Positions 1 through 64,000 of a DNA stretch of 64,000 bases are shown here, piece by piece (position 1 is the stretch's first letter; every line of letters begins with the position of its first letter). The stretch comes from Longimicrobium sp. GTDB lineage: Bacteria > Gemmatimonadota > Gemmatimonadetes > Longimicrobiales > Longimicrobiaceae. The notes below the pieces were generated by a model that made no database searches, had not been told where the DNA came from, and was given only the letters and a program-made list of their open reading frames with translations. Position numbers and translations under genes: made by a program. The stretch lies in contig DASUYB010000014.1 of assembly GCA_036377595.1 (NCBI GenBank), positions 1 through 64,000 of the forward strand, in the 5' to 3' direction.

Positions 1-1
1 G

Positions 2-1597
2 GCCCACGCGGGGATGAAGGAGGAGATGCAGGGGCGCGCGTCGGGCGGCGTGCGCGAGTTCGCGCTGTATGGCGACACGTCGGGCGAGGTGGACGAGCTC
101 GGCCTGCCCGTGCGCCACGACTGGGCGCGCGACTACCGCGGCCGCGCGTCCGTGGTCTACGGCCACACGCCCGTCCCCGCCGCGGAGTGGGTGAACGGGA
201 CGATCAACATCGACACCGGGTGCGTGTTCGGCGGCAGCCTGACGGCGCTGCGCTGGCCCGAGCGCGAGCTGGTGTCGGTCCCCGCGGCGCGCGTGTACGC
301 CGAGCCGGCGCGGCCCTTCCTCCCCGAGCCGGGCGCGGAGCCGCCGGTGCGCGACGACGTGCTGGAGCTGGAGGACGTGCGGGGGAAGCGCATCGTCGAG
401 ACGCGCCTGAGCCGCACCGTCACCATCCGCGAGGAGAACGCGGCCGCGGCGCTGGAGGTGATGAGCCGCTTCGCCGCGAATCCGCGCTGGCTGGTCTATC
501 TCCCGCCGACGATGTCGCCGTCGGAGACGAGCCGCGCGCCGGGGCTGCTGGAGCACCCCGCCGAGGCGTTCGCCTACTTCCGCCGCGAGGGGGTGGAGAC
601 GGTGGTGTGCGAGGAGAAGCACATGGGCTCGCGCGCCGTCGCCGTGGTCTGCCGCGACGAGTCGGTGGCGCGGCGGCGATTCGGGGTGGAGGGGGAGGGG
701 ATCGGGATCGTGTACACCCGCACCGGCCGCCGCTTCTTCGACGACGCCGCGCTCGAGGCGGCGATGCTGGAGATCGTGCGCGACGGCATCGGCGCGGCGG
801 GGCTGTGGGACGAGCTGGCGACGGAGTGGGCGGTGCTGGACTGCGAGCTGATGCCGTGGTCGGCCAAGGCGCAGGAGCTGGTGCGCGAGCAGTACGCCGC
901 CGTCGGCGCGGCCGCGCGCGGCGGGCTGGGCGACGCGGTCGCCGCGCTGCGGCAGGCGGCGGATCGCGGCGCGCCGGTGGATCCACTACTGGCGCGCTAC
1001 GAGGCGCGCGGACGGATGGTGGAGGACTACGTGGCCGCGTACCGCCGCTACTGCTGGCCGGTGGCGTCGCTCGACGACCTGCGGCTGGCGCCGTTCCATC
1101 TCCTGGCCACCGAGGGCGCGGTGCACGTGGACCGCGACCACCGCTGGCACATGGAGACGATCACCCGCATCCGCGAGGCGGCGGGGCGGCTGCTGTACCC
1201 GACGGAATACCGCATCGTCGGCCTCGCCGACGAGGCGGCCGAGGCGGCGGCCACGGCGTGGTGGGAGGAGATGACCGCGCGCGGCGGCGAGGGGATGGTG
1301 GTGAAGCCGCTGCAGTTCGTCGCGCAGGGGCCGCACCGCCTGGTGCAGCCGGCGGTGAAGTGCCGCGGGCGCGAGTACCTGCGCATCATCTACGGCCCGG
1401 AGTACGCCGAGCCCGCCAACCTCGAGCGGCTGCGCGTGCGCGGCCTGGGCGGCAAGCGCTCGCTCGCCCTGCGCGAGTTCGCGCTGGGGATCGAAGGCCT
1501 GGAGCGCTTCGTCCGCCGCGAGCCGCTGCGCCGCGTGCACGAGTGCGTGTTCGGCGTCCTCGCGCTCGAATCCGAGCCGGTGGATCCGCGGCTTTGA
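2..1597 (+). CDS. pnkp: Polynucleotide kinase-phosphatase (Pnkp), C-terminal part, open at left edge
   Basis: Bacterial Pnkp heals and seals broken RNA together with Hen1, using N-terminal kinase, central metallophosphatase and C-terminal adenylyltransferase (ligase) domains. Only the phosphatase end and the ligase domain are in the window; the frame is open to the left edge, so the kinase lies outside. Counting from the ATG at 14, the phosphatase signature VVYGHTP is near residue 47 and NIDTGCVFGG near 65. The ligase motif I EEKHMGSR carries the nucleotidyl lysine near residue 202. Motif IV GEGMVVKP and motif V VKCRGREYLRIIYG follow near residues 435-465. All expected ligase motifs seem intact. 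Hen1 would be expected just upstream but cannot be seen. Family assignment is firm; full length cannot be judged. Confidence 0.9.
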   Translation, partial: AHAGMKEEMQGRASGGVREFALYGDTSGEVDELGLPVRHDWARDYRGRASVVYGHTPVPAAEWVNGTINIDTGCVFGGSLTALRWPERELVSVPAARVYAEPARPFLPEPGAEPPVRDDVLELEDVRGKRIVETRLSRTVTIREENAAAALEVMSRFAANPRWLVYLPPTMSPSETSRAPGLLEHPAEAFAYFRREGVETVVCEEKHMGSRAVAVVCRDESVARRRFGVEGEGIGIVYTRTGRRFFDDAALEAAMLEIVRDGIGAAGLWDELATEWAVLDCELMPWSAKAQELVREQYAAVGAAARGGLGDAVAALRQAADRGAPVDPLLARYEARGRMVEDYVAAYRRYCWPVASLDDLRLAPFHLLATEGAVHVDRDHRWHMETITRIREAAGRLLYPTEYRIVGLADEAAEAAATAWWEEMTARGGEGMVVKPLQFVAQGPHRLVQPAVKCRGREYLRIIYGPEYAEPANLERLRVRGLGGKRSLALREFALGIEGLERFVRREPLRRVHECVFGVLALESEPVDPRL

Positions 1598-1662
1598 AGT
1601 GCCCAGTGCCCAGTGCCCAGTGCCCAGTGACCAGTGACCAGTGACCAGTGACCAGTGCCCAG
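1598..1662. repeat. Heptamer tandem repeat (CAGTGCC/CAGTGAC)
   Basis: Starts directly after the pnkp stop codon. About eight units of 7 bases, first CAGTGCC, then four CAGTGAC, then CAGTGCC again. The same 7-base theme recurs in other gaps of the window (22.77, 60.16, 61.33 and 62.84 kb). Confidence 0.9.
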
Positions 1663-1664
1663 GA

Positions 1665-1735
1665 GACGTCATCCTGAGGGCCGGCAGACCGACGTCGCGT
1701 CTGCGCTGTAAGTCGGCCGGCCCGAAGGATCTATA
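1665..1735 (+). repeat. Dispersed repeat family A, copy 1
   Basis: Begins GACGTCATCCTGAGG and ends CCGAAGGATCTATAA, with a variable GC-rich middle of about 40 bases. The same ends occur at 22849-23010 (two copies, divergent), about 24073-24198 (degenerate) and 47177-47355 (two copies, convergent). Similar CATCCTGAG...GAAGGATCT palindromic repeats are known from many GC-rich soil bacteria. Confidence 0.8.
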
Positions 1736-1877
1736 ACCGCGTCCGGCACACAGCCCGGGTCACGGGACGGCAATCTGGCGTGAGGCGCGACGAACGATTG
1801 ATCTCACCGGCGGACGCGATGGTTCGCCGGCCCTGTCCGAGGGAGTTCCGGACGTTCTGGAGTGGAGGGTTTCGACA

Positions 1878-2127
1878 ATGGCGAAGCGGAAGAATCACCC
1901 CGACCAGCCGTCCTTTTGAGCGCACCAGCAAGCGGCGCAAGGGCTTCCCGTCCGAGACGCGCGTCGGGCGCGGCGTGCGTATCGTGCACGGAGACAAGGA
2001 ACTGAGCGAGAAGCTCGGCCGCAACGACCTGTGCCCGTGCGGCTCCGCGAGGCGGTTTCCGCAACTGCTGCCTGCGCTCGGGCCGGTTTCGACGGCGCCC
2101 CGCGCGCGCACTACTTTCCGCGAGTGA
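1878..2127 (+). pseudogene. SEC-C zinc-motif protein gene with four +1 T frameshifts
   Basis: An ATG at 1878 sits behind a good ribosome site (GGAGG at 1864). Reading starts [13 protein letters not shown] and meets a stop at 1917. Removing one T from each of four T-runs (1914-1917, 2056-2058, 2087-2089, 2115-2117) restores a single frame of 81 codons. It ends at the TGA at 2125 and contains [10 protein letters not shown] followed by RFRNCCL, a complete SEC-C metal-binding motif (C-x-C...C-C), with HYFRE at the very end. Each lesion falls in a Phe codon. SEC-C domains bind zinc and are found at the SecA C-terminus and in many small proteins. As sequenced the gene is broken; a sequencing error is possible but would have to hit four runs within 250 bases. 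Confidence 0.7.
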
Positions 2128-2225
2128 TCACGGCTTGGTCAGACTGGACGCGAAGCATGCGACCCAACGCTGATTCGATTAGCTTCGTTGGGCGAGAAGC
2201 ATTGAACCTGTAAGGAGGTTGCCGC

Positions 2226-2450
2226 ATGGACACCTCGAAGGTGGTCCACAGTCACCCTGAGATCGTGAGCGGTGAACCCGTGTTCGTGGGGACACGCGTA
2301 CCCGTGCGTAACCTCCTCGATTGGATCGAGGGCGGGCACACACTGGACGAGTTCCTGGACAACTTCCCGTCCGTTCAGCGTGAGCAGGCTATCGCGTTTC
2401 TCGAGCAAGCCGCGGAGGCCCTGCTTTCGGGGCTCGCCCACGCCGCATGA
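2226..2450 (+). CDS. DUF433 family antitoxin
   Basis: A 74-residue protein with the DUF433 signature: HPEIVSGEPVFVGTRVPV near residues 9-27, then an amphipathic helical stretch (GHTLDEFLDNFPSVQREQ). DUF433 proteins are short winged-helix DNA-binding proteins, usually encoded just before a DUF5615 PIN-like partner and treated as VapB-like antitoxins. A strong ribosome site AAGGAGG lies 8 bases before the ATG. Its last four bases overlap the start of the next gene (ATGA), so the two are translationally coupled. Toxin-antitoxin function is inferred from family and context. Confidence 0.85.
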   Translation: MDTSKVVHSHPEIVSGEPVFVGTRVPVRNLLDWIEGGHTLDEFLDNFPSVQREQAIAFLEQAAEALLSGLAHAA

Positions 2451-2797
2451 GCGACGAGTCGCGGCCGCGCCGCCAGGTGCTGCTGGATGAGATGCTGCCC
2501 CGGCTGCTCGCCCGTGAGCTGCCGGGGCACGACGTGACGACCGTGGCCCAACGAGGATGGACCGGCGTTCTCAACGGCGAACTGTTGCGGAGGGCGGAGG
2601 CAGCAGGAATCGAAGTCTTCGTCACGGCGGATCGAAAGATGGAGTACCAGCAGCGGCTTGCCGGCCGGAGCTTCGGGGTCGTGGTGATTGTGGCCGGCGG
2701 CACGAAGCTCGAGGATTTGCGCCCGCTGGCCGAGCCGCTGAACGAGACCATCACCCACGTTCTTCCGGGAGAGATTCTTCACGTCTTCCGCCAGTAG
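2447..2797 (+). CDS. DUF5615 PIN-like toxin
   Basis: A 116-residue PIN-like (Mut7-C/DUF5615) protein. Visible family features are the N-terminal acidic motif LLDEMLPRLL (residues 10-19), a GWTGVLNGELLRRA helix and the FVTADRKMEYQ segment near residue 62, where acidic residues would coordinate the metal of a PIN nuclease. It overlaps the DUF433 gene by four bases in the usual antitoxin-first order. The probable role is an RNase toxin kept in check by the DUF433 protein; activity is not proven for most members. Base composition is a little lower in GC than that of surrounding core genes, consistent with a mobile module. Confidence 0.85.
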   Translation: MSDESRPRRQVLLDEMLPRLLARELPGHDVTTVAQRGWTGVLNGELLRRAEAAGIEVFVTADRKMEYQQRLAGRSFGVVVIVAGGTKLEDLRPLAEPLNETITHVLPGEILHVFRQ

Positions 2798-2960
2798 TGA
2801 TCAGTCTTGCAGCACACACGGTGCGCGAGTGATCTGTAACGCGTTGGCGTGACAGCGTCTCTTGCGGAACAGATGGCGCAGCGGCACGATTCCGGCAGGC
2901 CGGGGCGCTTCGCGCGCTCCGGCGCCCCCCATCCCCACATTCCACGCCCGTGGTGCCGCC

Positions 2961-3728
2961 GTGAGATCCGCCGTCCTGCGCAGCATCCCGCTCGTCATCG
3001 CGATCACCGTCGTCCCCGTCGCCGCGCGAGCGCAGTCCGCGGGCGCCGATACCGCGCAGCGGGCCGTGCCGGCGGTCCCGTCTCCCGTCGCGGCGGTGCC
3101 GATCCCCCCCGCTACGACCGATCCCGCCACCATCACGCCGGCCGCCGCGCCGGCCGAGTCCGGAACGGCTTCGACCGAAACCGCCGCACCAACTGTATCC
3201 ACAGAATCCGCGGCGACGGCTCCTGGCGCGTGGCGCGGGCTGGCGGCGGGCGACACGGTACGGCTGGTGAGCGCGGCCGGGCGCTACGCGGGCACCATCT
3301 CCCGCGTGACGGCCGACACGGTGGTGATCGCAGGGCGCGGGCGCAGCGACGCGGTGGTGCGGTCGGACGTCATGGAGATGTACCGCCTGACCGGGCGCGG
3401 CTCGCGCGGCAGGGCGATGCTGCGCGGCGGCGGGCTCGGGCTGATCGGCGGGGCCGCGCTGGGGCTGCTGGCCGGGGCGACCGTGGCCCGCGTCGAGTGC
3501 AAGCCTACCGACACCGACTGCTCGCCGGGGCGCGACAAGACCATCCCCGTGGCGCTCACCGCCGACGGCGCGATCCTCGGTGCGCTGCTGGGGATCATGA
3601 CCGGGCCGGCTTTCCGCCACACCAACTGGGAGCGCGTCGACGCGGCGCCCGCGCCCGCACTTCCGCCCGTCTCCGTCACGCCCGCACCGGGCGGCGGCGT
3701 TTCGCTCGGCGCGACGCTCAGGCTCTGA
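2961..3728 (+). CDS. Exported protein with glycine-rich membrane segment, unknown function
   Basis: I choose the GTG at 2961 because it begins a clean signal peptide (VRSAVLRSIPLVIAITVVPV, cleavage after ARAQ). The open frame reaches back to a TTG at 2862 but that extension looks non-coding. The mature part starts with a long Ala/Pro/Thr-rich linker to about residue 90. A small beta-rich domain follows (DTVRLVSAAGRYAGTISRV), then a glycine-zipper-like hydrophobic segment (GGGLGLIGGAALGLLAGA, about residues 153-170), and two Cys in a CKPTDTDC loop. About 255 residues. No family recognised; this type of protein is common in Gemmatimonadota. Two hairpin terminators follow it. Confidence 0.65.
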   Translation: MRSAVLRSIPLVIAITVVPVAARAQSAGADTAQRAVPAVPSPVAAVPIPPATTDPATITPAAAPAESGTASTETAAPTVSTESAATAPGAWRGLAAGDTVRLVSAAGRYAGTISRVTADTVVIAGRGRSDAVVRSDVMEMYRLTGRGSRGRAMLRGGGLGLIGGAALGLLAGATVARVECKPTDTDCSPGRDKTIPVALTADGAILGALLGIMTGPAFRHTNWERVDAAPAPALPPVSVTPAPGGGVSLGATLRL

Positions 3729-3756
3729 CGCGACGCAGCGATCCCCGTCTCCCCGC

Positions 3757-3795
3757 GAAGCCCTGCCGGCCACACCCCACCCCCGGCAGGGCTTC
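3757..3795 (+). terminator. Hairpin terminator
   Basis: A perfect 13-base inverted repeat, GAAGCCCTGCCGG at 3757-3769 and its complement at 3783-3795, followed by CGCTTTC. It lies 28 bases after the exported-protein stop codon. The U-tract is weak. Confidence 0.6.
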
Positions 3796-3903
3796 CGCTT
3801 TCATCGCACTCTCCGCCATCTCCCGAACGTTCCGGGTGACGGATCGCGCGTCCGGAGATTCGACACCGATCGAAATCCATACGCGCCGGGAGACGGTCGG
3901 AAG

Positions 3904-3945
3904 GCAGGCGGAGACGCGGGAATCCCGCGTCTCCGCTTGCTTTTT
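3904..3945 (+). terminator. Strong intrinsic terminator
   Basis: An 18-base stem with one mismatch (core GCGGAGACGCGGGA) and almost no loop, ending directly in TTTTT at 3941-3945. It insulates the PAS gene from upstream transcription. Confidence 0.75.
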
Positions 3946-4017
3946 CGGGAGATGGGGATCTGGCACGGCGCTTGTCTATGCACCGCTCGCCAATCTCCGT
4001 CGACCGCATCTCCCGCC

Positions 4018-4743
4018 ATGCCCCATAGACGCATCATGCCCGCCGCACACGTCACCCTCGACACCTTCGCGCGCCCCCCGCGCAGACCGGCCCGCCGCGC
4101 GCCGGCCGCCAGCGAGCCCGTCCGCGCCGCGCCGTCCGAGCCCGCGCCACTGCTGACCGCGCCCGCCGAGCCCGCGCAGAAGCTCGAGCGCCGCCGCCGC
4201 GCGTGGAGCAGCGCCGTGATGTACGCCGCCGCCGCGGTGATCGTCCTCTGCGTCAGCATGGAGATCGCGCCGCGGCTGGCGTTCGGGCGGGGCGCGCCGG
4301 CGGCCACGATCGCCGTCGCCGCGTTCGCGCTGACGGCGAGCGGGGTGATCGGGTGGCGCCACTTCGGGCTGCGCAGCGAGGCCGCGCGGCTGCGCTCGGA
4401 GCTGAACGCCGCGCGCGAGGCCGAGCGCTGGCACCGCGCAGTGGTGAACCAGGTGGCCGAGGCGGTGCTGATCGCCAGCCCCGAGGGCCGCCTGCTGGAG
4501 AGCAACCAGGCCGCCTGGCAGCTGCTCGGCCGCAGCCACGACGAGCTCGCCGGCCGCCGCCTGTGGGACCTCCTCCCGCTCGACGACCGCGTGGTCGCCC
4601 TGCGCCGCGGCGAGTTGGTCTCCACGCACGGCGGCGGCCTGCGCCGTCTCCTGCGCCCCGACGGCAGCGCGGTGCTGGCCGACGTCAACTGGTCCACCCT
4701 CCCCGACGGCCGCGTCGTCTACCTCGCCCGCCCGTTCAAGTAG
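4018..4743 (+). CDS. Membrane-anchored PAS domain protein
   Basis: About 241 residues from the ATG at 4018; a second ATG at 4036 is also possible. The N-terminus is a Pro/Ala/Arg-rich disordered stretch to about residue 55. Two hydrophobic helices follow (SAVMYAAAAVIVLCVSMEI and a second near residues 90-108), then a charged heptad-like helix (SEAARLRSELNAAREAERWH) and a PAS fold (VVNQVAEAVLIASPEGRLLESN ... ELAGRRLWDLLP). No histidine kinase, GGDEF or other output domain follows; the protein ends at the PAS strand. It may sense a ligand and signal through a partner, but none is adjacent. A terminator stands on each side, so it is probably monocistronic. Confidence 0.75.
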   Translation: MPHRRIMPAAHVTLDTFARPPRRPARRAPAASEPVRAAPSEPAPLLTAPAEPAQKLERRRRAWSSAVMYAAAAVIVLCVSMEIAPRLAFGRGAPAATIAVAAFALTASGVIGWRHFGLRSEAARLRSELNAAREAERWHRAVVNQVAEAVLIASPEGRLLESNQAAWQLLGRSHDELAGRRLWDLLPLDDRVVALRRGELVSTHGGGLRRLLRPDGSAVLADVNWSTLPDGRVVYLARPFK

Positions 4744-4765
4744 GCGATGACTGGGATCAACAGGA

Positions 4766-4794
4766 GGGGGAGCCGTCGCGCACGGCTCCCCCTT
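4766..4794 (+). terminator. Hairpin terminator after PAS gene
   Basis: A perfect 11-base stem (GGGGGAGCCGT / ACGGCTCCCCC) with a CGCGC loop, followed by TT. Confidence 0.65.
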
Positions 4795-4831
4795 CGTCGT
4801 TGATGGTCCCTTCGGGTCAGCACAGCGCACC

Positions 4832-5003
4832 GACGGGCGGCTGAAGCCGCAACAACAACCACGAAAAGCCTCGCAAATCGCGCGAGGCTTCAACCGCTCG
4901 CGGGGGGAGCCGCAACGAGATTCCTCCGTCCGCGCGAGTGCCCGGCACCGCAGCCTGCGCAGCAGGCTTCCCAATGTTCCAGCCGCGGCTTCAGCCGCCC
5001 GTC
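4832..5003. repeat. MITE-like element D, copy 1, with 19-bp terminal inverted repeats
   Basis: This 172-base block is bounded by perfect 19-base inverted repeats (GACGGGCGGCTGAAGCCGC at 4832-4850, its complement at 4985-5003). Inside lie a second palindrome (AAGCCTCGCAAATCGCGCGAGGCTT) and the phrase GGCTTCCCAATGTT. A related copy with the same ends and the same interior phrases is at 46258-46390. No target-site duplication is evident. It fills most of the 4744-5119 gap. Confidence 0.75.
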
Positions 5004-5083
5004 CCCGCCGCCTGTCCCGGTATCCCGTTCAGCCGTGCGCCGGCCCTGCATCACCCAATTCGTTCATATGTGAAGCAACCCCC

Positions 5084-5112
5084 TTGTGCGCACGCCGGGC
5101 GGCGCCCAAGCT
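5084..5112 (+). promoter_or_regulatory. Candidate promoter giving a leaderless PIG-L mRNA
   Basis: TTGTGC at 5084-5089, 17-base spacer, CAAGCT at 5107-5112. The ATG begins 8 bases after the end of the -10 element, so the start codon would lie at or next to the transcription start. There is no Shine-Dalgarno sequence, which fits a leaderless message. Sequence match is moderate. Confidence 0.4.
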
Positions 5113-5119
5113 TAGCCGC

Positions 5120-7678
5120 ATGTTCACGAAACGAGTTCGCGCGGCGGCGCTGCTGGCGCTGTCGCTGCTTCCCGCCGCGCCGGCCGCGGCGCCCGCGCAG
5201 GACGGCGGCAGCATCGGCGAGTACCGCGGCGCCGCGGCGCTGGGGCTGGCGCTGCGGCGCCTGGGCACCACCAAGCGCGTGCTGATGATCGGCGCGCATC
5301 CCGACGACGAGGACACGCAGCTGCTGGCCGGCCTGGCGCTGGAGCAGGGCGCCGACGTGGCCTACCTCTCCCTCACCCGCGGCGAGGGCGGGCAGAACGG
5401 CATCGGGCCGGAGTTGCACGAGGCGCTGGGGCTGCTGCGCACCGAGGAGCTGCTGGCGGCACGCCGCGTGGACGGCGCCATGCAGTTCTTCACCCGCGCC
5501 TACGACTTCGGCTTCAGCAAGACGCCCGACGAGACCTTCCGCCACTGGCCGCGCCAGGAGCTGCTGCGCGACGTGGTGGGCGTCATCCGCCTCTGGCGCC
5601 CGGACGTGATCGTCTCGGTATGGAGCGGGACGCCACGCGACGGACACGGGCAGCACCAGGCCTCCGGCATCATCGCCCGCGAGGCGTACGAGGCGTCGGG
5701 AGATCCGAACCGCTTCCCCGAGCAGCTGCGCGCCGGGCTCCCCGCCTTCCGCGCGGCCGAGTACTACGTGTCGCAGCGCGGCGACAGCGCCAGCGCGAGC
5801 GTCGCCATCGCGCTCGGGGGGATGGACCCGCTGATCGGCCGCTCGCCCTTCCAGCTGGCGATGGCGAGCCGCTCGCGCCACCGCTCGCAGGACATGGGTC
5901 GCCCCGAACTGGCCGGCCCGCGCTACGGCTACCTGCGCCGCGTGGTCCCCGCCTCCGCCGGCCGCGAGCGCTCGCTGTGGGAGGGGATCGACACCACGCT
6001 CTCGCAGCGCGCGGCCGCGCTCGCGCCGTACGACCGTGCCGTCGCCCGCGCGCGCACCGCCGCGGCGATGCTGGACCCCGGTGCGCTGGCCGACCCGCTC
6101 GCCGCCGCCGTGCGCGCGCTCCGCGAGGACATGGGGAAGGCGGAGGGAGCGACGTTCGCCGCGCAGAACGAGATCCGGCAGGCGGAGCAGGCGCTGGCGA
6201 TGGCGGCCGGGCTGGAGCTGGACGCCGTGGCCGACGACGAGCGCATCGTCCCTGGGCAGGAGCTGGGGATGGAGGTGACGCTGTGGAACGGCGGATCGGC
6301 GTCGATGGCGGTGAGCAACCTTGAGCCGCTTCTCCCCAACGGCTGGGGGGTGACGGCGGTCGATCCCCTCCCGACGGACAAGGTGGCGCCCGGTGCGCTG
6401 GTGCGGCGGAGATTCCGCGTGCGCGTGCCGGCGGACGCATCGCCCACCATCCCCTACTTCCTGCGCCAGCCGCGCGACGGCGACTTCTACCGCTGGCCCG
6501 ACGACTGGTCGGTCGTCTCCCGCCCGTTCGAGCCGGCGCCGCTGCGGGTCGTGGCGCGCGTCCGGGTCGCCGAGGTGGAGGTGCCGATGGAGCGCGAGGC
6601 CAGCTTCCGCGCCGTCGACCCGCGCCAGGGCGAGCTGCGCCGCCCGGTGATGGTGGTCCCCGCCGTCTCGGTGATGCTGGAGCCGGAGACCAGCATCCTT
6701 CCCACCGGCGGCGCCCCGCGCGCGTTGCGCTACCGCGTGCGCCTGCAGGGCGAGGCGCCGCAGCCGGTGAGCGGCACGCTGCGCATCACCGTGCCGCAGG
6801 GGTGGCGCGCGGACCTCGACGGCCGGCGCGTGACCCTGGCCGCCGGCGAGCCGCACGCGCTGGAGCTGACGGTGACGCCGCCGGCGGGGGTGCGGCCCTC
6901 GGCCATCTCCCTCTCCGCGGCGTTCGAGGCGGAGGGCGGGCGGCGATACACGCGCGGGCTGCAGGTGATCGACTATCCCCACGTGCGCGCGCGGCCGCTC
7001 TACCACGACGCGGCGTCCACCGTGCGCGCGTTCGACGTGCGCGTGCCCGCGGGGCTGAAGGTGGCGTACGTCGAGGGCGCGGGCGAGGAGGGGCCGGGGA
7101 TCCTGGCGCAGTTCGGCATAATCCCCAGCGTGCTGACGGCGGACTCGCTGGCGGGCGCCGACCTGTCGAAGTACGACGTGATCGTCACCGGCATCCGCGC
7201 GTACGAGGTGCGGCCGGACCTGGGCGCCAACAACGCGCGGCTGCTGGAGTACGTGCGGCGCGGCGGCACGCTGATCGTGCAGTACAACAAATACGAGCTG
7301 GTGCGGGGGCACTTCACGCCGTATCCCATCACCATGGCCGACCCGCACGACCGCGTGACCGACGAGGCGGCGCCGGTGAAGGTGCTGGAGCCTTCGAGCC
7401 CCGTCTTCACCACGCCCAACCGCATCGGCGACGACGACTGGCGGGGATGGGTGCAGGAGCGCGGCCTCTACTTCGCGCACACCTGGGACCCCGCGTACAC
7501 GCCGCTGCTGGAGATGACCGACCCCGGCGAGGCGCCGATGCGCGGAAGCCTGCTGATCGCGAAGTACGGGCAGGGCACCTACGTCTACACGGGCCTGGCC
7601 TTCTTCCGCCAGCTCCCCGAGGGCGTCCCGGGTGCCTGGCGCCTGTTCGCGAACCTGCTGGCGCTGGGCGCGAAGTAA
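5120..7678 (+). CDS. Exported PIG-L family deacetylase with C-terminal accessory domains
   Basis: The 852-residue protein starts at the ATG at 5120, which gives a signal peptide (MFTKRVRAAALLALSLLPAA, cleavage after APAQ). The PIG-L (GlcNAc-PI deacetylase-like) domain occupies about residues 45-300. Its zinc motif AHPDDE is at 59-64 and a later metal histidine lies in GHGQHQAS. A middle beta-sandwich region includes a NEW3-like segment (TLRITVPQGWRADLDG). The last 230 residues resemble a glutamine amidotransferase-like or ThuA-like flavodoxin fold (KVAYVEGAGEEGPGILAQFG ... YVRRGGTLIVQYN). Relatives deacetylate N-acetylated sugars; this one should act outside the cytoplasm, substrate unknown. 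It is more than three times the length of a plain PIG-L enzyme. The start has no ribosome site but a promoter lies directly before it. Confidence 0.85.
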   Translation: MFTKRVRAAALLALSLLPAAPAAAPAQDGGSIGEYRGAAALGLALRRLGTTKRVLMIGAHPDDEDTQLLAGLALEQGADVAYLSLTRGEGGQNGIGPELHEALGLLRTEELLAARRVDGAMQFFTRAYDFGFSKTPDETFRHWPRQELLRDVVGVIRLWRPDVIVSVWSGTPRDGHGQHQASGIIAREAYEASGDPNRFPEQLRAGLPAFRAAEYYVSQRGDSASASVAIALGGMDPLIGRSPFQLAMASRSRHRSQDMGRPELAGPRYGYLRRVVPASAGRERSLWEGIDTTLSQRAAALAPYDRAVARARTAAAMLDPGALADPLAAAVRALREDMGKAEGATFAAQNEIRQAEQALAMAAGLELDAVADDERIVPGQELGMEVTLWNGGSASMAVSNLEPLLPNGWGVTAVDPLPTDKVAPGALVRRRFRVRVPADASPTIPYFLRQPRDGDFYRWPDDWSVVSRPFEPAPLRVVARVRVAEVEVPMEREASFRAVDPRQGELRRPVMVVPAVSVMLEPETSILPTGGAPRALRYRVRLQGEAPQPVSGTLRITVPQGWRADLDGRRVTLAAGEPHALELTVTPPAGVRPSAISLSAAFEAEGGRRYTRGLQVIDYPHVRARPLYHDAASTVRAFDVRVPAGLKVAYVEGAGEEGPGILAQFGIIPSVLTADSLAGADLSKYDVIVTGIRAYEVRPDLGANNARLLEYVRRGGTLIVQYNKYELVRGHFTPYPITMADPHDRVTDEAAPVKVLEPSSPVFTTPNRIGDDDWRGWVQERGLYFAHTWDPAYTPLLEMTDPGEAPMRGSLLIAKYGQGTYVYTGLAFFRQLPEGVPGAWRLFANLLALGAK

Positions 7679-7721
7679 GTCGCCGGGCGGGCGATCGAAT
7701 GAGGCAGGATGCCGACGCGGG

Positions 7722-7774
7722 AGTCCGCGAAGGCGGACTTCCTGAAGTTCCAGCGGTGGGTTTCAACCCACCGG
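7722..7774 (+). repeat. Dispersed hairpin pair, family E, copy 1
   Basis: Two short hairpins in tandem: AGTCCGCGAAGGCGGACT, then TTCCTGAAGTTCCAG, then a hairpin around GGTTTCAACC. The same arrangement recurs at 59243-59294, and the first hairpin, inverted, at 50179-50196. Confidence 0.75.
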
Positions 7775-7852
7775 CTCCGGCGGGCGGCTCGGAGCGGGGG
7801 ACCCGGATTTCACCGGCTGCGGGTTGCAACGAATCGAGGTCGTGAGCAAGCC

Positions 7853-8596
7853 ATGTCCATCGAGACCGAGCAGGACCTGGAGGGGATGAAGCGCGTGGGG
7901 CGCATCGTGCGCATCTGCATCGAGCGGATGAAGCGCGCGGTGCGGCCGGGGGTGACCACCGCCGAGCTCGACCGCATCGGGGGGCAGGCGCTGCGCGAGC
8001 ACGGCGCCCGCTCCGCGCCCAAGCTGGTCTACGGCTTCCCCGCGGACATGCTGATCAGCGTGAACGACCAGGCGGTGCACGGCATCCCCGGCGCGCGCAG
8101 GCTGCGCGACGGCGACCTGGTGAAGCTGGACGTGACGGTGGAGAAGGACGGCTACATGGCCGACGCCGCCGTCACCGTCCCCGTGGGCCGCGTCCCCGAG
8201 GAGCGCCGCGCGCTGGTCGCCGCCGCCCGCGCCGCGTTCGAGAAGGCGATGGAGGTGGCGACGGTGGGGAACCCGGTCAACGCCATCGGCCGCGCGGTGG
8301 AGGGCGAGGTGAAGCGCCGCGGCTTCAACGTGGCGCGCGACCTGGCGGGGCACGGGATCGGGCGGACGATCCACGAGGCGCCGAGCGTGCCCAACCACTA
8401 CGACGCGCGCCTGCGCCAGCCGCTCACCGAGGGGCTGGTGATCGCCGTGGAGCCGATCGTCACCGAGCGCTCGGGGCGCACGGTGGAGGACGCGGACGGG
8501 TGGACGGTGCGCACGGCGGACGGCGGCTTCACCGCGCACTACGAGCACACCATCGTCATCACCCGCGGCCGCCCGCTCCTGCTGACCGCCGCCTGA
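7853..8596 (+). CDS. map: Type I methionine aminopeptidase
   Basis: Removes the initiator methionine from new proteins. The 247-residue protein (start ATG at 7853) has all the metal ligands and catalytic residues of the family: H76 in VNDQAVHGIP, D93 in VKLDVTV, D104 in GYMADAAV, H167 in AGHGIGR, H174 in IHEAP, E200 in AVEPIV and E231 in HYEHTIV. Length is normal for a bacterial type I enzyme. The frame is open further upstream through a repeat, but homology begins here. It is followed after two bases by two small membrane proteins, probably in one operon. Cytoplasmic; usually essential when it is the only copy. Confidence 0.95.
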   Translation: MSIETEQDLEGMKRVGRIVRICIERMKRAVRPGVTTAELDRIGGQALREHGARSAPKLVYGFPADMLISVNDQAVHGIPGARRLRDGDLVKLDVTVEKDGYMADAAVTVPVGRVPEERRALVAAARAAFEKAMEVATVGNPVNAIGRAVEGEVKRRGFNVARDLAGHGIGRTIHEAPSVPNHYDARLRQPLTEGLVIAVEPIVTERSGRTVEDADGWTVRTADGGFTAHYEHTIVITRGRPLLLTAA

Positions 8597-8598
8597 CG

Positions 8599-8928
8599 AT
8601 GGTCCTCCTCGCCGATCTCCTGTTCGTGGCCGCGGTGGGCACGGCCATCGTGGTGGCCAACCGGGGGTGGAAGCGAGACATCGGCCGGAAGAAGGCGTAT
8701 CGCTCACCGGAGGAGCAGATCCAGGCCGAGTTCCCCAGGTGGCGGCGCGAGGAAGTGCGAAGGCTGCTGGAGTTCGCCACCACGTACACGCCTCCGAAAC
8801 AGCGTGACGAAGTGATGTTCCGGATGCTGAGCGAGGCGCGCGGCAGCCTCGGCCGGCTGCGGAAGCAGGCCGTCAGCGAGCTGGCGGTGCTCCCCGACGG
8901 CACCCGGCCGCCGCCGAAGCATCGATGA
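8599..8928 (+). CDS. Small membrane-anchored protein, unknown
   Basis: 109 residues: one N-terminal transmembrane helix (VLLADLLFVAAVGTAIVVAN) followed by a charged cytoplasmic helical domain (SPEEQIQAEFPRWRREEVRR ... LSEARGSLGRLRKQAV). It begins two bases after map and overlaps the next gene by four. The next protein has the same plan and shares the pattern (Q-I-x-A-[ED]-F-P-x-x-x-R-x-E, then E/DARG-x-[IL]-[GK]-LR), so the two look like diverged tandem duplicates. I recognise no named family. Confidence 0.7.
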   Translation: MVLLADLLFVAAVGTAIVVANRGWKRDIGRKKAYRSPEEQIQAEFPRWRREEVRRLLEFATTYTPPKQRDEVMFRMLSEARGSLGRLRKQAVSELAVLPDGTRPPPKHR

Positions 8929-9281
8929 CGCCGCGCGACCTCCTCCTCCTGCTGGTGGCGCTCACGGCGGCGATCTGGCTGGCGCGCTGGATCTCCGAGC
9001 GGCGCGGGCGCCCGAAGCGGGTCCGCCACGACGACCCGCTGCAGCAGATCGACGCCGACTTCCCGCCGCGCCACCGCGACGAGGCGAAGCAGCTGGTGGA
9101 GTCGATCGCCGGGCTGGCCAAGCCGGAGGACCGCTACATCATCCGCCGCCGCATCGTCGACGCCGCCCGCGGCGACATCGGCAAGCTGCGCCGCGGCGCG
9201 CCGAAAGCCCGCGAGGCGCTGGAGCGCATGTACCGCTTCTTCGGCGACGAGCTGAGCAAGCCGGGTTCGCCGGGCGAATGA
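8925..9281 (+). CDS. Small membrane-anchored protein, paralogue of preceding gene
   Basis: 118 residues with an N-terminal helix (DLLLLLVALTAAIWLARWI) and a soluble domain containing QQIDADFPPRHRDEAKQLVE and ARGDIGKLRRGAPKAREALE, matching in order the motifs of the upstream neighbour. It overlaps that neighbour by ATGA. Two copies of the same unusual plan side by side suggest a heterodimer or a recent duplication. Function unknown. Confidence 0.7.
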   Translation: MTPRDLLLLLVALTAAIWLARWISERRGRPKRVRHDDPLQQIDADFPPRHRDEAKQLVESIAGLAKPEDRYIIRRRIVDAARGDIGKLRRGAPKAREALERMYRFFGDELSKPGSPGE

Positions 9282-9367
9282 ATTCGCGGCAACGACTGCG
9301 CAAAGTCCCTGCGGGACTGCGGCTGAAGCATCGGTTCGTCGCGCCGGTATTTGTGCGGCGATGAGTT

Positions 9368-9413
9368 CTCCCCCGCCCCTGCGAAGCGGGGGAGGGGGCC
9401 GGGGGGAGGGGGC
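9368..9413. repeat. GC-rich G/C-run repeat, family F
   Basis: CTCCCCCGCCCCTGCGAAGC then GGGGGAGGGGGCCGGGGGGA. The C-run and G-run halves can pair. The same kind of block lies at 18315-18460 and 42686-42736. It sits in the 250-base gap before the binding-protein gene. Confidence 0.7.
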
Positions 9414-9532
9414 CTTCCGCGGCCGCGCGAGATCAGGCATCCCGCGCCGCGCCTGCCCTGGGATCTCTCCTCCGCAGGTGATCAGGGGTGAGTCGCGGGG
9501 CTGGGGATCACATCGAGATTCGACCTGGACGG

Positions 9533-10573
9533 ATGCGAATCATCTACCGTGGTTTGACGCCGCTCGCGGCCGCCACCGTGCTCGCCGCGTGCGGGGGCGG
9601 CGACGATCGCGAGGTGCTGACCATCTACTCGCCGCACGGGCGGGAGATGCTGCAGGCGTTCGAAAAGAAGTACGAGGCGCTGCACCCCGAGGTGGACGTG
9701 CAGTTCCTCGACATGGGCTCGCAGGAGATCCTCGAGCGGCTCCGCGCCGAGCGCGCGAACCCGCAGGCCGACGTCTGGTGGGGCGCGCCCGCGGTGACGT
9801 TCGAGGAGGGCGTGCGCGACTCCGTCCTCGAGCGCTCCACGCCGTCGTGGGCCGGCGCGCTGCCGGCCGACGCGAAGTCGCGCGATGGCTTCTGGTACGG
9901 CACGTATCTCACGCCCGAGGTCATCGCCTACAACAGCGCCGCCGTCTCGCGCGCCGACGCGCCGAAGGACTGGGACGACGTGCTGGACCTGCGCTGGAAG
10001 GGGAAGGTGCTCATCCGCAACCCCGGCGAGAGCGGCACCATGCGCGCGATCTTCGGGATGATCATCCAGCGCGGCATCCGCGCCGGGCGCGACACCGCGG
10101 CCGGGTTCGAGTGGCTGCGGCGGCTGGACGCGCAGACCAAGGAGTACACGCTCAATCCCACGCTGCTGTACCAAAAGCTGGCGCGGCAGGAGGGATTGAT
10201 CACGCTCTGGGACCTGCCGGACATCGAGGCGCTGAAGGCCAAGGGCGCCGCGTGGCCGATCGACTACGTGATCCCCACCAGCGGCACGCCGGTGCTGGTG
10301 GACGGCGTGGGCGTGGTGCGGGGGACGCGGAACCAGCAGCGCGCGCGGGAGTTCGTGGAGTGGGTCGGCGGCGCGGGCGTGGTCCCCGCCGCGCGCGAGT
10401 TCTTCCGCCTTCCCGCGCGCACCGACGTCCCCGACGACTCACTGCCGCCCGGCCTGCGCCAGGTGAAGGCCCAGCTCAAGCCCGAGCCGATGGACTGGGC
10501 CCTCCTCCAGCAGAAGACCCCCGAGTGGATGCGCTACTGGGACGAGCACGTGCGCGGCAAGGGCGGGCGGTGA
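9533..10573 (+). CDS. Fe3+-type ABC transporter substrate-binding lipoprotein
   Basis: Start at the ATG at 9533, which opens a lipoprotein signal (lipobox LAAC, Cys20, then GGGDD). An upstream GTG at 9488 in the same frame gives a poorer N-terminus. The 346-residue protein has the extracellular binding-protein fold of the iron/thiamine/putrescine group. Seen are LTIYSPHGREMLQAFEKKYE near residue 28, ADVWWGAPAVTFEEG near 92, YLTPEVIAYN near 137, and a hinge near PKDWDDVLDLRWKGKVLIRNP. The partner ATPase (11610) and fused permease (16607) lie on the same strand but are separated from it and from each other by unrelated genes. Probable substrate is ferric iron or a small cation; this is inference. 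Confidence 0.8.
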   Translation: MRIIYRGLTPLAAATVLAACGGGDDREVLTIYSPHGREMLQAFEKKYEALHPEVDVQFLDMGSQEILERLRAERANPQADVWWGAPAVTFEEGVRDSVLERSTPSWAGALPADAKSRDGFWYGTYLTPEVIAYNSAAVSRADAPKDWDDVLDLRWKGKVLIRNPGESGTMRAIFGMIIQRGIRAGRDTAAGFEWLRRLDAQTKEYTLNPTLLYQKLARQEGLITLWDLPDIEALKAKGAAWPIDYVIPTSGTPVLVDGVGVVRGTRNQQRAREFVEWVGGAGVVPAAREFFRLPARTDVPDDSLPPGLRQVKAQLKPEPMDWALLQQKTPEWMRYWDEHVRGKGGR

Positions 10574-10603
10574 GGCGGCCTATCTATGGACGGAGCAACA
10601 GCG

Positions 10604-11617
10604 ATGACTCAGAAGAAGAAGCTTCAAGTGTTCGTATCGTCTACATATCAGGACTTACGAGCTGAGAGGCAAGCTGCGGTTGAGGCTATCCTGACTGCTG
10701 GGCACATCCCCGCGGGAATGGAGTTGTTCGCGGCTGGTGATCAATCTCAGATGAAGGTGATTGAGAACTGGATAGATGAATCCGATGTGTTTTTGCTCGT
10801 GTTAGGAGGGCGATATGGGAGCATCGAACCAAATAGTGGCAAGAGCTATATTCATCTGGAATACGAATACGCGGTCGCTAGAGGAAAGCCTGTGTTTGCC
10901 GTGGTTATTGAAGAGCAGCACCGGAAAGAGCGGATCAAGATCTTGGGTGAAATAGCTATAGAAACAGAGAACGCATCCAAACTCCGAGATTTTCGGGATC
11001 AAGTTCTCGGTACACGACTCGTGAGATTCTGGAGTGATCCACGTGATATCAAACTCGCGATTCACGAAACTATGGCTGAACTCATCCGTCGCGATGATCT
11101 CGTTGGTTGGGTCCCTAGAGCACAGAACGTCGACACCGGTGCTCTTGCAGAACAATTGGCTCGTTTGGCGAAAGAAAATTCTGACCTTCGCAAAATAGCG
11201 GAAAGTAGTGTTTCAGTCCAATTATACAATGGCTTACGCTACGAAGAACTTCTCGATCTGCTTCGGCGTGAAAACTTTGAGTGTGTCCCTACAGACGACC
11301 CATATGACACGGAATTCGTTGACATGTTACGCGGAATATCGAAGTGGTCTTCTCAAGATCAACCGACGATTCGAGACGTGGTGTGGGTACTACGAACGCA
11401 GGTTATTCCGACGATTCAAGTTGATTGGAGCATGAAGAACCTGCGGCGGGCACTTCGTCGCCTCGAATACTACGGGATAGTCACCGACATAGATAAGCGC
11501 GGGTATGAGTCTCAGCAGGATTCGTTCAAAATTACCCGGGATGGCCAGAGATTTATTCTGCGCTTGATCGTAGAAGGTCATCGACACGATTCTGCTCGTC
11601 AGGAGCCGGATGCCTGA
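10604..11617 (+). CDS. DUF4062 domain protein, low-GC insertion
   Basis: The DUF4062 signature QVFVSSTYQDLRAERQAA is at the very N-terminus (about residues 8-25), followed by IDESDVFLLVLGGRYGS and SYIHLEYEYAVARGKPV. This is the fold of a TIR/SEFIR-related nucleotide-binding domain. A coiled segment near residues 185-200 leads to a C-terminal winged-helix-like part (NLRRALRRLEYYGIVTDI). I start at the ATG at 10604; an ATG at 10586 is in frame. Base composition is near 50% GC against about 70% for both neighbours, and codon use is visibly different, so it is a recent arrival. It lies inside the iron ABC locus and overlaps the ATPase gene by eight bases. DUF4062 proteins occur in defence contexts; a role here is inference. 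Confidence 0.85.
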   Translation: MTQKKKLQVFVSSTYQDLRAERQAAVEAILTAGHIPAGMELFAAGDQSQMKVIENWIDESDVFLLVLGGRYGSIEPNSGKSYIHLEYEYAVARGKPVFAVVIEEQHRKERIKILGEIAIETENASKLRDFRDQVLGTRLVRFWSDPRDIKLAIHETMAELIRRDDLVGWVPRAQNVDTGALAEQLARLAKENSDLRKIAESSVSVQLYNGLRYEELLDLLRRENFECVPTDDPYDTEFVDMLRGISKWSSQDQPTIRDVVWVLRTQVIPTIQVDWSMKNLRRALRRLEYYGIVTDIDKRGYESQQDSFKITRDGQRFILRLIVEGHRHDSARQEPDA

Positions 11618-12695
11618 ACGTTCGGTGCTTCTCCGCCTCGAATCGCTGACGCGCCGCTTCGGCGAGACCGTCGCGGTGGACGACGTGTCGCTGGAGGTGC
11701 GGCAGGGCGAGTTCCTGACGCTGCTGGGCCCCAGCGGCTGCGGGAAGACCACCACGCTGCGCATGATCGCCGGCTTCGAGCACCCCACCAGCGGCCGCGT
11801 GACGATCGCCGGGCGCGACGTGACGGCGCTCAAGCCGCAGAAGCGCGACGTGGGGATGGTCTTCCAGAACTACGCGCTCTTCCCGCACCTGGACGTGTGG
11901 GACAACGTCGAGTTCGGCCTCCGCTCGCGCGGCGTCTCCCGCGCGGACGCGAGGCCGAAGGTCGAGCGGGCGCTGGCGCTGGTGGAGATGGAGGGCTACG
12001 GGAAGCGGAAGGTGCAGGCGCTTTCCGGCGGCCAGCAGCAGCGCATCGCCCTGGCGCGCGCGCTGGCGCCCGAGCCGCCGCTGCTCCTGCTCGACGAACC
12101 GCTGTCGAACCTCGACGCCGCGCTCCGCGAGCGCACCCGCGACGAGCTGCGCGCGCTGCTCAAGCGGCTGGGAATGACCGCCGTCTTCGTCACCCACGAC
12201 CAGGAAGAGGCGTTCGCGCTCTCCGACCGCATCGCGGTGATGAGCCGCGGCGTGCTGCAGCAGCTCGGCACCCCCGAGGCGCTCTACGCGTCGCCGGCCA
12301 ACACGTTCGTCGCCGCGTTCCTTGGCCGAGCCAACTTTCTTCCCGCCACCGTCGACGGTCCGCACGGCGACGCCATCGACTGCCGTCTCGACGCCGGCCC
12401 GCTCTGGCCCGCGCGCCCGGCGGACGGGGTCGACGCGAAGCCGGGCGCGGCGGTGCGGGTGATGGTGCGCCCCGAATCGCTGTGCATCGTCCGCGATCCG
12501 TCTGTCGACGGGCTGACGGGGCGCGTGCTGGACCGCCGCTTCGCCGGCTCGCTCTCCTTCTACCGCGTCGCCGTGGACGGCGGGCCGGAGATCCTGGTGC
12601 AGGCCGGCGCGAATGCCGCCGCTCCCGGCGAGGAGGTGCGCGTCACCCCCACGCCCGGCGCGGCGATCCTGGCTTTCGCGCCGGCCGGCGCGTGA
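11610..12695 (+). CDS. ABC transporter ATP-binding protein, Fe3+/polyamine type
   Basis: 361 residues of the FbpC/PotA type. Walker [10 protein letters not shown] at 40-48, Q-loop [10 protein letters not shown] near 84, signature LSGGQQQR at 138-145, Walker [13 protein letters not shown] near 158-169, and the H-loop [16 protein letters not shown]-terminal TOBE-like domain (about 270-361) typical of this subfamily follows. Its ATG lies within the last codons of the low-GC DUF4062 gene, so the inserted gene now sits directly upstream and may drive its translation. It should work with the binding protein at 9533 and the fused permease at 16607. Confidence 0.9.
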
Positions 12696-13099
12696 GCGCG
12701 AGCATGGCCGCCGGGACTTCGCTCACGCTCCGCGAGCGCGTCCTCTACCACCAGGTGCACCCGCTCAAGCTGCTGGTGGACTGGGGAACGGCGGCGGCGG
12801 CGCTGGTCCTGCTCTGGCGCGGCCGGCTCGTCCCGGCGTTGGTGGTGATGCTGGTTCCGCCCGCGCTCGCCTCCGTGCTGCTCGTCCGCTTCGGCCGCTT
12901 CGACGGCGTCCGGCGCTCCCGGCTCGGCGCGTACCTGCGGCGCTGGATGACCCCGCACGCGCAGGTCGTGCGGCTGGTGGGGATGGCGATCGCCGCGGTG
13001 GGCGCCTGGGTGCACGCACCCATGCTGGTGGCGGGCGGAGCCGCGCTGATCGTGCTCGTCTGGACGCGCGGCCTCCTCCTCCGCGCCGGCAGGCGGTGA
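12692..13099 (+). CDS. Four-helix membrane protein, unknown
   Basis: A 135-residue protein starting at the GTG that overlaps the ATPase stop (GTGA); an ATG at 12704 is the alternative. Four hydrophobic helices in two pairs (LLVDWGTAAAALVLLW, LVPALVVMLVPPALASVLLV, and VVRLVGMAIAAVGAWV, PMLVAGGAALIVLVWT) are separated by an Arg-rich loop. It overlaps the next gene by another GTGA. I recognise no family. Tight overlaps on both sides put it in one transcript with the ATPase and the acetyltransferase. Confidence 0.7.
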   Translation: MSASMAAGTSLTLRERVLYHQVHPLKLLVDWGTAAAALVLLWRGRLVPALVVMLVPPALASVLLVRFGRFDGVRRSRLGAYLRRWMTPHAQVVRLVGMAIAAVGAWVHAPMLVAGGAALIVLVWTRGLLLRAGRR

Positions 13100-14010
13100 G
13101 CGCCGCATCCATCCGCCCGTTCCAGCCGCGCGACGCGGATGCGGCCGCCGCGCTGATCGCCGCCGAGTGGCCGCACCGCGCGGACGAGGCGGAGCAGCTC
13201 CGGCGCGGCGAGCTCCATCCCGACGCGCGGCGCTGGGCCGCCGCCGACCCGTCCGGCGGCGGCCTCGTCGCCTATGCGGCGCTCTGGCGCGTGCGCGACC
13301 GGCGTTTCCGCATCGACCTGGACGTCGCGCCGGCGTGGCGGCGGCGGGGGATCGGCGGGGCGATGCTGGAGACGGCGGTCGCCGCCGCGGCGGAAGACGG
13401 CGCGGCGACGGTGCAGGCGCGCGCCTACGCCGGGGCGGCGGACGCGCTCCGCTTCCTCGCGCGCCGCGGCTTCGCGGAGACGATGCGGATGTTCGGCCTC
13501 GCGCTCGACGTTCGCGCGATCGATCCGCTGCGGCTGGCGGCGTACGAGCAGGCGGCCGCCGCGCAGGGATTCGCGCTCACCACGCTGGCGGCCGAGGAGC
13601 GGCGCAATCCCCACTCCCTGCGTGACTTGTGGGAGGTCTACGCCGCCGCGCAGGAGGGGTGGCGCGATCCCGATCCGCCGCCCGTCCCCGATCCGCCGAT
13701 GACGTTCGAGGCGTTCCTGCGGCGCATGGACGAGTTCCCCACGGACCCGGACGCCTTCTTCATCGCCATCCACGGAGAACGATACGCCGGGCTGACGGGC
13801 TCGATCGGCACCGCCGTCCACCCCGCCTACCGCGGGCGCGGCGTGGCGAACGCGCTGAAGGCGCGAGCCGCGCTGCACGCCCGCACCACGGGACGGGGGA
13901 CGATGGAGACGTGCACCGGCAACCCGGCGATGCTGCGCGCCAACGAGAACGTCGGCTTCCGCCGCACCTGGACCGAGGTGCGGCTGGTGCGCCGGGTCTC
14001 CGCGCCCTGA
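13096..14010 (+). CDS. Tandem-domain GNAT acetyltransferase
   Basis: 304 residues starting at the overlapping GTG. The first GNAT domain shows the acetyl-CoA loop in VAPAWRRRGIGGAM (about residues 77-90). The second, after a linker at about 150-200, has VHPAYRGRGVANALKARA (about 237-254) and the family ending TGNPAMLRANENVGFR. Both pyrophosphate-binding loops (R-x-x-G-x-[GA]) appear intact, which is typical of two-domain GNATs; the acceptor is unknown. It ends 19 bases from the last peptide of the convergent RiPP-like array. Confidence 0.8.
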   Translation: MSAASIRPFQPRDADAAAALIAAEWPHRADEAEQLRRGELHPDARRWAAADPSGGGLVAYAALWRVRDRRFRIDLDVAPAWRRRGIGGAMLETAVAAAAEDGAATVQARAYAGAADALRFLARRGFAETMRMFGLALDVRAIDPLRLAAYEQAAAAQGFALTTLAAEERRNPHSLRDLWEVYAAAQEGWRDPDPPPVPDPPMTFEAFLRRMDEFPTDPDAFFIAIHGERYAGLTGSIGTAVHPAYRGRGVANALKARAALHARTTGRGTMETCTGNPAMLRANENVGFRRTWTEVRLVRRVSAP

Positions 14011-14029
14011 GTCGTGGATGGCGCTGCGC

Positions 14030-14269
14030 TCAATCGAGGCAGATGGGCTTCGCGCCGGTCCAGCCGCAGACGTCGCAGCTGTCTTCGCAGGTGTACGCGC
14101 AGGTGTCGTATTCCTCGCCGCAGGTGGCGCAGGTGACCACGACGTAGGTGGGGCCGGTGCAGTGGTCGTTGCCCGTGTTGTAGAACTCGCCCGCGGGCGC
14201 GTCCTCGTCCGGGCGCACCGTGAACGACTCCACCTGCAGGTCGTCGGGCTGAAGCCGGATTCCTGGCAT
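14030..14269 (-). CDS. Cys-rich RiPP-like precursor peptide 1 (last in array)
   Basis: 79 residues. The leader is MPGIRLQPDDLQVESFTV, a variant lacking the usual MRK. The core carries nine Cys in CATCGEEYDTC, CEDSC and CGW arrangements, many Thr, and ends ICLD. Start ATG at 14269 has AGGA upstream. It is the most divergent member and the 3'-most gene of the array. Confidence 0.75.
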   Translation of the reverse strand: MPGIRLQPDDLQVESFTVRPDEDAPAGEFYNTGNDHCTGPTYVVVTCATCGEEYDTCAYTCEDSCDVCGWTGAKPICLD

Positions 14270-14316
14270 CGGTATGTCCTCGCGCGAATGGTGAAGGGTG
14301 ATCGAAGGGGCCGCGC

Positions 14317-14565
14317 TCACCCGCAGGGGTCGAACGCGCTCTCGCCGCAGCCGCAGCTGCCGCAGACGTTGGGGGTGAGCCAGCAGGTGCCGCCGCACGA
14401 CAGGATGTTGCAGCTGAACACGTTGGGGTCGGCGGTCTCGGGCGGCGGGCCGCACGGGTCGAACGAGCCGTGCGCGCGCACGGTGCCGGCGATCTCCGTC
14501 GCTTCGGCGCGGGTGTCGAACGTCTCCACCTCGAGCGCTTCGAGCTCCAGCCGCAGCTTGCGCAT
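14317..14565 (-). CDS. Cys-rich RiPP-like precursor peptide 2
   Basis: 82 residues. Leader MRKLRLELEALEVETFDT, then IAGTVRAHG, then a core with nine Cys. The phrase FDPCG occurs near the core start and again at the C-terminus, with CGSCGCG between. A GGAGG site lies five bases before the ATG. It is 69 bases downstream of peptide 3. Confidence 0.8.
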   Translation of the reverse strand: MRKLRLELEALEVETFDTRAEATEIAGTVRAHGSFDPCGPPPETADPNVFSCNILSCGGTCWLTPNVCGSCGCGESAFDPCG

Positions 14566-14634
14566 GATCTCCTCCGGCTCCTGGGTGATGCGACGGCGCC
14601 GCCGCCCGGGAGCGGACGACGGCGCCGGGGCGAA

Positions 14635-14877
14635 TCAGTTGATGCAGGTCGGATCGTTGCCCGTGAGGAAGCACGCGTTGATGCACGAGTTTCCGCACGT
14701 GTACCAGTGGTAGTCCGTCTCCATGCAGTACTGGCTGGCCGGCTCGGAGCACGCCTGCCACGGGTCGAAGGTGACGTACGACTGCGCGCGCACGGTACCC
14801 TTAGGCGCGTTGTCCTGCTTCTGCGCGGCGAACGAGTCTACGCGCAGGGTGTCGGGGTCCAGCTTCAGCTTGCGCAT
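14635..14877 (-). CDS. Cys-rich RiPP-like precursor peptide 3
   Basis: 80 residues. Leader MRKLKLDPDTLRVDSFAA, GTVRAQ junction, then a core rich in aromatic residues (YVTFDPWQAC, METDYHWYTC) with six Cys, ending PTCIN. A strong AGGGAGG site precedes the ATG. Confidence 0.8.
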   Translation of the reverse strand: MRKLKLDPDTLRVDSFAAQKQDNAPKGTVRAQSYVTFDPWQACSEPASQYCMETDYHWYTCGNSCINACFLTGNDPTCIN

Positions 14878-14944
14878 CCGGCCTCCCTGGTGGAATGAGA
14901 AGCGGACAGGGTGCCCGCGGGAAGGCGGGCACCCGCCGCATGCT

Positions 14945-15151
14945 TCAGGCGGTGGTGTCGAAGGTGCACCGGTGCGGGCAGCTCAGGATCTGGGTGCAGT
15001 CGCAGTTGGTCTCGCACGTCGCGGCGCACGTGTTCCCGCAGTACGTGGGCGGCGTCGCATGCGCGTGCACCGTCCCCTCGCAGGCCGCATGGACCTCGAC
15101 CGCGAACGACTCCACGCGCAGGGCGTCCGCCTCCAGCTTCAGCTTGCGCAT
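14945..15151 (-). CDS. Cys-rich RiPP-like precursor peptide 4
   Basis: 68 residues. Leader MRKLKLEADALRVESFAV, then EGTVHAHA, then a core with CGNTCAATCETNCDCT and CPHRC. It shares CETNCDCT with peptides 6 and 7, defining one core subfamily. AGGAG site before the ATG. Confidence 0.8.
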   Translation of the reverse strand: MRKLKLEADALRVESFAVEVHAACEGTVHAHATPPTYCGNTCAATCETNCDCTQILSCPHRCTFDTTA

Positions 15152-15176
15152 CTTCGCTCCTGAGAAAGGCGAGGTT

Positions 15177-15362
15177 TCAGCACGGGTAGGGGCCGGTGCA
15201 ATTGGCCACGCAGGCCGAGTTGCAGTTGCTGTTCTGGCACGAGAGGCCGAATGTCACCCGCTTCATATCGTGGCCGTGCACCGTGCCCGCGTCGGCGAGG
15301 GCGGCCTCGGCCGCGAACGACTCCACGCGCAGGTGGTCGAGATCGAGCTTCAGCTTGCGCAT
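15177..15362 (-). CDS. Cys-rich RiPP-like precursor peptide 5
   Basis: 61 residues. Leader MRKLKLDLDHLRVESFAA, DAGTVHGH junction, core LSCQNSNCNSACVANC ending PYPC, with five Cys spaced 4-6 residues apart. AGGAG site before the ATG. Confidence 0.8.
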   Translation of the reverse strand: MRKLKLDLDHLRVESFAAEAALADAGTVHGHDMKRVTFGLSCQNSNCNSACVANCTGPYPC

Positions 15363-15394
15363 CCTGGCTCCTGGAAAATGGGTGAAGAAAGGGT

Positions 15395-15613
15395 TCAGAG
15401 GGTGGTGGTGGTGCACAGCTCCGTCAGGCACGGCGCGATGCTCGGGCACCCGAGCGTGCAGTCGCAGTTCGTCTCGCAGAAGGTCATCGCCGTGGCGGGA
15501 GGACAGTTGCGCGTCGGGGCGTGCGCGGCGACGGTGCCACGCGCGTCCGGCGCCTCGTCGCTGACGAACGAGTCCACGCGCAGGGTGTCGGCATCCAGCT
15601 TCAGCTTTCGCAT
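15395..15613 (-). CDS. Cys-rich RiPP-like precursor peptide 6
   Basis: 72 residues. Leader MRKLKLDADTLRVDSFVS, then RGTVAAHA, core containing FCETNCDCTLGC and a Thr-rich tail ending CTTTTL. Very close to peptide 7 in both leader and core, so a recent duplication. AGGAG site before the ATG. Confidence 0.8.
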   Translation of the reverse strand: MRKLKLDADTLRVDSFVSDEAPDARGTVAAHAPTRNCPPATAMTFCETNCDCTLGCPSIAPCLTELCTTTTL

Positions 15614-15649
15614 CTGGGCTCCTTGGAAGGATGGGGAATCGCCGCCCGG

Positions 15650-15853
15650 TCAGCTGGTGGTGCACGGCACGGTGTTGCATCCCAGCGTGCAGTCGCAGTT
15701 GGTCTCGCAGAACGTCATCCCGGTGGCCGGGCAGGTGGGGTTGCGCGTGGCCAGCGCGTGCGCGGCCACGGTGCCGCGCGCGTCCGCCGCATCGTCGCTC
15801 GCGGCGAACGATTCCACGCGCAGGATGTCGGGATTCAGCTTCAGCTTTCGCAT
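15650..15853 (-). CDS. Cys-rich RiPP-like precursor peptide 7
   Basis: 67 residues. Leader MRKLKLNPDILRVESFAA, then RGTVAAHA, core FCETNCDCTLGC then NTVPCTTS. Near-duplicate of peptide 6. The next upstream array position (15897-15947) holds only the last codons of a sister gene. GGGGA site before the ATG. Confidence 0.8.
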   Translation of the reverse strand: MRKLKLNPDILRVESFAASDDAADARGTVAAHALATRNPTCPATGMTFCETNCDCTLGCNTVPCTTS

Positions 15854-15896
15854 CTTCCCCTCGTTTCTCGATTTGGCGTGAGTGGAGGCGCTCCGC

Positions 15897-15947
15897 TCAG
15901 TGGATGGTGCATTGGGGAATGCTGGCGGCGCAGCCGAGCGTGCAGTC
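15897..15947 (-). pseudogene. Stump of a tenth precursor peptide
   Basis: Read on the minus strand these bases encode DCTLGCAASIPQCTIH and a stop. This matches the DCTLGC...PC... ends of peptides 6 and 7. Immediately upstream (beyond 15947) the similarity stops, so leader and first half of the core are deleted. It lies 43 bases upstream of peptide 7. Confidence 0.65.
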
Positions 15948-15966
15948 TCTGTGGTCCTGTCTCCCC

Positions 15967-16158
15967 CTAGCAGATGCAGGCGCTGTCGATCGTCTGGCAG
16001 AAGCAGGCGGCGGGACCGCTGCAGCTGCCGTCGCCGGTGCACGGGCGCGGTACGACGGAGACCGCCTGCCCCTGCACGGTGCCGCGCGCCAGGGACGTGC
16101 CCTCGACAGCGAACGACTCGACGCGCAGGTTGCCGAGGTCCAGCTGGATCTTGCGCAT
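15967..16158 (-). CDS. Cys-rich RiPP-like precursor peptide 8
   Basis: 63 residues. Leader MRKIQLDLGNLRVESFAV, ARGTVQGQ junction, core with CTGDGSCSGPAACFC and terminal ACIC. It forms a second core subfamily with peptide 9 (leader MRKIQL, core CxGxxxCSGxxACxC). AGGA site before the ATG. Confidence 0.8.
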   Translation of the reverse strand: MRKIQLDLGNLRVESFAVEGTSLARGTVQGQAVSVVPRPCTGDGSCSGPAACFCQTIDSACIC

Positions 16159-16227
16159 GGGATGGTTCCTTTGCGGAGAAGGGTGAAAACGCGGAGCCCG
16201 GCGCCGCCGCCGGGCTCCGCCCATGGC

Positions 16228-16428
16228 TCAACAGTTCTTCACCGAGTCGCAGATGCAGGCCACGTCGCCGCTGCAGCTGTCGGTGCCGGTGCAGACGTCG
16301 GTGTACTGGCAGCAGATCCCGGTGACGGTCCATTCCTGCCCTTCCACCGTCCCGCGCCCCTTCCCCGCGCCGTCGACGGTGAAGGACTCGACCTGCAGCT
16401 CGTTGAGATCCAGCTGGATCTTCCGCAT
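16228..16428 (-). CDS. Cys-rich RiPP-like precursor peptide 9 (first in array)
   Basis: 66 residues. Leader MRKIQLDLNELQVESFTV, GRGTVEGQ junction, core ICCQYTDVCTGTDSCSGDVACIC with the C-terminus KNC. GGAGA site six bases before the ATG. It is the promoter-proximal gene; the 178 bases to the divergent permease gene should hold the promoter of the array, but no convincing -35/-10 pair stands out. Confidence 0.8.
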   Translation of the reverse strand: MRKIQLDLNELQVESFTVDGAGKGRGTVEGQEWTVTGICCQYTDVCTGTDSCSGDVACICDSVKNC

Positions 16429-16606
16429 CGTGCTCTCCGGATGGGGATGGTGGACGCCGCGTACGAACGTTTGTCGAACTGCGCGACTGGGCTGAAAAGA
16501 AGTGGGATGAGGCGTTTCGGGCAAGGTTCCCGGTCGAAGTGTGGCCGGAATGGAGAAGATAAGGGGCTGAGGATCGGGAAGATGATGACGATGCATGGAG
16601 GCGCCG

Positions 16607-18277
16607 ATGGCTGAGCCTCTCCGCCGCCGCGCGGGCGGGACGGCGCTGCTGGCCGCCGCGGTGGCGGTCGTGCTGCTCTGGCTGGTGCTGTATCCCAACC
16701 TGTTCGTGCTGGGCGACAGCCTCCTGGACCACGGGCGGGTGACCGCGGCGCACTACGCGCGCTTCTTCGGCAGCGCGTCGGAGCTGCGGGCGCTGTGGAA
16801 CAGCGTGTGGATCTCCCTGGCCAGCGTGGTCCTCTCCGCGCTGGTGGGCGTGCCGCTGGCCTTCCTCTTCGCGCGGCGCGACTTCCCCGGGCGGCGGGTG
16901 CTGGGCGGGCTGGCTGCGATGCCGGTGCTGCTGCCGCCGCTGGTGGGCACCATCTCCTTCCTCTTCCTCTACGGCGAGACGGGGTTCCTGACGCGAGGCG
17001 TGCAGGCGGCGCTGGGGCTGGCCGAGCCGCCGTGGCGGCTGGACGGCGCGTGGGCCGTGCTGCTGGTGCACGCGTACACCATGTACGTCTACTTCTACCT
17101 CTTCGTCAGCGCGGGATTGGCGCGGCTGGACGCGGGCTACGCCGAGGCCGCGGCCGCGCTGGGCGCCGGGGGGTGGACCACGCTGCGCCGCGTGACGCTG
17201 CCGATGCTGGCGCCCGCGCTGGGCGGCGCGTCGCTGCTGGTGTTCATGACCTCGATGGCGTCGTTCAGCGCGCCGTACGTGTTCGGCGGCGGCTTCCGCG
17301 TGCTGACCACGCAGCTCTACGCGACGAAGCTGAACGGCGACGCCGGCCTGGTCGCCGTCGAGGCGGTGGTGCTGGCGCTGGTCTCGCTCGCCTTCCTCGT
17401 CCCCCTGCAGCGGTACGAGGCGGCGCGCGACTACACCGGCGCGTCCAAGGGCCTCGCCGTCGCGCCGCCGGCGGAGTCGGGGCGCGGATGGGTGATGACG
17501 CTGGCCGCGGCGGCGTTCGTCGGCTTCCTGCTGCTGCCGCACCTGACCGTGCTGCTGGTCTCCTTCGTCCCCGAGGGCACCTGGACCACGCAGGCGCTGC
17601 CGCCCGTCTACTCCGCCGAGCCCTACCGGCGGATGTTCAGCGACGCCGAGACGCTGCGCCCCGTGCTCAACTCGCTGCGCATGGCCACGGTGGCAACGCT
17701 GGCGAACGTCGCGTTCGCGTTCGCCGCCGCCTACCTGCTGGCGCGGACGCGGGTGCGGGGGAAGGGGCTCGTCTCCGCGCTGGTGGCGCTCCCATGGGCG
17801 CTGCCGGGAACGGTGCTGGCCATCGCGCTGGCGTCGACCTTCAGCGTGAACCGGCCGCTGGCGGGGCGATTCGTGCTGGTGGGAACCTTCGCGATCCTGC
17901 CGCTGGCGTACTTCATCCGCAACATCCCGCTGGTCACGCGCGCGGCGCTGTCGTCGTTCCGCCAGCTCGACCCGTCGCTCGAGGAGGCGGCCGCGTCGCT
18001 CGGCGCCGGCCCCGCGACGGCGATGCGGCGCGTGGTGCTGCCGCTGGTGCTGCCGGGGCTGATGGCGGGGGCGCTGCTGGCGTTCGTCAACGCGCTGGGC
18101 GAGTTCGTCGCGTCGATCCTGCTCTACACCAACCGCACGCGCCCCATCAGCATGGAGATGCTGTCGCAGCTGCGCGCCTTCGACTTCGGCGGCGCCTCGG
18201 CGTACGGCGTGCTGCTGATCATCCTCGTCGCCCTCGTCTTCGCCACCGGGTATCGGAATGTGGTGGAGGGGAGATAA
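16607..18277 (+). CDS. Fe3+-type ABC transporter permease, two fused permease domains
   Basis: 556 residues with about 12 transmembrane helices in two homologous halves, the FbpB/ThiP plan. Each half has an ABC permease EAA loop: YAEAAAALGAGGWTTLRRVTLP near residue 180 and LEEAAASLGAGPATAMRRVVLP near residue 463. I choose the ATG at 16607 because GGAGG lies 5 bases upstream; the ATG at 16595 overlaps that site. It should complete the transporter with the binding protein (9533) and ATPase (11610). It is separated from the ATPase gene by 3.9 kb containing a small membrane protein, a GNAT enzyme and the opposite-strand peptide array, so it needs its own promoter. Confidence 0.9.
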   Translation: MAEPLRRRAGGTALLAAAVAVVLLWLVLYPNLFVLGDSLLDHGRVTAAHYARFFGSASELRALWNSVWISLASVVLSALVGVPLAFLFARRDFPGRRVLGGLAAMPVLLPPLVGTISFLFLYGETGFLTRGVQAALGLAEPPWRLDGAWAVLLVHAYTMYVYFYLFVSAGLARLDAGYAEAAAALGAGGWTTLRRVTLPMLAPALGGASLLVFMTSMASFSAPYVFGGGFRVLTTQLYATKLNGDAGLVAVEAVVLALVSLAFLVPLQRYEAARDYTGASKGLAVAPPAESGRGWVMTLAAAAFVGFLLLPHLTVLLVSFVPEGTWTTQALPPVYSAEPYRRMFSDAETLRPVLNSLRMATVATLANVAFAFAAAYLLARTRVRGKGLVSALVALPWALPGTVLAIALASTFSVNRPLAGRFVLVGTFAILPLAYFIRNIPLVTRAALSSFRQLDPSLEEAAASLGAGPATAMRRVVLPLVLPGLMAGALLAFVNALGEFVASILLYTNRTRPISMEMLSQLRAFDFGGASAYGVLLIILVALVFATGYRNVVEGR

Positions 18278-18314
18278 CGAGCTTCCGGCAGCGAACATGG
18301 CCGCGGCCGCAGAC

Positions 18315-18460
18315 GGCCCCCTCCCCCCGACCCCCTCCCCCGCTGCGCAGGGGCGGGGGAGCACTCAGTGCCGAATCAGGCGGCCGCACTGAGGTCTCCC
18401 CTCCCCCATCCCTCCCCCCTCGTGGGGGAGGGGCCGGGGGTGGGGGGGAGCCGGCGGCCG
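18315..18460. repeat. G/C-run repeats, family F, two blocks
   Basis: Two blocks of C-runs facing G-runs (CCCCCTCCCCCGA... / GGGGCGGGGGA and CTCCCCCATCCCTCCCCCCT / GGGGGAGGGGCC), separated by an imperfect palindrome around GCACTCAGTGCCGAA. The 336-base gap between permease and the next gene holds nothing else that I can see. Confidence 0.7.
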
Positions 18461-18613
18461 CGCCAGCGCCCGCTCCCGCCCTGTCAAACTCCCGCCGGCT
18501 CGCGCGTCTCATCCTGAGCACGCGAAAACGGTTGTCGCGCGACATCTTCCCGTAGACGCTGGCGCGGGGGATGCGACGTGGGTCCGCAGGCGCAACACAC
18601 CTCGGAGCGGCGG

Positions 18614-20389
18614 ATGAGATCGGTCCGAACCCTCACACTCGCGCTGGCGACGCTGGCGTCCGCGCATGCGGCGGCGCAGGCGCCGGTGGTGCTCGCGGCC
18701 GGGCGGGCGCAGCCGGGGCGCGCGGACTCGGCGCGGGTGCTGCGCGACGCACGGCGCGCGCAGGCGGCGTTCGAGCGCGTCCGCTTCACCCATCTCCCGT
18801 GGACGATGGACAGCGGGGCGGGCGGCGCGGGCACATGTGACGAGATCGTCGGCCGCTTCTGCATCTGGAAGACGGACACGGAGGAGGACTGGAAGGTGCC
18901 GCCCGAGCACGCCGAGGTCGTGCGCGAGCGGGATTCGCTGATCGCCGACCTCGACCGCGCCGCCGCCGCGTCGCCGGGGGATGCGTGGGTGGCGGGGCAG
19001 CGCGTCCGCTACCTCGTCGAGGCAGGACGCCACGCCGACGCTGCCCGCGCCGCGCGCGAGTGCCGCGCGGAGCGGTGGTGGTGCCTGGCGCTGGAGGGCT
19101 ACGCCTCGCACGGCGCGCGCGACTACAGCGCGGCGGAGGCCTCGTTCGCGGCCGCGCTCGCCGCGATGCCGGCGGACGCGCGGCGCGAGTGGGACGCGCT
19201 CACGCCGGTACTCGCGGACGGGGAGGCGCGCGCGCTGCGGCGCATGGCCGCACCGGAGCGCGATTCGATCCTTCGGCGCCTGTGGTGGCTGGCCGACCCG
19301 CTGTGGATGGAGCCGGGGAACGACCGGCTGACGGAGCACTTCGCGCGCCTCGTCTTCGACCGCCTGCAGGACCGCGCGCGGACCTCGGACGGCATCTTCT
19401 GGGCGTACGACCTGGCGGAGATCCTGGCGCGCTGGGGCCAGCCGAGCGGGTGGGAGCGCGTGCGGCCGCGCTTCGGGCAGGGCTCCCTTTCGTCCGTCAT
19501 CACCCACTACCATCCGAGCTTCGAGTTCCTGCCGAGCGTGGCGATGGCGCGCGACCCGCTGGCCATCCGCGCGGAGCAGTGGAAGATGGACGAGCGCGGC
19601 GCGCACTCGCTGTACGCGCCGCCGGGGATCCGCCGCTTCTGGCGCCTGCCGCACCAAGTGGCCGCCTTCCGCCGCGGCGCCGACGCCGAGATCGTGGCCG
19701 CGTTCGAGATGGACCGCGACAGCATTCCCGCGCGCCCGAGCATCGACGCGGGGGTGGTGCTGATGCGCGACCCCGGCGCCGCTCCGGCGGTTCGGACGGC
19801 GCGCGTCACCTCTCCGCGCGGCGTGGTGCGCATCTCCGCTACGCCGGAGCAGACGGTGCTGAGCCTGGAGGCCGTCGAGCGCGACAGCGGCCGGGCCGGG
19901 CGCGCGCGCTTCGGCATCGACCTGCGGCGGCCGGCGGAGAACGGGCTCGCCCTCTCCGATCTCCTGCTGCTGGACCAAGTCGATGCGCGCCCGCGGTCGC
20001 TCGACGAGGCGGCGCCGCTCGCGCGGGGCAACGACGAGTTCCGCGCGGGCGATCGCGTGGCGATGTTCTGGGAGGTGTACGGACTGGACGCGCGGACGGA
20101 CAGCCTCACCTTCTCGCTGGCGCTGCTGCGGCGCGCGCCGGGCGGGCTGCGGCGGACGGCGGAGTCGCTGGGGCTGGCGCGCGGCGTGGGCCCGGTGCGG
20201 ATGCGCTGGACCGAGGAGGCGTCGGGCGCCGTCGTCCCGCGCTCGGTCGGGGTGACGCTCCCCCGCCTTCCCGCGGGTGACTATGTGATCGAGGTGACGG
20301 CGCGTTCGCGCTCCGGCGCGTCGGCCGCCGCGCAGCGCGAGATCACCGTCGCGCCGCCGAAGAGACCCTCCAACCGCACCGGTAGATGA
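18614..20389 (+). CDS. Large exported protein with helical-repeat region, unknown
   Basis: 591 residues. The ATG at 18614 gives a signal peptide (MRSVRTLTLALATLASAHA, cleavage after AAAQ) with GGAG upstream. Residues about 95-220 look like TPR-type helix pairs (AGRHADAARAARECRAERWW, DYSAAEASFAAALAAMP). The middle (about 220-330) has WWLADPLWMEPGNDRLTEHF and ILARWGQPSGWERVRPRFGQ, resembling the GWxTD-type domain common in Gemmatimonadota. The C-terminal third is beta-rich and ends in a domain with LPAGDYVIEVTARS. Exact family not certain. It overlaps a small lipoprotein gene by four bases. Confidence 0.65.
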   Translation: MRSVRTLTLALATLASAHAAAQAPVVLAAGRAQPGRADSARVLRDARRAQAAFERVRFTHLPWTMDSGAGGAGTCDEIVGRFCIWKTDTEEDWKVPPEHAEVVRERDSLIADLDRAAAASPGDAWVAGQRVRYLVEAGRHADAARAARECRAERWWCLALEGYASHGARDYSAAEASFAAALAAMPADARREWDALTPVLADGEARALRRMAAPERDSILRRLWWLADPLWMEPGNDRLTEHFARLVFDRLQDRARTSDGIFWAYDLAEILARWGQPSGWERVRPRFGQGSLSSVITHYHPSFEFLPSVAMARDPLAIRAEQWKMDERGAHSLYAPPGIRRFWRLPHQVAAFRRGADAEIVAAFEMDRDSIPARPSIDAGVVLMRDPGAAPAVRTARVTSPRGVVRISATPEQTVLSLEAVERDSGRAGRARFGIDLRRPAENGLALSDLLLLDQVDARPRSLDEAAPLARGNDEFRAGDRVAMFWEVYGLDARTDSLTFSLALLRRAPGGLRRTAESLGLARGVGPVRMRWTEEASGAVVPRSVGVTLPRLPAGDYVIEVTARSRSGASAAAQREITVAPPKRPSNRTGR

Positions 20390-20808
20390 GAAGCTGTGTC
20401 AAGGAGATGGGATCCGCCGCGCTGGCGCTGGCGCTCGCGGCGTGCGCCAACCCGCGCGCGAAGGCGGTCGCGGAGCTGGAGCGGCTGCAGACGGAGATGG
20501 ATCGCCACGCGGCCGCCTACGGGCGCTACCCCGCCACGATCGACACGCGCCGCCCCGCCGCCGCGGAGAACCTGCCGTACGCGCCATCGGAGGGCATCAC
20601 CGTCTACCTGCTGACGAGCGACACGCGCGGATACCAGGCCGTGGCCACGCGCCGCCCATGGTCGTGCTCGCTCGTCTTCGTGCGCGGCGAGGGCCAGCGC
20701 GTGGAGTGCAACCCCAACGCGACCTCCGCCAACATCCGCGCCGACACCGCCGAGTCCCGCCGCGTCTTCAACGGCGTGCTCTCGCCAGGCGCCGATTCGG
20801 CGAAGTAA
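20386..20808 (+). CDS. Small lipoprotein, unknown
   Basis: 140 residues. Signal and lipobox are in MGSAALALALAACANP, cleavage before the Cys of LAAC; a start at the ATG 20407 would be equally good. The mature part begins with a helix (KAVAELERLQTEMDRHAAAYGRYP) that resembles the N-terminal helix of type II pilin-like and competence proteins, followed by a small beta domain with two Cys (SCSLVF, VECNPN) that could form a disulphide. Coupled by ATGA to the preceding exported protein, so the two probably act together. Confidence 0.6.
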   Translation: MRSCVKEMGSAALALALAACANPRAKAVAELERLQTEMDRHAAAYGRYPATIDTRRPAAAENLPYAPSEGITVYLLTSDTRGYQAVATRRPWSCSLVFVRGEGQRVECNPNATSANIRADTAESRRVFNGVLSPGADSAK

Positions 20809-20823
20809 TCTGAAAAAAATGGG

Positions 20824-20894
20824 CTCACGCAGAGTCAGCAGGGTTAGCAGAAAACTGCAGCTTTTTACTGCTGACCCTGCTGACTCTGCGTGAG
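20824..20894. repeat. Long inverted repeat, family B, copy 1
   Basis: CTCACGCAGAGTCAGCAGGG... pairs with ...CCCTGCTGACTCTGCGTGAG across a centre of about AAAACTGCAGCTTTTT. Arms are about 30 bases with few mismatches and contain an internal 9-base period (GCAGAGTCA/GCAGGGTTA). It lies between the convergent ends of the lipoprotein and MCE genes, followed by AAAAAA. Other copies: 38481-38550 and 44983-45059. Confidence 0.85.
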
Positions 20895-20953
20895 AAAAAA
20901 GAAGGGCGGGCGTCCGATCCGGAGCCCGCCCTTCACCGCATCTCCCAATGAGG

Positions 20954-21946
20954 TCAGAAGACGCTGACGCTCAGGTACTTCTTGGGGTTGGCGCGGATGT
21001 CGTTGGTCAGCTGGTTCAGGTTGGCGACCGCGCTGTTCAGGTTCACGTACAGCGAGTCGTCCTTGCTGAGGCGGCCCAGCGTGCCCTCGCCGCGCTCCAT
21101 GCGGCCCATCACCACGGCCAGCGAGGTGCTGGCCTGGTGCAGCTGGCCGGTGGCCGCGTCCAGCCGCGCCGTCAGGCTGTCGGTGCGCGCGATGGCGCGC
21201 GCCAGCTCGGGGCGCGTGGTCGCGCTCTCGACCCCCGCCGCGCTGCGCCGCAGCGAGGCGGAGAGCGCGGAGAGCTGCACCCGCTGGTCGGCGGCCAGCG
21301 CCTGCAGCGAGCCGAGCATGGCCTGCAGCTCCGAGGCGCTGCTGTGCACCGAGCCGATGGCCTCCTGGCTCAGCAGCAGGTTGGCGCGCATCAGCAGCGT
21401 GTCGGCGCGGCCGCCCACCTGCTTGGCGGTGCCCGCCAGGTCCTGCGCCGTGCCGCCCAGCCCCTGGTCCTGCTCGGCGCTGGCCAGCAGCTCGCCGGGC
21501 TGCGCCTGGTTGCGCGAGCTCCCGGGCAGCACGTCGGCCACCATCTCGCCCAGCAGCCCCTTGGCCGTCAGCCGCACCTTGCTGTCGTCGGGGAAGTGGT
21601 ACTGCCCCTCGATCTCCAGGCGCATGCGCACGCCCTGCGGGGTGAGCTTGAGGTCGGCCACGCGGCCGATGTTGACCCCCGAGAGCTGCACGGGGTCGCG
21701 CGCGCGGATGCCGCCCGCGTCGCGCACCACCGTGGTCACGTAGTACCGCCCGCGGAAGGTGCCGGGGTCGGTGAGGATGAAGAGCGCGGCCAGCACGGCC
21801 AGGATGCCGGCCAGGACGAAGATCCCGACCTGCACCTCGCGCCGGGGGGACCGGGTGGGTTGCACGATTGACGTCTCCTGCGGGGAGATCCGGTTGCGGG
21901 GGGGCACGGCGGCCCCCCGGTTGGTTTCGTCTGCTCGCTGGATCAT
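20954..21946 (-). CDS. mlaD: MCE-family lipid transport protein (MlaD-like)
   Basis: 330 residues. A basic, probably disordered N-terminus leads to one transmembrane helix (VGIFVLAGILAVLAALFIL, about 40-58). The MCE domain at about 64-150 (YYVTTVVRDAGGIRARDPVQ, GVNIGRVADLKLTPQGVRM, LTAKGLLGEMVADVLPG) is followed by a long helical C-terminus, as in substrate-binding subunits that bridge the periplasm. Overlaps mlaF by ATGA. It should collect phospholipid for the MlaE/MlaF transporter. The C-terminal extension is much longer than in E. coli MlaD (183 residues) and closer to PqiB/YebT or mycobacterial types in spirit. Confidence 0.9.
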   Translation of the reverse strand: MIQRADETNRGAAVPPRNRISPQETSIVQPTRSPRREVQVGIFVLAGILAVLAALFILTDPGTFRGRYYVTTVVRDAGGIRARDPVQLSGVNIGRVADLKLTPQGVRMRLEIEGQYHFPDDSKVRLTAKGLLGEMVADVLPGSSRNQAQPGELLASAEQDQGLGGTAQDLAGTAKQVGGRADTLLMRANLLLSQEAIGSVHSSASELQAMLGSLQALAADQRVQLSALSASLRRSAAGVESATTRPELARAIARTDSLTARLDAATGQLHQASTSLAVVMGRMERGEGTLGRLSKDDSLYVNLNSAVANLNQLTNDIRANPKKYLSVSVF

Positions 21947-22734
21947 TGCGCCTCCGCCATCTCGTCGTCGGGCACGTCACGCTCGATGAACGCGCGCACG
22001 AGCTGGTCGTCGCTGGCGCGGAACTCGTCGGGGGTGCCCACGAAGCGGATCCGGCCGTGGTCCAGCAGCGCCACGCGGTCCGAGATCGGCAGCGTGCCTT
22101 CGATGTCGTGTGATACGATGATGCTGGTCACCCCCAGCTCTTCGGCGAGCTGGGAGATGAGCCGGTGCACCACCGTGCCGTTCACCGGGTCGAGCCCGGT
22201 CACCGGCTCGTCGTACAGCAGGATCTCGGGCTCGCCCACGATGGCCCGCGCGATTCCCACGCGCTTGCGCATCCCGCCCGAGAGCTCGCTGGGGATCTTC
22301 CCCAGCACCTTGGCGGGGTCGAGGTTCACGTGGTCGAGCGAGCGGGCCACGCGGCGGAGCACCTCCTTCTCGCCCCACTCGCGGATCTCCTCGTCGGTCA
22401 GCCCCTGCGCCACGTTCTCGTACACCGTCATCGAGTCGAACAGCGCGGCGTTCTGGAACACGTACCCCACCTTGCGCCGCACCTCGCGCAGCGCCCTGCG
22501 GCCGCCGCGGAACACCGAGTGCCCGTCCACCACCACGTCGCCGCGGTCGGGAACGATCAGCCCGATGGTGGTCTTCAGCAGCACGCTCTTGCCGGTGCCG
22601 GAGTGGCCGACCACCGAGATGGTCTCGCCCCGCCCCACCACCAGGTCCACGCCCGCCAGCACGGGCTGGTCGAACGCCTTCCACACGTCGCGGTACTCGA
22701 CCATCGGGTCGCCCACCGCCGGTTCAACCGTCAT
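21943..22734 (-). CDS. mlaF: ABC transporter ATPase, MlaF type
   Basis: 263 residues. Walker A GHSGTGKS at 43-50, signature LSGGMRKR, Walker B ILLYDEPVTGLDPV and the switch histidine in IIVSHDIEGTLPISDR. The MRKR signature is characteristic of the MlaF/TTG2A lipid-transport ATPases. A GGAGGA ribosome site precedes the ATG. Runs MlaE to move phospholipids between inner and outer membranes. The gap to mlaE (304 bases) is filled by two inverted copies of repeat A and a heptamer run. Confidence 0.92.
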   Translation of the reverse strand: MTVEPAVGDPMVEYRDVWKAFDQPVLAGVDLVVGRGETISVVGHSGTGKSVLLKTTIGLIVPDRGDVVVDGHSVFRGGRRALREVRRKVGYVFQNAALFDSMTVYENVAQGLTDEEIREWGEKEVLRRVARSLDHVNLDPAKVLGKIPSELSGGMRKRVGIARAIVGEPEILLYDEPVTGLDPVNGTVVHRLISQLAEELGVTSIIVSHDIEGTLPISDRVALLDHGRIRFVGTPDEFRASDDQLVRAFIERDVPDDEMAEAQ

Positions 22735-22764
22735 CTATTCCTCCACATCCCCGCGTCACGAATC

Positions 22765-22802
22765 AAAAGTGCCCAGTTCCAAGTGCCCAGTGCCCAGTGC
22801 CC
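22765..22802. repeat. Heptamer tandem repeat (GTGCCCA)
   Basis: About four units of the AAGTGCCCAGTTCCAAGTGCCCAG type, just upstream of mlaF on its 5' side. Confidence 0.75.
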
Positions 22803-22848
22803 GGGGGGGGATCCGGTGCATCACGCCGACTGTCGTTCTGCCGCCGGC

Positions 22849-23010
22849 TATAGATCCTTCGGCCTGCAACCATTTGCGCGGCCGCCGGTCACGGTCTGGT
22901 CGGCCTCAGGATGACGGCTTCGAGTTCCCGCGCAAGGAGGAGACGTCATCCTGAGGGCGGTCAGACCGGATTTTCGTCCACTCCGCCGGTTGCAGCCCGA
23001 AGGATCTATC
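22849..23010. repeat. Repeat family A, copies 2 and 3, divergent pair
   Basis: A minus-strand copy (22849-22917, TATAGATCCTTCGGCC ... CAGGATGACG) faces a plus-strand copy (22942-23010, GACGTCATCCTGAGG ... GAAGGATCTATC). Together they make a large imperfect inverted repeat of about 160 bases between mlaE and mlaF. Confidence 0.8.
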
Positions 23011-23038
23011 GCATCGGCGTGAGCGACAGCATGCATCA

Positions 23039-23821
23039 CTAGTTCAGCAGCAGCGGCGGGAAGAGCGCGTCGATCACCAGCACCGACAGCGTCATCAGCA
23101 CCACCGCGCTGGTCGTGGACTTGCCCACGCCCTCGGCGCCGCCGCGGGTGGCCAGGCCCATGTGGCTGGCCACCAGGGGGATGACGAAGCCGAACGCCAC
23201 GCCCTTGGCCAGCGAGTAGAACATGTCCCAGTTGTGCCAGAACAGCCCGGCCCCGTAGCGGAACGCCGGGATCCCCAGGTGCACCGTGCTCTGCGCGGCG
23301 ATCATCCCGCTCACCACGCCGGCCAGGTTGCAGAGCGCCACGAGCAGGGGAACGACGATCAGCCCCGCCACCAGCCGCGGGGCGACCAGCGTCCGCACGG
23401 GATCGCGGCCCAGCGAGTAGAGCGCGTCGATCTGCTCCGACACCTGCATCGTGCCCAGCTCGGCGGTGATGCGGGCGCCCACGCGGCCGATCAGCACGAT
23501 GGCCGTCATCACCGGGCCCAGCTCCAGGATCACCGAGCTGGCCACCACGCTTCCCAGGATGTACAGCGGCACGCCGCCGGTGAACTGGTAGCCGCCCTGC
23601 TGCGAGGTCACGATGCCGCCCAGCATCCCCGTCACCAGCACGATGGGGATGGAGCCCACGCCCATCCAGTACATCTGCCGCGCGATGTCGGCCATGGCCA
23701 CGCGGCCGCTGAACAGGTACATGGCCGAGCGCCAGACCAGGCTGGCCATGTCGCCGGTGTGCGCCGCGAAGCGTTCCCAGCCGGCGCCGAGCGACGCCAG
23801 GAAGTCGGAGATCTTGCCCAT
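23039..23821 (-). CDS. mlaE: MlaE-type lipid ABC permease
   Basis: 260 residues from the ATG at 23821 (MGKISDFLASLG); the open frame extends upstream but homology begins here. The MlaE permease family (formerly DUF140) is plain: GVGSIPIVLVTGMLGGIVTS near residue 55, VLIGRVGARITAELGTMQVSEQIDAL in the centre, and VAFGFVIPLVASHMG near residue 205. Five to six membrane helices. With mlaF and mlaD it forms an inner-membrane lipid transporter that maintains outer-membrane asymmetry in Gram-negative cells. Probably first gene of the operon. Confidence 0.92.
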   Translation of the reverse strand: MGKISDFLASLGAGWERFAAHTGDMASLVWRSAMYLFSGRVAMADIARQMYWMGVGSIPIVLVTGMLGGIVTSQQGGYQFTGGVPLYILGSVVASSVILELGPVMTAIVLIGRVGARITAELGTMQVSEQIDALYSLGRDPVRTLVAPRLVAGLIVVPLLVALCNLAGVVSGMIAAQSTVHLGIPAFRYGAGLFWHNWDMFYSLAKGVAFGFVIPLVASHMGLATRGGAEGVGKSTTSAVVLMTLSVLVIDALFPPLLLN

Positions 23822-24072
23822 CGAACCCTGTCCAGGATGAAAAAGCCCGGGCCCGCCCTGCGGCGGAACCCGGCGCGGCGCCAAGCCGGAAGCGCAACGC
23901 AGTATACCCCTCCGCCCCCGCCCGGTTCGCCCGAAAAGCTACGCCGCCCGGGCCCCGGACGGATCTCCGTCCGCGCAAAAACCTAGCGTTCGTAGACGGA
24001 AGAAACCAGAAAAATCACGAACTGCTGCGGTGCGCGATCGCTGTGCGGACACCTTCCGGTGACGACGCGAAC

Positions 24073-24198
24073 GAAGGATCTGCCCGACCCGGCGTGGAGA
24101 TCCGCTTTTCCGTGACCGGCCGGCCTCGCTCCCGCCCAACAAGATCCTTCGGACGCCGCAAGGACGCCACTTCCGCGCACGGCGCCCCCAGGATGACA
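24073..24198. repeat. Degenerate repeat family A, copy 4
   Basis: GAAGGATCTGCC near 24073 and a minus-oriented AAGATCCTTCGG (24141) to CCCAGGATGACA (24198). Ends recognisable, middle diverged. It lies in the 460-base gap between mlaE and the RND gene; no coding sequence is evident there. Confidence 0.55.
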
Positions 24199-24228
24199 GC
24201 GGGAGTGCGGCACCTATCGACTCACCGC

Positions 24229-24283
24229 CGCACTTTCGCACTTTCGCACTTTCGCACTTCCGCACTTCCGCACTTTCGCACTC
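24229..24283. repeat. Octamer tandem repeat (CGCACTTT)
   Basis: Seven units of CGCACTTT/CGCACTTC. The last unit runs into the stop codon of the RND transporter gene, which is transcribed toward it. Confidence 0.9.
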
Positions 24284-27200
24284 AATCCGCCGACAACGCC
24301 TCCTCCGGCGCCCGCCGCGGCCGCGGGATGCGCTCCACCGGCGCGTGCTCCTCGGCCTTCGGCGTGCGCCGGAAGAGGCCGAACATCCACTCGCGCGTGT
24401 CGTCCAGGATCTCGTAGATCGTGGGGATCACCAGCAGCGTCAGCAGCGTGGAGGTCAGCACGCCGCCGATCACCGCCACGCCCATCGGCGCGCGGAACTG
24501 CGCCCCCTCGCCGCGCCCCATGGCCACCGGCAGCATCCCGGCGATCAGCGCGAACGTCGTCATCAGGATCGGGCGGAGGCGGATGGCGCCCGCCTCGATC
24601 AGGCTCTCGCGCAGCGGCGTCCCCCGCTCGTGCGCCCACTTGGCGAAGTCGATCAGCAGGATCGCGTTCTTCGCCACGATCCCCGCCAGCAGGATCACGC
24701 CGATCATGCTCATGATGTTCAGCGTGTTCCCCGTGAGCCACAGCCCCAGCACCACGCCGATCAGCGACAGCGGCAGCGACAGCATGATGGCCAGCGGGTC
24801 CAGGAACGAGCCGAACTGCACCACCAGGATCAGGTACATCAGCATGATCGCCACGCCCAGCGCGAACAGGATGCGCCCGAACACCTCGTTCTGGTCCTTG
24901 GTCTCGCCGCCCTGCGTCATCACGTAGCCCGCGGGGAAGCGCACGTTGCTGGAGATGCGCGCGTTGATGTCGCCGATTACCTCGGTCAGCGGCCGCCCCT
25001 GCGTGTTGGCCTGCACGGTGATCACGCGGTCGCGGTCCAGGTGGTCGATCTGCGCCGGGCCCACACCCTGCCGGATGGCCGCCACCTGGCCGAGGGGGAC
25101 GGTGGACGTCCCCGCCGGGCCCTGCAGCACCAGCGGCATCTGCGCCAGGTCCACCGCGCGCCGCCGCGCCTCGGGGGCGAGACGGACCTCCACGTTCCGC
25201 GTCTCGCCGCTGGGATCCACCCAGTCGCCCGCGTCGATCCCCGCGAAGGCCGGCCTGAGCGCCTGCGCCACCTCGCCGGCGGTCACGCCCAGCGACCCCG
25301 CCAGCCCGCGGTTCAGCTCCACCTCGAGCTCCGGCTTCTGCCCCTTGGTCGACAGGTCGACGTCCACCGCGCCGGGAACCTGCTCCACCTCGGCCTTCAC
25401 CTGCTCGGCCAGGCGGTTCAGCGTGGCGATGTCGGGGCCGCGCAGCTGGATCAGGATCTGCTTCTGGTCGCCGAAGCTGCCGTTGCTGAGCGCCACCGTC
25501 ACCCCGCCCAGGTGCTTGGCGCGCTCGCGCACCTCGTTCGACACCACGTCCTGGCTGCGCCCCGGGCGGTCGTGCTTGGGCGTCATCCGGGCGTAGATGC
25601 TGGCCTGGTTCACCGTGCCGCCCTGTCCGCCGATGGTGGTGTAGGTGTACATCACCTCGGGGTGCGAGCGGGCGATGCGCGCCACCTCCTCGGCCTTCAT
25701 CCGCGTGTAGTCGATGTTCGACCCCGGCGGCGTATCGATCTTGATGATGAACTCCGACCGGTCGTCGGTGGGGAAGAACTGGCCGCCCAGCTTCATCATC
25801 GCCGGCGCCATCCCCCCGCCCACGAACATCAGCACGATCCCCCCCACCGCCACCAGCGCGGCGAGCGACTTCCGCGGCTTCACCACGGTCAGGAACACCG
25901 CCACCCCCGCGGTGATGGCCAGCACGGTGAGGAAGGCGATGATCCCCTTCGCCGGGATCATCAGCGCGCCCACGAACGCCCCCGTGGCGATGATCACCAT
26001 CGCCGCGCGGTGGTCCAGCGCCCAGGCCACGATCTTCTTGTAGCCCTCGGCCTGGCGTCCGAACCAGTGGTTGAACCGGTCGAGCTTGCGGGTGATCCAC
26101 GCCTTCTCGTGCTCCTCCTTGTGCGGGTCCGCCCAGTAGGCGCTGAGCATGGGGTCCAGCGAGAAGGAGACGAACAGCGACACCAGCACCGACGACGCGA
26201 TGGTCAGCGCGAAGGGCGCGAACCACTGCTCCGCCACCCCGCCCATGAACGCGATGGGCACGAACACGCAGACGATGGAGAAGGTCGTCGCGGCCACCGC
26301 GAGCCCGATCTCGTCCGTCCCGTCCATCGCCGCCGTGTAGTGGTCCTTCCCCATCTCCACGTGGCGCACGATGTTCTCGCGCACCACGATGGCGTCGTCG
26401 ATCAGGATGCCGATGGCCAGGGAGAGGCCCAACAGCGACATGGTGTTGAGCGTGAAGCCGAACGCCCACACCGCCACGAACGAGGCCAGCACCGAGATCG
26501 GCAGCGCCACGCCGGTGATCACCGTGGAGCGCCACGAGTTCAGGAAGAGGAAGACGACCAGGACGGTGAGCAGCGCGCCCTCGAACAGCGTTTCCTCCAC
26601 GTTCCGCACCGACCGGCTCACCCGCTCGCCCGAGTTGCGGATCACGTCCATCTTCACCCCGGCCGGCAGCTGCGGCCGGATCTTCTCCACCGAGGCGAGG
26701 ACCGACGACGCCACCTGCGTGGTGCTGTAACCGGTGGACTTCTTCACGTCGATCCCCACCGCCGGCCGGCCGTTGAACAGCGCCAGCGTGCGCGGCTCCT
26801 CGGTCCCGTCGCGCACCGTGGCCACGTCGCCCAGGCGGACCACCGCGCCGTCGCGCTCCACCACCACCAGCTGGCGGAAGCTCTCGGGGTCGGGGAGGCG
26901 GCCCTTGAGGCGGATCGACCGCTCGTCCCACGTCCCCTTCACCGAGCCGACGGGCGCGGCCAGGTTCTGCGCCTGCAGCGCCTGGACGACCTGGGGGACG
27001 CCGACCTGGGCGGACTGCATCCGCGAGGGGTCCAGCTCCACCGTCAGCTCGCGCTCGATCCCGCCGGCCACCGTGACCTCGGCCACCCCCGCCACCGCCC
27101 GCAGCTCGCGGGTGATGCCGGGGTCGGCGATGCGCGTGAGCTCGGCCGGCGTCAGCGTGGTCGACGACAGGGTGATGGAGACGATCGGGAACTGGTTCGG

Positions 27201-27596
27201 ATCGAACCGGCTCAGGATCGGCTCCTTCATCTCCGTGGGCAGGTCGTTGCGGATCTGCGAGATCTGGTCACGGATGTCCTGCGTGGCCTGCTGCAGGTCC
27301 TTCCCGAAGATGAACTGCACGATCAGCACGGCGTAGCCGTCGAACGACTGGCTGTTGATCTCGTCCACGCCGCTGATCCCGCCGATGGCCTCCTCCACCC
27401 GGTCCACCACCTCGCGCTCCACCGTCTCGGGGCTGGCGCCGGGATAGGGGATGGAGACGGCCACCACCGGGGGGTTGACCTCGGGGTACTCGTCGGTCTT
27501 CAGGTTGAACAGCGCGAACAGGCCGAAGACCACCAGGGCCAGCATCGACACCACGGTGACGACCGGCCGCTTGATCGCGAAATCGGAGATGAACAT
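24282..27596 (-). CDS. RND multidrug efflux transporter, HAE1 (AcrB) type
   Basis: 1104 residues, slightly longer than AcrB (1049). N-terminus MFISDFAIKRPVVTVVSMLA is the standard first helix. The proton-relay pair in TM4 is intact (GILIDDAIVVRENIVRH), and later motifs such as RNVEETLFEGALLTVLVVFLF and GIVAKNAILLIDFAKW are present. Residues about 540-590 hold an extra hydrophobic stretch not usual in AcrB. Inner-membrane pump driven by protons, working with the adaptor and TolC genes upstream in the same operon. Typical substrates are drugs, detergents and dyes; actual range unknown. Ribosome site GGAGAA before the ATG. Confidence 0.95.
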   Translation of the reverse strand: MFISDFAIKRPVVTVVSMLALVVFGLFALFNLKTDEYPEVNPPVVAVSIPYPGASPETVEREVVDRVEEAIGGISGVDEINSQSFDGYAVLIVQFIFGKDLQQATQDIRDQISQIRNDLPTEMKEPILSRFDPNQFPIVSITLSSTTLTPAELTRIADPGITRELRAVAGVAEVTVAGGIERELTVELDPSRMQSAQVGVPQVVQALQAQNLAAPVGSVKGTWDERSIRLKGRLPDPESFRQLVVVERDGAVVRLGDVATVRDGTEEPRTLALFNGRPAVGIDVKKSTGYSTTQVASSVLASVEKIRPQLPAGVKMDVIRNSGERVSRSVRNVEETLFEGALLTVLVVFLFLNSWRSTVITGVALPISVLASFVAVWAFGFTLNTMSLLGLSLAIGILIDDAIVVRENIVRHVEMGKDHYTAAMDGTDEIGLAVAATTFSIVCVFVPIAFMGGVAEQWFAPFALTIASSVLVSLFVSFSLDPMLSAYWADPHKEEHEKAWITRKLDRFNHWFGRQAEGYKKIVAWALDHRAAMVIIATGAFVGALMIPAKGIIAFLTVLAITAGVAVFLTVVKPRKSLAALVAVGGIVLMFVGGGMAPAMMKLGGQFFPTDDRSEFIIKIDTPPGSNIDYTRMKAEEVARIARSHPEVMYTYTTIGGQGGTVNQASIYARMTPKHDRPGRSQDVVSNEVRERAKHLGGVTVALSNGSFGDQKQILIQLRGPDIATLNRLAEQVKAEVEQVPGAVDVDLSTKGQKPELEVELNRGLAGSLGVTAGEVAQALRPAFAGIDAGDWVDPSGETRNVEVRLAPEARRRAVDLAQMPLVLQGPAGTSTVPLGQVAAIRQGVGPAQIDHLDRDRVITVQANTQGRPLTEVIGDINARISSNVRFPAGYVMTQGGETKDQNEVFGRILFALGVAIMLMYLILVVQFGSFLDPLAIMLSLPLSLIGVVLGLWLTGNTLNIMSMIGVILLAGIVAKNAILLIDFAKWAHERGTPLRESLIEAGAIRLRPILMTTFALIAGMLPVAMGRGEGAQFRAPMGVAVIGGVLTSTLLTLLVIPTIYEILDDTREWMFGLFRRTPKAEEHAPVERIPRPRRAPEEALSAD

Positions 27597-27608
27597 CCCG
27601 CTTCTCCT

Positions 27609-28715
27609 TTACGGCCGGGGGGCCGCCGTGATGCGCACCGGGGTTCCCGGGCTGGTGCCGAGGGCGGGGCCCACCAGCAGGGTGTCGCCTGCGGCCAGCC
27701 CGCCCGTCACTTCCACCCGCTCGCTGTCGGGGTCGCGGATGCCCAGCTGCACCGTCACCCGCTCCACCTTGCCGCCGCGCAGCCGCAGCACCGTGGGGGT
27801 CACGCCGCGCTCGTCCACCGCGTTGGCGGGGATCAGGATCCCCGTCCTCACCTGGCTTTCCACCCGCCCCTCGGCGAACAGCCCCGCCACCAGCGTCCCC
27901 GCTTCGTTGGGGATGGTGACCACCACGGGCACCTGCCGCGTCTGCGGGTCGGCCGCCGGGGCGATGCGCTGCACCGTTCCCGTGAACGTGCGGCCGGGGT
28001 AGCCGTTGACGGTGAAGCGCACCGTGGACCCGATCGTCAGCTGCCCCAGCTGGTCGGCGGGGACGTTGGCCTCGAGCCGCATGCTGCGCGGGTCGACCAC
28101 GGTGAAGAGCGCCGCCCCCGGCTGCACGATGTCGCCCGCGCTCACCGGGCGGACGCTGACCACGCCGTTGATGGGCGAGCGCACCGTGGTGTTGGCCAGC
28201 TGCTTCTGCGCGCTGGCCTGCTGGCTGCGCGCGCCCGCGGCCTGCGCCTGCGCCTGGCTGAGCTGCGCGCGCGCCGCCTCCAGGTCGCGGTCGCTCATGG
28301 CGCCGGCCTGGTTCAGCGTCTGCGCCCGCTCGTAGTTGCGCCGCGCCACCTCCAGCGAGGTCTGCGCGGAGGCCACGCCGGTCCGCGCCGAGGTCGCCGC
28401 GTCGGTCAGCGCGGTGGCGTCGATGCGCGCCAGCGGCTGGCCCGAGCGCACGGCCTGCCCCTGGTCGGCGTACACCTCGAGCACCTGCCCGCCCACCTGC
28501 GCGCGGACCTGCGCCTCGCGTTCGGCCATCAGCGAGCCGGAAAGCTGCGGCCCGGTGCGGATCTCCTCGCTCTGCACCACCGCGACGGCCTCGGGGCCCA
28601 GCTCCACTCCCGCGGGCGCCTTTTCCGTGGCGGCGTCGCTCTCCTTGCCGCACGCCGCGATCACCAGGGCGGCCCCGGCGGCCAGCGCCGCGCGCCCGAT
28701 CTTCGTTCCGTGCAT
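27609..28715 (-). CDS. RND efflux periplasmic adaptor (MFP) lipoprotein
   Basis: 368 residues. The ATG at 28715 gives a lipoprotein signal (AALVIAACGKE) and has GGGAG upstream. Biotinyl-lipoyl half-motifs are AQVGGQVLEVYADQGQAVRSG near residue 76 and TTVRSPINGVVSVRPVSAGDIV near 176. Between them is an alpha-helical hairpin rich in Ala, Gln and Ser, and a beta-barrel domain follows. Links the RND pump to the TolC channel. It starts two bases after the tolC stop codon and ends 12 bases before the pump gene, so the three are co-transcribed. Confidence 0.93.
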   Translation of the reverse strand: MHGTKIGRAALAAGAALVIAACGKESDAATEKAPAGVELGPEAVAVVQSEEIRTGPQLSGSLMAEREAQVRAQVGGQVLEVYADQGQAVRSGQPLARIDATALTDAATSARTGVASAQTSLEVARRNYERAQTLNQAGAMSDRDLEAARAQLSQAQAQAAGARSQQASAQKQLANTTVRSPINGVVSVRPVSAGDIVQPGAALFTVVDPRSMRLEANVPADQLGQLTIGSTVRFTVNGYPGRTFTGTVQRIAPAADPQTRQVPVVVTIPNEAGTLVAGLFAEGRVESQVRTGILIPANAVDERGVTPTVLRLRGGKVERVTVQLGIRDPDSERVEVTGGLAAGDTLLVGPALGTSPGTPVRITAAPRP

Positions 28716-28717
28716 CG

Positions 28718-30424
28718 TCACACTCCCCCCGTTCCGCTGAAGGCCGACGTGGTCGGCAGCTGCGGCGTTTGTGTCGGCTGCTGCTGTTGCTGCTGCGGTT
28801 GTGTCTGCTGCTGCGGTTGAGCCTGCTGCGGCTGCTGGTTGGCCGAGCTCCCGCCGGCCGCACCCGACGCCTGCTGCAGGTTCAGCGGCAGGTCGGGCAG
28901 GAGGGCGACGCGCACCTGCGCGATCTGCAGGTCGCGCGCGGCCTGCGCGCGGTTGGCCGTGGCCAGCTGCAGCTGGATGCGGCTGTCGGTGAGCTCGGTC
29001 TGCGTCGACAGCCCCTCGCGGTAGCGGATCTCGGCGATCTGGTAGGCGCGGGTGGCCTGCTCCACCGTGCCCGAGCTGGCCTGCCACTTGGCCCGGGCGC
29101 TCGACAGCTCGTCGAGCGCGGCGCGGGTGTCGAGCTGCGCCTGCGCCTTGACCGACTCGAGCGTGGCGCGCGACTCCAGGAGGTTGGCCTGCGCCACCAT
29201 CTCGTCGCCGCGGATGCGCCCGCCGGTGAAGATCGGCACCGTCATCTGCGCGCCCACCGTCCAGTTGGTGGAGAAGTCGCTCCATGCCGGGAAGGCGCCG
29301 GCCGGGTAGCCCACGCGCCCCCAGTTGGAAACCAGGGAGAGGGTGGGCCAGCGCTGCGCCCGCGCCACGCGCAGCTGCGCCTCCTGCGTCTCCACCACCT
29401 GCACCGCCTGGCGCACGGGGGCGCGGTTGGCGGTGGTCGTGTCGCCCAGGAGATTCGGGTTCGAGGCGAAGCGGGCCACCGGCACCGGGGCCGCGTCGTC
29501 GAGCGGCGTGGTCAGCTGCACCGGCGCGGTGGTCGGCAGGTCCAGCAGCAGCCGCAGCCGGGTGTACGCCAGCTCGCGCTCGGCGCGCCGCTGGATCACC
29601 TGCGGCCGCTGGTTGTCGCGGGTGACGGTGGCGCGCAGCAGCTCGAACTCCGGCTGGTTCCCCACCTGGCGCGCCAGCGTCACCTGCCGCAGCGTCTCCT
29701 CCGCCTGCGCCAGCGCGGCCTCGGCGATCCCCACCAGGCGGTCGGTGAGCGCGGCGTCGTAGTAGGCCTGGGCCACGTCGAGCACCAGCTGCGCGCGGGT
29801 GGCGGACAGCTGGATGTCGGCGCGGCGGCGGCCGGCCGTGGCCGCGTCGACCTGCGCGGCAATGCGGCCGCCGGCGAACAGGTTCTGCGAGAGGTTGATC
29901 CCCAGCTGCCACGTGTTCGCCCGCCCGAAGGGAAGCGAGCCCAGCGAGGAGAAGGGGTTGCCGTTGGTGGCGCAGTCCACCGCGTGCTCCAGCGAGTCCA
30001 CCCGCTGCTCGATCGGCAGCCCGGGGTTGGGCGCGAAGGTGCCGCAGTTGGTGGGGCCCGTCTGCGTGGTGGTGTCGGAGCCGCTGGCGAGCGACGAGAA
30101 CTGCGACGCCAGCGCGCGGCTGTACGAGGCGAAGCCGTTCAGCTGCGGCAGCCGCTGGCTCTGCGCCTGCAGCCGCTGCCCGCTGGCCCGCATCACCCCC
30201 GCGCGGGCGACCACGATCTGGTCGCTGGCGTCCTCGGCCATGCGCAGCGCCTCGTCGAGCGAAAGCGGGCGCACGCCGCCGGCCGGCGCCTGCATCTGCG
30301 CCGCGGGGCGCGCGGGGGCGCCCGGCGGGGGGAGGGGGTTGGTCTGCGCGGCCAGCGGCGCGGCCGCCAGCAGGGCCAACGCAACGGCCCCGTACGCGCG
30401 TCGTGGTGCAAGGGGTCTACGCAT
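28718..30424 (-). CDS. TolC-family outer-membrane efflux protein
   Basis: 568 residues from the ATG at 30424, with a signal peptide (AYGAVALALLAAAPLAAQ). The OEP repeats are visible: LSLDEALRMAEDASDQIVVAR near residue 58 and a second VRQAVQVVETQEAQLRVARA in the other half, both followed by long Ala/Gln-rich helices. The C-terminus ends in a Gln-rich tail of about 40 residues (runs of Q with P and T), unusual for TolC proteins and poorly ordered. Outer-membrane exit duct for the RND pump. Second gene of the gbsR-tolC-MFP-RND operon. Confidence 0.92.
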   Translation of the reverse strand: MRRPLAPRRAYGAVALALLAAAPLAAQTNPLPPPGAPARPAAQMQAPAGGVRPLSLDEALRMAEDASDQIVVARAGVMRASGQRLQAQSQRLPQLNGFASYSRALASQFSSLASGSDTTTQTGPTNCGTFAPNPGLPIEQRVDSLEHAVDCATNGNPFSSLGSLPFGRANTWQLGINLSQNLFAGGRIAAQVDAATAGRRRADIQLSATRAQLVLDVAQAYYDAALTDRLVGIAEAALAQAEETLRQVTLARQVGNQPEFELLRATVTRDNQRPQVIQRRAERELAYTRLRLLLDLPTTAPVQLTTPLDDAAPVPVARFASNPNLLGDTTTANRAPVRQAVQVVETQEAQLRVARAQRWPTLSLVSNWGRVGYPAGAFPAWSDFSTNWTVGAQMTVPIFTGGRIRGDEMVAQANLLESRATLESVKAQAQLDTRAALDELSSARAKWQASSGTVEQATRAYQIAEIRYREGLSTQTELTDSRIQLQLATANRAQAARDLQIAQVRVALLPDLPLNLQQASGAAGGSSANQQPQQAQPQQQTQPQQQQQQPTQTPQLPTTSAFSGTGGV

Positions 30425-30517
30425 ATCCGTCAATCCAGAAGGTTCCAGGCGTTGCTGCGTCCGTCCGGCCCGCGGCCGGATCCCATCCCGCTTCGCCGTC
30501 CACACTCCGGACCGGCT

Positions 30518-31006
30518 TCAGGCCGCGTTCTCGGCCGGCGCCGCCGGGGCGTCGCCGTTCTTCAGCGCGTTCCAGGTGTCCATCAGGCGGTCCACCTCGG
30601 TGATCAGCAGCGCGTGGAAGCGCTCGGCCTCGCGCAGGCGCCGCTTTCCCTCGGTCATCTGCGGCGGAAGGCTCCCCTGCGCCTCGCCGAAGATCTTCAC
30701 CATCTCGCGCCACCGCCCCTGGGCCACGCGCATCATGTGCTCCCACGGGCTGTCCTGCACCCGGTAGAAGTCGCGCCGGTCGCCCAGCGAGCTGACCCGC
30801 TCGATCATCCCGAACTGCTCCAGCATGCGGCAGTTGGTGCTGACGCCCGCCTTGCTGGCCTGCAGCTTCTCGGCGAGCTCGTCGAGCGAGAACGGGCGTC
30901 CGCCCACGAGCAGGAGGCCGAAGATGCGCCCGGCGCTGCGGGCCATCCCCTCCTTCTCGCAGATCAGCCCCATCCGCTCCACGAACTGCTGTACCGACTC
31001 GTCCAC
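30518..31006 (-). CDS. GbsR/MarR-type transcriptional repressor of the efflux operon
   Basis: 162 residues with a winged-helix DNA-binding domain (FSLDELAEKLQASKAGVSTN as the HTH, about residues 39-58, followed by wing SSLGDRRDFYRV). The N-terminal GLICEKEGMARSAGRIFGLLL is the GbsR-family hallmark. It is first in the operon before tolC, MFP and the RND pump, on the usual plan of a repressor relieved by pump substrates. The promoter just upstream carries an inverted repeat over its -35 element, suggesting autoregulation. Effector unknown. Confidence 0.88.
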   Translation of the reverse strand: MDESVQQFVERMGLICEKEGMARSAGRIFGLLLVGGRPFSLDELAEKLQASKAGVSTNCRMLEQFGMIERVSSLGDRRDFYRVQDSPWEHMMRVAQGRWREMVKIFGEAQGSLPPQMTEGKRRLREAERFHALLITEVDRLMDTWNALKNGDAPAAPAENAA

Positions 31007-31045
31007 GGCGTTCTCCTGTGATGGTCCTTCGCCATTCTGCGGGCG

Positions 31046-31083
31046 AAGATATCAGTATCTGACCGTTCAGTCAATCCTGAACG
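31046..31083 (-). promoter_or_regulatory. Efflux operon promoter with overlapping operator
   Basis: On the minus strand TTGACT (31074-31069), 17-base spacer, TATCTT (31051-31046). The inverted repeat CGTTCAG-N6-CTGAACG (31064-31083) covers the -35 element. A second perfect 12-base palindrome ACTGAATTCAGT lies at 31103-31114, sharing the half-site CTGAA/TTCAG. Both are in an AT-rich island in a GC-rich genome. Probable binding sites of the GbsR-type regulator. Confidence 0.65.
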
Positions 31084-31219
31084 ATATTAATCATCTGACT
31101 GAACTGAATTCAGTGAACTGCAAGTTCCGGCGCCGCAAGCAGATGGCTGCCGTGGAGGAAACACCTGCTTGTGCGGGGAGATTGCCGGACGCGCCGACTG
31201 CCTCGAAAAAGACTCGCCC

Positions 31220-31286
31220 CACGCGGAGCAGCCGGAGGCGGCGGAGAGGCCGTATGTTCCTCTGCTCCCTCCGCTGCTCCGCGTGA
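31220..31286. repeat. Large imperfect hairpin
   Basis: CACGCGGAGCAGCCGGAGG... pairs with ...CCTCCGCTGCTCCGCGTG across an AT-richer loop. Similar GCGGAGACGCGGAG-type phrases occur at 47400-47432 and 57901-57972. The rest of the 31115-31561 gap shows no gene that I can support; it must contain the promoter of the following five-gene operon. Confidence 0.55.
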
Positions 31287-31561
31287 GCCATCGGTTCTCC
31301 TCGCCACGCTACGGAGAGGAGGAGCAGCAACTCGCAACTCTCTGGGGGATCATTCGTAGTGACACGTGGGGCGAAGATCGTCCGGGGGTGTGGACGGATT
31401 CGCAATCATCGCATACATTTACCGCCTCTGGCTCGATCCGGGGCGGACGCCGCCGGAGCACGGAGCCTCCCCGATCTGTTTCCCGAGTCTCTCCAACCTC
31501 CAGCGGCGGCAACCGGCCACGGCATCCCCACCGCCGTGCACAGGGGCCGCGGACTCCCGCC

Positions 31562-32251
31562 ATGAGCTCGATCTTCGACAAGCTGAAGGACGTGGGCAAG
31601 GACGCGCTGGGCACCTTCGTGGTGCTCGACGAGGACGGCAACGAGGTCAAGTCCGACGAGACCCTTCCCGCGGGCGCGCAGGGTGCTTCCGCTGGCCAGG
31701 GCGCCGCGCCGGCCCAGGGCTCGGCTCCCGCGGCCGTCCCCGCAATGGCCGTGGCGCCCGACCCCGAGTTCGTGCAGCAGCTGCACGCCGCCGTCGACGC
31801 CAGCAAGAAGGCCGCGCTGACCCAGTTCCGCGCGCTGTTCGCCGCGCTGTCGGCCGTGGCCGACGAGGCCACCCGCACGCAGCTCGCCCTTTCCGCCGCG
31901 CAGGCCAGCCACGGCTTCGGCGCCGCCCAGGTGGGCGAGGCCATCGCCGACCGCCTGCGCATCCTGGCGGGCGAGAAGGAGGGCTTCGAGAAGGCGGTGC
32001 AGGAAGAGACCGCCCAGTCCGTGGGCGGCACCAAGGCCGAGATCGAGAAGACGCGCGCGGAGATCACGAAGCGCATCGAGGAGATCAAGGCGCTGGAGGC
32101 GAAGGCCGCCGAGCTCGACAAGCAGGCGAAGGAAGCCACCGCCAGCATCGAAGCCAACTCGGCCCGCTTCGCCGCCAGCTACGCCGTGGTCGAGGCCGAG
32201 CTGACCGCCGAGCGCGCCCGCATCGCCCCGTTCCTCCAACCCGCGAAGTAG
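31562..32251 (+). CDS. Cytoplasmic coiled-coil protein of the OmpA-SBP/ABC operon
   Basis: 229 residues, no signal peptide or membrane helix. N-terminal MSSIFDKLKDVGKDALGTF resembles an amphipathic membrane-associating helix. An Ala/Gln/Pro linker at about 38-60 is followed by helical bundles, and the last 90 residues are a strong coiled coil (SVGGTKAEIEKTRAEITKR, IKALEAKAAELDKQAKEATA). No family recognised; the layout recalls PspA-like or TelA-like helical proteins, but I cannot assign it. First gene of a five-gene operon, seven bases before the next. No clear ribosome site. Confidence 0.75.
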   Translation: MSSIFDKLKDVGKDALGTFVVLDEDGNEVKSDETLPAGAQGASAGQGAAPAQGSAPAAVPAMAVAPDPEFVQQLHAAVDASKKAALTQFRALFAALSAVADEATRTQLALSAAQASHGFGAAQVGEAIADRLRILAGEKEGFEKAVQEETAQSVGGTKAEIEKTRAEITKRIEEIKALEAKAAELDKQAKEATASIEANSARFAASYAVVEAELTAERARIAPFLQPAK

Positions 32252-32258
32252 CCCGACG

Positions 32259-33311
32259 ATGGAGACTTCCGCAACCGCGGGCGCCGCGAAGGCGCGCCGC
32301 ACCTTCTGGCAGCGCCCCGAGGGCAAGGTGGGCGCGGGGATCATGGCCGCGCTGGGCGTGGCCCTGGCCTGGGGCTTCGTCAAGCTCCTGCCCACGCTCA
32401 TCCAGGTCGCCGAGAACACGCTGTACCTGGCGTTCCTGATCGGCCTGATCGCCGTGCTCTACTGCGTGGTGTTCGTGTGGGACCGGCCGCGCACGCTGCT
32501 GTTCTACGCGCTGCAGATGATCAGCCGCTGGGTCACCAGCAACTTCGTGGAGCTGGACCCCGTGGCCATCCTCAAGGCGTTCGTGCGCCAGATGGAGCAG
32601 CGGCGCGAGGTGATCCAGGACCGCCTGGCCCGCATCGTGGGCGTTCGGCGGATGGTCGAGGCCAAGATCGCCAAGAGCGAGAAGGAGCGGCAGGACGCGT
32701 TGCGTCTCGCGAAGGCCGCCCAGGCCAGCCACGACGAGGACGGGCTGAACGCACACGCCGAGATCGCCGCGCGCCGCGCGCGCGACATCGAGGAGTACAA
32801 GTCGATGCAGGAGCAGATGCTGAGCATCGAGAAGCTCCTGCAGCGGGTGATGAGGCGCGCCGACTACCACATCCAGACCGCGCGCGACGAGGCCAACCAG
32901 CTGGCCGACAAGCATACCATCACCGGCGCCGTCGCCTCGGCCACGGCGGCCGCGCAGGGGATCTTCGGCGACACCGACCTGGCCGAGGTCCGCGACATGG
33001 CCGCCGAGCGCATCCGCGACGACTACGAGAAGCGGCTGGGCGAGCTGCAGACGCTGATCGACCTCACGGATTTCGATCACGCCGTGGATCTCAATCAGAT
33101 GGCCTTCCGCCAGGAAGGGCTGGCGCAGCTGATGGAGGCGGAGAAGAAGGTGACCGCCGCCGAGCTGGCCGACCCCTCCGCCGCCAAGCCCGGCGCGGGC
33201 GCGGCGCTCCTGGCCGAGGCGCAGGGCGGCGGCTCGTCCGCGTCGGGCCCGGCCACGTCGGGCGACGCGGGCGGCGCGAGCAAGTGGCGCAGCAGGCTCC
33301 GGCGGCAGTAG
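32259..33311 (+). CDS. Inner-membrane coiled-coil protein of the OmpA-SBP/ABC operon
   Basis: 350 residues. Two hydrophobic helices near the N-terminus (VGAGIMAALGVALAWGFVKL at about 25-44; TLYLAFLIGLIAVLYCVVFVW at about 53-73) anchor a long cytoplasmic helical domain. That domain has repeated charged helices (AFVRQMEQRREVIQDRLARI, VEAKIAKSEKERQDALRLAK, ADYHIQTARDEANQLADKHT). The C-terminus is a Gly/Ser/Ala tail ending in RSRLRRQ. Its coiled coil is a natural partner for the preceding soluble coiled-coil protein. Family unknown. Sits between that gene (7 bases) and the OmpA-SBP gene (59 bases). Confidence 0.75.
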   Translation: METSATAGAAKARRTFWQRPEGKVGAGIMAALGVALAWGFVKLLPTLIQVAENTLYLAFLIGLIAVLYCVVFVWDRPRTLLFYALQMISRWVTSNFVELDPVAILKAFVRQMEQRREVIQDRLARIVGVRRMVEAKIAKSEKERQDALRLAKAAQASHDEDGLNAHAEIAARRARDIEEYKSMQEQMLSIEKLLQRVMRRADYHIQTARDEANQLADKHTITGAVASATAAAQGIFGDTDLAEVRDMAAERIRDDYEKRLGELQTLIDLTDFDHAVDLNQMAFRQEGLAQLMEAEKKVTAAELADPSAAKPGAGAALLAEAQGGGSSASGPATSGDAGGASKWRSRLRRQ

Positions 33312-33370
33312 CCGCCGGACGCCTTCAGAGGTGATAGACGGAGCAGTAAACCCCAACCCCCGACCCTACC

Positions 33371-35218
33371 ATGCAACTGACGTCCACCGGCCAGAAGACG
33401 GTGCGCATCATCGGCGGCCTCGCCGTGATCGCGGCCATCGGCTTCGGCCTGAAGTACGCCGCCAGCCACGGCTACGGCCGGCAGATCATGCGCGCCATCG
33501 TTCCCGAGAAGGTGAGCGGGCTCGACGCGGGCAGCGACATCGGCAACGGCTTCGCCACGGGGAGCGGCACGGTGGCCTTCGCCGGGCTCCCCAGCGACCG
33601 CCCGGCCGACCTCCCCGGCGCGCCCGAGGTGCGGATCAACTTCTGGGCGTGGAACTCCCAGATGGGGTGCCTCTACTCCAACGGCGGCCCGGTGACCACC
33701 GAGGGCTCGCTGATGGCGAAGCAGGGGATCAAGGTCCGCATCGACCGCCAGGACGACAACACGCAGCTGATGGCGCAGCTGACCGCGCTGGCCAAGGGGC
33801 TGCACGACGGCCAGGCGCAGCCGCGCGAGGGGATCCACTTCATCGGCATCATGGGCGACGGCTCGGGGGCCTTCCTGGCCGCGCTCAACAAGCAGCTGAT
33901 CGACTCGTTCGGCGAGGACTACCGCGCCGAGATCGTGGGTTCGTGCGGCTACTCGCGCGGCGAGGACAAGCTGATGGGCCCGCAGAAGTGGCGCGACAAC
34001 CCGCAGAGCATGCGCGGCGCGGTGGTGGCCGGCGTGCTGCGCGACGGCGACTGGAACATCGCCCAGCGCTTCATGGGCGACAACGGCATCCCCAACAACC
34101 CCGACGAGACCACCTACGACCCCAACGCGGTCAACTGGGTGAACACCTCGAGCTACGTGGAGGCGGCCGAGAAGTACGTCGCCAACTACTGCGAGGACCG
34201 CCGGGTGGTGGAGAACGGGAAGGCGACCGGGCAGACGCGCCGCGTGTGCGTGGACGGTATCGTCACCTGGACGCCGGCCGACGTGACCGCGGCGAAGGGG
34301 CGCGGGGGGATCGTGAGCATCGTGTCGACCAAGGAGTACACGTCGCAGATGCCGCACGTGATCATCGGCATCCACAAGTGGAACCAGCAGAACCGGCAGA
34401 CGGTGGAGAAGATGCTGACCGCCTTCCTGCAGGGCGGCGACCAGGTACTGCACCACCCGCAGGCGCTGACCCGCGCGGCCCAGATCAGCCAGCAGATCTA
34501 CAACGAGAGCGGCGCCGACGCGGCGTACTGGGAGAAGTACTACCGCGGCGTGACCGAGCCCGACAAGACGGGCGTCCCCGTCGACCTGGGCGGCAGCAAG
34601 GCGAACAACCTGGCCGACAACCTGGTGCTGTTCGGCCTGGCGCCGGGGACCACGCCGGAGACCAGCCGCTTCCGGGCCACGTACACCGTGTTCGGCAACA
34701 TCGTCAGCCAGCAGTATCCGGATCTCGTGCCCAGCGTCCCGCCGATCGACCAGATCCTGGACGTGAGCTACCTGCAGGCGGTGGCGCAGCGCGCCGGCGG
34801 CGCGCAGACCGCGGCCGCCGCGGCCGAGACCAACACCTACACCGGCTCGGGGAACGTCTCGCGCGTGGTGGGGCGCCGCAACGTGTCGATCACCTTCGAG
34901 ACGGGGTCGGCCACCTTCACCCCCGAGGCCGAGCAGCAGCTGCAGCAGCTGTTCGACGAGCTGTCCATCAACTCGCTGGCGGTGGAGATCCACGGGCACA
35001 CCGACAACGTCGGCAACCCCGACGCCAACCAGCAGCTGTCGGAAGACCGCGCGCTGGCGGTGAAGCAGTGGCTGGAGCAGCGCTCGGCCAGCACCTTCCC
35101 GCAGGGCCGCATCCGCATCTTCGCGCACGGCCCCACGCAGCCGATCGAGTCCAACCGGACGGCCGAGGGGCGCGCGGCCAACCGCCGGGTGGAGATCGTG
35201 ATCGGCACCAACAGCTGA
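33371..35218 (+). CDS. Membrane-anchored ABC substrate-binding domain fused to OmpA peptidoglycan-binding domain
   Basis: 615 residues. An N-terminal uncleaved helix (TVRIIGGLAVIAAIGFGLKY, about 10-29) anchors it in the inner membrane. Residues about 85-470 form a periplasmic binding-protein fold of the nitrate/taurine (NMT1) kind: EVRINFWAWNSQMGCLYSNG, LMAKQGIKVRIDRQDDNTQL, GIHFIGIMGDGSGAFLAALN. Residues about 505-612 are a complete OmpA-like domain (ITFETGSATFTPEAEQQLQQ, VEIHGHTDNVGNPDANQQLS, ending ANRRVEIVIG). The fusion would tie a binding protein to both inner membrane and cell wall. The neighbouring permease and ATPase supply the rest of an ABC system. I know no characterised protein with this architecture. 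Substrate unknown. Confidence 0.85.
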   Translation: MQLTSTGQKTVRIIGGLAVIAAIGFGLKYAASHGYGRQIMRAIVPEKVSGLDAGSDIGNGFATGSGTVAFAGLPSDRPADLPGAPEVRINFWAWNSQMGCLYSNGGPVTTEGSLMAKQGIKVRIDRQDDNTQLMAQLTALAKGLHDGQAQPREGIHFIGIMGDGSGAFLAALNKQLIDSFGEDYRAEIVGSCGYSRGEDKLMGPQKWRDNPQSMRGAVVAGVLRDGDWNIAQRFMGDNGIPNNPDETTYDPNAVNWVNTSSYVEAAEKYVANYCEDRRVVENGKATGQTRRVCVDGIVTWTPADVTAAKGRGGIVSIVSTKEYTSQMPHVIIGIHKWNQQNRQTVEKMLTAFLQGGDQVLHHPQALTRAAQISQQIYNESGADAAYWEKYYRGVTEPDKTGVPVDLGGSKANNLADNLVLFGLAPGTTPETSRFRATYTVFGNIVSQQYPDLVPSVPPIDQILDVSYLQAVAQRAGGAQTAAAAAETNTYTGSGNVSRVVGRRNVSITFETGSATFTPEAEQQLQQLFDELSINSLAVEIHGHTDNVGNPDANQQLSEDRALAVKQWLEQRSASTFPQGRIRIFAHGPTQPIESNRTAEGRAANRRVEIVIGTNS

Positions 35219-35237
35219 TCGCCCTGACCGCAGGACT

Positions 35238-35280
35238 GGCCGGGGCGCGGGGAGACCTTGCGTCTCTCCGCGCCCCGGCC
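35238..35280 (+). other. Strong hairpin inside the operon
   Basis: A 19-base stem with one mismatch (GGCCGGGGCGCGGGGAGAC, loop CTTGC, complement) 20 bases after the OmpA-SBP stop codon and 45 bases before the permease gene. No T-run follows, so it may be an mRNA-stabilising or attenuating element setting different levels of the binding protein and the transporter. Confidence 0.65.
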
Positions 35281-35324
35281 GCGTCTCCACCCCCCTGATC
35301 ACGCGACGTAAGGGTTTCCAGCCG

Positions 35325-36119
35325 ATGCCTTCGCTCGGTCCCGCGCTCCGGCCCAACCAGTGGGTCCCGCAGCGCACCTACGCCACCATGGCCGCCGCCT
35401 GGGCCGCCCTGGTGATCCTCCTCTGGCTCTTCGGCGCGGGGATCTTTCCCAGCCCGGCGCGGGTGCTCGAGGCGCTCCGCAACCTCACGGCCAGCCAGGG
35501 GCTGATCGGCGAGCTGCTGACCTCGCTGACGCTGTTCGCCGAGGCGCTGGCGGTGGCCGTGGCCATCTCCTTCACGCTGGCGTACCTGAGCGTCGTCCCC
35601 GCGCTGCGGCCCATCGTCACGGCGCTGACCAAGGCGCGCTTCCTGAGCCTGGTGGGCTTCACCTTCGTCTTCACGATCTGGTTCAGCGGCGGGCACGCGC
35701 TGAAGCTGGCGCTGCTGGTGTTCGGCATCTCCGCCTTCCTGCTGACGTCGATGGTGGACGTGGTCGCCTCGGTGCCCACGGAGAAGCTGGACCACGCGCG
35801 CACGCTGCGCATGGGCGACTGGCGCGTGGTCTGGGAAGTCGTCGTCCTCGGGCAGATGGGGCCCGCCTTCGACGCCATCCGCCAGAACGCGGCGATGGGG
35901 TGGATGATGCTGACCATGGTCGAGGGGCTGGTGCGCGGCGAGGGGGGGATCGGGACGATGCTGGTGGACCAGCAGAAACACTTCAACCTGGCGGCGATCG
36001 TGGCCGTGCAGGGGGTGTTCCTGATTGCCGGGTTCTTCCAGGACGCGTTCCTGGGATGGCTGAAGTCCGTGCTGGTGCCCAGCGCGGCCCTCGTCACCGC
36101 GCGCGGCAAGGGAGGGTGA
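35325..36119 (+). CDS. NitT/TauT-type ABC permease of the OmpA-SBP operon
   Basis: 264 residues with six transmembrane helices, beginning TYATMAAAWAALVILLWLFG. The EAA-type cytoplasmic loop is present though unusual (EKLDHARTLRMGDWRVVWEV, about residues 149-168), followed by GPAFDAIRQNAAMGWMMLTM and EGGIGTMLVDQQKHFN, as in SsuC/TauC/NrtB permeases. It is separated from the OmpA-SBP gene by 106 bases carrying a strong hairpin and is two bases from the ATPase gene. Works with that ATPase; the binding protein is the OmpA fusion. Confidence 0.85.
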   Translation: MPSLGPALRPNQWVPQRTYATMAAAWAALVILLWLFGAGIFPSPARVLEALRNLTASQGLIGELLTSLTLFAEALAVAVAISFTLAYLSVVPALRPIVTALTKARFLSLVGFTFVFTIWFSGGHALKLALLVFGISAFLLTSMVDVVASVPTEKLDHARTLRMGDWRVVWEVVVLGQMGPAFDAIRQNAAMGWMMLTMVEGLVRGEGGIGTMLVDQQKHFNLAAIVAVQGVFLIAGFFQDAFLGWLKSVLVPSAALVTARGKGG

Positions 36120-36121
36120 CG

Positions 36122-36952
36122 ATGAGCACGGCGCACGTGTACGAGCGCAAGGGCGTCCTCCTCGACATCCAGGGCGTCACCTTCACCCGCAACGGCGTTC
36201 CCATCCTCCGCGAGGTGAACGCGCAGATCCGCGACGTGGTCCGCCCCGGCGTGAAGCAGGGGCAGATCGTAGGCCTGCTCGGCCCGTCGGGGGTGGGAAA
36301 GACCACGCTGTTCAAGATCCTTGCGGGGCTGCTGAAGCCCGACGCGGGGACGGTGAAGATCGGCGAGAAGGCGCTGCCTGCCACTCCCGGGCTGGTGGGC
36401 GTGGTGGCGCAGAACTACATCCTGTTCGAGCACCGCACGGTGCTGGGGAACCTGACCATCGCCGCGCGGCAGGCGGGGATGAGCGGCGACGACGCGAAGG
36501 CCGCGGCGATGAAGTACCTGGAGCGCTTCGGGCTGGCCGCGCACGCGGACAAGTATCCCATGCAGGTCTCGGGCGGGCAGCGGCAGCGCATCGCCATCGC
36601 GCAGCAGCTGCTGTGCAGCGAGAACTACCTGGTGATGGACGAGCCGTTCAGCGGGCTCGACGTGCTGCAGCAGGAGAACGTGCACCAGCTGCTGCAGGAG
36701 GTCAGCCAGGTGGCCGAGGAGAACACGCTGATCATCGTGACGCACGACGTGAGCGCCGCGGTGGCCGTGTGCGACACCATCTGGCTGATGGGCCGCGAGC
36801 GCGACGCGCAGGGGAACGTGGTCCCCGGCGCGCGGATCGTGGAGGAGATCGACCTGATCGAGCGCGACCTCTGCTGGCACCCCGACATCCGCCAGAGGCC
36901 GGAGTACATCAAGCTGGTGAACGAGATCAAGGCGCGCTTCCACACGCTCTGA
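36122..36952 (+). CDS. ABC transporter ATPase of the OmpA-SBP operon
   Basis: 276 residues. Walker A GPSGVGKTT at 54-62, Q-loop VVAQNYILFEH near 94-104, signature VSGGQRQRIAIAQ at 149-161, Walker B YLVMDEPFSGLD at 169-180 and switch histidine in IIVTHDVSAAVAVCDT. All catalytic motifs are intact, so it should hydrolyse ATP. An extended C-terminus (about 230-276, RDLCWHPDIRQRPEYIKLVN) is longer than in SsuB. It starts two bases after the permease stop, is the last gene of the operon, and is followed by a terminator hairpin. Confidence 0.9.
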   Translation: MSTAHVYERKGVLLDIQGVTFTRNGVPILREVNAQIRDVVRPGVKQGQIVGLLGPSGVGKTTLFKILAGLLKPDAGTVKIGEKALPATPGLVGVVAQNYILFEHRTVLGNLTIAARQAGMSGDDAKAAAMKYLERFGLAAHADKYPMQVSGGQRQRIAIAQQLLCSENYLVMDEPFSGLDVLQQENVHQLLQEVSQVAEENTLIIVTHDVSAAVAVCDTIWLMGRERDAQGNVVPGARIVEEIDLIERDLCWHPDIRQRPEYIKLVNEIKARFHTL

Positions 36953-36979
36953 TCCACCTCCGACGGATGCGATTCCAGA

Positions 36980-37010
36980 GAGCGGCCTCCGCGCGGCGCG
37001 GAGGCCGCTC
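36980..37010 (+). terminator. Terminator hairpin after the ABC operon
   Basis: A perfect 12-base stem (GAGCGGCCTCCG / CGGAGGCCGCTC) with a short loop, followed by CGCTTGT. It lies between the convergent ends of the ATPase gene and the low-GC gene. Confidence 0.6.
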
Positions 37011-37027
37011 CGCTTGTGATGACTCGA

Positions 37028-37960
37028 CTAGGCGTTGCCCCCGGCTGTCCGCATTGCCTCGGGAGCAGGGTCACCCAGGATTCGCCGCTTGATTTCCGCC
37101 TTCTCTTCGTCCGTTCGGCCTTTGGCGACGTGTTTCCACATCAGCTTGAACATCTGGCGGTGGATCTCCACGAACCAAGGATCCTCGAGGATTCGGCCAG
37201 CTTCGCTGTGGCTTTGCCCGAGGCCCCAGTGGATGATCACGACGTTGCCCAGGATCGCGAAACCGAAGCCCGTGGGGAACTTGTACTGTTCCAGGTAGGC
37301 CACCTTTTCAGGATAAATGACTCGACCCTCTACGTTGGGATATAACTTGCTCAAGTGGTCACTTAGAACTCTCTTCTCCGCGTCGCTGAACGACTTTCCC
37401 GGCTCTGCGATGAAGATCCTCTTCACGTTGATGCCCTCGAGTGACCGCCGATAGTTGGCTTCGTAGTACATCTGCAGAAGAGGGGAATCCCACTCCTTTT
37501 GTCCGCACACAGCGAGAATCTCTCGATGCCGGGTTGGATCCAGGTTGCGGACATGCTCTATCAGCTTTTGTGTACACACTTTCGCCGTGCTGAGGCGCCT
37601 GGTTTTATCGGTGAGTTGGAGGAGCGGGCTACGGGCCCGCTCAAAGATCTCTTCCCGCAGAACGGCCAGGTACGGATCGCGAACGGGCGCGGCAATAGCC
37701 AGGATGTCCTCGCGAATCCGAGAAACATCCTCGCGGAGCTGGTCGGGAATTTTAGTCCAGTTTTTCTCGACGGTCCAACTGAGTGTGAACACCATGGCAG
37801 TGATGAGGATGGATATCGATGCAACGATCGGAATCTGGCGGTTCGTCGCACCTGCGAGGAGATTCACGATCAGGACTACCACGGCTGCTCCCAGTGCGAT
37901 GATTCCGGGCATGAACCATCGCTTGTACAAGGGCTCCGGCTTGTCTTGGGCTTGAACCAT
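37028..37960 (-). CDS. Two-TM protein with cytoplasmic domain, low-GC, unknown
   Basis: 310 residues. Two helices close to the N-terminus (PGIIALGAAVVVLIVNLLAG, about 18-37; VASISILITAMVFTLSWTV, about 46-64) are followed by a soluble domain that starts with a helix (IPDQLREDVSRIREDILAIA). It contains HVRNLDPTRHREILAVCGQK, SLEGINVKRIFIAEPGKSFS and FGFAILGNVVIIHWGLGQSH. The latter part resembles the DUF/effector domains that follow two-TM anchors in bacterial conflict systems, but I cannot name it. GC content is visibly lower than in neighbours, pointing to transfer. GGAGGT ribosome site before the ATG at 37960. No partner gene is obvious. Confidence 0.7.
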   Translation of the reverse strand: MVQAQDKPEPLYKRWFMPGIIALGAAVVVLIVNLLAGATNRQIPIVASISILITAMVFTLSWTVEKNWTKIPDQLREDVSRIREDILAIAAPVRDPYLAVLREEIFERARSPLLQLTDKTRRLSTAKVCTQKLIEHVRNLDPTRHREILAVCGQKEWDSPLLQMYYEANYRRSLEGINVKRIFIAEPGKSFSDAEKRVLSDHLSKLYPNVEGRVIYPEKVAYLEQYKFPTGFGFAILGNVVIIHWGLGQSHSEAGRILEDPWFVEIHRQMFKLMWKHVAKGRTDEEKAEIKRRILGDPAPEAMRTAGGNA

Positions 37961-38019
37961 GTGTACACCTCCCTCAAGGACTACGGTCGTAACAAGGCAA
38001 GTTCAGTCAGCAATCGGGA

Positions 38020-38406
38020 GTGACGGTGAAGGATTTCCTTACGAGTCACAGTATAGTGTCTGAAATTCAGCACTCAACTGAAACATATGTCGCCCGACAC
38101 CGCAGCCCTGCGACGGCGGGCGCGAATCTTCAGACAAGGATCCTGGAATTGAAGCCGAACCAGTTGTGGACGCTCGTGGCCGAGGTCACCCGTCCACTGC
38201 AGCCCGACGTCGACCGGCGCGACGTGCTCGGCCGCGTCATCCGCGCGATCGAGGACGCGCGCGACGCCGGCTTCGACTCGGCGGAGATGGCCGAGGTGCG
38301 CGGCCTTGCCCTCGTCGCGCTGTCGAACGGCGAGCGCCGCAAGCTCACCTCCGCCATGGCCAAGATCTACGGCACCGCCCTCGTCGAGCGCGCCAAGACC
38401 GGGTGA
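38020..38406 (+). CDS. Small protein, unknown; start uncertain
   Basis: Up to 128 residues from the first in-frame start at 38020. The first 40 residues are encoded by lower-GC sequence and look unlike the rest. The region from about 38148 (LKPNQLWTLVAEVTRPLQPD) is normal GC-rich coding sequence forming a small helical domain (RRDVLGRVIRAIEDARDAGF, ALVALSNGERRKLTSAMAKI). The composition break suggests that the original gene began near 38148 (a TTG there has AAGGA upstream) or that the neighbouring low-GC insertion replaced its 5' end. Function unknown. Confidence 0.5.
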   Translation: MTVKDFLTSHSIVSEIQHSTETYVARHRSPATAGANLQTRILELKPNQLWTLVAEVTRPLQPDVDRRDVLGRVIRAIEDARDAGFDSAEMAEVRGLALVALSNGERRKLTSAMAKIYGTALVERAKTG

Positions 38407-38480
38407 CGGCGATCCGCGGTGCGATGAGAAACTCGGGGCGGCGAGGAGATGCATCCTCGCCGCCCCGATTTTCTAATCGG

Positions 38481-38550
38481 CTCACGCAGGGTCAGCAGAG
38501 TCAGCAGTAAAACTGCAGTTCAACTGCTGACTCTGCTGACTCTGCGTGAG
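38481..38550. repeat. Long inverted repeat, family B, copy 2
   Basis: CTCACGCAGGGTCAGCAGAG pairs with its near-complement ending CTCTGCGTGAG, arms about 31 bases, centre AAAACTGCAGTT. Lies between the convergent ends of the small gene and the DR2241-like gene. Confidence 0.85.
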
Positions 38551-38561
38551 CCCCCTTCTTT

Positions 38562-39404
38562 TCAGTCTCCCAGACGCGCGGCAAGATAGCGGATGCGGCG
38601 GAGGTTGGTGGGATCTTCGAACTCGCCCTCGCGCGCCCGGCCCAGCGTCCCGTCCGCCGCGGCGGAGACGATGGCGCGGAGCTGCGCCACCTCCTCGTCG
38701 CCCAGCGCGCCGAGGCCGGGAACGTGGCGGCGGGGGGCGCGCTCGAGCTTCAGCACCTGCCGCGCGAGGGAGACGAACATCGAGCACGCCTCGGGGCAGG
38801 GCACGGCCGCGTCGCCGTCCACCGGCCCCTCGTCGACCGCGCCGAGGAACTCCATCTCGTCCACGTCCCACGCCACGCGGCGCAGGCAGACGGCGTCGGC
38901 GCAGCAGGCGCGCGCGGTGACCCGCACGGCGTGCGCATCCAGCAGCTTCACCGACGAGTAGATGCCGCTCTGCCGCCCCGCCGTCTCGCGCCAGTGGGTC
39001 ACCCGCAGCGTGCCCGTTCGCCCCGCGTGCCAGTGCACCGCGCAGGCGGGATAGAGATAGTCGAGCGCCGTCCACAGCCCGCGCGCGTCGAGGTCGACCA
39101 GCGCCCACCCCTGCTTCAGGTTGGGCGACGTCTTCAGCGGCCGGTGGTCGCCGCGGTTCGTCGTCTGCGCGATCTCGCGCGCGAAGAACGGGTCGCGCGA
39201 TACCCACTCCAGCGACTGCATCGAGCGGTGCATGTCGCGGCGGTGGCGGATCTCGTACCGCCCCTCTCCCGTCGCCAGCAGGCGCGCCTGCAGGAAGACG
39301 CGGCCCGTCTCCCCCGCCTCGTCGACCCACGCGGCCAGCGCGCGGCGCGCCTCGGCCACCCCGCCGGGTGCGTGCGCGCCGCGGACCTCGGGGCGGTCAG
39401 ACAC
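38562..39404 (-). CDS. DR2241-like protein with Cys cluster, partner of CbiX
   Basis: 280 residues from the GTG at 39404, chosen because GGAGG lies 7 bases upstream; it overlaps the CbiX gene end by eight bases. The protein has a Cys cluster near residues 180-220 (ARACCADAVCLRRVAWDVDE, PCPEACSMFVSLARQ) that could hold an iron-sulphur centre, and a C-terminal helical part. It resembles the DR2241 family, which is found fused or adjacent to CbiX-type chelatases. The joint role with CbiX in metal insertion into a tetrapyrrole is inferred from that association; the exact function is unknown. Confidence 0.7.
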   Translation of the reverse strand: MSDRPEVRGAHAPGGVAEARRALAAWVDEAGETGRVFLQARLLATGEGRYEIRHRRDMHRSMQSLEWVSRDPFFAREIAQTTNRGDHRPLKTSPNLKQGWALVDLDARGLWTALDYLYPACAVHWHAGRTGTLRVTHWRETAGRQSGIYSSVKLLDAHAVRVTARACCADAVCLRRVAWDVDEMEFLGAVDEGPVDGDAAVPCPEACSMFVSLARQVLKLERAPRRHVPGLGALGDEEVAQLRAIVSAAADGTLGRAREGEFEDPTNLRRIRYLAARLGD

Positions 39405-40203
39405 CGGCCGCCTCCGCGATCTCCACCCCGTCAGGCACCGCGGCGCCTGCCTCACGCGCGCGCTGCAGGATGATGCGCGCGATCTCGGGGAAGGTGCCCA
39501 CCGGCGGCGCGTACCAGATCGTCCGCCCGTCCTTCTCCGTCACCGCGCTCACCGCCGGGCGGCTGATCCCCAGGTCGTCGGGGATGGTCTCCTGCGTGTG
39601 CCACCCCTCGGCCACGAAGAAGGGGACCAGCACCATCCGCCGCTCCTCCATCTCCTCCAGCACGCGGCCGACCTCGGGCTCCTGGTCGAGGAAGCCGGTG
39701 CGCACGTGGCCGAACACGCCCGCCGCCTCGGCCTCGCGGGTCACGCGGTAGATGACCTCGGCGGAGTTGCTGTTCCGCTCCGTCCCGTGGCCGATGATGA
39801 CCAGCCCCGCCTCGCGCGCCTCGTGGTGCGACAGCCCGGCCGTCTCCTCGGCGCGGCGCAGGATCATCGCGGCCATCGACGGGTGCGTGCCGACGGGGCC
39901 GCAGTAGCGGATCGACTTCCCCAGCTTGTGGGTGATGGAAGGCGCGGGCCCCACGAGCCCCAGCTCGCGCGGGATGACCTCCTCGGTGAAGTAGCCCTCG
40001 GAGATGAAGAGGGGGACCACGTAGACGTCGTCCGGCTCGACGAGGTCGAACACCTCGCGCATGGACGGCTCTTCCTTCCAGAAGCACTCGCGCACCTCGT
40101 CGAACACGCCCGTCCGCCGGATCGCCGCCGCGTGCCGGTAGACGGGCGCGCTCGAGTCCGCGTTCAGGTGCGACCCGTGCCCGATGATCACCAGTGCCTG
40201 CAA
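39397..40203 (-). CDS. CbiX/SirB-type chelatase, two-domain
   Basis: 268 residues made of two homologous halves. Each starts with the chelatase strand and metal-binding histidine: LVIIGHGSHLNADSSAPVYR (His9) and LVIIGHGTERNSNSAEVIYR (His139), and each has the second-site pattern (VYVVPLFISEGYFTEEVIPR; MVLVPFFVAEGWHTQETIPD) with further histidines in THPS or the equivalent. CbiX/SirB enzymes insert Co2+ or Fe2+ into sirohydrochlorin for B12 or siroheme. Start is TTG at 40203 with AGGAG seven bases upstream. No other tetrapyrrole gene is nearby. Co-transcribed and overlapping with the DR2241-like gene. Confidence 0.85.
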   Translation of the reverse strand: MQALVIIGHGSHLNADSSAPVYRHAAAIRRTGVFDEVRECFWKEEPSMREVFDLVEPDDVYVVPLFISEGYFTEEVIPRELGLVGPAPSITHKLGKSIRYCGPVGTHPSMAAMILRRAEETAGLSHHEAREAGLVIIGHGTERNSNSAEVIYRVTREAEAAGVFGHVRTGFLDQEPEVGRVLEEMEERRMVLVPFFVAEGWHTQETIPDDLGISRPAVSAVTEKDGRTIWYAPPVGTFPEIARIILQRAREAGAAVPDGVEIAEAAGV

Positions 40204-40315
40204 ACCACCGCTCCTTCAAGAACTTCCGTCAGGGGGAGATACCGGAAAGATGGGCGTTCCGCCGCCGGCGCGGCAAGATGGAGAGATCGGTTGGAGGATG
40301 AAGAAACGCACAGAA

Positions 40316-40497
40316 TGTCATTCCGAGCGCCGCCGCTCGACCGATCTTTCGTCCACACCGAATTCAGTGCGGCGGCCGAGGAATCTTTGGCCCGCATCCG
40401 AGCGACAGGCGGGCTGTCGCTCGGATGCAGGCCACGGATTCCTCAGGCGCCGGAGTTCGGTGTGATGGAGAGGCCGGTGCAGCGCCTTCGGAATGAC
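40316..40497. repeat. Inverted-repeat element of about 180 bases
   Basis: Outer ends TGTCATTCCGAGCGC (40316) and GCGCCTTCGGAATGACA (ends 40497) are inverted copies. A perfect 14-base stem lies at the centre (GCATCCGAGCGACA / TGTCGCTCGGATGC, loop GGCGGGC), flanked by GAGGAATCTT and GGATTCCTC. It resembles family A in plan but with different ends. It fills most of the 335-base gap between CbiX and the ABC-2 permease. Confidence 0.75.
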
Positions 40498-40538
40498 ATG
40501 CTTGGGGTGGGACGACGGAGCCGGCCGACGTCCCACGT

Positions 40539-41573
40539 CTACTGCCAGCGGAAGAGCTTGAGGGCGGCGAGGAAGGAGAGGACCATCCACGCGGCGAGGA
40601 TGGCCACCTGCGGCCAGTACGCCGTCACCGGGAGCGCGTCGTTGTAGACGGCGCGGAAGGCGTCGTTCAGCGCCGTCAGCGGAAGCGCGCGGATCGCCGG
40701 CTGGATGACGTCGGGGTAGCGGCTGGCGGAGAAGAACACGCCCGACAGCACGAACATCGGCAGCATCACCACGTTCAGGATGCCGCTGATCCCCTCGATG
40801 GTGCGCGCGCGGCTGGCCGCCAGCAGCCCCAGCCCCGCGAACGTCATCGCCCCCAGGATCACCAGCCCGGTGAAGGCCAAAAGCGATCCCCGCACCGTCA
40901 CCCCGAACGCCAGCCAGGCGAAGATCACGATCGGCGGCACCTCGAGGCCCAGGAAGACCAGGCGCGACAGGATCATCGCCAGCAGGTAGTCGCGCTTCCT
41001 CATCGGCGTGCTGACCAGGCGCTTGAGCTGCTTCTTGTTGCGCATCTGCACCAGCCCGAACCCGATCCCCCACATCCCCGTGCTCATCAGGTTCAGCCCG
41101 ATCAGCCCGGGGATCACCCAGTCGATGTAGCGCGCGCCCGGCTCGCGCCGCCGGTCGTCCGCCGTCGCCACCGGCCGCGTGGCGCCGGAGCCGCGCTGCA
41201 CCGCCTCGTCCGCGAGCAGGCGGCCGACGCGGCTCTCGTCACGCGCGGCGTCGAAGCGGTAGACGAGCCGGTCCGTCCCCGCCAGCACCACGGCCACGTC
41301 GCCCTTGCGGACGGCGCGCTCGGCGGCGGTGTCGTCGAGCATCACCACGCGGATCTCCGGCGACGCGCGGAGCGCGGGGAGGTAGCGCTCGGCCACGGAG
41401 CCGCGCTGCACACCCACCGCGGCGCGCTCCGCCGGCCGGTCGCGGAAGGCCACGCCCAGCCCCACCGCCATCAGGATGGGGAAGACGAAGGTCCAGAAGA
41501 GCGCTTCGGGCTCGCGCAGGAACGAGCGGATGCGGAGGAGCACCAGCTCGCGCAGGGGGCTGAACTCACTCAT
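40539..41573 (-). CDS. ABC-2 type exporter permease (DrrB-like)
   Basis: 344 residues with six predicted membrane helices. The first (EALFWTFVFPILMAVGLGVA) is followed by an extracytoplasmic loop to about residue 165, and then IDWVIPGLIGLNLMSTGMWG and the typical ABC-2 cytoplasmic signature KRLVSTPMRKRDYLLAMILS. Exporters of this kind move antibiotics, lipids or polysaccharides. The ATG overlaps the end of the ATPase gene by eight bases, the normal drrAB order. Confidence 0.88.
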   Translation of the reverse strand: MSEFSPLRELVLLRIRSFLREPEALFWTFVFPILMAVGLGVAFRDRPAERAAVGVQRGSVAERYLPALRASPEIRVVMLDDTAAERAVRKGDVAVVLAGTDRLVYRFDAARDESRVGRLLADEAVQRGSGATRPVATADDRRREPGARYIDWVIPGLIGLNLMSTGMWGIGFGLVQMRNKKQLKRLVSTPMRKRDYLLAMILSRLVFLGLEVPPIVIFAWLAFGVTVRGSLLAFTGLVILGAMTFAGLGLLAASRARTIEGISGILNVVMLPMFVLSGVFFSASRYPDVIQPAIRALPLTALNDAFRAVYNDALPVTAYWPQVAILAAWMVLSFLAALKLFRWQ

Positions 41574-42489
41574 CGCGCAGCTCCCGCCCGGTCAGGGAAA
41601 GGAAGACGTCTTCCAGCGTGGCCTTGTGCGTCACCAGCGAGGTCAGCTCGCCCCCCGCGGCGGTGGCGGCGGCCAGCAGCCCGGGGAGCGACTGCGCCAG
41701 ATCGTCCACCGTCAGCAGCGTGTGCTCGCCGCGCGCGGCCACGCGGCGGGCGCCGGGGACGGCGCGCAGCGCGTCTTCCCCGATCGGCGCCGTGGCGGCG
41801 AACTCGATCACGTACGCGCCGCCGAGCCCGCTGATCAGCTGGTCGGGGGTGCCCTGCGCGATGATCTCGCCGTGGTCGAGGATGGCGATGCGGTCGGAGA
41901 GCGCCTGCGCCTCGTCCATGAAGTGCGTGGTCAGCAGGATGGTGCCGCCGCGCGCGCGGAACGCCTCGCACACGTCCCACAGCTGCCGGCGGGACTGGGG
42001 ATCCAGCCCCGTGGTCGGCTCGTCGAGGAAGAGGATGTCGGGCTGTCCGGCCAGGGCGCACGCGACGGAGAGCCGCTGCTTCTGGCCGCCGGAGAGGTTG
42101 CGCACCTGCGTGTCGCGCTTCTCCTCCAGCTGCACGAAGCCGATCAGCTCGCCGGGGGTGGGGCCCTGGGGATAGAACGAGCGGAAGAGGCGCACGATCT
42201 CGCCCACGGTGGAGCGGTCGGGGAACTCGCTCTCCTGCAGCTGCACGCCCAGGCGCGCGCGGATGCGGTCGCCGTCGCGCTCCCAGCGCATCCCCAGCAC
42301 CTCCACCTCGCCGGCGTCGCGGGGGGTGAGGCCCTCGAGGATCTCGATGGTCGTGGTCTTCCCCGCCCCGTTGGGGCCCAGCAGCCCGAAGCACTCGCCG
42401 CGCCGGACCTCCAGGTCCAGCGCCTTGACCGCCACCGTCTCGCCGAAGCGCTTGTGCAGGCCGCGGACGAGGATGGCGGGCGTGTCCAC
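41566..42489 (-). CDS. ABC exporter ATPase (DrrA/CcmA-like)
   Basis: 307 residues from the GTG at 42489; the frame stays open to 42621 but the extra 44 residues are Pro/Ser/Arg-rich and look non-coding. Walker A GPNGAGKTT at 38-46, signature LSGGQKQRLSVACAL, Walker B ILFLDEPTTGLDPQ, switch LLTTHFMDEAQALSDR. The C-terminal domain ends LTSLVTHKATLEDVFLSLTG, as in DrrA-type ATPases. Energises the overlapping ABC-2 permease. No ribosome site is clear at either start. Confidence 0.88.
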   Translation of the reverse strand: MDTPAILVRGLHKRFGETVAVKALDLEVRRGECFGLLGPNGAGKTTTIEILEGLTPRDAGEVEVLGMRWERDGDRIRARLGVQLQESEFPDRSTVGEIVRLFRSFYPQGPTPGELIGFVQLEEKRDTQVRNLSGGQKQRLSVACALAGQPDILFLDEPTTGLDPQSRRQLWDVCEAFRARGGTILLTTHFMDEAQALSDRIAILDHGEIIAQGTPDQLISGLGGAYVIEFAATAPIGEDALRAVPGARRVAARGEHTLLTVDDLAQSLPGLLAAATAAGGELTSLVTHKATLEDVFLSLTGRELRDE

Positions 42490-42685
42490 GGCGGAGGATT
42501 GCGTGCCGGTCGGCAAGGATCGCGTGCGGGCTCGGGGTCGCGAGGAAACGGGGGGAGAAGGGTAGTGGGGATGGAGATCGGGGGCAACGGCGGCGGGCCG
42601 CACCGTCACCCATCGCGTCAAGACTGTCGCCGATCGCGTGAAGACTTCGGACAGATCGGAGAGATCCTGCCCGCCCGGCGCGGAG

Positions 42686-42736
42686 GCCCTCTCCCCCCGG
42701 CCCCCTCCCCCAAAACCGACTGGGGGAGGGGGAGAC
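42686..42736. repeat. G/C-run repeat, family F
   Basis: CCCTCTCCCCCCGGCCCCCTCCC facing TGGGGGAGGGGGAGA across AAAACCGAC. Same kind as at 9368 and 18315. Confidence 0.7.
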
Positions 42737-42866
42737 CTCAGCGCGGGGAGACGGTTCGGTGCGGGTAAGGAGGGTATCCTGCCCGCCGGGTTCTCCCAAG
42801 TAGAACTGCGACTTCTTCAATCGCGCGCCGGTGCAGTCACCTCTCCCAGGCTGTTTTGGGAGAGGT

Positions 42867-42922
42867 CGAAAAATGGAGAAGGGTCGAGACGGCAGTTTGT
42901 CTCGACCCTTCTCCATTTTTCG
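42867..42922. terminator. Perfect 24-base hairpin, bidirectional terminator candidate
   Basis: CGAAAAATGGAGAAGGGTCG(AGAC) at 42867-42890 and its exact complement at 42899-42922, loop GGCAGTTT. The ends supply A5/T5 runs for both strands. It lies 12 bases beyond the dienelactone hydrolase stop. Perfect pairing over 24 bases is unusual. Confidence 0.8.
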
Positions 42923-42934
42923 GGTGAGGGCCCC

Positions 42935-43798
42935 CTACGATTTCAGCGTGCGCGCGAAGAAGTCGACCGTGCGGGTCCACGCGTCGGCGGCGGCCTGGGC
43001 GTTGTAGGACTGGCCGCTGGGGTTGGCGAAGGCGTGGTTCGCGTCGTAGAAGCGGATGTCCACCGTCTTGCCGAGCGCCTTCAGCTCCTGTTCCATCTTC
43101 CGCACGCTGTCGGCGGGAATGCCGCGGTCCTGCAGGCCGAAGAACCCCGCCAGCGGCGCATCCAGCCGCGCCAGGCGCGCGCGGTCGGTCACCGGCTGGC
43201 CGTAGTACATCACCACCGCGTCCACGTACTCGGGAAGGTTGAGCCCCGCCTGCAGCGACCATCCCCCGCCGAAGCACCATCCCACCGTGCCGATCCTGCG
43301 CGCGTGCTTCTCCTGCTTCAGGAAGCGTGCGGCGCTGGCCAGGTTCATCACTCCGCGGTCGCGGTCGCCCATCACCTCGCGCATGTACGTCTGCGCGGCC
43401 TGCGCGTCGGTGGCGACCTTCCCCTGGTACAGGTCCACCGCCAGCGTGCGGTACCCCTCGCCGGCCAGGCGCCGCGCCATCATGCGGATGTTGTCGTTCA
43501 GTCCCCACCACTCGTGCACCAGGATGACGGCCGGGAGCGCGGCGTCGGCGCCGGAGGCGGCCGGATACGCCATGTAGCCGCGCACCCGCTGCCCGTCGAC
43601 CAGGCCGTAGACGACCTCCTCGCCGCGCACCTCCTGCCGCGGCTCCTGGGCCGACGCGTTGGCCGTAGGCGTCTCGCCAGCGTGCTCGCGCGCCATGGCG
43701 TCTACGTGCGCGCTGTCGGCGGGCGCGGCGCCGCGGCCACCGCCCGAGCACCCGGCGGCGAACAGGAGCGTGGACAGCATCAGGACCTCTCGGCGCAT
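42935..43798 (-). CDS. Dienelactone hydrolase family lipoprotein
   Basis: 287 residues. The ATG at 43798 gives a lipoprotein signal (LSTLLFAAGC, then GGGRG). The alpha/beta-hydrolase core shows LPAVILVHEWWGLNDNIRMM (oxyanion region with the DLH glutamate), GTVGWCFGGGWSLQAG (nucleophile Cys of the G-x-C-x-G elbow), GFFGLQDRGIP (Asp) and FYDANHAFANP (His). The Cys-Asp-His triad marks the DLH family rather than ordinary Ser hydrolases. DLH hydrolyses dienelactone in aromatic breakdown, but exported relatives have other or unknown substrates. Confidence 0.88.
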   Translation of the reverse strand: MRREVLMLSTLLFAAGCSGGGRGAAPADSAHVDAMAREHAGETPTANASAQEPRQEVRGEEVVYGLVDGQRVRGYMAYPAASGADAALPAVILVHEWWGLNDNIRMMARRLAGEGYRTLAVDLYQGKVATDAQAAQTYMREVMGDRDRGVMNLASAARFLKQEKHARRIGTVGWCFGGGWSLQAGLNLPEYVDAVVMYYGQPVTDRARLARLDAPLAGFFGLQDRGIPADSVRKMEQELKALGKTVDIRFYDANHAFANPSGQSYNAQAAADAWTRTVDFFARTLKS

Positions 43799-44315
43799 CG
43801 GGAATCCCTCGCGTTCGCGGTCGAAATCGTCGTTGGAACGGGCAAGCGGACGGATGCATGCTACGCGCCGCCGGCGGCGGAGGCAACGCTGATCCCCGTC
43901 TCCACGAACTCGCGGGAGATGGAGGAGAACTGCGACCAAGATCGGTGTCAGCGCGGTCCGGAGGCGCGCGAATTGTCGGAAAGATGCCGATCCGGCGACA
44001 AGACTCTGGCGCAGGGCGGAGAAGCGGACTATCATGCGCGCCGTTCAACCGCACAATCCGTCGTCCGGACGCCACGCACCCGCGGCAACCCGCGTGCGCC
44101 TCCGAACCTCGCGTACCCCCGGCAGAGGAGAACCGCGCCCCGTTCGGTCCCACCCAGCAGTACCGGGATTCCATCGCAGTCGCCCCCGGCGCCACCCGAC
44201 CGGGACTCCACGACAACGGCAAACCCGGCGAAAGCCGGCGACGCAAAGTTACGAGCCTACCGCGGGGCGCCCGCCGCACGCCCGGCCACGGCAGTCGAGC
44301 CGCCGATAGAGTACC
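43799..44315. other. Gap with no supported gene
   Basis: 517 bases between divergent genes (dienelactone hydrolase and M23 peptidase). No open frame with recognisable content, no repeat family member and no clear promoter consensus seen. It should contain both promoters. Confidence 0.5.
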
Positions 44316-44912
44316 ATGGCCATGCCACGAACCACCCGGAAGTACCCCGCACTGCGCACCGTCGTGCTCGCCGCGGCCGCCCTGGCGCTGGCCGCCGCCC
44401 CCGCCGCCGCCCAGCGGATGGCGATGCTGGCGTCGTTCCCGATCCCGCCGCGCAACCCCGCGCGCGACATCGTGGACCTGCTGCGCTCGCGCAACCTGCT
44501 GATCCCCGTCGAGGGGGTCGGCGCGGGGCAGCTGCACGACACGTTCAACGCCGCGCGCTCCGGCGGCCGCGTGCACGACGCCATCGACATCCACGCGCCG
44601 CGCGGCACGCACGTGCTGGCGACCACCGACGGCACCATCATCAAGCTGCATCACAGCGCGCTGGGCGGCATCACCGTCTACCAGCTCGACGACGACGGCC
44701 GCACGCGCTACTACTACGCGCACCTCGACCGCTACGCCGACGGCATCGCCGAGGGCGTGCGCGTCACGCGCGGGCAGACGATCGGATACGTGGGCGACAC
44801 GGGGAACGCGGCCCCCGGCGACTGCCACCTGCACTTCGCCATCGCCATCCTGAGCGACACCTCGCGCTGGTGGAGCGGCCGCAACGTCAACCCGTTCGAG
44901 GTCTGGAGATAG
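44316..44912 (+). CDS. Exported M23 (LytM) family metallopeptidase
   Basis: 198 residues from the ATG at 44316 (or 44322). Signal peptide TVVLAAAALALAAAPAAAQ. The M23 zinc motifs are there: GGRVHDAIDIHAPRGTHVLA (H-x3-D, about residues 86-105) and GDCHLHFAIAI (H-x-H, about 168-178), with YYYAHLDRYADGIAEGVRV between. One small catalytic domain with no SH3 or LysM attachment. Such enzymes cut peptide cross-links of peptidoglycan. Zinc ligands appear complete, so it is likely active. A strong terminator follows. Confidence 0.88.
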   Translation: MAMPRTTRKYPALRTVVLAAAALALAAAPAAAQRMAMLASFPIPPRNPARDIVDLLRSRNLLIPVEGVGAGQLHDTFNAARSGGRVHDAIDIHAPRGTHVLATTDGTIIKLHHSALGGITVYQLDDDGRTRYYYAHLDRYADGIAEGVRVTRGQTIGYVGDTGNAAPGDCHLHFAIAILSDTSRWWSGRNVNPFEVWR

Positions 44913-44934
44913 CATCTCCAGGAAGGTGACGCAG

Positions 44935-44980
44935 ATCGGCCCCGCTTCGAAAGCTTCGGAGCGGGGCCGATGATCTTTTT
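44935..44980 (+). terminator. Intrinsic terminator after M23 gene
   Basis: Stem ATCGGCCCCGCT / GCGGGGCCGAT with an inner CGAAAGCTTCG hairpin, followed by GATCTTTTT (T5 at 44976-44980). Confidence 0.75.
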
Positions 44981-44982
44981 GT

Positions 44983-45059
44983 CTCACGCAGAGTCAGCAG
45001 GGTCAGCAGTTGAACTGCGCAGTTTACTGCTGACTCTGCTAACTCTGCGGCTGCGTGAG
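44983..45059. repeat. Long inverted repeat, family B, copy 3
   Basis: CTCACGCAGAGTCAGCAGGG ... pairs with ... CTGACTCTGCTAACTCTGCG and a short GCTGCGTGAG tail; centre near GAACTGCGCAGTTT. It lies between the M23 terminator and the bioB stop, again at convergent gene ends. Confidence 0.85.
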
Positions 45060-45089
45060 ACAAGTCTTTTCTGGCGAGGGCCAGGCTTG

Positions 45090-46166
45090 CTACGCTGTCG
45101 CCAGGACGGGAAGCGCCTCGCCGCGGAAGATCTCGGGGACGCCGTCGAGCGGATCTTCCTCGATTGGCTCGCCGTCGGGGGATTCGAGGACGAAGCCCAT
45201 GTCGCGGATCATCTCCAGGTCGGCGCGGGCGGCCTGTCCCGGCGTGGTCAGGTAGTCGCCGATGAAGATGGAGTTGGCGGCGTACAGCCCCATCACCTGC
45301 ATCGACCGCAGGTGCACCTCGCGCCCGCCGGAGATGCGGATCTCCTGCGACGGCAGCAGGAAGCGGTAGAGGCAGAGGATGCGCAGGCAGCGCCGCGGGT
45401 CGAGCTGGTCCACCCCCGCCAGCGGCGTCCCCACGATGGGGATCAGGAAGTTGACGGGAACACTGCGCACCTCCAGCTCGCGCAGCGACAACGCCAGGTC
45501 GATCACGTCGTCGTCCGTCTCGTTCATCCCCACGATCCCGCCGGAGCAGGTCTTGAGCCCCACCGCCTTCACCGCCTCGACCGTGGCCACGCGGTCGCCG
45601 AAGGTGTGGGTGGAGACGACGCTGGGCGTGTGGCGCTCCGACGTGTTCAGGTTGTGGTTCACCTGGGTGACGCCCGCCTCCTTCAGCCGCCGCGCCTGGT
45701 CCTCGGTCAGCAGCCCCAGGCAGGCGCACACCTTCAGGTCGTGCTTCTCGCGGACGGCGCGCACCGCGTCCAGCACCTTGGCGAACACCCGCTCGCCCGG
45801 CGTTCGCCCGCTGATGACCATGCAGAAGGTGCCCGCCTTCAGCTCCGCCGCGCGGTCGGCCGCCGCCAGGATCTTCTCGCGCGCCAGCATGGGATACTTC
45901 TCGATCTCCGCCGCGCTGATCTTCGACTGCGAGCAGTAGTTGCAGTCCTCGGGACAGAGGCCGCTCTGCGCGTTGCAGAGGAAGTGCAGCCGCACGCGGT
46001 TGCCGTAGAAGCGCCGCCGCACGCGGTACGCCGCGGCCAGCTGCTCCAGCAGCGCGGTGTCGGGCGCCGCCAGCACCGCGCGCGCCTCGTCGCGGGTGAT
46101 GAGCTCGCCCGCCAGCGCGCGGTCGGCCAGCGCGTTCCAGTCGGGCAGGGCGTTCGGATTCGCCAT
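45090..46166 (-). CDS. bioB: Biotin synthase
   Basis: Radical SAM enzyme that inserts sulphur into dethiobiotin, last step of biotin synthesis. 358 residues from the ATG at 46166 (AGGA upstream); a GTG nine bases earlier is possible. The radical SAM cluster is C71-P-E-D-C75-N-Y-C78 in [14 protein letters not shown]. The [2Fe-2S] cysteines are expected in [17 protein letters not shown] and [16 protein letters not shown], and the conserved Arg in [12 protein letters not shown] is present. Length and motif set are normal. No other bio genes are adjacent. Confidence 0.95.
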
Positions 46167-46257
46167 CGTCCTCACGTCGTGGTTCGGGCGGGGGATGATG
46201 GGCGGGAAGGTACTCGGTGCGGCGGGAGGGTGCCAGACGCGGGCGTCATGTTGGGCG

Positions 46258-46390
46258 ACGGGCGGCTAAAGCCGCAGCTGGAACATTGGAAAGCCTCGCA
46301 AACTGCGCGAGGCTTCAACAACACCCAACCCATCTCGCAGCCCGCGAAGCGGGCTTCCCAATGTTTTAGCTGCGGGTTTACCCGCCCGTC
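46258..46390. repeat. MITE-like element D, copy 2
   Basis: 133 bases bounded by imperfect terminal inverted repeats of about 35 bases (GACGGGCGGCTAAAGCCGCA ... / ... TGCGGGTTTACCCGCCCGTC). The interior holds AAGCCTCGCAAACTGCGCGA and CGGGCTTCCCAATGTT, as in copy 1 at 4832-5003. Located between bioB and the TSUP gene. Confidence 0.75.
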
Positions 46391-46396
46391 ACGACA

Positions 46397-47152
46397 TCAT
46401 CCTCCCGCCATCCGCCGCACGAAGAAGACGAGGGTGATGGTGACGCTGATGACGATGATCAGCACGCGGACGTGCTTCTGGTCCAGCCGGCGGCCGGCGT
46501 GGGCGCCCAGGTAGCCGCCGGCGACGCCGCCCACCAGCATCACCAGCGCCTGCGGCCACCAGATCTTTCCCGCGCCGACGAACAGTACCACCGCCACGAA
46601 GTTCATCGCCGCCGCGAGGATCGTCTTGGTCGCGTTCATCTGCTTCAGGTCCGTCAGCCCGAACATCGACCACGTGGACAGCATGATGATCCCGATCGCC
46701 CCGCCGAAGTAGCCGCCGTACACGGCGACGAGGAACTGCACCGCCACCAGCGTGCGCGGGCCGATGCGTACCGCGCGCTGGAGCAGCGGCGTCAGCTTCG
46801 GCGCGAACGCGAAAGCGAGCGTGGCCGTCAGCAGCAGCCACGGGATCACGCCGTCGAACAGGCGCTGCGGGGTCAGCAGGAGCAGAAGCGCGCCCGCGAT
46901 TCCGCCGGCCAGGCTCACCGCCAACAGCGCGCGGAACGACACGCCGGGAAAGTCGCGGAAATGGCGGCGGAACCCCCAGGCGCTGGCCGCGGCCCCCGGC
47001 ATCAGCGCGAAGGTGCTCGACGCGTTCGCCACGATGGACGGCACGCCCGTGAACACCAGCGCCGGGAAGGTGACGAACGAGCCGCCGCCCGCCACCGCGT
47101 TCATTCCCCCCGCCACGAACGCGGCGGCGAGGAGCAGGAGATAGGAAGCCAT
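46397..47152 (-). CDS. TSUP (TauE/SafE) family membrane transporter
   Basis: 251 residues, seven to eight membrane helices. Family motifs AFVAGGMNAVAGGGSFVTFP near residues 11-30 and GGYFGGAIGIIMLSTWSMFG near 145-164 form the duplicated core, with GGVAGGYLGAHAGRRL near the end. TSUP proteins export or import small sulphur-containing or organic anions such as sulphite, sulphoacetate or taurine products. Substrate unknown here. Normal length. Confidence 0.88.
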   Translation of the reverse strand: MASYLLLLAAAFVAGGMNAVAGGGSFVTFPALVFTGVPSIVANASSTFALMPGAAASAWGFRRHFRDFPGVSFRALLAVSLAGGIAGALLLLLTPQRLFDGVIPWLLLTATLAFAFAPKLTPLLQRAVRIGPRTLVAVQFLVAVYGGYFGGAIGIIMLSTWSMFGLTDLKQMNATKTILAAAMNFVAVVLFVGAGKIWWPQALVMLVGGVAGGYLGAHAGRRLDQKHVRVLIIVISVTITLVFFVRRMAGG

Positions 47153-47176
47153 CTAGCCTGACTTGAGCTTGGTAAA

Positions 47177-47355
47177 GACGTCATCCTGAGGCCCGACCGC
47201 ACCGTCGCCGCGGTTGCACCGGTGCTCGCAGGCCGAAGGATCTATCGCTGACGTGCACGAGCGCTTGCTCTGTACACGCCGCAGCTATAGATCCTTCGGC
47301 CTGCACAGTTTAGCGCATGACGCAGGTTCGTCGTGGCCGGCCTCAGGATGACGTC
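47177..47355. repeat. Repeat family A, copies 5 and 6, convergent pair
   Basis: Plus copy 47177-47247 (GACGTCATCCTGAGG ... GGCCGAAGGATCTATCG) and minus copy 47285-47355 (CTATAGATCCTTCGGCC ... CTCAGGATGACGTC), 37 bases apart. It fills most of the 287-base gap before the M1 peptidase stop. The adjacent 47393-47432 has a short CTCCGCG repeat. Confidence 0.8.
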
Positions 47356-47439
47356 TACTCTGTTCGTTCGCGGAGAGCTACAAGCGCGCGCTGAGTTCTC
47401 CGCGCCTCCGCGTCTCCGCGTGAGGCCCGTAGTTATCAA

Positions 47440-50103
47440 TCACGTACCCGCGCCGGCCGCGCGGCGGATGGCGACGGTGCGCTCCAGCTCGTCGCGCGCC
47501 TGCAGCACCTTGCGGCGGATGTCGACGGGCAGCTCCGGATGCTCGGCCAGCAGCCGGTCCACGATCGCCAGCGCCTCGGCGGAGCGCTGGCCGCGCACGA
47601 AGGCGTTGATCCACGACGGCAGGAAGAAGATCCGCCGGTTGTTGCGGATCCACTCCAGCCGCTCCAGCGACGGGCGCAGGAAGGGCAGCGTCAGCCGCGT
47701 CTGCTCGCCGTCGTGAAACGCGCCCAGGCTGGCCGTCACCCACTCCTCGTTCAGCGTCGGATCGTCCAGGTACCGCCGGAAGTACTCGGCCTTCACCGCG
47801 GAATCCGGCGTCGCCGCGCGGGCCACGTACGCGCGCCGTCCCGCCTCGGGCGTGGAGTCGCGCCGCACCTCGGCGTCGTAGAGCGCGCGGGCGTCCGGCT
47901 CGCCCAGCGCCAGCAGGCGCTGCACGATGCTCCAGCGCGTCGGCTGCCGGACCGCCGCGCCGTCGAACTGCCGCGTCCCCGCCAGGTACTCCCGCAGGAT
48001 GGCCCGCGCCTCGGGCGTGCGCGCGCCGTCCACCAGCGCGTCCAGGCTCTCCTTGCGCATCCCGTAGCCCAGCGATGCGTCGCCCGCGCGCGCCGCCAGC
48101 AGCCGCTCCCACGCGGGGAAGAGCCGCGCCGCGTCCGCGTCCGAGGCGTACCACTCCAGCGCCCCCACCCCGCGGTTCAGGATCACGCTGGCGATCTGCT
48201 CGTCGCGCTCGCGCGGCAGCTCGCGCAGGGCGATCTCGGCGAAGCGCGCAGGCGGGAGCCGCGTCTCGCGGACCAGGTCCCACAGCGCGCCCCAGAGCAT
48301 CGCGCGCAGCAGCCCGTCGCGCACCTCGCCCACGTGCCCGGCGATCCAGGCCGCGCTGCGCTCGTCGGGGATGAAGAGCCCGTAGCCGTAATCCCCGTCG
48401 TTCGCCCACACGTAGTCGGGGAGCGGGAGTCCCGCGACGGCGTCGATCACCGCGCTGTCGCCCGTGAACGACGCGGGGAGGACGGCGTCGGGGCGGTCGT
48501 GGAAGCCGAGCCGGACCTGCACCTTCATCGGCCACGATCCCCCGCCGTCGCCCGGCAGCCGGCGCACGGGGCGCTGGGTGAGGACGATGCGGCGCAGCCG
48601 GCCGCCCTCGGCGTCGACGCGCGTGTCCACCCGCGGCATCCCCGCGCGCAGGATGTACTGCTCGCCGAACTGCTTCAGGGGGACGCCGCTCGTCTCCTGG
48701 ATCGCCCCCAGCAGGTCCTGCCACGTCGCGTTCCCGTACGCGTGGCGGGTCAGGAACAGCCGCAGCCCCGCGCGGAAGGCGCTGTCTCCGGCGAGAAACG
48801 CCAGCTGCTTGATGACCGACGGCGCCTTGTTGTAGACGATCGGCCCGTAATTGCTCTTGGCCAGGTCGAGGTTCGCCAGCTCCTGCCAGACGGGCGTGGT
48901 CCCGCTGGTCGCGTCCGTCCCGTACGCCGCGGGCTTGTTGCGGAGATAGAAGGTCTTCCACGCCTCGCTCCCGGGGCGCAGCTCGTTCTGGATGCGCGCC
49001 GCCATGTAGGTCGCGAACCCCTCCTTCAGCCACAGGTCGTCGAACCAGCGCATGGTGACGAGGTCGCCGAACCACTGGTGGCTGACCTCGTGGTAGATGG
49101 TGGCGTCGCGCCCCAGCCGCTGCGACAGCGTGGGCGGCTCGCGGAAGATGAACGAGTTCTCGTTGTAGAAGATCTCGCCCACGTGCTCCATCCCGCCGAA
49201 GGGAAAGGCGGGCGCCAGCATCGCGTCGAGCTTGCTGAAGGGGAAGGGGACGCCGAACCAGCTCTCCAGCCACCGCGCGGCCTCGCGGTTCGCGCGCACG
49301 ATGCTGTCCGCGTCCACCTCCGCCCGGCGCGACGCGCGGCCGTAGAGCGTGATCGGGCGCTGTCCCGCGGGCGCCGACTCCCACGCGGCGAACGGCCCCG
49401 CGGCGAAGGCGGCGAGGTAGGTGGAGATGGGCTCCGTCTGCGCGAAGGTCCACGTCACGCCCGCCGCCGCGGTGTCGCGCTGCTCGGCGCGCGCATTAGC
49501 CAGGACCGTCCACCCGCGCGGCGCGCTCAATCGCCAGCGGATGCGCGCCTTCAGGTCCGGCTGGTCGAAGCAGGGGAAGAGGAGATTGGCGTCGGAGGGG
49601 ACCAGGAGCGTGTAGAGGTACGTCTGCCCGTCGCTGCGGTCGTCGAAGCGGATGATGGCCGCGCCGACCGGGGCGATGCGCGCGGTGAAGCGCATCTCCA
49701 CCACGTTCTCCCCGGCGCGCAGGTGGTGCTCGGGGATGCGGACGTGCCCGTTGCGCCAGTCGAAGTCGCGCACGGGGTCGCCGTTGGCGCGCACCTCGGC
49801 CAGCGTGGGCCCGCGGAAGTCGGCGATCAGGTCGCCCGCGCCCGCCCGCCGCGTGAGCGCCATCCGCGCGACCCCCTGCGCGGAGTCGCGCTGCGTCAGG
49901 TCCAGCCACAGGTCGTAGCGCACCTCGGCCAGCGTGGCGGCGCGCGCGCGGGCCAGCTCCCGCGAGATGCCGGGCTGCATCAGCGTCTCGGGCCGCGGCG
50001 CCCCCGGCCGCGCGCCGGAGCCGCACCCCGCGAGCAGCACGGCGGCGAGTGCGGCAGAGACCGGTGCGGCGCCGGCGATTCGGACGATGGGGCGATGGAT
50101 CAT
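47440..50103 (-). CDS. M1 family metallopeptidase, exported lipoprotein
   Basis: 887 residues from the ATG at 50103. Lipoprotein signal ALAAVLLAGC (Cys27). The gluzincin zinc site HEVSHQWFGD is at 338-347 with the third ligand in LWLKEGFATY (Glu361), so it should be catalytically competent. The exopeptidase motif, normally GAMEN or GxMEN, reads GGMEHVG at 303-309, with His for Asn. The C-terminal half is the alpha-helical ERAP1-like domain. Aminopeptidase with broad peptide substrates, probably acting in the periplasm or at the outer membrane. Confidence 0.9.
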   Translation of the reverse strand: MIHRPIVRIAGAAPVSAALAAVLLAGCGSGARPGAPRPETLMQPGISRELARARAATLAEVRYDLWLDLTQRDSAQGVARMALTRRAGAGDLIADFRGPTLAEVRANGDPVRDFDWRNGHVRIPEHHLRAGENVVEMRFTARIAPVGAAIIRFDDRSDGQTYLYTLLVPSDANLLFPCFDQPDLKARIRWRLSAPRGWTVLANARAEQRDTAAAGVTWTFAQTEPISTYLAAFAAGPFAAWESAPAGQRPITLYGRASRRAEVDADSIVRANREAARWLESWFGVPFPFSKLDAMLAPAFPFGGMEHVGEIFYNENSFIFREPPTLSQRLGRDATIYHEVSHQWFGDLVTMRWFDDLWLKEGFATYMAARIQNELRPGSEAWKTFYLRNKPAAYGTDATSGTTPVWQELANLDLAKSNYGPIVYNKAPSVIKQLAFLAGDSAFRAGLRLFLTRHAYGNATWQDLLGAIQETSGVPLKQFGEQYILRAGMPRVDTRVDAEGGRLRRIVLTQRPVRRLPGDGGGSWPMKVQVRLGFHDRPDAVLPASFTGDSAVIDAVAGLPLPDYVWANDGDYGYGLFIPDERSAAWIAGHVGEVRDGLLRAMLWGALWDLVRETRLPPARFAEIALRELPRERDEQIASVILNRGVGALEWYASDADAARLFPAWERLLAARAGDASLGYGMRKESLDALVDGARTPEARAILREYLAGTRQFDGAAVRQPTRWSIVQRLLALGEPDARALYDAEVRRDSTPEAGRRAYVARAATPDSAVKAEYFRRYLDDPTLNEEWVTASLGAFHDGEQTRLTLPFLRPSLERLEWIRNNRRIFFLPSWINAFVRGQRSAEALAIVDRLLAEHPELPVDIRRKVLQARDELERTVAIRRAAGAGT

Positions 50104-50178
50104 GCGTCGTGGGTCAGGTCGGCGGGGCGCTCCGCCGAGCTTGGACGGGCGATTGAAATCGCGGCAACAATGGCCCGA

Positions 50179-50196
50179 AGTCCGCCTTCGCGGACT
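50179..50196. repeat. Family E hairpin, copy 3 (inverted)
   Basis: AGTCCGCCTTCGCGGACT, a self-complementary hairpin identical to the inverted first hairpin at 7722 and 59243. Confidence 0.6.
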
Positions 50197-50268
50197 CCGG
50201 GACGCGCATCGCGGCGAATGGATGCGCATCCGCGCGGACCGCCGATGCACGGGGCGAGCCGCGGCCGC

Positions 50269-50712
50269 CTATCCCGTCATCCCCGGGCGGTCGACGAGCG
50301 TCATGAACGTGCCCTGCATCGTGGCGACGAGCCGCTCCTCGCCGCCGCGCAGGGCGAACACGTCGGCGTTGCAGACGGTGATGGTGCGCCCGGCCTTCTT
50401 CACCCGCGCGCGGGCCACGAACGCCTCGCCGGCGGCGGGCGCCACCAGGTTCAGCTTGAACTCGATGGAGACCACGCCCGCGTGCGGCGGCATCAGCGTG
50501 TACGCCGCGTAGCCGCACGCGCTGTCCGCCAGCGCGCCCACGATCCCCGCGTGCATGAAGCCGTGCTGCTGCGTCAGGTCCTCGCGGTGGGGCATGCGCA
50601 GGTCCACCTCGCCCGGCGCCACGTGCGCGATCTCCGCGCCGATGGTGCGCATGGCCGCCTGCCGCGCGAAGCTCTCGCGCAGCCGCGCCTCGTAGCCGTC
50701 GGGCGCCGTCAC
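50269..50712 (-). CDS. PaaI-type hotdog thioesterase
   Basis: 147 residues from the GTG at 50712 (GAGG about 7 bases upstream); the open frame reaches 50898, but the extra part is unlike any thioesterase. The core has LTQQHGFMHAGIVGALADSA (hotdog helix with H-G-x-x-H-x-G, about residues 45-64) and VSIEFKLNLVAPAAGEAFVA. This is the 4HBT/PaaI pattern for acyl-CoA thioesterases. Cytoplasmic; substrate unknown. Divergent from the methyltransferase gene. Confidence 0.82.
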   Translation of the reverse strand: MTAPDGYEARLRESFARQAAMRTIGAEIAHVAPGEVDLRMPHREDLTQQHGFMHAGIVGALADSACGYAAYTLMPPHAGVVSIEFKLNLVAPAAGEAFVARARVKKAGRTITVCNADVFALRGGEERLVATMQGTFMTLVDRPGMTG

Positions 50713-50856
50713 GCGCCGCCTCGGCGGGGGATGTGGATTCGGTGCATCGTCCGTCAGCAGTTCGGGGAGGGTGGATCTTGCGGGGGCGGCGGCGGAGGCG
50801 CAACCTGCGGCGCATCCATCCCACTCGCCGCCCGACGACGAACGACCCGGAGCCGC

Positions 50857-51615
50857 ATGCCGGCCGACCCCGCGTTCAAGGACCACTTCTCCGGCCACGC
50901 CGACGCCTACGCCCGCTTCCGGCCCGACTATCCCCCCGAGCTGTACGCCTGGCTGGCGGAGATCGCCCCGTCGCGCACCCGCGCGTGGGACTGCGCGACG
51001 GGGAACGGACAGGCGGCGATCGCCCTAGCGGAGCACTTCGGCGAGGTGATCGCCACGGACGCCAGCGAGAAGCAGATCCGCAGCGCCTTCCCGCACCCGC
51101 GCGTCGCCTATCGGACGGCGCCGGCGGAGGATTCGGGGATCGAGGCGGGGAGCGTGGACCTGGTGACGGTCGCGCAGGCGCTGCACTGGTTCGACATCCC
51201 CCGCTTCTTCGCGGAGACGGAGCGCGTGCTGCGGCCGGGTGGCGTGCTGGCGGTGTGGGCGTACGCCGTCTTCCGTACCACGCCGGAGATCGACGCGGTG
51301 GTCGACCATCTCTACCGCGACATCGTGGGCCCGTACTGGCCGCCCGACCGCGCCATGATCGAGCAGGGCTACGCCGGGGTGGAGCTGCCGTTCGAGCCGG
51401 TGGACGCGCCGCCGTTCTTCATGCGCAAGGAGTGGACGGCCGACGACGTGGCGGGGTACCTGGGCACCTGGAGCGCCACCCGCGGCTACATCGCCGCGCA
51501 CGGCAGCGACCCCATCGCCCTCGTCCGCGACGACCTCCGCCGCGCCTGGGGCGACGCCCCGCGCGAGGTGAAGTGGCCGCTGGTGCTGATGGTGTCGCGG
51601 AAGGCGGGAGGGTAG
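50857..51615 (+). CDS. Class I SAM-dependent methyltransferase
   Basis: 252 residues. The N-terminus FKDHFSGHADAYARFRPDYP is typical of the Methyltransf_11/UbiE-like small-molecule group. SAM-binding motif I is AWDCATGNGQAAIALAEHFG (about 43-62), followed by VIATDASEKQ and SVDLVTVAQALHWFDIPRFF with VLRPGGVLAVWAY. Substrate unknown. Start ATG at 50857; there is no strong ribosome site. Confidence 0.88.
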   Translation: MPADPAFKDHFSGHADAYARFRPDYPPELYAWLAEIAPSRTRAWDCATGNGQAAIALAEHFGEVIATDASEKQIRSAFPHPRVAYRTAPAEDSGIEAGSVDLVTVAQALHWFDIPRFFAETERVLRPGGVLAVWAYAVFRTTPEIDAVVDHLYRDIVGPYWPPDRAMIEQGYAGVELPFEPVDAPPFFMRKEWTADDVAGYLGTWSATRGYIAAHGSDPIALVRDDLRRAWGDAPREVKWPLVLMVSRKAGG

Positions 51616-51644
51616 GCAGAGAGAGCGACAGCGACTGCGGCGGA

Positions 51645-52295
51645 TCAGATTCCGAACGTGCGGAAGGCTGCTACGAAGATTGGCTTCGCCCAGTCAGGCA
51701 CGTCGGCCACATCGCAGGTTTCCTCGATCTTGCCATCAGACATCGAGAGGATTAAGCGCGGCTTGGGGCGGCCCCCGGTCCTGGGATCGCTCTCGGCGCT
51801 GTTGTCGAACATGCGAAGCCCCGCAAGGCGCGGGAGCAGCCGGAGCAGGTTCTCGCGGCTTTTCCGATAACGCTCGCGGATCATTCCCTCGGGAATGTCG
51901 TGGCCGCCCGCCTTTACCCTGGCCTTCACGCGCGCGATGTGAAGTTCCGGGCTGTCGAGGCCGACGTACAGGATCTGAACCGCCATCCCCTCGTCGGCTG
52001 CCTGCTCGAGCAACAGCGGGATGGTGTTGCCTCCGAGCGTAGTTTCGAACGCAAACTCCGTCCGCGACGCGATCGCGTTTTCGAGCAGCCTCTTCCCGAG
52101 AAGCCACGCCTCGCTGTTCGCCTGGCTGAGGTCGGTGTCGGGGTTGGTTTCGAGGATGCGGCGCGCGGCCTCGTCCGGGTTGAAGTAGTTCGTCCCGAGC
52201 TTGCGAAACAATGCGCCGGCCACACTGCTCTTGCCGGCACCATTAGTTCCGGCAACGACGTAGATGGACGGCCGTTCCTCGGCCTCTCTGCTCAT
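51645..52295 (-). CDS. Zeta-like P-loop kinase, probable toxin
   Basis: 216 residues from the ATG at 52295, overlapping the antitoxin gene by ATGA. P-loop VAGTNGAGKSS at 14-24 then YFNPDEAARRILE, ASRTEFAFETTLGG and LLLEQAADEGMAVQILYVGL. The ordering matches zeta toxin/AAA_33 nucleotide kinases (P-loop, Asp of the substrate pocket, FETT motif). Arg-rich segment RERYRKSRENLLRLLP could carry the arginines that contact ATP. Zeta toxins phosphorylate UDP-GlcNAc. Its partner here is a Phd-type protein rather than epsilon. Moderately lower GC than core genes. Toxicity is inferred. Confidence 0.8.
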   Translation of the reverse strand: MSREAEERPSIYVVAGTNGAGKSSVAGALFRKLGTNYFNPDEAARRILETNPDTDLSQANSEAWLLGKRLLENAIASRTEFAFETTLGGNTIPLLLEQAADEGMAVQILYVGLDSPELHIARVKARVKAGGHDIPEGMIRERYRKSRENLLRLLPRLAGLRMFDNSAESDPRTGGRPKPRLILSMSDGKIEETCDVADVPDWAKPIFVAAFRTFGI

Positions 52296-52693
52296 GCGGG
52301 CTTCCGTTCGGCCGCCCACACCGCCGCGTCGGCCAGCTCGTCGGGCGACGCCCTGAACGCGGCACGCATCGCCGCCTTCGCCGCGGGCGTCTGCATCTGT
52401 GCAACCATTTCGTCGAACTCGGCGGTGAGAGTGTCCAGGTCCGAGGGGGTTTGCCCTGTCAGTTCCTCGTATCGATCAACCGACAGAATGACCGCCTGGT
52501 TCGCGTTGCGCCGGGTGATGAACACGGTGGCGTTGCGGCCGACGATTTCGAGTACGCGGCCAAACCCGTTCTGCGCCTCGGTCGACGACATGTAGACGAC
52601 CCTGGCGGATGGCGGCCTCGACGCATTTCTCCTGCGCGGAGTAGCGGCCGGGGGCGCCTTTGCCCCGGCTGGATTGTCGTTGCGAGACTTCAT
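52292..52693 (-). CDS. Phd/YefM-type antitoxin
   Basis: 133 residues. A basic disordered N-terminus (about 1-30) precedes the Phd/YefM DNA-binding fold: YMSSTEAQNGFGRVLEIVGR, ATVFITRRNANQAVILSVDR, YEELTGQ. The C-terminal part, helical and acidic (LDTLTAEFDEMVAQMQTP), would wrap the toxin. It is first in a two-gene operon with the zeta-like kinase. A perfect palindrome overlapping its promoter is the likely autorepression site. Confidence 0.82.
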   Translation of the reverse strand: MKSRNDNPAGAKAPPAATPRRRNASRPPSARVVYMSSTEAQNGFGRVLEIVGRNATVFITRRNANQAVILSVDRYEELTGQTPSDLDTLTAEFDEMVAQMQTPAAKAAMRAAFRASPDELADAAVWAAERKPA

Positions 52694-52734
52694 GGTTCCC
52701 CGTCCCTTTGCAGAAAGCCCCGAGCCCCTCGTGT

Positions 52735-52772
52735 GAATTAGCTAAAATGGCTAATTCGTGTTCCGATGTCAA
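52735..52772 (-). promoter_or_regulatory. Promoter and operator of the Phd/zeta-like operon
   Basis: On the minus strand a perfect -35 TTGACA (52772-52767), 17-base spacer, and an AT-rich -10 region CATTTT (52749-52744). The inverted repeat GAATTAGC-N7-GCTAATTC (52735-52757) covers the -10 element. This is where a Phd-type autorepressor would bind. Confidence 0.7.
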
Positions 52773-52791
52773 TCCTGGGCAGATGCAGAAC

Positions 52792-52821
52792 GGCCCGCCC
52801 CGGAAGTCTCCGGAGCGGGCC
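52792..52821 (-). terminator. Hairpin after the sigma factor gene
   Basis: A 13-base stem with one mismatch (GGCCCGCTCCGGA / TCCGGGGCGGGCC), 30 bases beyond the sigma factor stop codon. No T-run. Confidence 0.5.
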
Positions 52822-52851
52822 GCTCGCCAATCTTCTATCCCCGCCGTCCGC

Positions 52852-53547
52852 TCACACCGGCACGGGCAGGAGCATGCGGAAGGAGTTGCGCGCGCGGTTC
52901 AGGCGGCTCTTCACCGTGCCCACGGGAATGCCGATCTGCTCGGCGATCTCCTCGTAGGTGCGGTCCTCCACCTCGCGCATCACGAACGGGATGCGGTGGT
53001 GCTCGTCCATCCGCTCGATGGCCGCGTCGATCGCCTCGCGCAGCTCGCGGCGGTACGCCTCGCGCTCGGGGTTGTGCCCCGTGGCCGCGAACTCCACCGG
53101 CCGGCTCTGCGCGCCGCTGCTGCTCGTCTCCGGGCGCAGCTCGCTGAAGGTGGTCTCGCGCCGGCGCGAGCGGTTGCGGAACTCGTTCTTCAGCAGGTTG
53201 TTCGCGATCGTGTGGATCCACGTGCTGAACTTCCGCGCCGGGTCGTAGCTCTCGCGCGCCCGGTGGATGCGCAGGAAGGTGTCCTGCGTCAGGTCCTCCA
53301 CGCGCTCCTCGTCGTTCAGGCGCTTGCGCAGGAAGCCCTGGATGCGCGGCTGGTACCGCTCCACCAGCAGGCGGAAGCCGTCCCCGTCACCCTGCGTATA
53401 TCGCTGGAACAGCTGCTCGTCGGTCAGCTCCGCCAGGGCGATGCGATTCCCCGGCTCCGAGATGCCGCGCAGCACGCCCCTGCCGGCAGGCTGCTGCGCC
53501 GCATCGAACTGAGCGGCGGCGCTCTTGAGATCGATGGCCGTCTTCAT
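52852..53547 (-). CDS. ECF RNA polymerase sigma factor
   Basis: 231 residues from the ATG at 53547. Sigma region 2 has LFQRYTQGDGDGFRLLVERY and the core-binding/-10 recognition segment VEDLTQDTFLRIHRARESYD with FSTWIHTIANNLLKNEFRNR. Region 4 has RIPFVMREVEDRTYEEIAEQ and IPVGTVKSRLNRARNSFRML. An N-terminal extension of about 40 residues is longer than usual. No anti-sigma gene is adjacent, so regulation may be transcriptional. Its own promoter has near-consensus -35 and -10 boxes with the -10 only seven bases from the ATG. Confidence 0.92.
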   Translation of the reverse strand: MKTAIDLKSAAAQFDAAQQPAGRGVLRGISEPGNRIALAELTDEQLFQRYTQGDGDGFRLLVERYQPRIQGFLRKRLNDEERVEDLTQDTFLRIHRARESYDPARKFSTWIHTIANNLLKNEFRNRSRRRETTFSELRPETSSSGAQSRPVEFAATGHNPEREAYRRELREAIDAAIERMDEHHRIPFVMREVEDRTYEEIAEQIGIPVGTVKSRLNRARNSFRMLLPVPV

Positions 53548-53554
53548 GGTCTTG

Positions 53555-53583
53555 AATATACACCCGCGACCCCCGTTTGTCGA
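53555..53583 (-). promoter_or_regulatory. Leaderless promoter of the sigma factor gene
   Basis: On the minus strand TCGACA (53583-53578), 17-base spacer, TATATT (53560-53555) with TG just before it. Seven bases (CAAGACC) separate the -10 box from the ATG, so transcription should begin at the start codon. No ribosome site is present. Confidence 0.7.
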
Positions 53584-53633
53584 GGGTCGTTCACTGCTGA
53601 ACAAGTGTTAGTAAGTGATTAGAAAGGCGGGAT

Positions 53634-54734
53634 TTACAGCGCCGTCACGCCCCGTTCGCGCCGCCTGCGCACCACCGCGCGGCGCGCATCGGCAACGTTC
53701 ATCCCAGTGAAGATGACGGAGCCCAGCCCGAGCTGGAGATAGAAGGTCAGGAAGCGCCACCCCGCCGTGGCGATGCCGATCACCGCCGCGGGAAGGAGCG
53801 CGGAGTAGACCAGCACGAACGCCGCCTCCGCCCCGCCCGACGCCCCCGGCGTGGGAACGAAGTTGAGCGCGGTGAACACCACCCACTGCAGGAGGAAGAA
53901 GAGCACGGGATCGACGTGCGCCTGCGGGGCCAGGAAGTACGCCATCGCCGTCACCACCGAGTAGCGGCAGCACCACTGGATCCCGGTGATGAGCCACGTG
54001 AGGACGAAGAGCGCCTTCCCGCGCCGCACCACCATCTCCCGCACCTCGCGCACCTCGGCCAGCGTCCGCCCCGTCCGCCGACGCATCCGCGCCGTCCACT
54101 TCAGTCCGCGGCGGCGCGGCGCCTCGCCCAGCGAGCCGATCAGCACCGCCTTCCACAGCAGCCAGAGGGCGAAGAGGATCGCCGCGGCGGTCAGCGCGAT
54201 CAGCGCCACCTTCCCCCGCGCGTCGCGCCCGATCGCACGCAGGATGGGGAGCTCCCACGCGCGCGAGATGACGATCGCCGCGGGGATGGCCAGGGCGAAG
54301 AAAAGCGAGTCCTGCAGCCAGCCGATGGTGACGATCGAGATCGCCCGCGCCTGGGGGACCCCCTTCTGCACGAAGATCCCCCAGCGCATCACCTCCGTCC
54401 CGCTGCTGGTGGGAACGACGGAGGAGGCCAGCTCGCCGCCCAGGGTCACGCCCAGGTTGTCGCGCCAGGTGAGGGGAACGCCCATGAAGCGCCCCCACAG
54501 CCACATCCGCGTGGCGTTGGTGATCCAGGGGAAGAGGGCGAGCGCAAGCGCGAGGAGAAGGTACTGCCGCGGAAGGGTGCCCAGCCGGGCGAAGACGGAG
54601 TGGTCGGTGGCGTACCAGGTCCACCAGAGGTTGGCGACGACGCCCAGGGGGACCAGGACCAGCGCGCTGCGGAAGAGCCGGTCGAAGAGCTTCCGCTTCG
54701 GCGCGTCCCCGGGTGGGGCGGGGCGGCCGCTCAT
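53634..54734 (-). CDS. Flippase-like integral membrane protein (LPG synthase TM/UPF0104 family)
   Basis: 366 residues, about eight membrane helices. Family features include LGVTLGGELASSVVPTSSGT and VFTALNFVPTPGASGGAEAA, the conserved P-T/S-x-G-GG element of the lysylphosphatidylglycerol synthase transmembrane (YbhN/AglD) family. Starts inside the end of the glycosyltransferase gene (ATGA overlap), so the two are coupled; such pairs are usually involved in making or flipping glycolipids. There is no aminoacyl-transferase domain. Confidence 0.82.
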   Translation of the reverse strand: MSGRPAPPGDAPKRKLFDRLFRSALVLVPLGVVANLWWTWYATDHSVFARLGTLPRQYLLLALALALFPWITNATRMWLWGRFMGVPLTWRDNLGVTLGGELASSVVPTSSGTEVMRWGIFVQKGVPQARAISIVTIGWLQDSLFFALAIPAAIVISRAWELPILRAIGRDARGKVALIALTAAAILFALWLLWKAVLIGSLGEAPRRRGLKWTARMRRRTGRTLAEVREVREMVVRRGKALFVLTWLITGIQWCCRYSVVTAMAYFLAPQAHVDPVLFFLLQWVVFTALNFVPTPGASGGAEAAFVLVYSALLPAAVIGIATAGWRFLTFYLQLGLGSVIFTGMNVADARRAVVRRRRERGVTAL

Positions 54735-55876
54735 CGTTCGGCCCGCGGGCGGTAGCGCTCGACCACGCGGCGGTAGCTCTCCAGCAGGCGGCCGTTGATG
54801 GCGCCCCAGTCGTGCTCGGCCGCCGTCTCCCGCGCGCGGCACCCCATCCGCCTGCGCGCCTCGGGGTCGTCCAGCAGCGACAGCACCTTCTCCGCGAAGT
54901 CGGCGGGGTCGTTGGCGCGCGCGATCCACCCCGTCTCTCCCGGCTCGACGAGATCGGGCGGACCGCCGCGGTCCACGACGACGGCGGGAAGGCCGGACGC
55001 CTGCGCCTCGAGGATCACGTTCCCGAAGGTCTCGGTGGTCGAGGGGAAGACGAAGACGTCGCCCGAGGCATACCAGCGCGACAGCGCCTCGCCCGTCTGG
55101 TGCCCGGCGAAGTACGCGTCGGGGAGCTGCTTCTCGAGGTCGCCGCGGATGGGGCCGTCGCCCACGAACACCAGGCGGTAGCGGGCGCCGCGCGCGCGCA
55201 GGATGCGGTCGACGTCCACCAGGTCGGCCAGGTCCTTCTCCTTCACCAGCCGGCTGACCATCAGCAGCACCGGCGTGTCGTCGTCGGCGCCCACGCGCGC
55301 CCGCAGCTCGGGGTCGCGGAAGCGGGGGGAGTAGCGCGCCAGGTCGATCCCCCGCGACCACAGCTCGGTGTTGGTGATCCCGTGCGCCGCCAGCTCGCGG
55401 ATGCTCCCGTGCGAGGGCACGTACACGGCCTCGCAGCGGCCGTAGAACTTGCGCAGCAGGTACCAGCCGAACCCCTCCAGGGCGCCGAGATGGTAGAAGC
55501 GGAAGTAGGAGACGAAGTGCGTGTGGAAGCTGCTGACCAGGGGAACGCCGCGCCGCAGACCGTACTTGGTGGTGCGGAAGGCGACGAAGGTGGGGCTGAC
55601 CACGTGGATCAGGTCGGGGCCGTACTCGTCCATCCGCGCGCTGATCTTGTGCCCGATCGGCGTCGACACCCGGTAGTCGGGACGGAGCGGAACGGGAACG
55701 TTCGGCACCTTCCTCACCCGGTCGGCCCAGGAGATCTCGGGGCCGGGAACGAAGGGCGAGAACACGCGGAAGTCGACGTCGGGCTGCCGCTCCAGGAAGC
55801 CGAAGAGCTGCGCGAGCGTCCGGGAGACGCCGTCCACGAGGGGCGGGAGGCTTTCCGTGACGTAGGCGATCTTCAT
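54731..55876 (-). CDS. Group 1 (GT4) glycosyltransferase, MgtA/PimB-like
   Basis: 381 residues from the ATG at 55876. N-terminal MKIAYVTESLPPLVDGVSRT with the nucleotide-binding loop, acceptor segment LVSSFHTHFVSYFRFYHLGA, donor domain LLMVSRLVKEKDLADLVDVD and the GT4 E-x7-E motif in STTETFGNVILEAQASGLPA. The pattern matches GDP-mannose-dependent alpha-mannosyltransferases such as MgtA. With the coupled flippase-like protein it probably builds a mannosylated membrane lipid. Donor not proven. Confidence 0.88.
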   Translation of the reverse strand: MKIAYVTESLPPLVDGVSRTLAQLFGFLERQPDVDFRVFSPFVPGPEISWADRVRKVPNVPVPLRPDYRVSTPIGHKISARMDEYGPDLIHVVSPTFVAFRTTKYGLRRGVPLVSSFHTHFVSYFRFYHLGALEGFGWYLLRKFYGRCEAVYVPSHGSIRELAAHGITNTELWSRGIDLARYSPRFRDPELRARVGADDDTPVLLMVSRLVKEKDLADLVDVDRILRARGARYRLVFVGDGPIRGDLEKQLPDAYFAGHQTGEALSRWYASGDVFVFPSTTETFGNVILEAQASGLPAVVVDRGGPPDLVEPGETGWIARANDPADFAEKVLSLLDDPEARRRMGCRARETAAEHDWGAINGRLLESYRRVVERYRPRAER

Positions 55877-55987
55877 CGTCCGCGCGCCCGCTCCGTCATC
55901 GCAGTCGTTCCGGGTGGTGCTGGTGGGAGATACAGCCGGAGGTCGGAAATGTAAGCGCCGGGCGCGCAGGGACGACAGGGGATGTTC

Positions 55988-56045
55988 AGGGGACAGGGAC
56001 AGGGGACAGGGGACAGGGGACAGGGGACAGGGGACAGGGGACAGC
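55988..56045. repeat. Heptamer tandem repeat (GGGGACA)
   Basis: About eight near-perfect units of GGGGACA/GGGACA between the divergent glycosyltransferase and the next gene. Further downstream a perfect TTGACA box at 56120-56125 may be the -35 of the gene at 56207. Confidence 0.9.
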
Positions 56046-56206
56046 AGGGAAGGTGGGACCACCCGCATGGATCCCGCGAGCCGCGCCCCAACGACTCAGC
56101 ACTCAGCACTCTTCTCTCCTTGACAATCGCTGCCGCGCCGGGGAGACTTCCGGGGCAGGACTCCAATCTCCCGCATGTTGCCCGTCCGCTCCGCGCCCGC
56201 ACCCAC

Positions 56207-56713
56207 ATGGAACGCCGCACCCTGCTCATCGTCGTGGCCGCGCTGGTCGTCGGCTTCCTGGCGGGCTTCGTCCCCCAGTACACGGGCAAGCGCCACGCGC
56301 AGCGTGACTTGGCGGCGGCGCAGCTGGAGGTGCGGCTGGCGCGGCAGCAGGGGCGGCTGGGCGCGGCGCTCTCCGAGGCGCTGCGCAGCAACTACGAGCG
56401 CTCGCGCCAGCTGATGGCGCGCTACTTCACGGACATGCAGGCCACCGTCGGCCAGGTGCCCGACGCGCGCAGGCGGCAGGCGCTCACCGGCATCCTGTCG
56501 CAGCGCGACGAGATCATCACCCTGCTCTCGCGCAGCCAGCCGGAAAGCGCGCAACGGCTGATGATCCTGTACACGCAGATGTTCGCCGCCGTCGACCCCG
56601 AGGGCACCGTCGCCCCGGCCGTCACCACCGCACCCGCGCCGCCCGCGGCACCCGCGCCCGCGCCCCCTCCGCCCGCCGCGCAGCCGCCCTCGAAGGCAGC
56701 CCCGAAGCAATAG
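56207..56713 (+). CDS. Membrane-anchored helical protein with Pro/Ala tail, unknown
   Basis: 168 residues. One N-terminal helix (LLIVVAALVVGFLAGFVPQY) followed by a helical domain (RDLAAAQLEVRLARQQGRLG, ALRSNYERSRQLMARYFTDM, QALTGILSQRDEIITLLSRS) and a Pro/Ala-rich, probably disordered tail of 35 residues. It looks like an inner-membrane-anchored periplasmic coiled coil. No family recognised. Followed 61 bases later by a TPR protein on the same strand. Confidence 0.65.
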   Translation: MERRTLLIVVAALVVGFLAGFVPQYTGKRHAQRDLAAAQLEVRLARQQGRLGAALSEALRSNYERSRQLMARYFTDMQATVGQVPDARRRQALTGILSQRDEIITLLSRSQPESAQRLMILYTQMFAAVDPEGTVAPAVTTAPAPPAAPAPAPPPPAAQPPSKAAPKQ

Positions 56714-56774
56714 CGCGTATCCCGATCCCCTTCGGCATCCATCACTTCCATCGACCCACCGCGGTACATCTTCC

Positions 56775-57899
56775 ATGCGCAATTTGTTTACGGGCGCCCT
56801 CGCGGTGCTCCTCGCCGCGTCCGCGGCATCCGCCCAGATCCCCACGCGCCCGGCGCTCAAGGCGGGGGCCGATCCCAACGACTGGAACGCGTACTTCGAC
56901 CGCGGCGTGGAGCTGCTGAAGGAGGACGCGCGTGACGCCGACGAGATGTTCGCGTGGGCCGCGCGGCTCGATCCCTCGCGCGCGGAGCCGCTGTACGGGC
57001 GCTACGTGGCCTTCCACATGCGCGACGTGCGGCGCTTCGAGGAGTACCTGAACGACAACCAGCGCGTGCTGCGCGAGCCGGGGGTGATGCGGGCGGACTC
57101 GCTCTACTTCGAGTCGGTGGTGCGCAACCCGTTCGTGCACCGCGGGCTGATCGCGCTGGCGTACGACCAGCTGCCGGGCGAGTGGGGGAACGATTCGTTC
57201 ACCCGCGCGTTCCTGGAGTACGCGCGCGGCGAGATCGACGCGGCCGCGCGCGACCTGTCCGCGCACGTCCGCCGCTCGCCGGGCGATTTCCGCGCGCGCC
57301 ACGCGCTGGCGATGTCGCTCACGCACCTGCGGCGCTACGACGAGGCGCGGGTGGAGCTCGATTCCGTGCTCGCCGCGCTCCGCCGCCGCGACGAGCGCCG
57401 CGTGGCGCGCGTGTACGAGAGCAAGGAGATGCTGCTGTACAGCCTGGGGCTGCTCCATCTCGTGCAGAACCGGCAGGACCAGGCGCGCGAGGCGTTCGCG
57501 CAGGCGGTGGTGGAAGATGCGTCGCAGTGGTACGCGCACCGCGGCCTGGCCCTGGCGCTGGTGTCGGCCGGCCACCCGGCGGACGCGCTCCCCGAGTACC
57601 GGACCGCCATCGAGCTGGCCGGGCCCGACAACCCGATCCTGCTGAGCGAATACGGCAAGGCGCTCTATTCCGCCCGCCAGTACGACGCGGCCATCGAGCA
57701 GCTGTCGCACCTCGTCCGGGTGGCGCCCGACTGGGCCGACGCCTGGCTCGCGCTCGGGAATGCCAACGCCCGCGCGAACAGGAAGGACGCGGCGATCGAG
57801 GCGTTCAACGCCTACCTGGCCCGCGCCCCGCGGAGCGACGCCGACATGGCCGGCCGCGTCCGCGCGCAGGTCGAGCAGCTCCGCGCGGCCGGCAGCTGA
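56775..57899 (+). CDS. Exported TPR repeat protein
   Basis: 374 residues with signal peptide MRNLFTGALAVLLAASAASA (cleavage before QIP). The helical repeats are of TPR type. The clearest are RGVELLKEDARDADEMFAWA, ALVSAGHPADALPEYRTAIE, ALYSARQYDAAIEQLSHLVR and ALGNANARANRKDAAIEAFN, the last two being near-canonical 34-residue units. Probably a periplasmic scaffold. Partner unknown; the preceding small membrane protein is a candidate. Confidence 0.78.
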   Translation: MRNLFTGALAVLLAASAASAQIPTRPALKAGADPNDWNAYFDRGVELLKEDARDADEMFAWAARLDPSRAEPLYGRYVAFHMRDVRRFEEYLNDNQRVLREPGVMRADSLYFESVVRNPFVHRGLIALAYDQLPGEWGNDSFTRAFLEYARGEIDAAARDLSAHVRRSPGDFRARHALAMSLTHLRRYDEARVELDSVLAALRRRDERRVARVYESKEMLLYSLGLLHLVQNRQDQAREAFAQAVVEDASQWYAHRGLALALVSAGHPADALPEYRTAIELAGPDNPILLSEYGKALYSARQYDAAIEQLSHLVRVAPDWADAWLALGNANARANRKDAAIEAFNAYLARAPRSDADMAGRVRAQVEQLRAAGS

Positions 57900-57900
57900 G

Positions 57901-57972
57901 GCGAGATTCTCACGGCGAGATTCTCACGCGGAGACGCGGAGACGCGGAGGAGAGATTCCTCCGCGGCTCCGT
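57901..57972. repeat. Short direct repeats and hairpin
   Basis: GCGAGATTCTCACG repeated twice, then GCGGAGACGCGGAGACGCGG with 9-base period, then a CGGAGGAGAGATTCCTCCG hairpin. It lies between the TPR gene stop and the C-terminal duplicate fragment. Confidence 0.7.
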
Positions 57973-57996
57973 TTCTTTTGAATCGACCGGGCACAT

Positions 57997-58236
57997 TCAG
58001 CGCGCCGGCATCGCCACGATGGTGAAGGGAGATGTGGCTCGGGCGCGCTCCACCACCATCCGTCCGCTCTCGATGGGGATGGTGACCTCTCCGTCCACCC
58101 CATCGTGCGAATCCGGCGCCCATTCCACGTGGATCGACACGCCCCCGCGGTCGTCGACGGGGATCCCACCGTCCAGCATCCGTTCGCGTACGATACGTCC
58201 CGCGGTGTCGCGCGCGACCAGCTCCAGAGGCCGGAT
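57997..58236 (-). pseudogene. C-terminal fragment duplicate of the gene at 58296
   Basis: The minus-strand frame ends in a domain of about 76 residues (LELVARDTAGRIVRERML ... VTIPIESGRMVVERARATSP, stop after VAMPAR). It closely matches the last 76 residues of the neighbouring exported protein (LELVARNAAG ... VTIPIENGRMVIERARAASP, VAMPAR). No start codon with the N-terminal two-thirds is present, so it is a partial tandem duplication. It could in principle be translated by read-through only with a frameshift. Confidence 0.75.
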
Positions 58237-58295
58237 TCGCCCGGTCGTAGATGAAACGGATCGGCGGCCGGCGTTTCTTACGCCGGCTTCGTCCC

Positions 58296-59198
58296 TCAGC
58301 GCGCCGGCATCGCCACGACGCGGAAGGGGGATGCGGCGCGGGCGCGCTCGATCACCATCCTGCCGTTCTCGATGGGGATGGTGACGGTGCCGGCCGTGGC
58401 ATCGCTCGACATCTCCCCCCATTCCATGGAGATGGAGACGGTCCAGCGCGCGTCGATCTCGCTGCCTTCGTTCAGCATCTGCGCGGTTTTTACGTGCCCC
58501 GCGGCGTTGCGCGCCACCAGCTCCAGCCGCTTGAGATAGACGTCGTTCGACGGGTTGCGGACGGCGGCGCGCTGGATGGCGCCGCCCGGCGCGCCGAACG
58601 CCACCACCGCCACCAGCGTGCGGTCGTCCTGGGCGCCGGGCGACTCGGCGGCGTTGGCGTCGTGCACCGCCACGAAGCCGGTGCCGAACGGCTTCACGTC
58701 CACCAGCAGCAGCGGGTGATCGGCGGTGAAGAGCGCGCGGCCGTTCAACAGCGAGTAGTACGCGTCGACGTTCTCGGACCCGCAGCAGCCGTACTCGGTA
58801 ATGCGGTAGAGCGCGTACCCGGGAAAGCTGTCCACCAGCGCGCCGTCCTCGCCGCGCCGGCGGACGATCCAGAGCGGCCGCGCCTCGGGGTGCGCCGCGG
58901 GCCGGGCGACCACGCTGACCTCCGCCTCGGCGGGGCCTTCCTGGCTCTCGCACCGCTGGATGCTCGTCTTCTCCTCCAGCAGCAGGTGCGGCCACTCGGG
59001 CGACTCGACCGCCGCCGCGCCCACCACGGTGTAGCGCACGCCCGTCGTAGCATAGCCGAACGAGCACTCCTCCGTCCGCGGCAGCAGCCGGAAGCTGGAC
59101 GGCGCGGAGAGCTGCCGCGGCGTCTGCTGCGCCGCGGCGGGCGCGTACACGAGCGCGGCCGCCACCCAGGCCAGCCGCGCGCAAGCGAAGCATCTCAT
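58296..59198 (-). CDS. Exported protein, unknown
   Basis: 300 residues. Signal peptide with cleavage after YAPAAAQ. The mature protein is mostly beta, with four Cys (EECSFGY, IQRCESQ, TEYGCCGSENVD) and a C-terminal domain ending VTIPIENGRMVIERARAASP. That last domain has a truncated extra copy just downstream (57997-58236). No family recognised. Probably periplasmic or surface. Confidence 0.65.
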   Translation of the reverse strand: MRCFACARLAWVAAALVYAPAAAQQTPRQLSAPSSFRLLPRTEECSFGYATTGVRYTVVGAAAVESPEWPHLLLEEKTSIQRCESQEGPAEAEVSVVARPAAHPEARPLWIVRRRGEDGALVDSFPGYALYRITEYGCCGSENVDAYYSLLNGRALFTADHPLLLVDVKPFGTGFVAVHDANAAESPGAQDDRTLVAVVAFGAPGGAIQRAAVRNPSNDVYLKRLELVARNAAGHVKTAQMLNEGSEIDARWTVSISMEWGEMSSDATAGTVTIPIENGRMVIERARAASPFRVVAMPAR

Positions 59199-59242
59199 CG
59201 TCGAAGGGAGATCGGGTAGGAGGGTGAACCCGCCTCTCGCGC

Positions 59243-59294
59243 AGTCCGCGAAGGCGGACTTCCTGAAGTTCCAGCGGCGGGCTTCAACCCGCCG
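59243..59294 (+). repeat. Dispersed hairpin pair, family E, copy 2
   Basis: AGTCCGCGAAGGCGGACT, TTCCTGAAGTTCCAG and a hairpin around GGCTTCAACCCGCC, matching 7722-7774. Confidence 0.75.
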
Positions 59295-59306
59295 ATCTCG
59301 ACCGGC

Positions 59307-60158
59307 CTACGCCGCCTCGGCCGCGCCGCGCAGCGCTTCGCGGGCGGCGCGGTAGCCTTCCTCCAGGAAGAACTGCGTGCGGTCGAAGTCCCACCCACCC
59401 AGGTGGCCGATGCGGGGGCGGATCACCAGCATCGGCGGGCCCTCCCACGGGCGCTCGGCGGCCACGCGGCGCTGCTGCTCCAGGTTCAGCGTCAGCACGC
59501 GGTCGTGGATGGCGATCATCCCGCGGTCGAAGAAGCCCTCGGCCGGGGGCACGATCTCCGCGCCCACGTCCACCGCGATGATCCGCTCGGTGGCCCACTC
59601 CGCGGCGTGGCGGATGGGCAGCACGTCCATCACCCCGCCGTCCACCAGCACGTCGCCGTCCAGCTTCAGCGGGGGAAAGTAGATGGGGATGGCGCAGCTG
59701 CCGTAGATGGCGTCGATCGGCGGCGTCTCCTCGTCGACACCCGTGCCGAACCAGCGCTCCTTCCCCGTCACCAGCGACACGCAGTTGACGCGCACGGGGA
59801 AGCGCGCGTCGCGGAAGGTCTTGAGGGGGAGATTGCGGGCGATCCAGGCGCGGTAGTGCTCGCCGTCGAACACCGCCTCCTCGCGCACGCCGCCGAAGAG
59901 CACGGCGCGGCGGTTGATGGAGACGATGTCGTCCTTGGTCAGCCCCCGCGCGATCTTCGCCAGCTCGCGCCACCCCAGCCCGCCGGCCAGCGAGCACCCG
60001 ATCAGCGCGCCGATGCTGGTGCCGATCACGGCGTCCACGCGCACGCCGGCCTCCTCGAGCGCCTTCCACACGCCGATGTGGGCCACGCCCTTCATCCCGC
60101 CGCCGCCCATGACGAGGACGGTGCGGGGCCGGTCGGGGAGGGGGATCGGGTCGGTCAA
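59307..60158 (-). CDS. Patatin-like phospholipase
   Basis: 283 residues if it starts at the TTG at 60158. The first strand and glycine-rich oxyanion loop (RTVLVMGGGGMKGVAHIGVW) begin at residue 12, so a start at the internal ATG would remove essential structure. The nucleophile elbow GTSIG is at 46-50 (Ser48) and the catalytic Asp is in VLVDGGVMDVLP (DGG). Complete Ser-Asp dyad, soluble, no beta-barrel domain. Cytoplasmic lipid acyl hydrolase of the RssA type. The start codon abuts a heptamer repeat and has no ribosome site, so it is uncertain. Confidence 0.85.
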   Translation of the reverse strand: MTDPIPLPDRPRTVLVMGGGGMKGVAHIGVWKALEEAGVRVDAVIGTSIGALIGCSLAGGLGWRELAKIARGLTKDDIVSINRRAVLFGGVREEAVFDGEHYRAWIARNLPLKTFRDARFPVRVNCVSLVTGKERWFGTGVDEETPPIDAIYGSCAIPIYFPPLKLDGDVLVDGGVMDVLPIRHAAEWATERIIAVDVGAEIVPPAEGFFDRGMIAIHDRVLTLNLEQQRRVAAERPWEGPPMLVIRPRIGHLGGWDFDRTQFFLEEGYRAAREALRGAAEAA

Positions 60159-60393
60159 GTGACTAGTGCCCAGTGCTCGGTGCCAGCTGCCCAATGAGAC
60201 GGTGCGTGAGTGCGCCGGTGCAGGAGTGCGTTGGTCCGGCGCGAGTCCGATCGGCCGGCGCGAGTGCCACGCACTACCACACTCGCGCGCTTCCGCACTT
60301 TCTGTTTCTCCGCACTTGCCGTTCCGCGCGTACATCCCCGCGCGTGTGAATCTTGCGACCGCGGAAAGTCTCGCGCGGAGAGGGACTTCACGC

Positions 60394-60448
60394 TTGACGT
60401 ACGCGGCCGCGCGGCCTAGGTTGCCGGTTGATACGGAGAATCATTCTT
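60394..60448 (+). promoter_or_regulatory. suf operon promoter with Fur-like box
   Basis: TTGACG (60394-60399), 17-base spacer, TAGGTT (60417-60422). Just downstream, 60430-60448 matches the 19-base Fur consensus at 14 positions (GATACGGAGAATCATTCTT) and contains the perfect palindrome AGAATCATTCT (60437-60447). This would repress transcription in iron-replete cells. Leader of about 135 bases before sufC. Confidence 0.55.
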
Positions 60449-60565
60449 GAGAAGCCGCACGTCCCCCACACTGGGGGGTATCAGCGGTCTCCGGATCCGC
60501 AACCAACGATCAATCAGGACGGAAGACCGGCCGCGCGCCGGGATATCCCGAGGAGAAGAGAACCG

Positions 60566-61330
<765 letters not shown>

Positions 61331-61412
61331 CGGTGCCCGGTGCCGAGTGCCCAGTGCCCAGTGACGAACGGGCGAGACTGGGCACCCGACACTAGGAACT
61401 GGGCACTTTTCA
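61331..61412. repeat. Heptamer repeat arranged as hairpin, between sufC and sufB
   Basis: GTGCCCGGTGCCGAGTGCCC... followed by an inverted run ...CTGGGCACCCGACACTAGG and ACTGGGCACTTTT. The two halves can pair, giving a stem-loop before the sufB ribosome site. Confidence 0.75.
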
Positions 61413-61426
61413 CTTGAGGAGGCACG

Positions 61427-62839
61427 ATGCCTTACAACGAGGAAGTCGCCGCACTCGGGCTCGACGAGTACAAGTACGGCTTCAAGGACGAGGTCGACTA
61501 CGCGTTCAAGAGCCGCAAGGGGCTCGACGAGGAGATCGTCCGCGAGATCTCGGAGCGCAAGGGCGAGCCGAAGTGGATGCTCGACACGCGCCTGAAGGCG
61601 CTGAAGCACGCCCAGAAGCGCCCGTGGCCCACCTGGGGCGGCGACCTGGGCGGGCTGAACTTCGACGAGATCTACTTCTACATCCGCCCCTCGGACCGCG
61701 GCACCGGGCGCACGTGGGACGAGGTGCCCGACACCATCAAGAACACCTTCGAGCGGCTGGGCATCCCCGACCAGGAGCGCCGCATCCTGGCCGGCGTGGG
61801 CGCGCAGTACGAGAGCGAGGTCGTGTACCACTCGCTCAAGGAGGAGTGGGAGAAGCAGGGCGTCATCTTCAAGGGGATGGACGACGGCCTGCGCGACCAC
61901 GAAGACATCGTGCGCGAGTACTTCGGCTCGGTGGTGCCCTTCCGCGACAACCTGTTCGCGGCGGTGAACACCGCGGTGTGGAGCGGCGGCTCGTTCGTGT
62001 ACGTGCCCAAGGGGGTGAAGCTCGACATGCCGCTGCAGGCCTACTTCCGCATCAACGCGGAGAGCATGGGCCAGTTCGAGCGGACGATGATCATCGTGGA
62101 GGAAGGCGCCCAGGTGCAGTACATCGAGGGGTGCACCGCTCCCTCGTACAGCCAGGACTCGTTCCACTCCGGGGTGATCGAGATCATCGTGAAGGACGGC
62201 GCCCGGATGCGCTACACGACCATCCAGAACTGGTCGCACAACGTCTACAACCTGGTGACGCAGCGCGCGCTGGTGGGGCGCGACGGCACCATGGAGTGGG
62301 TGGACGGCAACCTGGGGTCGAAGCTCACGATGAAGTACCCGAGCTGCTACCTGAACGGCGAGGGCGCGCGCGGCGAGGTGCTGTCCATCGCCTACGCGGG
62401 GCCGGGGCAGCACCAGGACGCCGGCGGCAAGGTGATCCACAACGCGCCGCACACCAGCAGCCGCATCGTCTCCAAGTCCATCTCCAGGGGCTCGGGTCGG
62501 TCGAGCTACCGCGGGCTGCTGCAGGTGAACCCGGGCGCCAAGTACGCCCGGAGCAACGTGGAGTGCGACGCGCTGCTGCTGGACGACGAGGCGCGCACCG
62601 ACACCTATCCGTACATCGAGATCCAGGACGAGCACGCGCAGATCGGCCACGAGGCCACCGTCAGCAAGATCGGCGACGAGCAGCTCTTCTACCTGATGAG
62701 CCGCGGCCTGAGCGAAGACGAGGCGGCGACCATGGTGGTGCGCGGCTTCATCGAGCCGATCGCCAAGGAGCTGCCGCTGGAGTACGCCGTGGAGCTGAAC
62801 CGGCTGATCGAGCTGGAGATGGAAGGATCGGTGGGATGA
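61427..62839 (+). CDS. sufB: Fe-S cluster assembly scaffold protein SufB
   Basis: 470 residues with AGGAG seven bases before the ATG. Hallmarks of SufB are [20 protein letters not shown], the beta-helix core ([20 protein letters not shown]) including the conserved scaffold Cys in [10 protein letters not shown], and [20 protein letters not shown] with [20 protein letters not shown] near the end. Builds nascent [4Fe-4S] clusters with SufC and SufD. Length normal. Central gene of the suf operon. Confidence 0.96.
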
Positions 62840-62842
62840 AAA

Positions 62843-62933
62843 CAGATAGTCCCAAGTCCCAAGTCCTGAGTCCCAAGTTGAAGTTGAGCACTTAGGACTT
62901 AGGACTTAGGACCGAGGACTTAGGACTTTCTTT
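62843..62933. repeat. Heptamer repeat between sufB and sufD
   Basis: AGTCCCAAGTCCCAAGTCCT... then ...CACTTAGGACTTAGGACTTA, a 7-base unit and its inverted form, able to form a hairpin. Confidence 0.8.
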
Positions 62934-62965
62934 TCTGGACTTTCGATTACGACCGGATTCGAACC

Positions 62966-64000
62966 GTGACCGATACGACGACCGCCACCGCGCCCGTGGG
63001 CGTGTTCACGCGCGACCAGGTGCACATCCTGGGCGCGCGCAAGCTGGAGCCCGACTGGCTGCTCGAGGCGCGGCTGGCCGGGTACGACGCCTTCGCCGCC
63101 GCACCGATGCCCAGCCGCGCGGAGGAGGACTGGCGCTACTCGTGGCAGAAGCTGGGGAAGGTGCTGGACTTCGAGGCCTACGCCTTTCCCGAGGAGCGCG
63201 GCCCCGTCTCCGCCCGCGAGCAGCTTCCCGCGGCGCTCCAGGCGCTGATGGGCGAGGACCGCGTGGAGGGCGAGGCGCGGCTGGCGCAGGTGGACGCCTC
63301 CGTGGTCTGGCGCGAGCTCCCCGACGACCTCGCCGCGCAGGGGGTGGTCGTCACCTCGCTCGAAGCGGCGGTGCGCGAGCACCCCGAGCTGGTGCGGAAG
63401 CATCTCGGCACCGCGGTGAAGCCGGAGATCGGCAAGTTCGCGGCGCTGAACGCGGCGTACTGGACGGGCGGACTCTTCGTCTACGTCCCCCGCAACGTGA
63501 AGGTGGAGCTGCCGCTGCGCGCCTACCGCTGGATCGGCGACGCGGGCACCGCCGTCCTCGGCCGCACGCTGGTGATCGCCGAGGCGGGCGCCGAGGTGGC
63601 CGTGGTCGACGAGCTGGGCTCGGGCGACTTCGGGCGCACCGCGCTGCACGCCGGCGCGGCGGAGATCTTCGCGGACGAGGGCGCCACCGTGGTCTACACC
63701 TCCGTCCAGCGCTTCGGGCGCGGCGTGGTGCATCTCCAGACCGACCGCCTCGTCGCGGGGCGCGACGCGAAGATCACCATGCTCTACAGCACCATGGGCG
63801 CCGACTTCGCCCGCGTCGACGCGCAGTGCGCCATGCGCGAGCCGGGGAGCCACGTGGACATGCTGGGGATCTACATCGCCCAGGGCGACCAGCACTTCGA
63901 CCACGAGACGCTGCAGGACCACGTGGCCCCGCACGCCAGCAGCAACCTGCTGTTCAAGGGCGCGCTGGACGACGAGGCGCGGTCCGTCTTCCGCGGGCTG
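62966..64000 (+). CDS. sufD: Fe-S cluster assembly protein SufD, open at right edge
   Basis: 345 codons from a GTG at 62966 to the window edge, frame open. N-terminal region PMPSRAEEDWRYSWQKLGKV and the SUF beta-helix core (GKFAALNAAYWTGGLFVYVP, VELPLRAYRWIGDAGTAVLG, RDAKITMLYSTMGADFARVD, YIAQGDQHFDHETLQDHVAP) are SufD/SufB-like. The last gene in the usual sufC-B-D order, so SufD rather than a second SufB; it carries the family His in FDHETLQDHVAPH. About 80-100 residues remain beyond the edge. No ribosome site before the GTG, so the start could be shifted. Confidence 0.92.
   Translation, partial: MTDTTTATAPVGVFTRDQVHILGARKLEPDWLLEARLAGYDAFAAAPMPSRAEEDWRYSWQKLGKVLDFEAYAFPEERGPVSAREQLPAALQALMGEDRVEGEARLAQVDASVVWRELPDDLAAQGVVVTSLEAAVREHPELVRKHLGTAVKPEIGKFAALNAAYWTGGLFVYVPRNVKVELPLRAYRWIGDAGTAVLGRTLVIAEAGAEVAVVDELGSGDFGRTALHAGAAEIFADEGATVVYTSVQRFGRGVVHLQTDRLVAGRDAKITMLYSTMGADFARVDAQCAMREPGSHVDMLGIYIAQGDQHFDHETLQDHVAPHASSNLLFKGALDDEARSVFRGL

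Follow-up and report, generated by a model that had tools for sequence, protein, structure and literature searches.

The window analysed here, 64,000 nucleotides long, is the start of contig C14 in the draft genome of a Longimicrobium sp. (G000; assembly of 7.2 Mb in 208 contigs, with an estimated contamination of 4.8%). Between positions 14030 and 16428, it carries nine intact open reading frames of 61-82 codons, all on the minus strand (Table 1). A preliminary description of this DNA had recognised here nine genes sharing a leader of the type M-R-K-L/I-x-L...L-x-V-E/D-S/T-F, and gene calling based on codon usage picks precisely the same nine frames. The G-T-V junction that was attributed to most of these genes is present in eight of the nine, being absent from 14030-14269. 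Some details have to be adjusted. Seven of the gaps between genes lie within the announced 25-69 bases and one is larger (47, 69, 67, 25, 32, 36, 113, 69). The array genes carry 5-8 Cys, so that the lower but not the upper bound of the proposed range of 5-9 per core holds. A ribosome site had been assigned to each gene; plausible Shine-Dalgarno sequences are found at most starts, not at all of them. Finally, the complete divergence that had been stated for the cores does not extend to all of them, since the genes at 15395 and 15650 have in common a 54-nt stretch of 87% identity. A Pfam search of the nine peptides gave no match, and an Rfam search near the array gave no RNA element.

Table 1. 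Features of the array, its flanks in the window and the candidate enzyme cluster on contig C103
Feature	Position	Strand	Properties and evidence
GNAT acetyltransferase gene, left flank	13096..14010	+	Pfam; synteny
Precursor gene 9	14030..14269	-	79 aa, 8 Cys; degenerate leader start (MPGIRL), without GTV; leader HMM E=7.7e-8
Precursor gene 8	14317..14565	-	82 aa, 8 Cys; leader HMM E=1.2e-13
Precursor gene 7	14635..14877	-	80 aa, 6 Cys; leader HMM E=1.8e-14; reciprocal best hit G011 L149:7439-7678
Precursor gene 6	14945..15151	-	68 aa, 8 Cys; leader HMM E=2.6e-14; reciprocal best hit G011 L149:8188-8394
Precursor gene 5	15177..15362	-	61 aa, 5 Cys; leader HMM E=2.2e-16; 17.5 bits to leader_pinensin
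Precursor gene 4	15395..15613	-	72 aa, 7 Cys; leader HMM E=3.2e-15; reciprocal best hit G011 L149:8436-8639
Precursor gene 3	15650..15853	-	67 aa, 6 Cys; leader HMM E=7.8e-17; reciprocal best hit G011 L149:7956-8153
Precursor gene 2	15967..16158	-	63 aa, 6 Cys; leader HMM E=1.9e-11
Precursor gene 1, first in transcription order	16228..16428	-	66 aa, 7 Cys; leader MRKIQLDLNELQVESF...GTV; leader HMM
ABC transporter permease gene, right flank	16607..18277	+	Pfam BPD_transp_1; synteny
C103 cluster (L043), in order			LanB glutamylation subunit 1075 aa; elimination subunit 343 aa; LanC 704 aa; two precursors
C103 cluster (L043), continued			unrelated stretch; eight precursors; ABC exporter; HlyD adaptor; S8 protease (subtilase)

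The array splits an ABC-transporter operon. In three relatives that lack the LanC type encoded on contig C103 (see below), this operon is uninterrupted and the GNAT and permease genes are adjacent, with a gap of -4 to 75 bp (G012, G013 and G016). From this adjacency in relatives without this LanC, it can be deduced that the array occupies an intergenic site. Synteny also shows that five precursors adjoin the permease gene in the close relative G011, and that G014 and G017 have one precursor within the same operon, at a different position. A repeat search around the array revealed no terminal inverted repeats at its ends that would suggest a mobile element; the repeats found are mainly the leader coding sequences themselves.

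The leader of these peptides is bipartite. An L-x-L...L-x-V-E-S-F motif (consensus M-x-K-L-x-L-D-L-D-x-L-x-V-E-S-F) is followed, 9-10 residues further on and ahead of the core, by a junction of the form G-T-V-x-[A/G]-[H/N/R/A] in about 80% of the sequences. Leader and core are sharply distinct in composition, since Cys makes up 0.2% of the leader versus 15.6% of the core, and Lys 7.2% of the leader versus 0.7% of the core. The median core has 38 residues, with 6 Cys and 8 Ser+Thr, and a Ser or Thr stands ahead of a Cys in all cores having a recognisable GTV boundary. Such a composition is the one that a lanthipeptide requires, without being proof of a lanthipeptide. The V-E-S-F leader had been likened to that of pinensin-type peptides, and this resemblance is borne out in many copies in the genome: 45 of 60 leaders match the NCBIfam model leader_pinensin (NF038180) at E<=1, the best at 1.7e-7, and at least one paralogue, at 25.2 bits, clears the curated cut-off of 24. 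All nine array peptides stay below this cut-off; three of them give a weak match, reaching 17.5 bits at best, and on these scores the array genes are placed beside NF038180, as relatives of that family, and not within it.

When a single peptide of this kind was used as query against its own genome, 149 matches were obtained. The regions around the matches (1.26 Mb) served to build a leader profile and, with a cut-off of E < 1e-3, this profile detects 208 leader-peptide frames in them. The score distribution has a near-empty gap between true matches (E < 2e-4) and noise, and the reversed DNA of the same 1.26 Mb gives no match with the leader profile. These two observations argue that the array is not due to chance, and its nine members are real genes. 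Little was found elsewhere. In 309 kb picked without regard to matches, there are only three borderline peptides, different in kind; a further 360 kb not picked for matches contains two leader peptides, one of them borderline, and two more regions fetched for known matches contain three. The genome search for the leader motif that the preliminary description recommended has thus yielded 213 genes (208 + 5, one borderline) in about 2 Mb of the 7.2 Mb genome, and extrapolation makes it likely that the whole genome holds about 225. The 208 frames are distributed over 96 loci (about 100 loci overall), consisting of 59 single genes and of tandem arrays of up to 13 genes, mostly on one strand. A k-mer enrichment analysis of 112 upstream regions gave no convincing common motif for co-regulation. 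It may be asked whether so high a count could be an assembly artefact, arising from mixed strains or contamination, as the 208 contigs and the estimated contamination of 4.8% might suggest. This is highly improbable, considering that all leader-peptide sequences of the genome are distinct from one another and that three relatives hold 84 to at least 150 of them, one of these being a 60-contig genome with 1% contamination.

Where the modifying enzymes of these peptides would be encoded had been left as a possible action in trans, LanB and LanC having been reported as absent from the 64 kb. Indeed, neither is found on the contig of the window. The only radical SAM gene noted there, bioB, lies at 45090-46166; the absence of any protease is not strictly exact, since an M24 aminopeptidase is encoded at 7853-8596, but this enzyme is of a housekeeping type. 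In the genome as a whole, C103 and C98 each carry both a LanC-like and a LanB-like gene; a further LanC-like gene lies on C145 and a further LanB-like gene on C1. On C103, the split LanB (1075 aa + 343 aa; PF04738 at 141 bits, PF14028 at 146 bits) adjoins ten precursors with the same leader, and LanC matches PF05147 at 173 bits; exporter and protease complete the set. Thus, a LanB with Lant_dehydr_N and Lant_dehydr_C domains and a separate LanC, the marks of class I, are present there, away from the array of the window. Relatives also carry the C103-type gene set with same-leader precursors. In G017 and G007 the whole set is present, exporter and protease included; in other relatives only parts of it are seen, as it is cut by the ends of short contigs. 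C98 holds the second set revealed by the search, with a LanB, a LanC-like domain and precursors of its own. This second set, together with the third LanC-like and the third LanB-like gene, makes it less certain that a single enzyme set is at work, and the orphan peptides could in principle be modified by the C98 enzymes or by yet another enzyme. However, the leaders of the window are 53% identical to those of the C103 precursors, which is close to the value for leaders of the genome among themselves (54%), and 40% identical to those of the C98 precursors (R-I/V-R-T-F). This difference designates C103 as the natural partner of the orphan precursors. As the number of leader peptides also follows the presence of the C103-type LanC (see below), modification by another set appears unlikely. 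Taken together, these comparisons support the view that the precursors of the window belong to a pinensin-like class I lanthipeptide system, the enzymes of which would be encoded elsewhere in the genome.

The distribution of the system among relatives points in the same direction. The long, C103-type LanC is found in 8 of 21 genomes of the family, with E below 1e-200. Counts from these draft genomes give 11, 19, 50, 80, 84, 148, at least 150 and at least 150 leader peptides in the eight LanC-bearing genomes (the one with 19 is 76% complete) and 0-5 in each of the 13 genomes without this LanC. Three genera are represented. The chance of such an exact 8/13 split would be 1 in 203,490 if the genomes were independent, and shared ancestry makes the split less striking than this figure. 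Among 395 genomes of the phylum, with 20 candidates scored per genome, none outside the family has more than one leader peptide; within the phylum, the expansion is confined to this family. Large sets were also searched for in other lineages having a related LanC (Acidobacteria, Ignavibacteriales, Bacteroidota and others), which gave 0-8 leader peptides per genome. These data bear on another view of the peptides, according to which they would be unmodified, secreted as disulphide-rich or metal-binding products and sharing only an export signal. The Cys-rich cores (15.6%), some of them with CxC, CC or CxxC spacings, would suit such a function. Against it, leader peptides are abundant only where the C103-type LanC is present, and the same leader adjoins LanB, LanC, exporter and protease genes both in this genome and in relatives. 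Moreover, the cores are also rich in Thr, a residue well conserved between orthologs. The absence of modification is therefore regarded as improbable.

The C103 LanC itself has features of interest for the recognition of many substrates. It gives a sequence match to TIGR03897, the model for the LanC domain in LanM enzymes of class II, and a LanC related to that domain also occurs in the pinensin group, family I 17 (PMC7268733). The zinc ligands C331, C378 and H379 are invariant in eight homologues. In the predicted structure, residues 26-468 resemble CuvL, LicM2, LanCL1 and the nisin cyclase, with Z scores of 20-28. Residues 470-704, modelled alone with a mean pLDDT of 85, give Z scores of 13.1 to TglI (8hci/8hi7, about 200 residues) and 11.6 to NGO1945, and the last 115 residues of the model give 6-7 to leader-bound TbiB1 and to PqqD. 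The predicted C-terminal domain has therefore the TglI/RRE fold. The leader motif of the TglI substrate is thought to be bound by an RRE that TglI contains (PMC9016710). According to the model, the C103 LanC probably carries its own, TglI-like, leader-binding domain, which would help one cyclase to act on many scattered substrates. A single LanC used as query against the contigs of other genomes found no relatives, whereas aligned LanCs retrieved them in Gemmatimonadota, Acidobacteria, Ignavibacteriales, Aminicenantes and Bacteroidota. Since the alignments to the LanCs of Chryseobacterium and Elizabethkingia reach residue 693, the C-terminal extension is not unique to the present lineage.

To assess selection on the cores, the genome was compared with that of G011 by reciprocal best hits, which provided 35 usable pairs, including window genes 3, 4, 6 and 7. 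In these pairs, dN/dS is 0.57 in the leader, 0.49 in the spacer and 0.43 in the core. Core identity is 75%, a measure of conservation that is biased upward as the pairs were selected by similarity. In the cores, 95% of the Cys are conserved but only 67% of the residues other than Cys; among the frequent core residues, Thr comes next (79%). In some pairs, the cores are identical and the leaders have drifted; gene 3 (15650..15853) and its ortholog at L149:7956-8153 share the core end TNCDCTLGCNTVPCTTS. Orthologous cores are unlike paralogous ones, which differ, and their conservation argues that each product is maintained. This evidence also bears on the idea that duplication has left most orphan copies behind as relics without function, only the cluster-borne precursors being of importance. 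Their location far from the enzymes, and the many that stand single (59 of the 96 loci), would agree with decay. On the other hand, in all copies the reading frame is open and the leader intact, and the purifying selection on ortholog cores and the retention of their Cys extend to the four window genes. It is unlikely, then, that most copies are relics.

Considering the properties of the peptides and of the C103 enzymes, the following scheme may be proposed. The leader would deliver each peptide to the enzyme set encoded on C103. The split LanB, with its 1075 aa glutamylation and 343 aa elimination subunits, would dehydrate Ser and Thr. LanC would then close thioether rings with the core Cys while gripping the leader via its C-terminal, TglI-like RRE-fold domain. 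The subtilase encoded beside the exporter would cut the leader off near GTVx[A/G], and the ABC exporter with its HlyD adaptor would secrete the product. For the orphan peptides, dehydration and ring formation by the C103 enzymes, the cleavage site and export are what we infer from sequence comparison. We consider it highly likely that the window genes are LanA precursors of class I pinensin-like lanthipeptides, part of a library of more than 200 served by the C103 enzymes. One enzyme set would very probably turn all of these precursors into different cyclic peptides. The fuller reading seems reasonably probable: a class I combinatorial system, in which one LanB/LanC, the LanC having its own leader-binding domain, would act in trans on more than 200 separately encoded and individually conserved precursors, making up a natural lanthipeptide library larger than any other known from a single genome. 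The products are probably diversified secreted peptides for dealing with other microbes, a role that we infer. In class II, ProcM/SyncM already exemplify substrate-tolerant lanthipeptide synthetases whose numerous substrates, about 80 at most, are encoded at scattered sites. If the present scheme is true, a class I LanB/LanC with more than 200 natural substrates would represent a second solution, independent of the first, and a natural substrate set would be at hand for studying the choice of ring pattern and leader recognition. Furthermore, the cores are conserved between species, so that each product appears to matter, and the purpose of so many lanthipeptides would become testable by the deletion of a single enzyme gene. 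Most of these precursors would escape searches for gene clusters that start from the enzymes.

Among known systems, a Longimicrobium terrae genome (6.9 Mb, 69.4% GC) has been described with predicted lanthipeptide clusters (PMC7291104). In the open-access literature, no paper describing the present expansion of precursors was found. The pinensin-type class I lanthipeptides are alike in their leader, which resembles NF038180, in the split LanB and in the LanC akin to class II LanM. They differ from the present system in that the latter has more than 200 precursors, mostly unclustered and outside Bacteroidota, with a GTVx[A/G] junction, the window genes remaining below the family cut-off. TglI and NGO1945 (TglHI partner, RRE-containing MNIO partner) are alike in the fold of the LanC C-terminal domain, including its RRE-like part. 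Here, however, this domain is fused to a LanC cyclase, the sequence identity is about 14% and the leader-binding role is putative. The prochlorosins and synechococsins (ProcA/SyncA with ProcM/SyncM) share with the present peptides a conserved leader, a hypervariable core, scattered precursors both single and in tandem, and one tolerant enzyme presumed to act in trans. As in the prochlorosin type, many scattered precursors go with few enzymes, here 96 loci, 59 of them single genes, for one matching LanB/LanC set. However, prochlorosins are made by a LanM of class II from precursors with Nif11-type leaders and Gly-Gly cleavage sites, whereas the system described here has a class I LanB and LanC and an ESF/GTV leader. 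Membership of the prochlorosins was rejected, there being neither a LanM beside the same-leader precursors nor a Nif11/Gly-Gly leader. Likewise, class II (ProcM-like) and radical-SAM readings were discarded, LanB and LanC being the enzymes that accompany same-leader precursors. For the prochlorosin/synechococsin type, the highest precursor counts reported per genome are 83 and 79 (PMC10783134); the present case has about 213 or more. Novelty lies here in the scale, the largest set found among prochlorosins being 83, in the class I chemistry and in the lineage.

Two precursors on contig C83 of the same assembly belong to the leader family of the window array, and both carry extreme Cys runs (CCVCCCDPCCCTCC; CCCCCCPCCC). 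Three mutually related peptides on contig C13, apparently with a double-glycine leader, are of another type.

In the related genome G011, two more peptides, of a RiPP-like family other than that of the array, adjoin genes for 478-aa and 391-aa proteins and lie a few kb from the syntenic precursor array. In the relative G007, two short Cys-containing peptides downstream of the equivalent of the window's ABC operon have genes for proteins of 927 aa and 361 aa as neighbours, in what looks like a RiPP locus of a different kind.

Within the window itself, a c-di-GMP-I riboswitch aptamer (50.3 bits) directly precedes a gene whose 198-aa product looks secreted.

Coordinates of the additional loci
Location	Source	Feature	Sequence
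L228:9238-10072	C83	two precursors	
L215:13606-15415	C13	three peptides	MTEKKRLDPEAIEVDSLEVEELDQVAGGETDVNQNCYSCTCPP
L149:2890-3366	G011, contig C72	two peptides	KPVKLDDIPTLELESN...NVQACYPNNCPP
L154:9968-14447	G007	two short Cys-containing peptides	
44208-44307 (+)	window	aptamer	
44316-44912	window	gene 3′ of aptamer	
L056:12825-13400	C98	second class I cluster	CSNCSGCTGCSNCSDCSNCSDC...

Finally, the second class I cluster, on contig C98, encodes a split LanB of its own together with an ABC exporter and an S8-like protease; its precursor has a strikingly repeated core, and the leader (RIRTF) differs from that shared by the window array and the LanB-containing cluster on contig C103.

Follow-up and report, generated by a model that had tools for sequence, protein, structure and literature searches.

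A five-gene cassette shared by Longimicrobium sp. and huge phages combines an ABC unit, a wall-tethered binding protein and a membrane protein with a predicted Vipp1/PspA-like fold

Introduction

In a 64,000-nt stretch of DNA from Longimicrobium sp., hereafter the window, the genes for an ABC permease and ATPase stand in one operon with genes for two coiled-coil proteins and for a binding protein fused to an OmpA domain. The locus raises the question of what an ABC pair does in such company, and whether the set is a solute importer or a device of the cell envelope.

Results and Discussion

Organization of the cassette

The five genes lie on the same strand (31562-36952, + strand) and are separated by gaps of 7, 59, 106 and 2 nt (Table 1). 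The stem-loop in front of the permease gene reaches -59.8 kcal/mol (z -4.3), and five relatives within the genus have a strong hairpin of other sequence at the same place. The dN/dS values against the nearest relative are 0.26-0.34 and show purifying selection on each of the five genes. Every one of the four complete loci in the genus has the same five-gene order, which also recurs in Bacteroidota/Chlorobiota and in phages. With this order in three phyla and in phages, and with purifying selection, the operon is therefore not a product of chance, and chance ORFs were ruled out by the dN/dS values and the conserved order. A sequence-only reading had treated the five genes as one operon; the ORFs agree with this, the unit is conserved, and the co-occurrence that it proposed to look for was found.

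Table 1. Coordinates of the cassette features in the window
Feature	Position	Strand	Description	Basis
Gene 1 (cc1)	31562..32251	+	229 aa, soluble helical/coiled-coil protein	ORF
Gene 2 (cc2)	32259..33311	+	350 aa, two-TM coiled-coil protein	ORF, TM prediction, structure model
Gene 3	33371..35218	+	615 aa, N-terminal TM + binding domain + OmpA domain	ORF, Pfam, model
Substrate-binding domain in gene 3 (aa 82-470)	33614..34780	+		Structure model
OmpA-like domain in gene 3 (aa 503-613)	34877..35209	+		HMM, fold match, Asp545/Arg560 pair
Intergenic stem-loop between gene 3 and permease gene	35219..35324	+		Folding energy
Gene 4, NitT/TauT-type ABC permease	35325..36119	+	264 aa	ORF + HMM
Gene 5, ABC ATPase	36122..36952	+	276 aa	ORF + HMM + motifs

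The tethered binding protein

Gene 3 has a single predicted N-terminal transmembrane (TM) helix (aa 5-32), and the Pfam OmpA domain was matched at aa 508-605 with 71.7 bits (cut-off 27.2). In the predicted structure, the binding domain resembles TauA (Z 24.6, 290 aligned, 3.8 Å), CmpA (Z 23.7) and SsuA, while the C-terminus matches TagL/OmpA/Pal (Z about 15). The Pfam NMT1 model gave 0.015 for the window protein and up to 8.7e-16 among its relatives. D545 is kept in 34 of 36 aligned rows and R560 in all 36; we take this pair to be the equivalent of the diaminopimelate (DAP)-binding Asp/Arg pair of OmpA. The two rows without D545 are both phage G paralogues, and this phage infects a Gram-positive host. 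The tethering to the inner membrane and the cell wall, proposed from the sequence alone, thus finds agreement in the predicted helix, the OmpA domain and its peptidoglycan-binding residues, and the OmpA segment also held in structural comparison.

The OmpA-fused anchors MotB, TssL/TagL and ZorB likewise have a TM helix and a wall-binding OmpA domain. However, gene 3 carries a substrate-binding domain between the two and is paired with an ABC unit instead of a MotA-type ion channel. When the gene 3 model was compared with BFVD by fold, no full-length match was among those listed. In a plasmid search, 521 records matched gene 3 and none covered 80% of it; among the matches listed, all were to the OmpA domain alone, and plasmid carriage was rejected.

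The ABC unit

Gene 5 was matched by ABC_tran (PF00005, 98.9 bits) and has no predicted TM helix; its Walker A, Q-loop, LSGGQ-type signature, Walker B and H-loop are all intact, as had been noted earlier. Gene 4 scored 25.8 bits against BPD_transp_1, just below the cut-off of 26.4, which its phage homologue passed (27.8 bits), and matched the TauC model at E 6.8e-9, below that model's cut-off.

A solute importer with unusual partners is the main rival to the reading proposed below. It would take up a nutrient in the NitT/TauT manner, with a sulfonate, phosphonate, nitrate, bicarbonate or pyrimidine-like compound as ligand. The OmpA domain would then do no more than hold the binding protein close to the wall, and the coiled-coil proteins would serve for regulation or as a scaffold; phages would carry the set as an auxiliary metabolic cassette. 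The binding domain has a TauA/CmpA/SsuA/NrtA/Thi5-like fold, and the permease and ATPase are nearest to TauBC/SsuBC-type families; TauABC, SsuABC, NrtABCD and CmpABCD resemble the cassette in binding-domain fold and in permease and ATPase family. In these importers, however, the binding protein is free or lipid-anchored, whereas gene 3 is TM-anchored and OmpA-fused, and the cassette adds two coiled-coil proteins. The importer reading also has to face a ligand domain that differs strongly from type to type beside a wall-binding core that is retained: positions conserved at ≥90% make up 18% of the core and 4.6% of the ligand domain.

The coiled-coil proteins

The alignment of 26 cc1 relatives showed a low-complexity linker followed by a short helical domain and a coiled coil. 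No TM helix was predicted in cc1; its Pfam search gave coiled-coil noise only, and its profile matched only coiled coils among PDB sequences. The product of gene 2, cc2, has two TM helices at about aa 26-44 and 55-73, with the topology assigned by positive-inside prediction. Coiled-coil partners beside the ABC pair, one soluble and one with two TMs, are thus present as first described.

In the structure model, aa 98-234 of cc2 form a cytoplasmic long helical hairpin resembling Vipp1/PspA/ESCRT-III. Foldseek gave its best matches there: ranks 1-13 were all Vipp1 (E 5.4e-5 to 0.027), and the hairpin was superposed on 6zvs at 2.5 Å over 131 columns. It should be noted that many structures match any helical hairpin, and the VIA Z of cc2 (10-12) is inside the range given by unrelated long helices. 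By sequence, cc2 is not a PspA: the window protein had no PspA_IM30 match in Pfam, and comparison of its profile with that of the genome's own PspA was negative (prob 2-3%). Vipp1 appeared in the search of the cc2 profile against PDB sequences at E 0.36, which is not significant. Among cc2 relatives, 15 of 25 gave sub-threshold PspA_IM30 matches (best E 1.6e-6), and the cut-off was passed only by a phage-G-type homologue (42.4 against 33.9). The cytoplasmic part of cc2 is therefore described here as most like Vipp1/PspA, that is ESCRT-III-like, in predicted fold, and sequence-level membership is not claimed for the window protein. A further difference lies in the N-terminus, which is an amphipathic helix in Vipp1/PspA and two TM helices in cc2.

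Distribution in bacteria

Among bacteria the cassette is rare, being present in one of 89 genera of the class and in 4 of 198 genomes sampled around a Saprospiraceae-type locus. Its genomic context varies among species of the genus. No AAA+ ATPase gene is present within 31562-36952, and outside the nearest relative homology in the genus stops at the cassette edges. The SBP and cc2 trees disagree, indicating that the coiled-coil half and the ABC half were exchanged between lineages independently; the gene order stayed despite this exchange. Divergence is correlated among the genes (sbp-perm 0.91, cc2-atp 0.80; 500 shuffles gave no value that high) and is tightest among the binding, permease and ATPase genes.

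This tight co-divergence would suit an importer, as would the Haem_oxygenas_2/TENA-like gene that lies between permease and ATPase in Saprospiraceae loci, where a salvage enzyme might be expected. On the other hand, hardly any complete locus lacks cc1 and cc2, the two are also found as a pair where the ABC half is missing, and no metabolic gene is a constant neighbour. We regard the importer as less likely than not, if still a serious candidate.

The architecture of gene 3 was unfamiliar to the sequence-only reading, yet a bacterial relative has already been mentioned. Ravi et al. 2024 (mSystems, PMC11237479) list, in the passage concerned, PspA/Snf7-TM operons with an AAA+ ATPase, an ABC ATPase, a permease and a PBPB+OmpA protein (example OGG56892.1). 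Compared by description only, those operons share with the cassette a membrane-anchored ESCRT-III-superfamily protein, the ABC pair and a solute-/peptidoglycan-binding protein; the ABC ATPase, permease and PBPB-OmpA protein are all present in the window. They differ in the AAA+ ATPase, which the window cassette lacks, and that passage mentions neither the soluble partner cc1 nor phages.

Carriage by huge phages

Phage carriage was the most surprising fact and lay beyond the sight of the sequence-only reading. The same five-gene order was found in 52 of the 63 distinct IMG/VR phage contigs recovered, in Prevotella Lak megaphages and in one 735-kb phage. In Bacillus phage G the set is rearranged: gp243-gp250 form a cluster that comprises a permease and an ATPase together with two coiled-coil proteins and a pair of OmpA-fused binding proteins; the order and the DAP-binding Asp are altered, and the genes are annotated piecemeal, as ABC and OmpA/MotB. 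By profile, gp246 and gp247 match cc1 and cc2 weakly (prob 57% and 20%). The cassette is not carried by every megaphage, as the gene 3 profile had no match in 642-, 636- and 484-kb phages. In PHROGs, cc1 and cc2 of the window had no match, and OmpA, permease and ATPase had generic matches only. The literature search, including the main text of huge-phage papers, returned no description of the cassette in phages. Its shared gene set and order in dozens of the largest phages point to an undescribed way of managing the host envelope.

Another rival is a phage-borne or bacterial device that changes the envelope to ward off other phages, by superinfection exclusion or membrane-based defence, partly akin to Zorya, which is MotAB-like and peptidoglycan-bound. 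Carriage by many huge phages, the shifting genomic context within the genus and ZorB models matching the OmpA domain of gene 3 speak for it, and a passage of Al-Shayeb et al. 2020 speculates on an effect of huge-phage membrane proteins on superinfection. However, PADLOC matched only generic OmpA and ATPase domains, no ZorA-like partner was found in the five proteins, no defence-island context was seen, and the set is built from importer parts. A Zorya-type system was rejected, and an anti-phage role in general appears improbable.

Proposed mechanism

Based on the above results, we tentatively favour, at somewhat below even probability, the following reading: a wall-tethered ABC complex is coupled to an ESCRT-III-like membrane protein and senses or maintains the inner membrane, and huge phages carry it to manage the host envelope. 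The permease and ATPase would be the NitT/TauT-type ABC unit of one inner-membrane machine, and gene 3 would be held in place by its TM helix in this membrane and its OmpA domain on peptidoglycan. Next to the ABC unit, cc2 would sit by its two TMs and place its Vipp1/PspA (ESCRT-III)-like domain at the inner face of the membrane, with cc1 as a soluble partner. Gene 3 may feel ligand binding and/or the spacing between membrane and wall, and the signal would pass through the ABC cycle to cc2, whose assembly would stabilize or remodel the inner membrane. In huge phages, the cassette would manage the host envelope during infection. That the five proteins form one complex, that cc2 polymerizes, that the ABC cycle drives it and that the phage benefits is what we infer.

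In weighing this machine model, we counted for it the gene order in the genus, Bacteroidota/Chlorobiota and phages, the fold matches of cc2 and gene 3, the better conservation of the wall-binding core than of the ligand domain, the exchange of halves, the correlated divergence and the cc1-cc2 pair existing without the ABC half. Counted against it were the absence of cc2 from the PspA family by sequence, a VIA Z of cc2 that unrelated long helices also reach, the many fold matches that helical hairpins give, the rarity of the cassette among bacteria and its lack in some very large phages.

An envelope-spanning sensor or stress role, suggested by the sequence-only reading, fits the predicted ESCRT-III/Vipp1-like fold of cc2. 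Export, which it also allowed, is unlikely, since the set is made up of type I importer components. In that case gene 3 would bridge an exporter or trans-envelope shuttle that moves lipids or some other molecule. The modelled wall-spanning architecture would accord with this, but it is very improbable, as MCE, LolE and FtsX-like domains were not matched, the tether spans from inner membrane to wall only, and the architecture also occurs in phage G, a phage of a Gram-positive host.

Conclusions

For bacteria, Ravi et al. 2024 already mention in one passage a relative of this architecture that has an AAA+ ATPase in addition; for its occurrence in phages, no report was found in the literature searched. 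It is possible, though we would not call it probable, that the largest phages recurrently employ a wall-tethered, ATP-driven ESCRT-III-like machine, exchanged with bacteria from at least three phyla, to maintain the function of the host inner membrane while a giant phage infects the cell.

Bacillus phage G is cultivable, and removal of its genes is feasible. A defined five-gene unit makes two questions testable. One is how bacterial ESCRT-III-like proteins are powered or controlled without an AAA+ partner, a gap named in the part of Ravi et al. 2024 (PMC11237479) concerned. The other is the reason for which ABC and cell-wall-binding genes are present in the largest phages, with the Prevotella Lak phages and Bacillus phage G as examples. 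That phages and bacteria have repeatedly exchanged the cassette suggests that management of the host envelope by the phage may belong to having a very large genome.

Gene Organization of the Cassette

All five genes that the sequence-only reading had placed at 31562-36952 on the + strand were found exactly there: cc1 (gene 1, soluble), cc2 (gene 2), the binding protein fused to an OmpA domain (SBP/OmpA, gene 3), the permease (gene 4) and the ABC ATPase (gene 5), separated by 7, 59, 106 and 2 nt, respectively. The OmpA domain of gene 3 (aa 508-605) and ABC_tran in the ATPase were well above the Pfam cut-offs, the permease was slightly below its own (25.8 bits versus 26.4), the NMT1 match in gene 3 was weak, and no convincing Pfam match was obtained for genes 1 and 2. 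The ATPase motifs, claimed to be complete, are indeed intact in the gene 5 sequence. The dN/dS values for all five genes were 0.26-0.34 in comparison with the nearest relative (L038), whose permease gene has a TGA two codons ahead of the window permease end, affecting the extreme C-terminus alone. An efflux operon with genes for a TolC-like outer-membrane factor and a membrane fusion protein, read from translations, lies on the upstream side of the cassette and is preceded by a MarR/GbsR-like regulator gene.

A strong stem-loop was found between gene 3 and the permease gene in six of six genus copies (the window and relatives L038, L039, L040, L041 and L042; z -1.9 to -10.7), with sequences unrelated to one another. 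It may limit permease and ATPase expression or stabilise the upstream message; alternatively, these stem-loops could be repeat palindromes spread genus-wide.

Coordinates of features in the window, the gene 3 protein and homologous loci
Feature	Location	Remark
Efflux operon	window 27609-31006, - strand	
Stem-loop	window 35219-35324	between binding-protein and permease genes
TM helix of gene 3	aa 5-32	AlphaFold2 model; flexible linker after it
Two-lobed binding domain of gene 3	aa 82-470	AlphaFold2 model
OmpA domain of gene 3	aa 503-613	AlphaFold2 model
Permease gene of nearest relative	L038 11180-11971	
Short TM proteins after cc2	L014 2139-2501; L021 4518-4877; L019 8950-9306; L015 1362-1763	ABC half (genes 3-5) missing
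Haem_oxygenas_2/TENA-like gene	L010 11755-12444	Saprospiraceae-type locus
HNH-like or homing-type ORFs	L082 9972-10538; L072 10564-11196; L057 10458-11138	within phage cassettes
Lak-B5 ATPase gene	L087 12681-15119	apparently split by insertion

Predicted Structures of Genes 2 and 3

Gene 2 contains two TM helices whose positive flanks lie on the inner side, which places its long helical C-terminal part in the cytoplasm. In a Foldseek search with the gene 2 model (pLDDT 72), ranks 1-13 were Vipp1, and PspA and other ESCRT-III proteins were among the ranks below. VIA Z was 10-12, values that unrelated long helices also reach. Weak PspA_IM30 matches were present in 15 of 25 gene 2 relatives (best E 1.6e-6), and profile comparison detected no relationship between gene 2 and the PspA of its own genome. 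The modelled fold is suggestive, not proof, of a Vipp1/ESCRT-III-like protein.

Gene 3 has a single N-terminal TM helix, the remainder being periplasmic. In its AlphaFold2 model (31 homologues, mean pLDDT 79.8), the binding domain matched TauA (Z 24.6), CmpA (23.7), SsuA (23.2) and NrtA (22.5), and the OmpA domain matched TagL, OmpA and Pal (Z about 15). D545 and R560, the counterparts of the Asp/Arg pair binding diaminopimelate in OmpA, are kept in 34 and 36 of 36 sequences, respectively; D545 is absent only from the two paralogues of Bacillus phage G, a phage with a Gram-positive host. In these proteins, gp249 and gp250, the conserved Asp is replaced by N and A. Positions at least 90% conserved make up 18% of the wall-binding core versus 4.6% of the ligand domain, which suggests that tethering is of more weight than any single ligand.

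Distribution in Bacteria and Phages

Within the class, the cassette was found in the window's genus alone (1 of 89 genera), where complete copies retain the five-gene order. Flanks are common to the window and its nearest relative only; in the other genus copies detectable DNA homology ends at the cassette edges, and the cassette thus occupies different genomic places across the genus. The same order occurs in Bacteroidota and Chlorobiota, but infrequently: 4 of the 198 genomes sampled carried it. Several loci contain cc1 and cc2 (the coiled-coil half) but lack the ABC half, or have, directly after cc2, a short TM protein resembling a gene 3 stub; in four such proteins the start resembles the gene 3 N-terminus. 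Saprospiraceae loci (L010, L025, L029) have an extra Haem_oxygenas_2/TENA-like gene (PF14518) between permease and ATPase, a possible clue to the ligand.

Among annotated phage proteins, the gene 3 query matched a 462-kb uncultured phage (93% of length, E 3e-77), in which the entire cassette surrounds the homologue. A Bacteroidota-type query found matches in Prevotella Lak phages (15 records, 540-552 kb), in a 735-kb phage (both of its records), in Bacillus phage G and in a 595-kb phage (LR756511). All five genes are in order in the Lak-A1, Lak-B5 and 735-kb phage loci. In phage G the order differs: besides the permease and ATPase genes there are two for coiled-coil proteins and two for SBP/OmpA paralogues. 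The divergent variant in the 595-kb phage combines permease and ATPase with a vWA protein, a helical protein, two binding proteins fused to OmpA and one more binding protein. Scans of IMG/VR yielded 63 distinct contigs (largest 452 kb); by profile search the order was complete in 52, several of them near-identical copies, the others being divergent or cut by contig ends. The large-terminase domain PF03237 was present in 14 of the 23 large contigs and records checked, overlapped by phrog_9 in most of those, which identifies the carriers as phages. Profile search did not find gene 3 in three other very large phages.

Exchange of Halves and Proposed Role

In the gene 3 tree, environmental huge phages form a group with the window's genus plus two genomes of Bacteroidota (tentatively Hymenobacter-like), opposite Bacteroidota/Chlorobiota, Lak, the 735-kb phage and phage G (support 100/100); a further Bacteroidota chromosome, with gene 3 63% identical to that of the 462-kb phage, is sister to the phages. 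The gene 2 tree, some rows of which are long-branched, places the window's genus with the Bacteroidota type, separate from environmental huge phages (100/100). This conflict indicates that the two halves were exchanged while the five-gene order was kept. Across the five proteins, pairwise distances are correlated (sbp-perm 0.91, cc2-atp 0.80; as high in 0 of 500 shuffles). Of the evidence gathered here, this speaks most strongly for the two halves acting together.

Ravi et al. 2024 (PMC11237479) mention operons combining PspA or Snf7 homologues bearing a TM segment with AAA+, ABC ATPase, permease and PBPB+OmpA proteins, and suggest a link between membrane remodelling and solute transport. Unlike those, the cassette lacks an AAA+ gene, has an added cc1 and occurs in phages. 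The main text of the huge-phage papers examined contained no mention of phage copies; there, Al-Shayeb et al. noted membrane-located phage proteins in general terms only. The architecture thus appears related to published bacterial operons, and its phage distribution appears undescribed so far.

A solute importer with unusual partners, the main rival to the reading proposed here, seems to us somewhat less likely. From the predicted anatomy, a NitT/TauT-type ATP-driven unit would lie in the inner membrane, with its binding domain held fixed between that membrane and the wall; a Vipp1-like domain would sit at the cytoplasmic membrane face. We infer, with a confidence approaching even, that the cassette may be a membrane-maintenance or sensing machine whose ABC cycle would control the ESCRT-III-like part.
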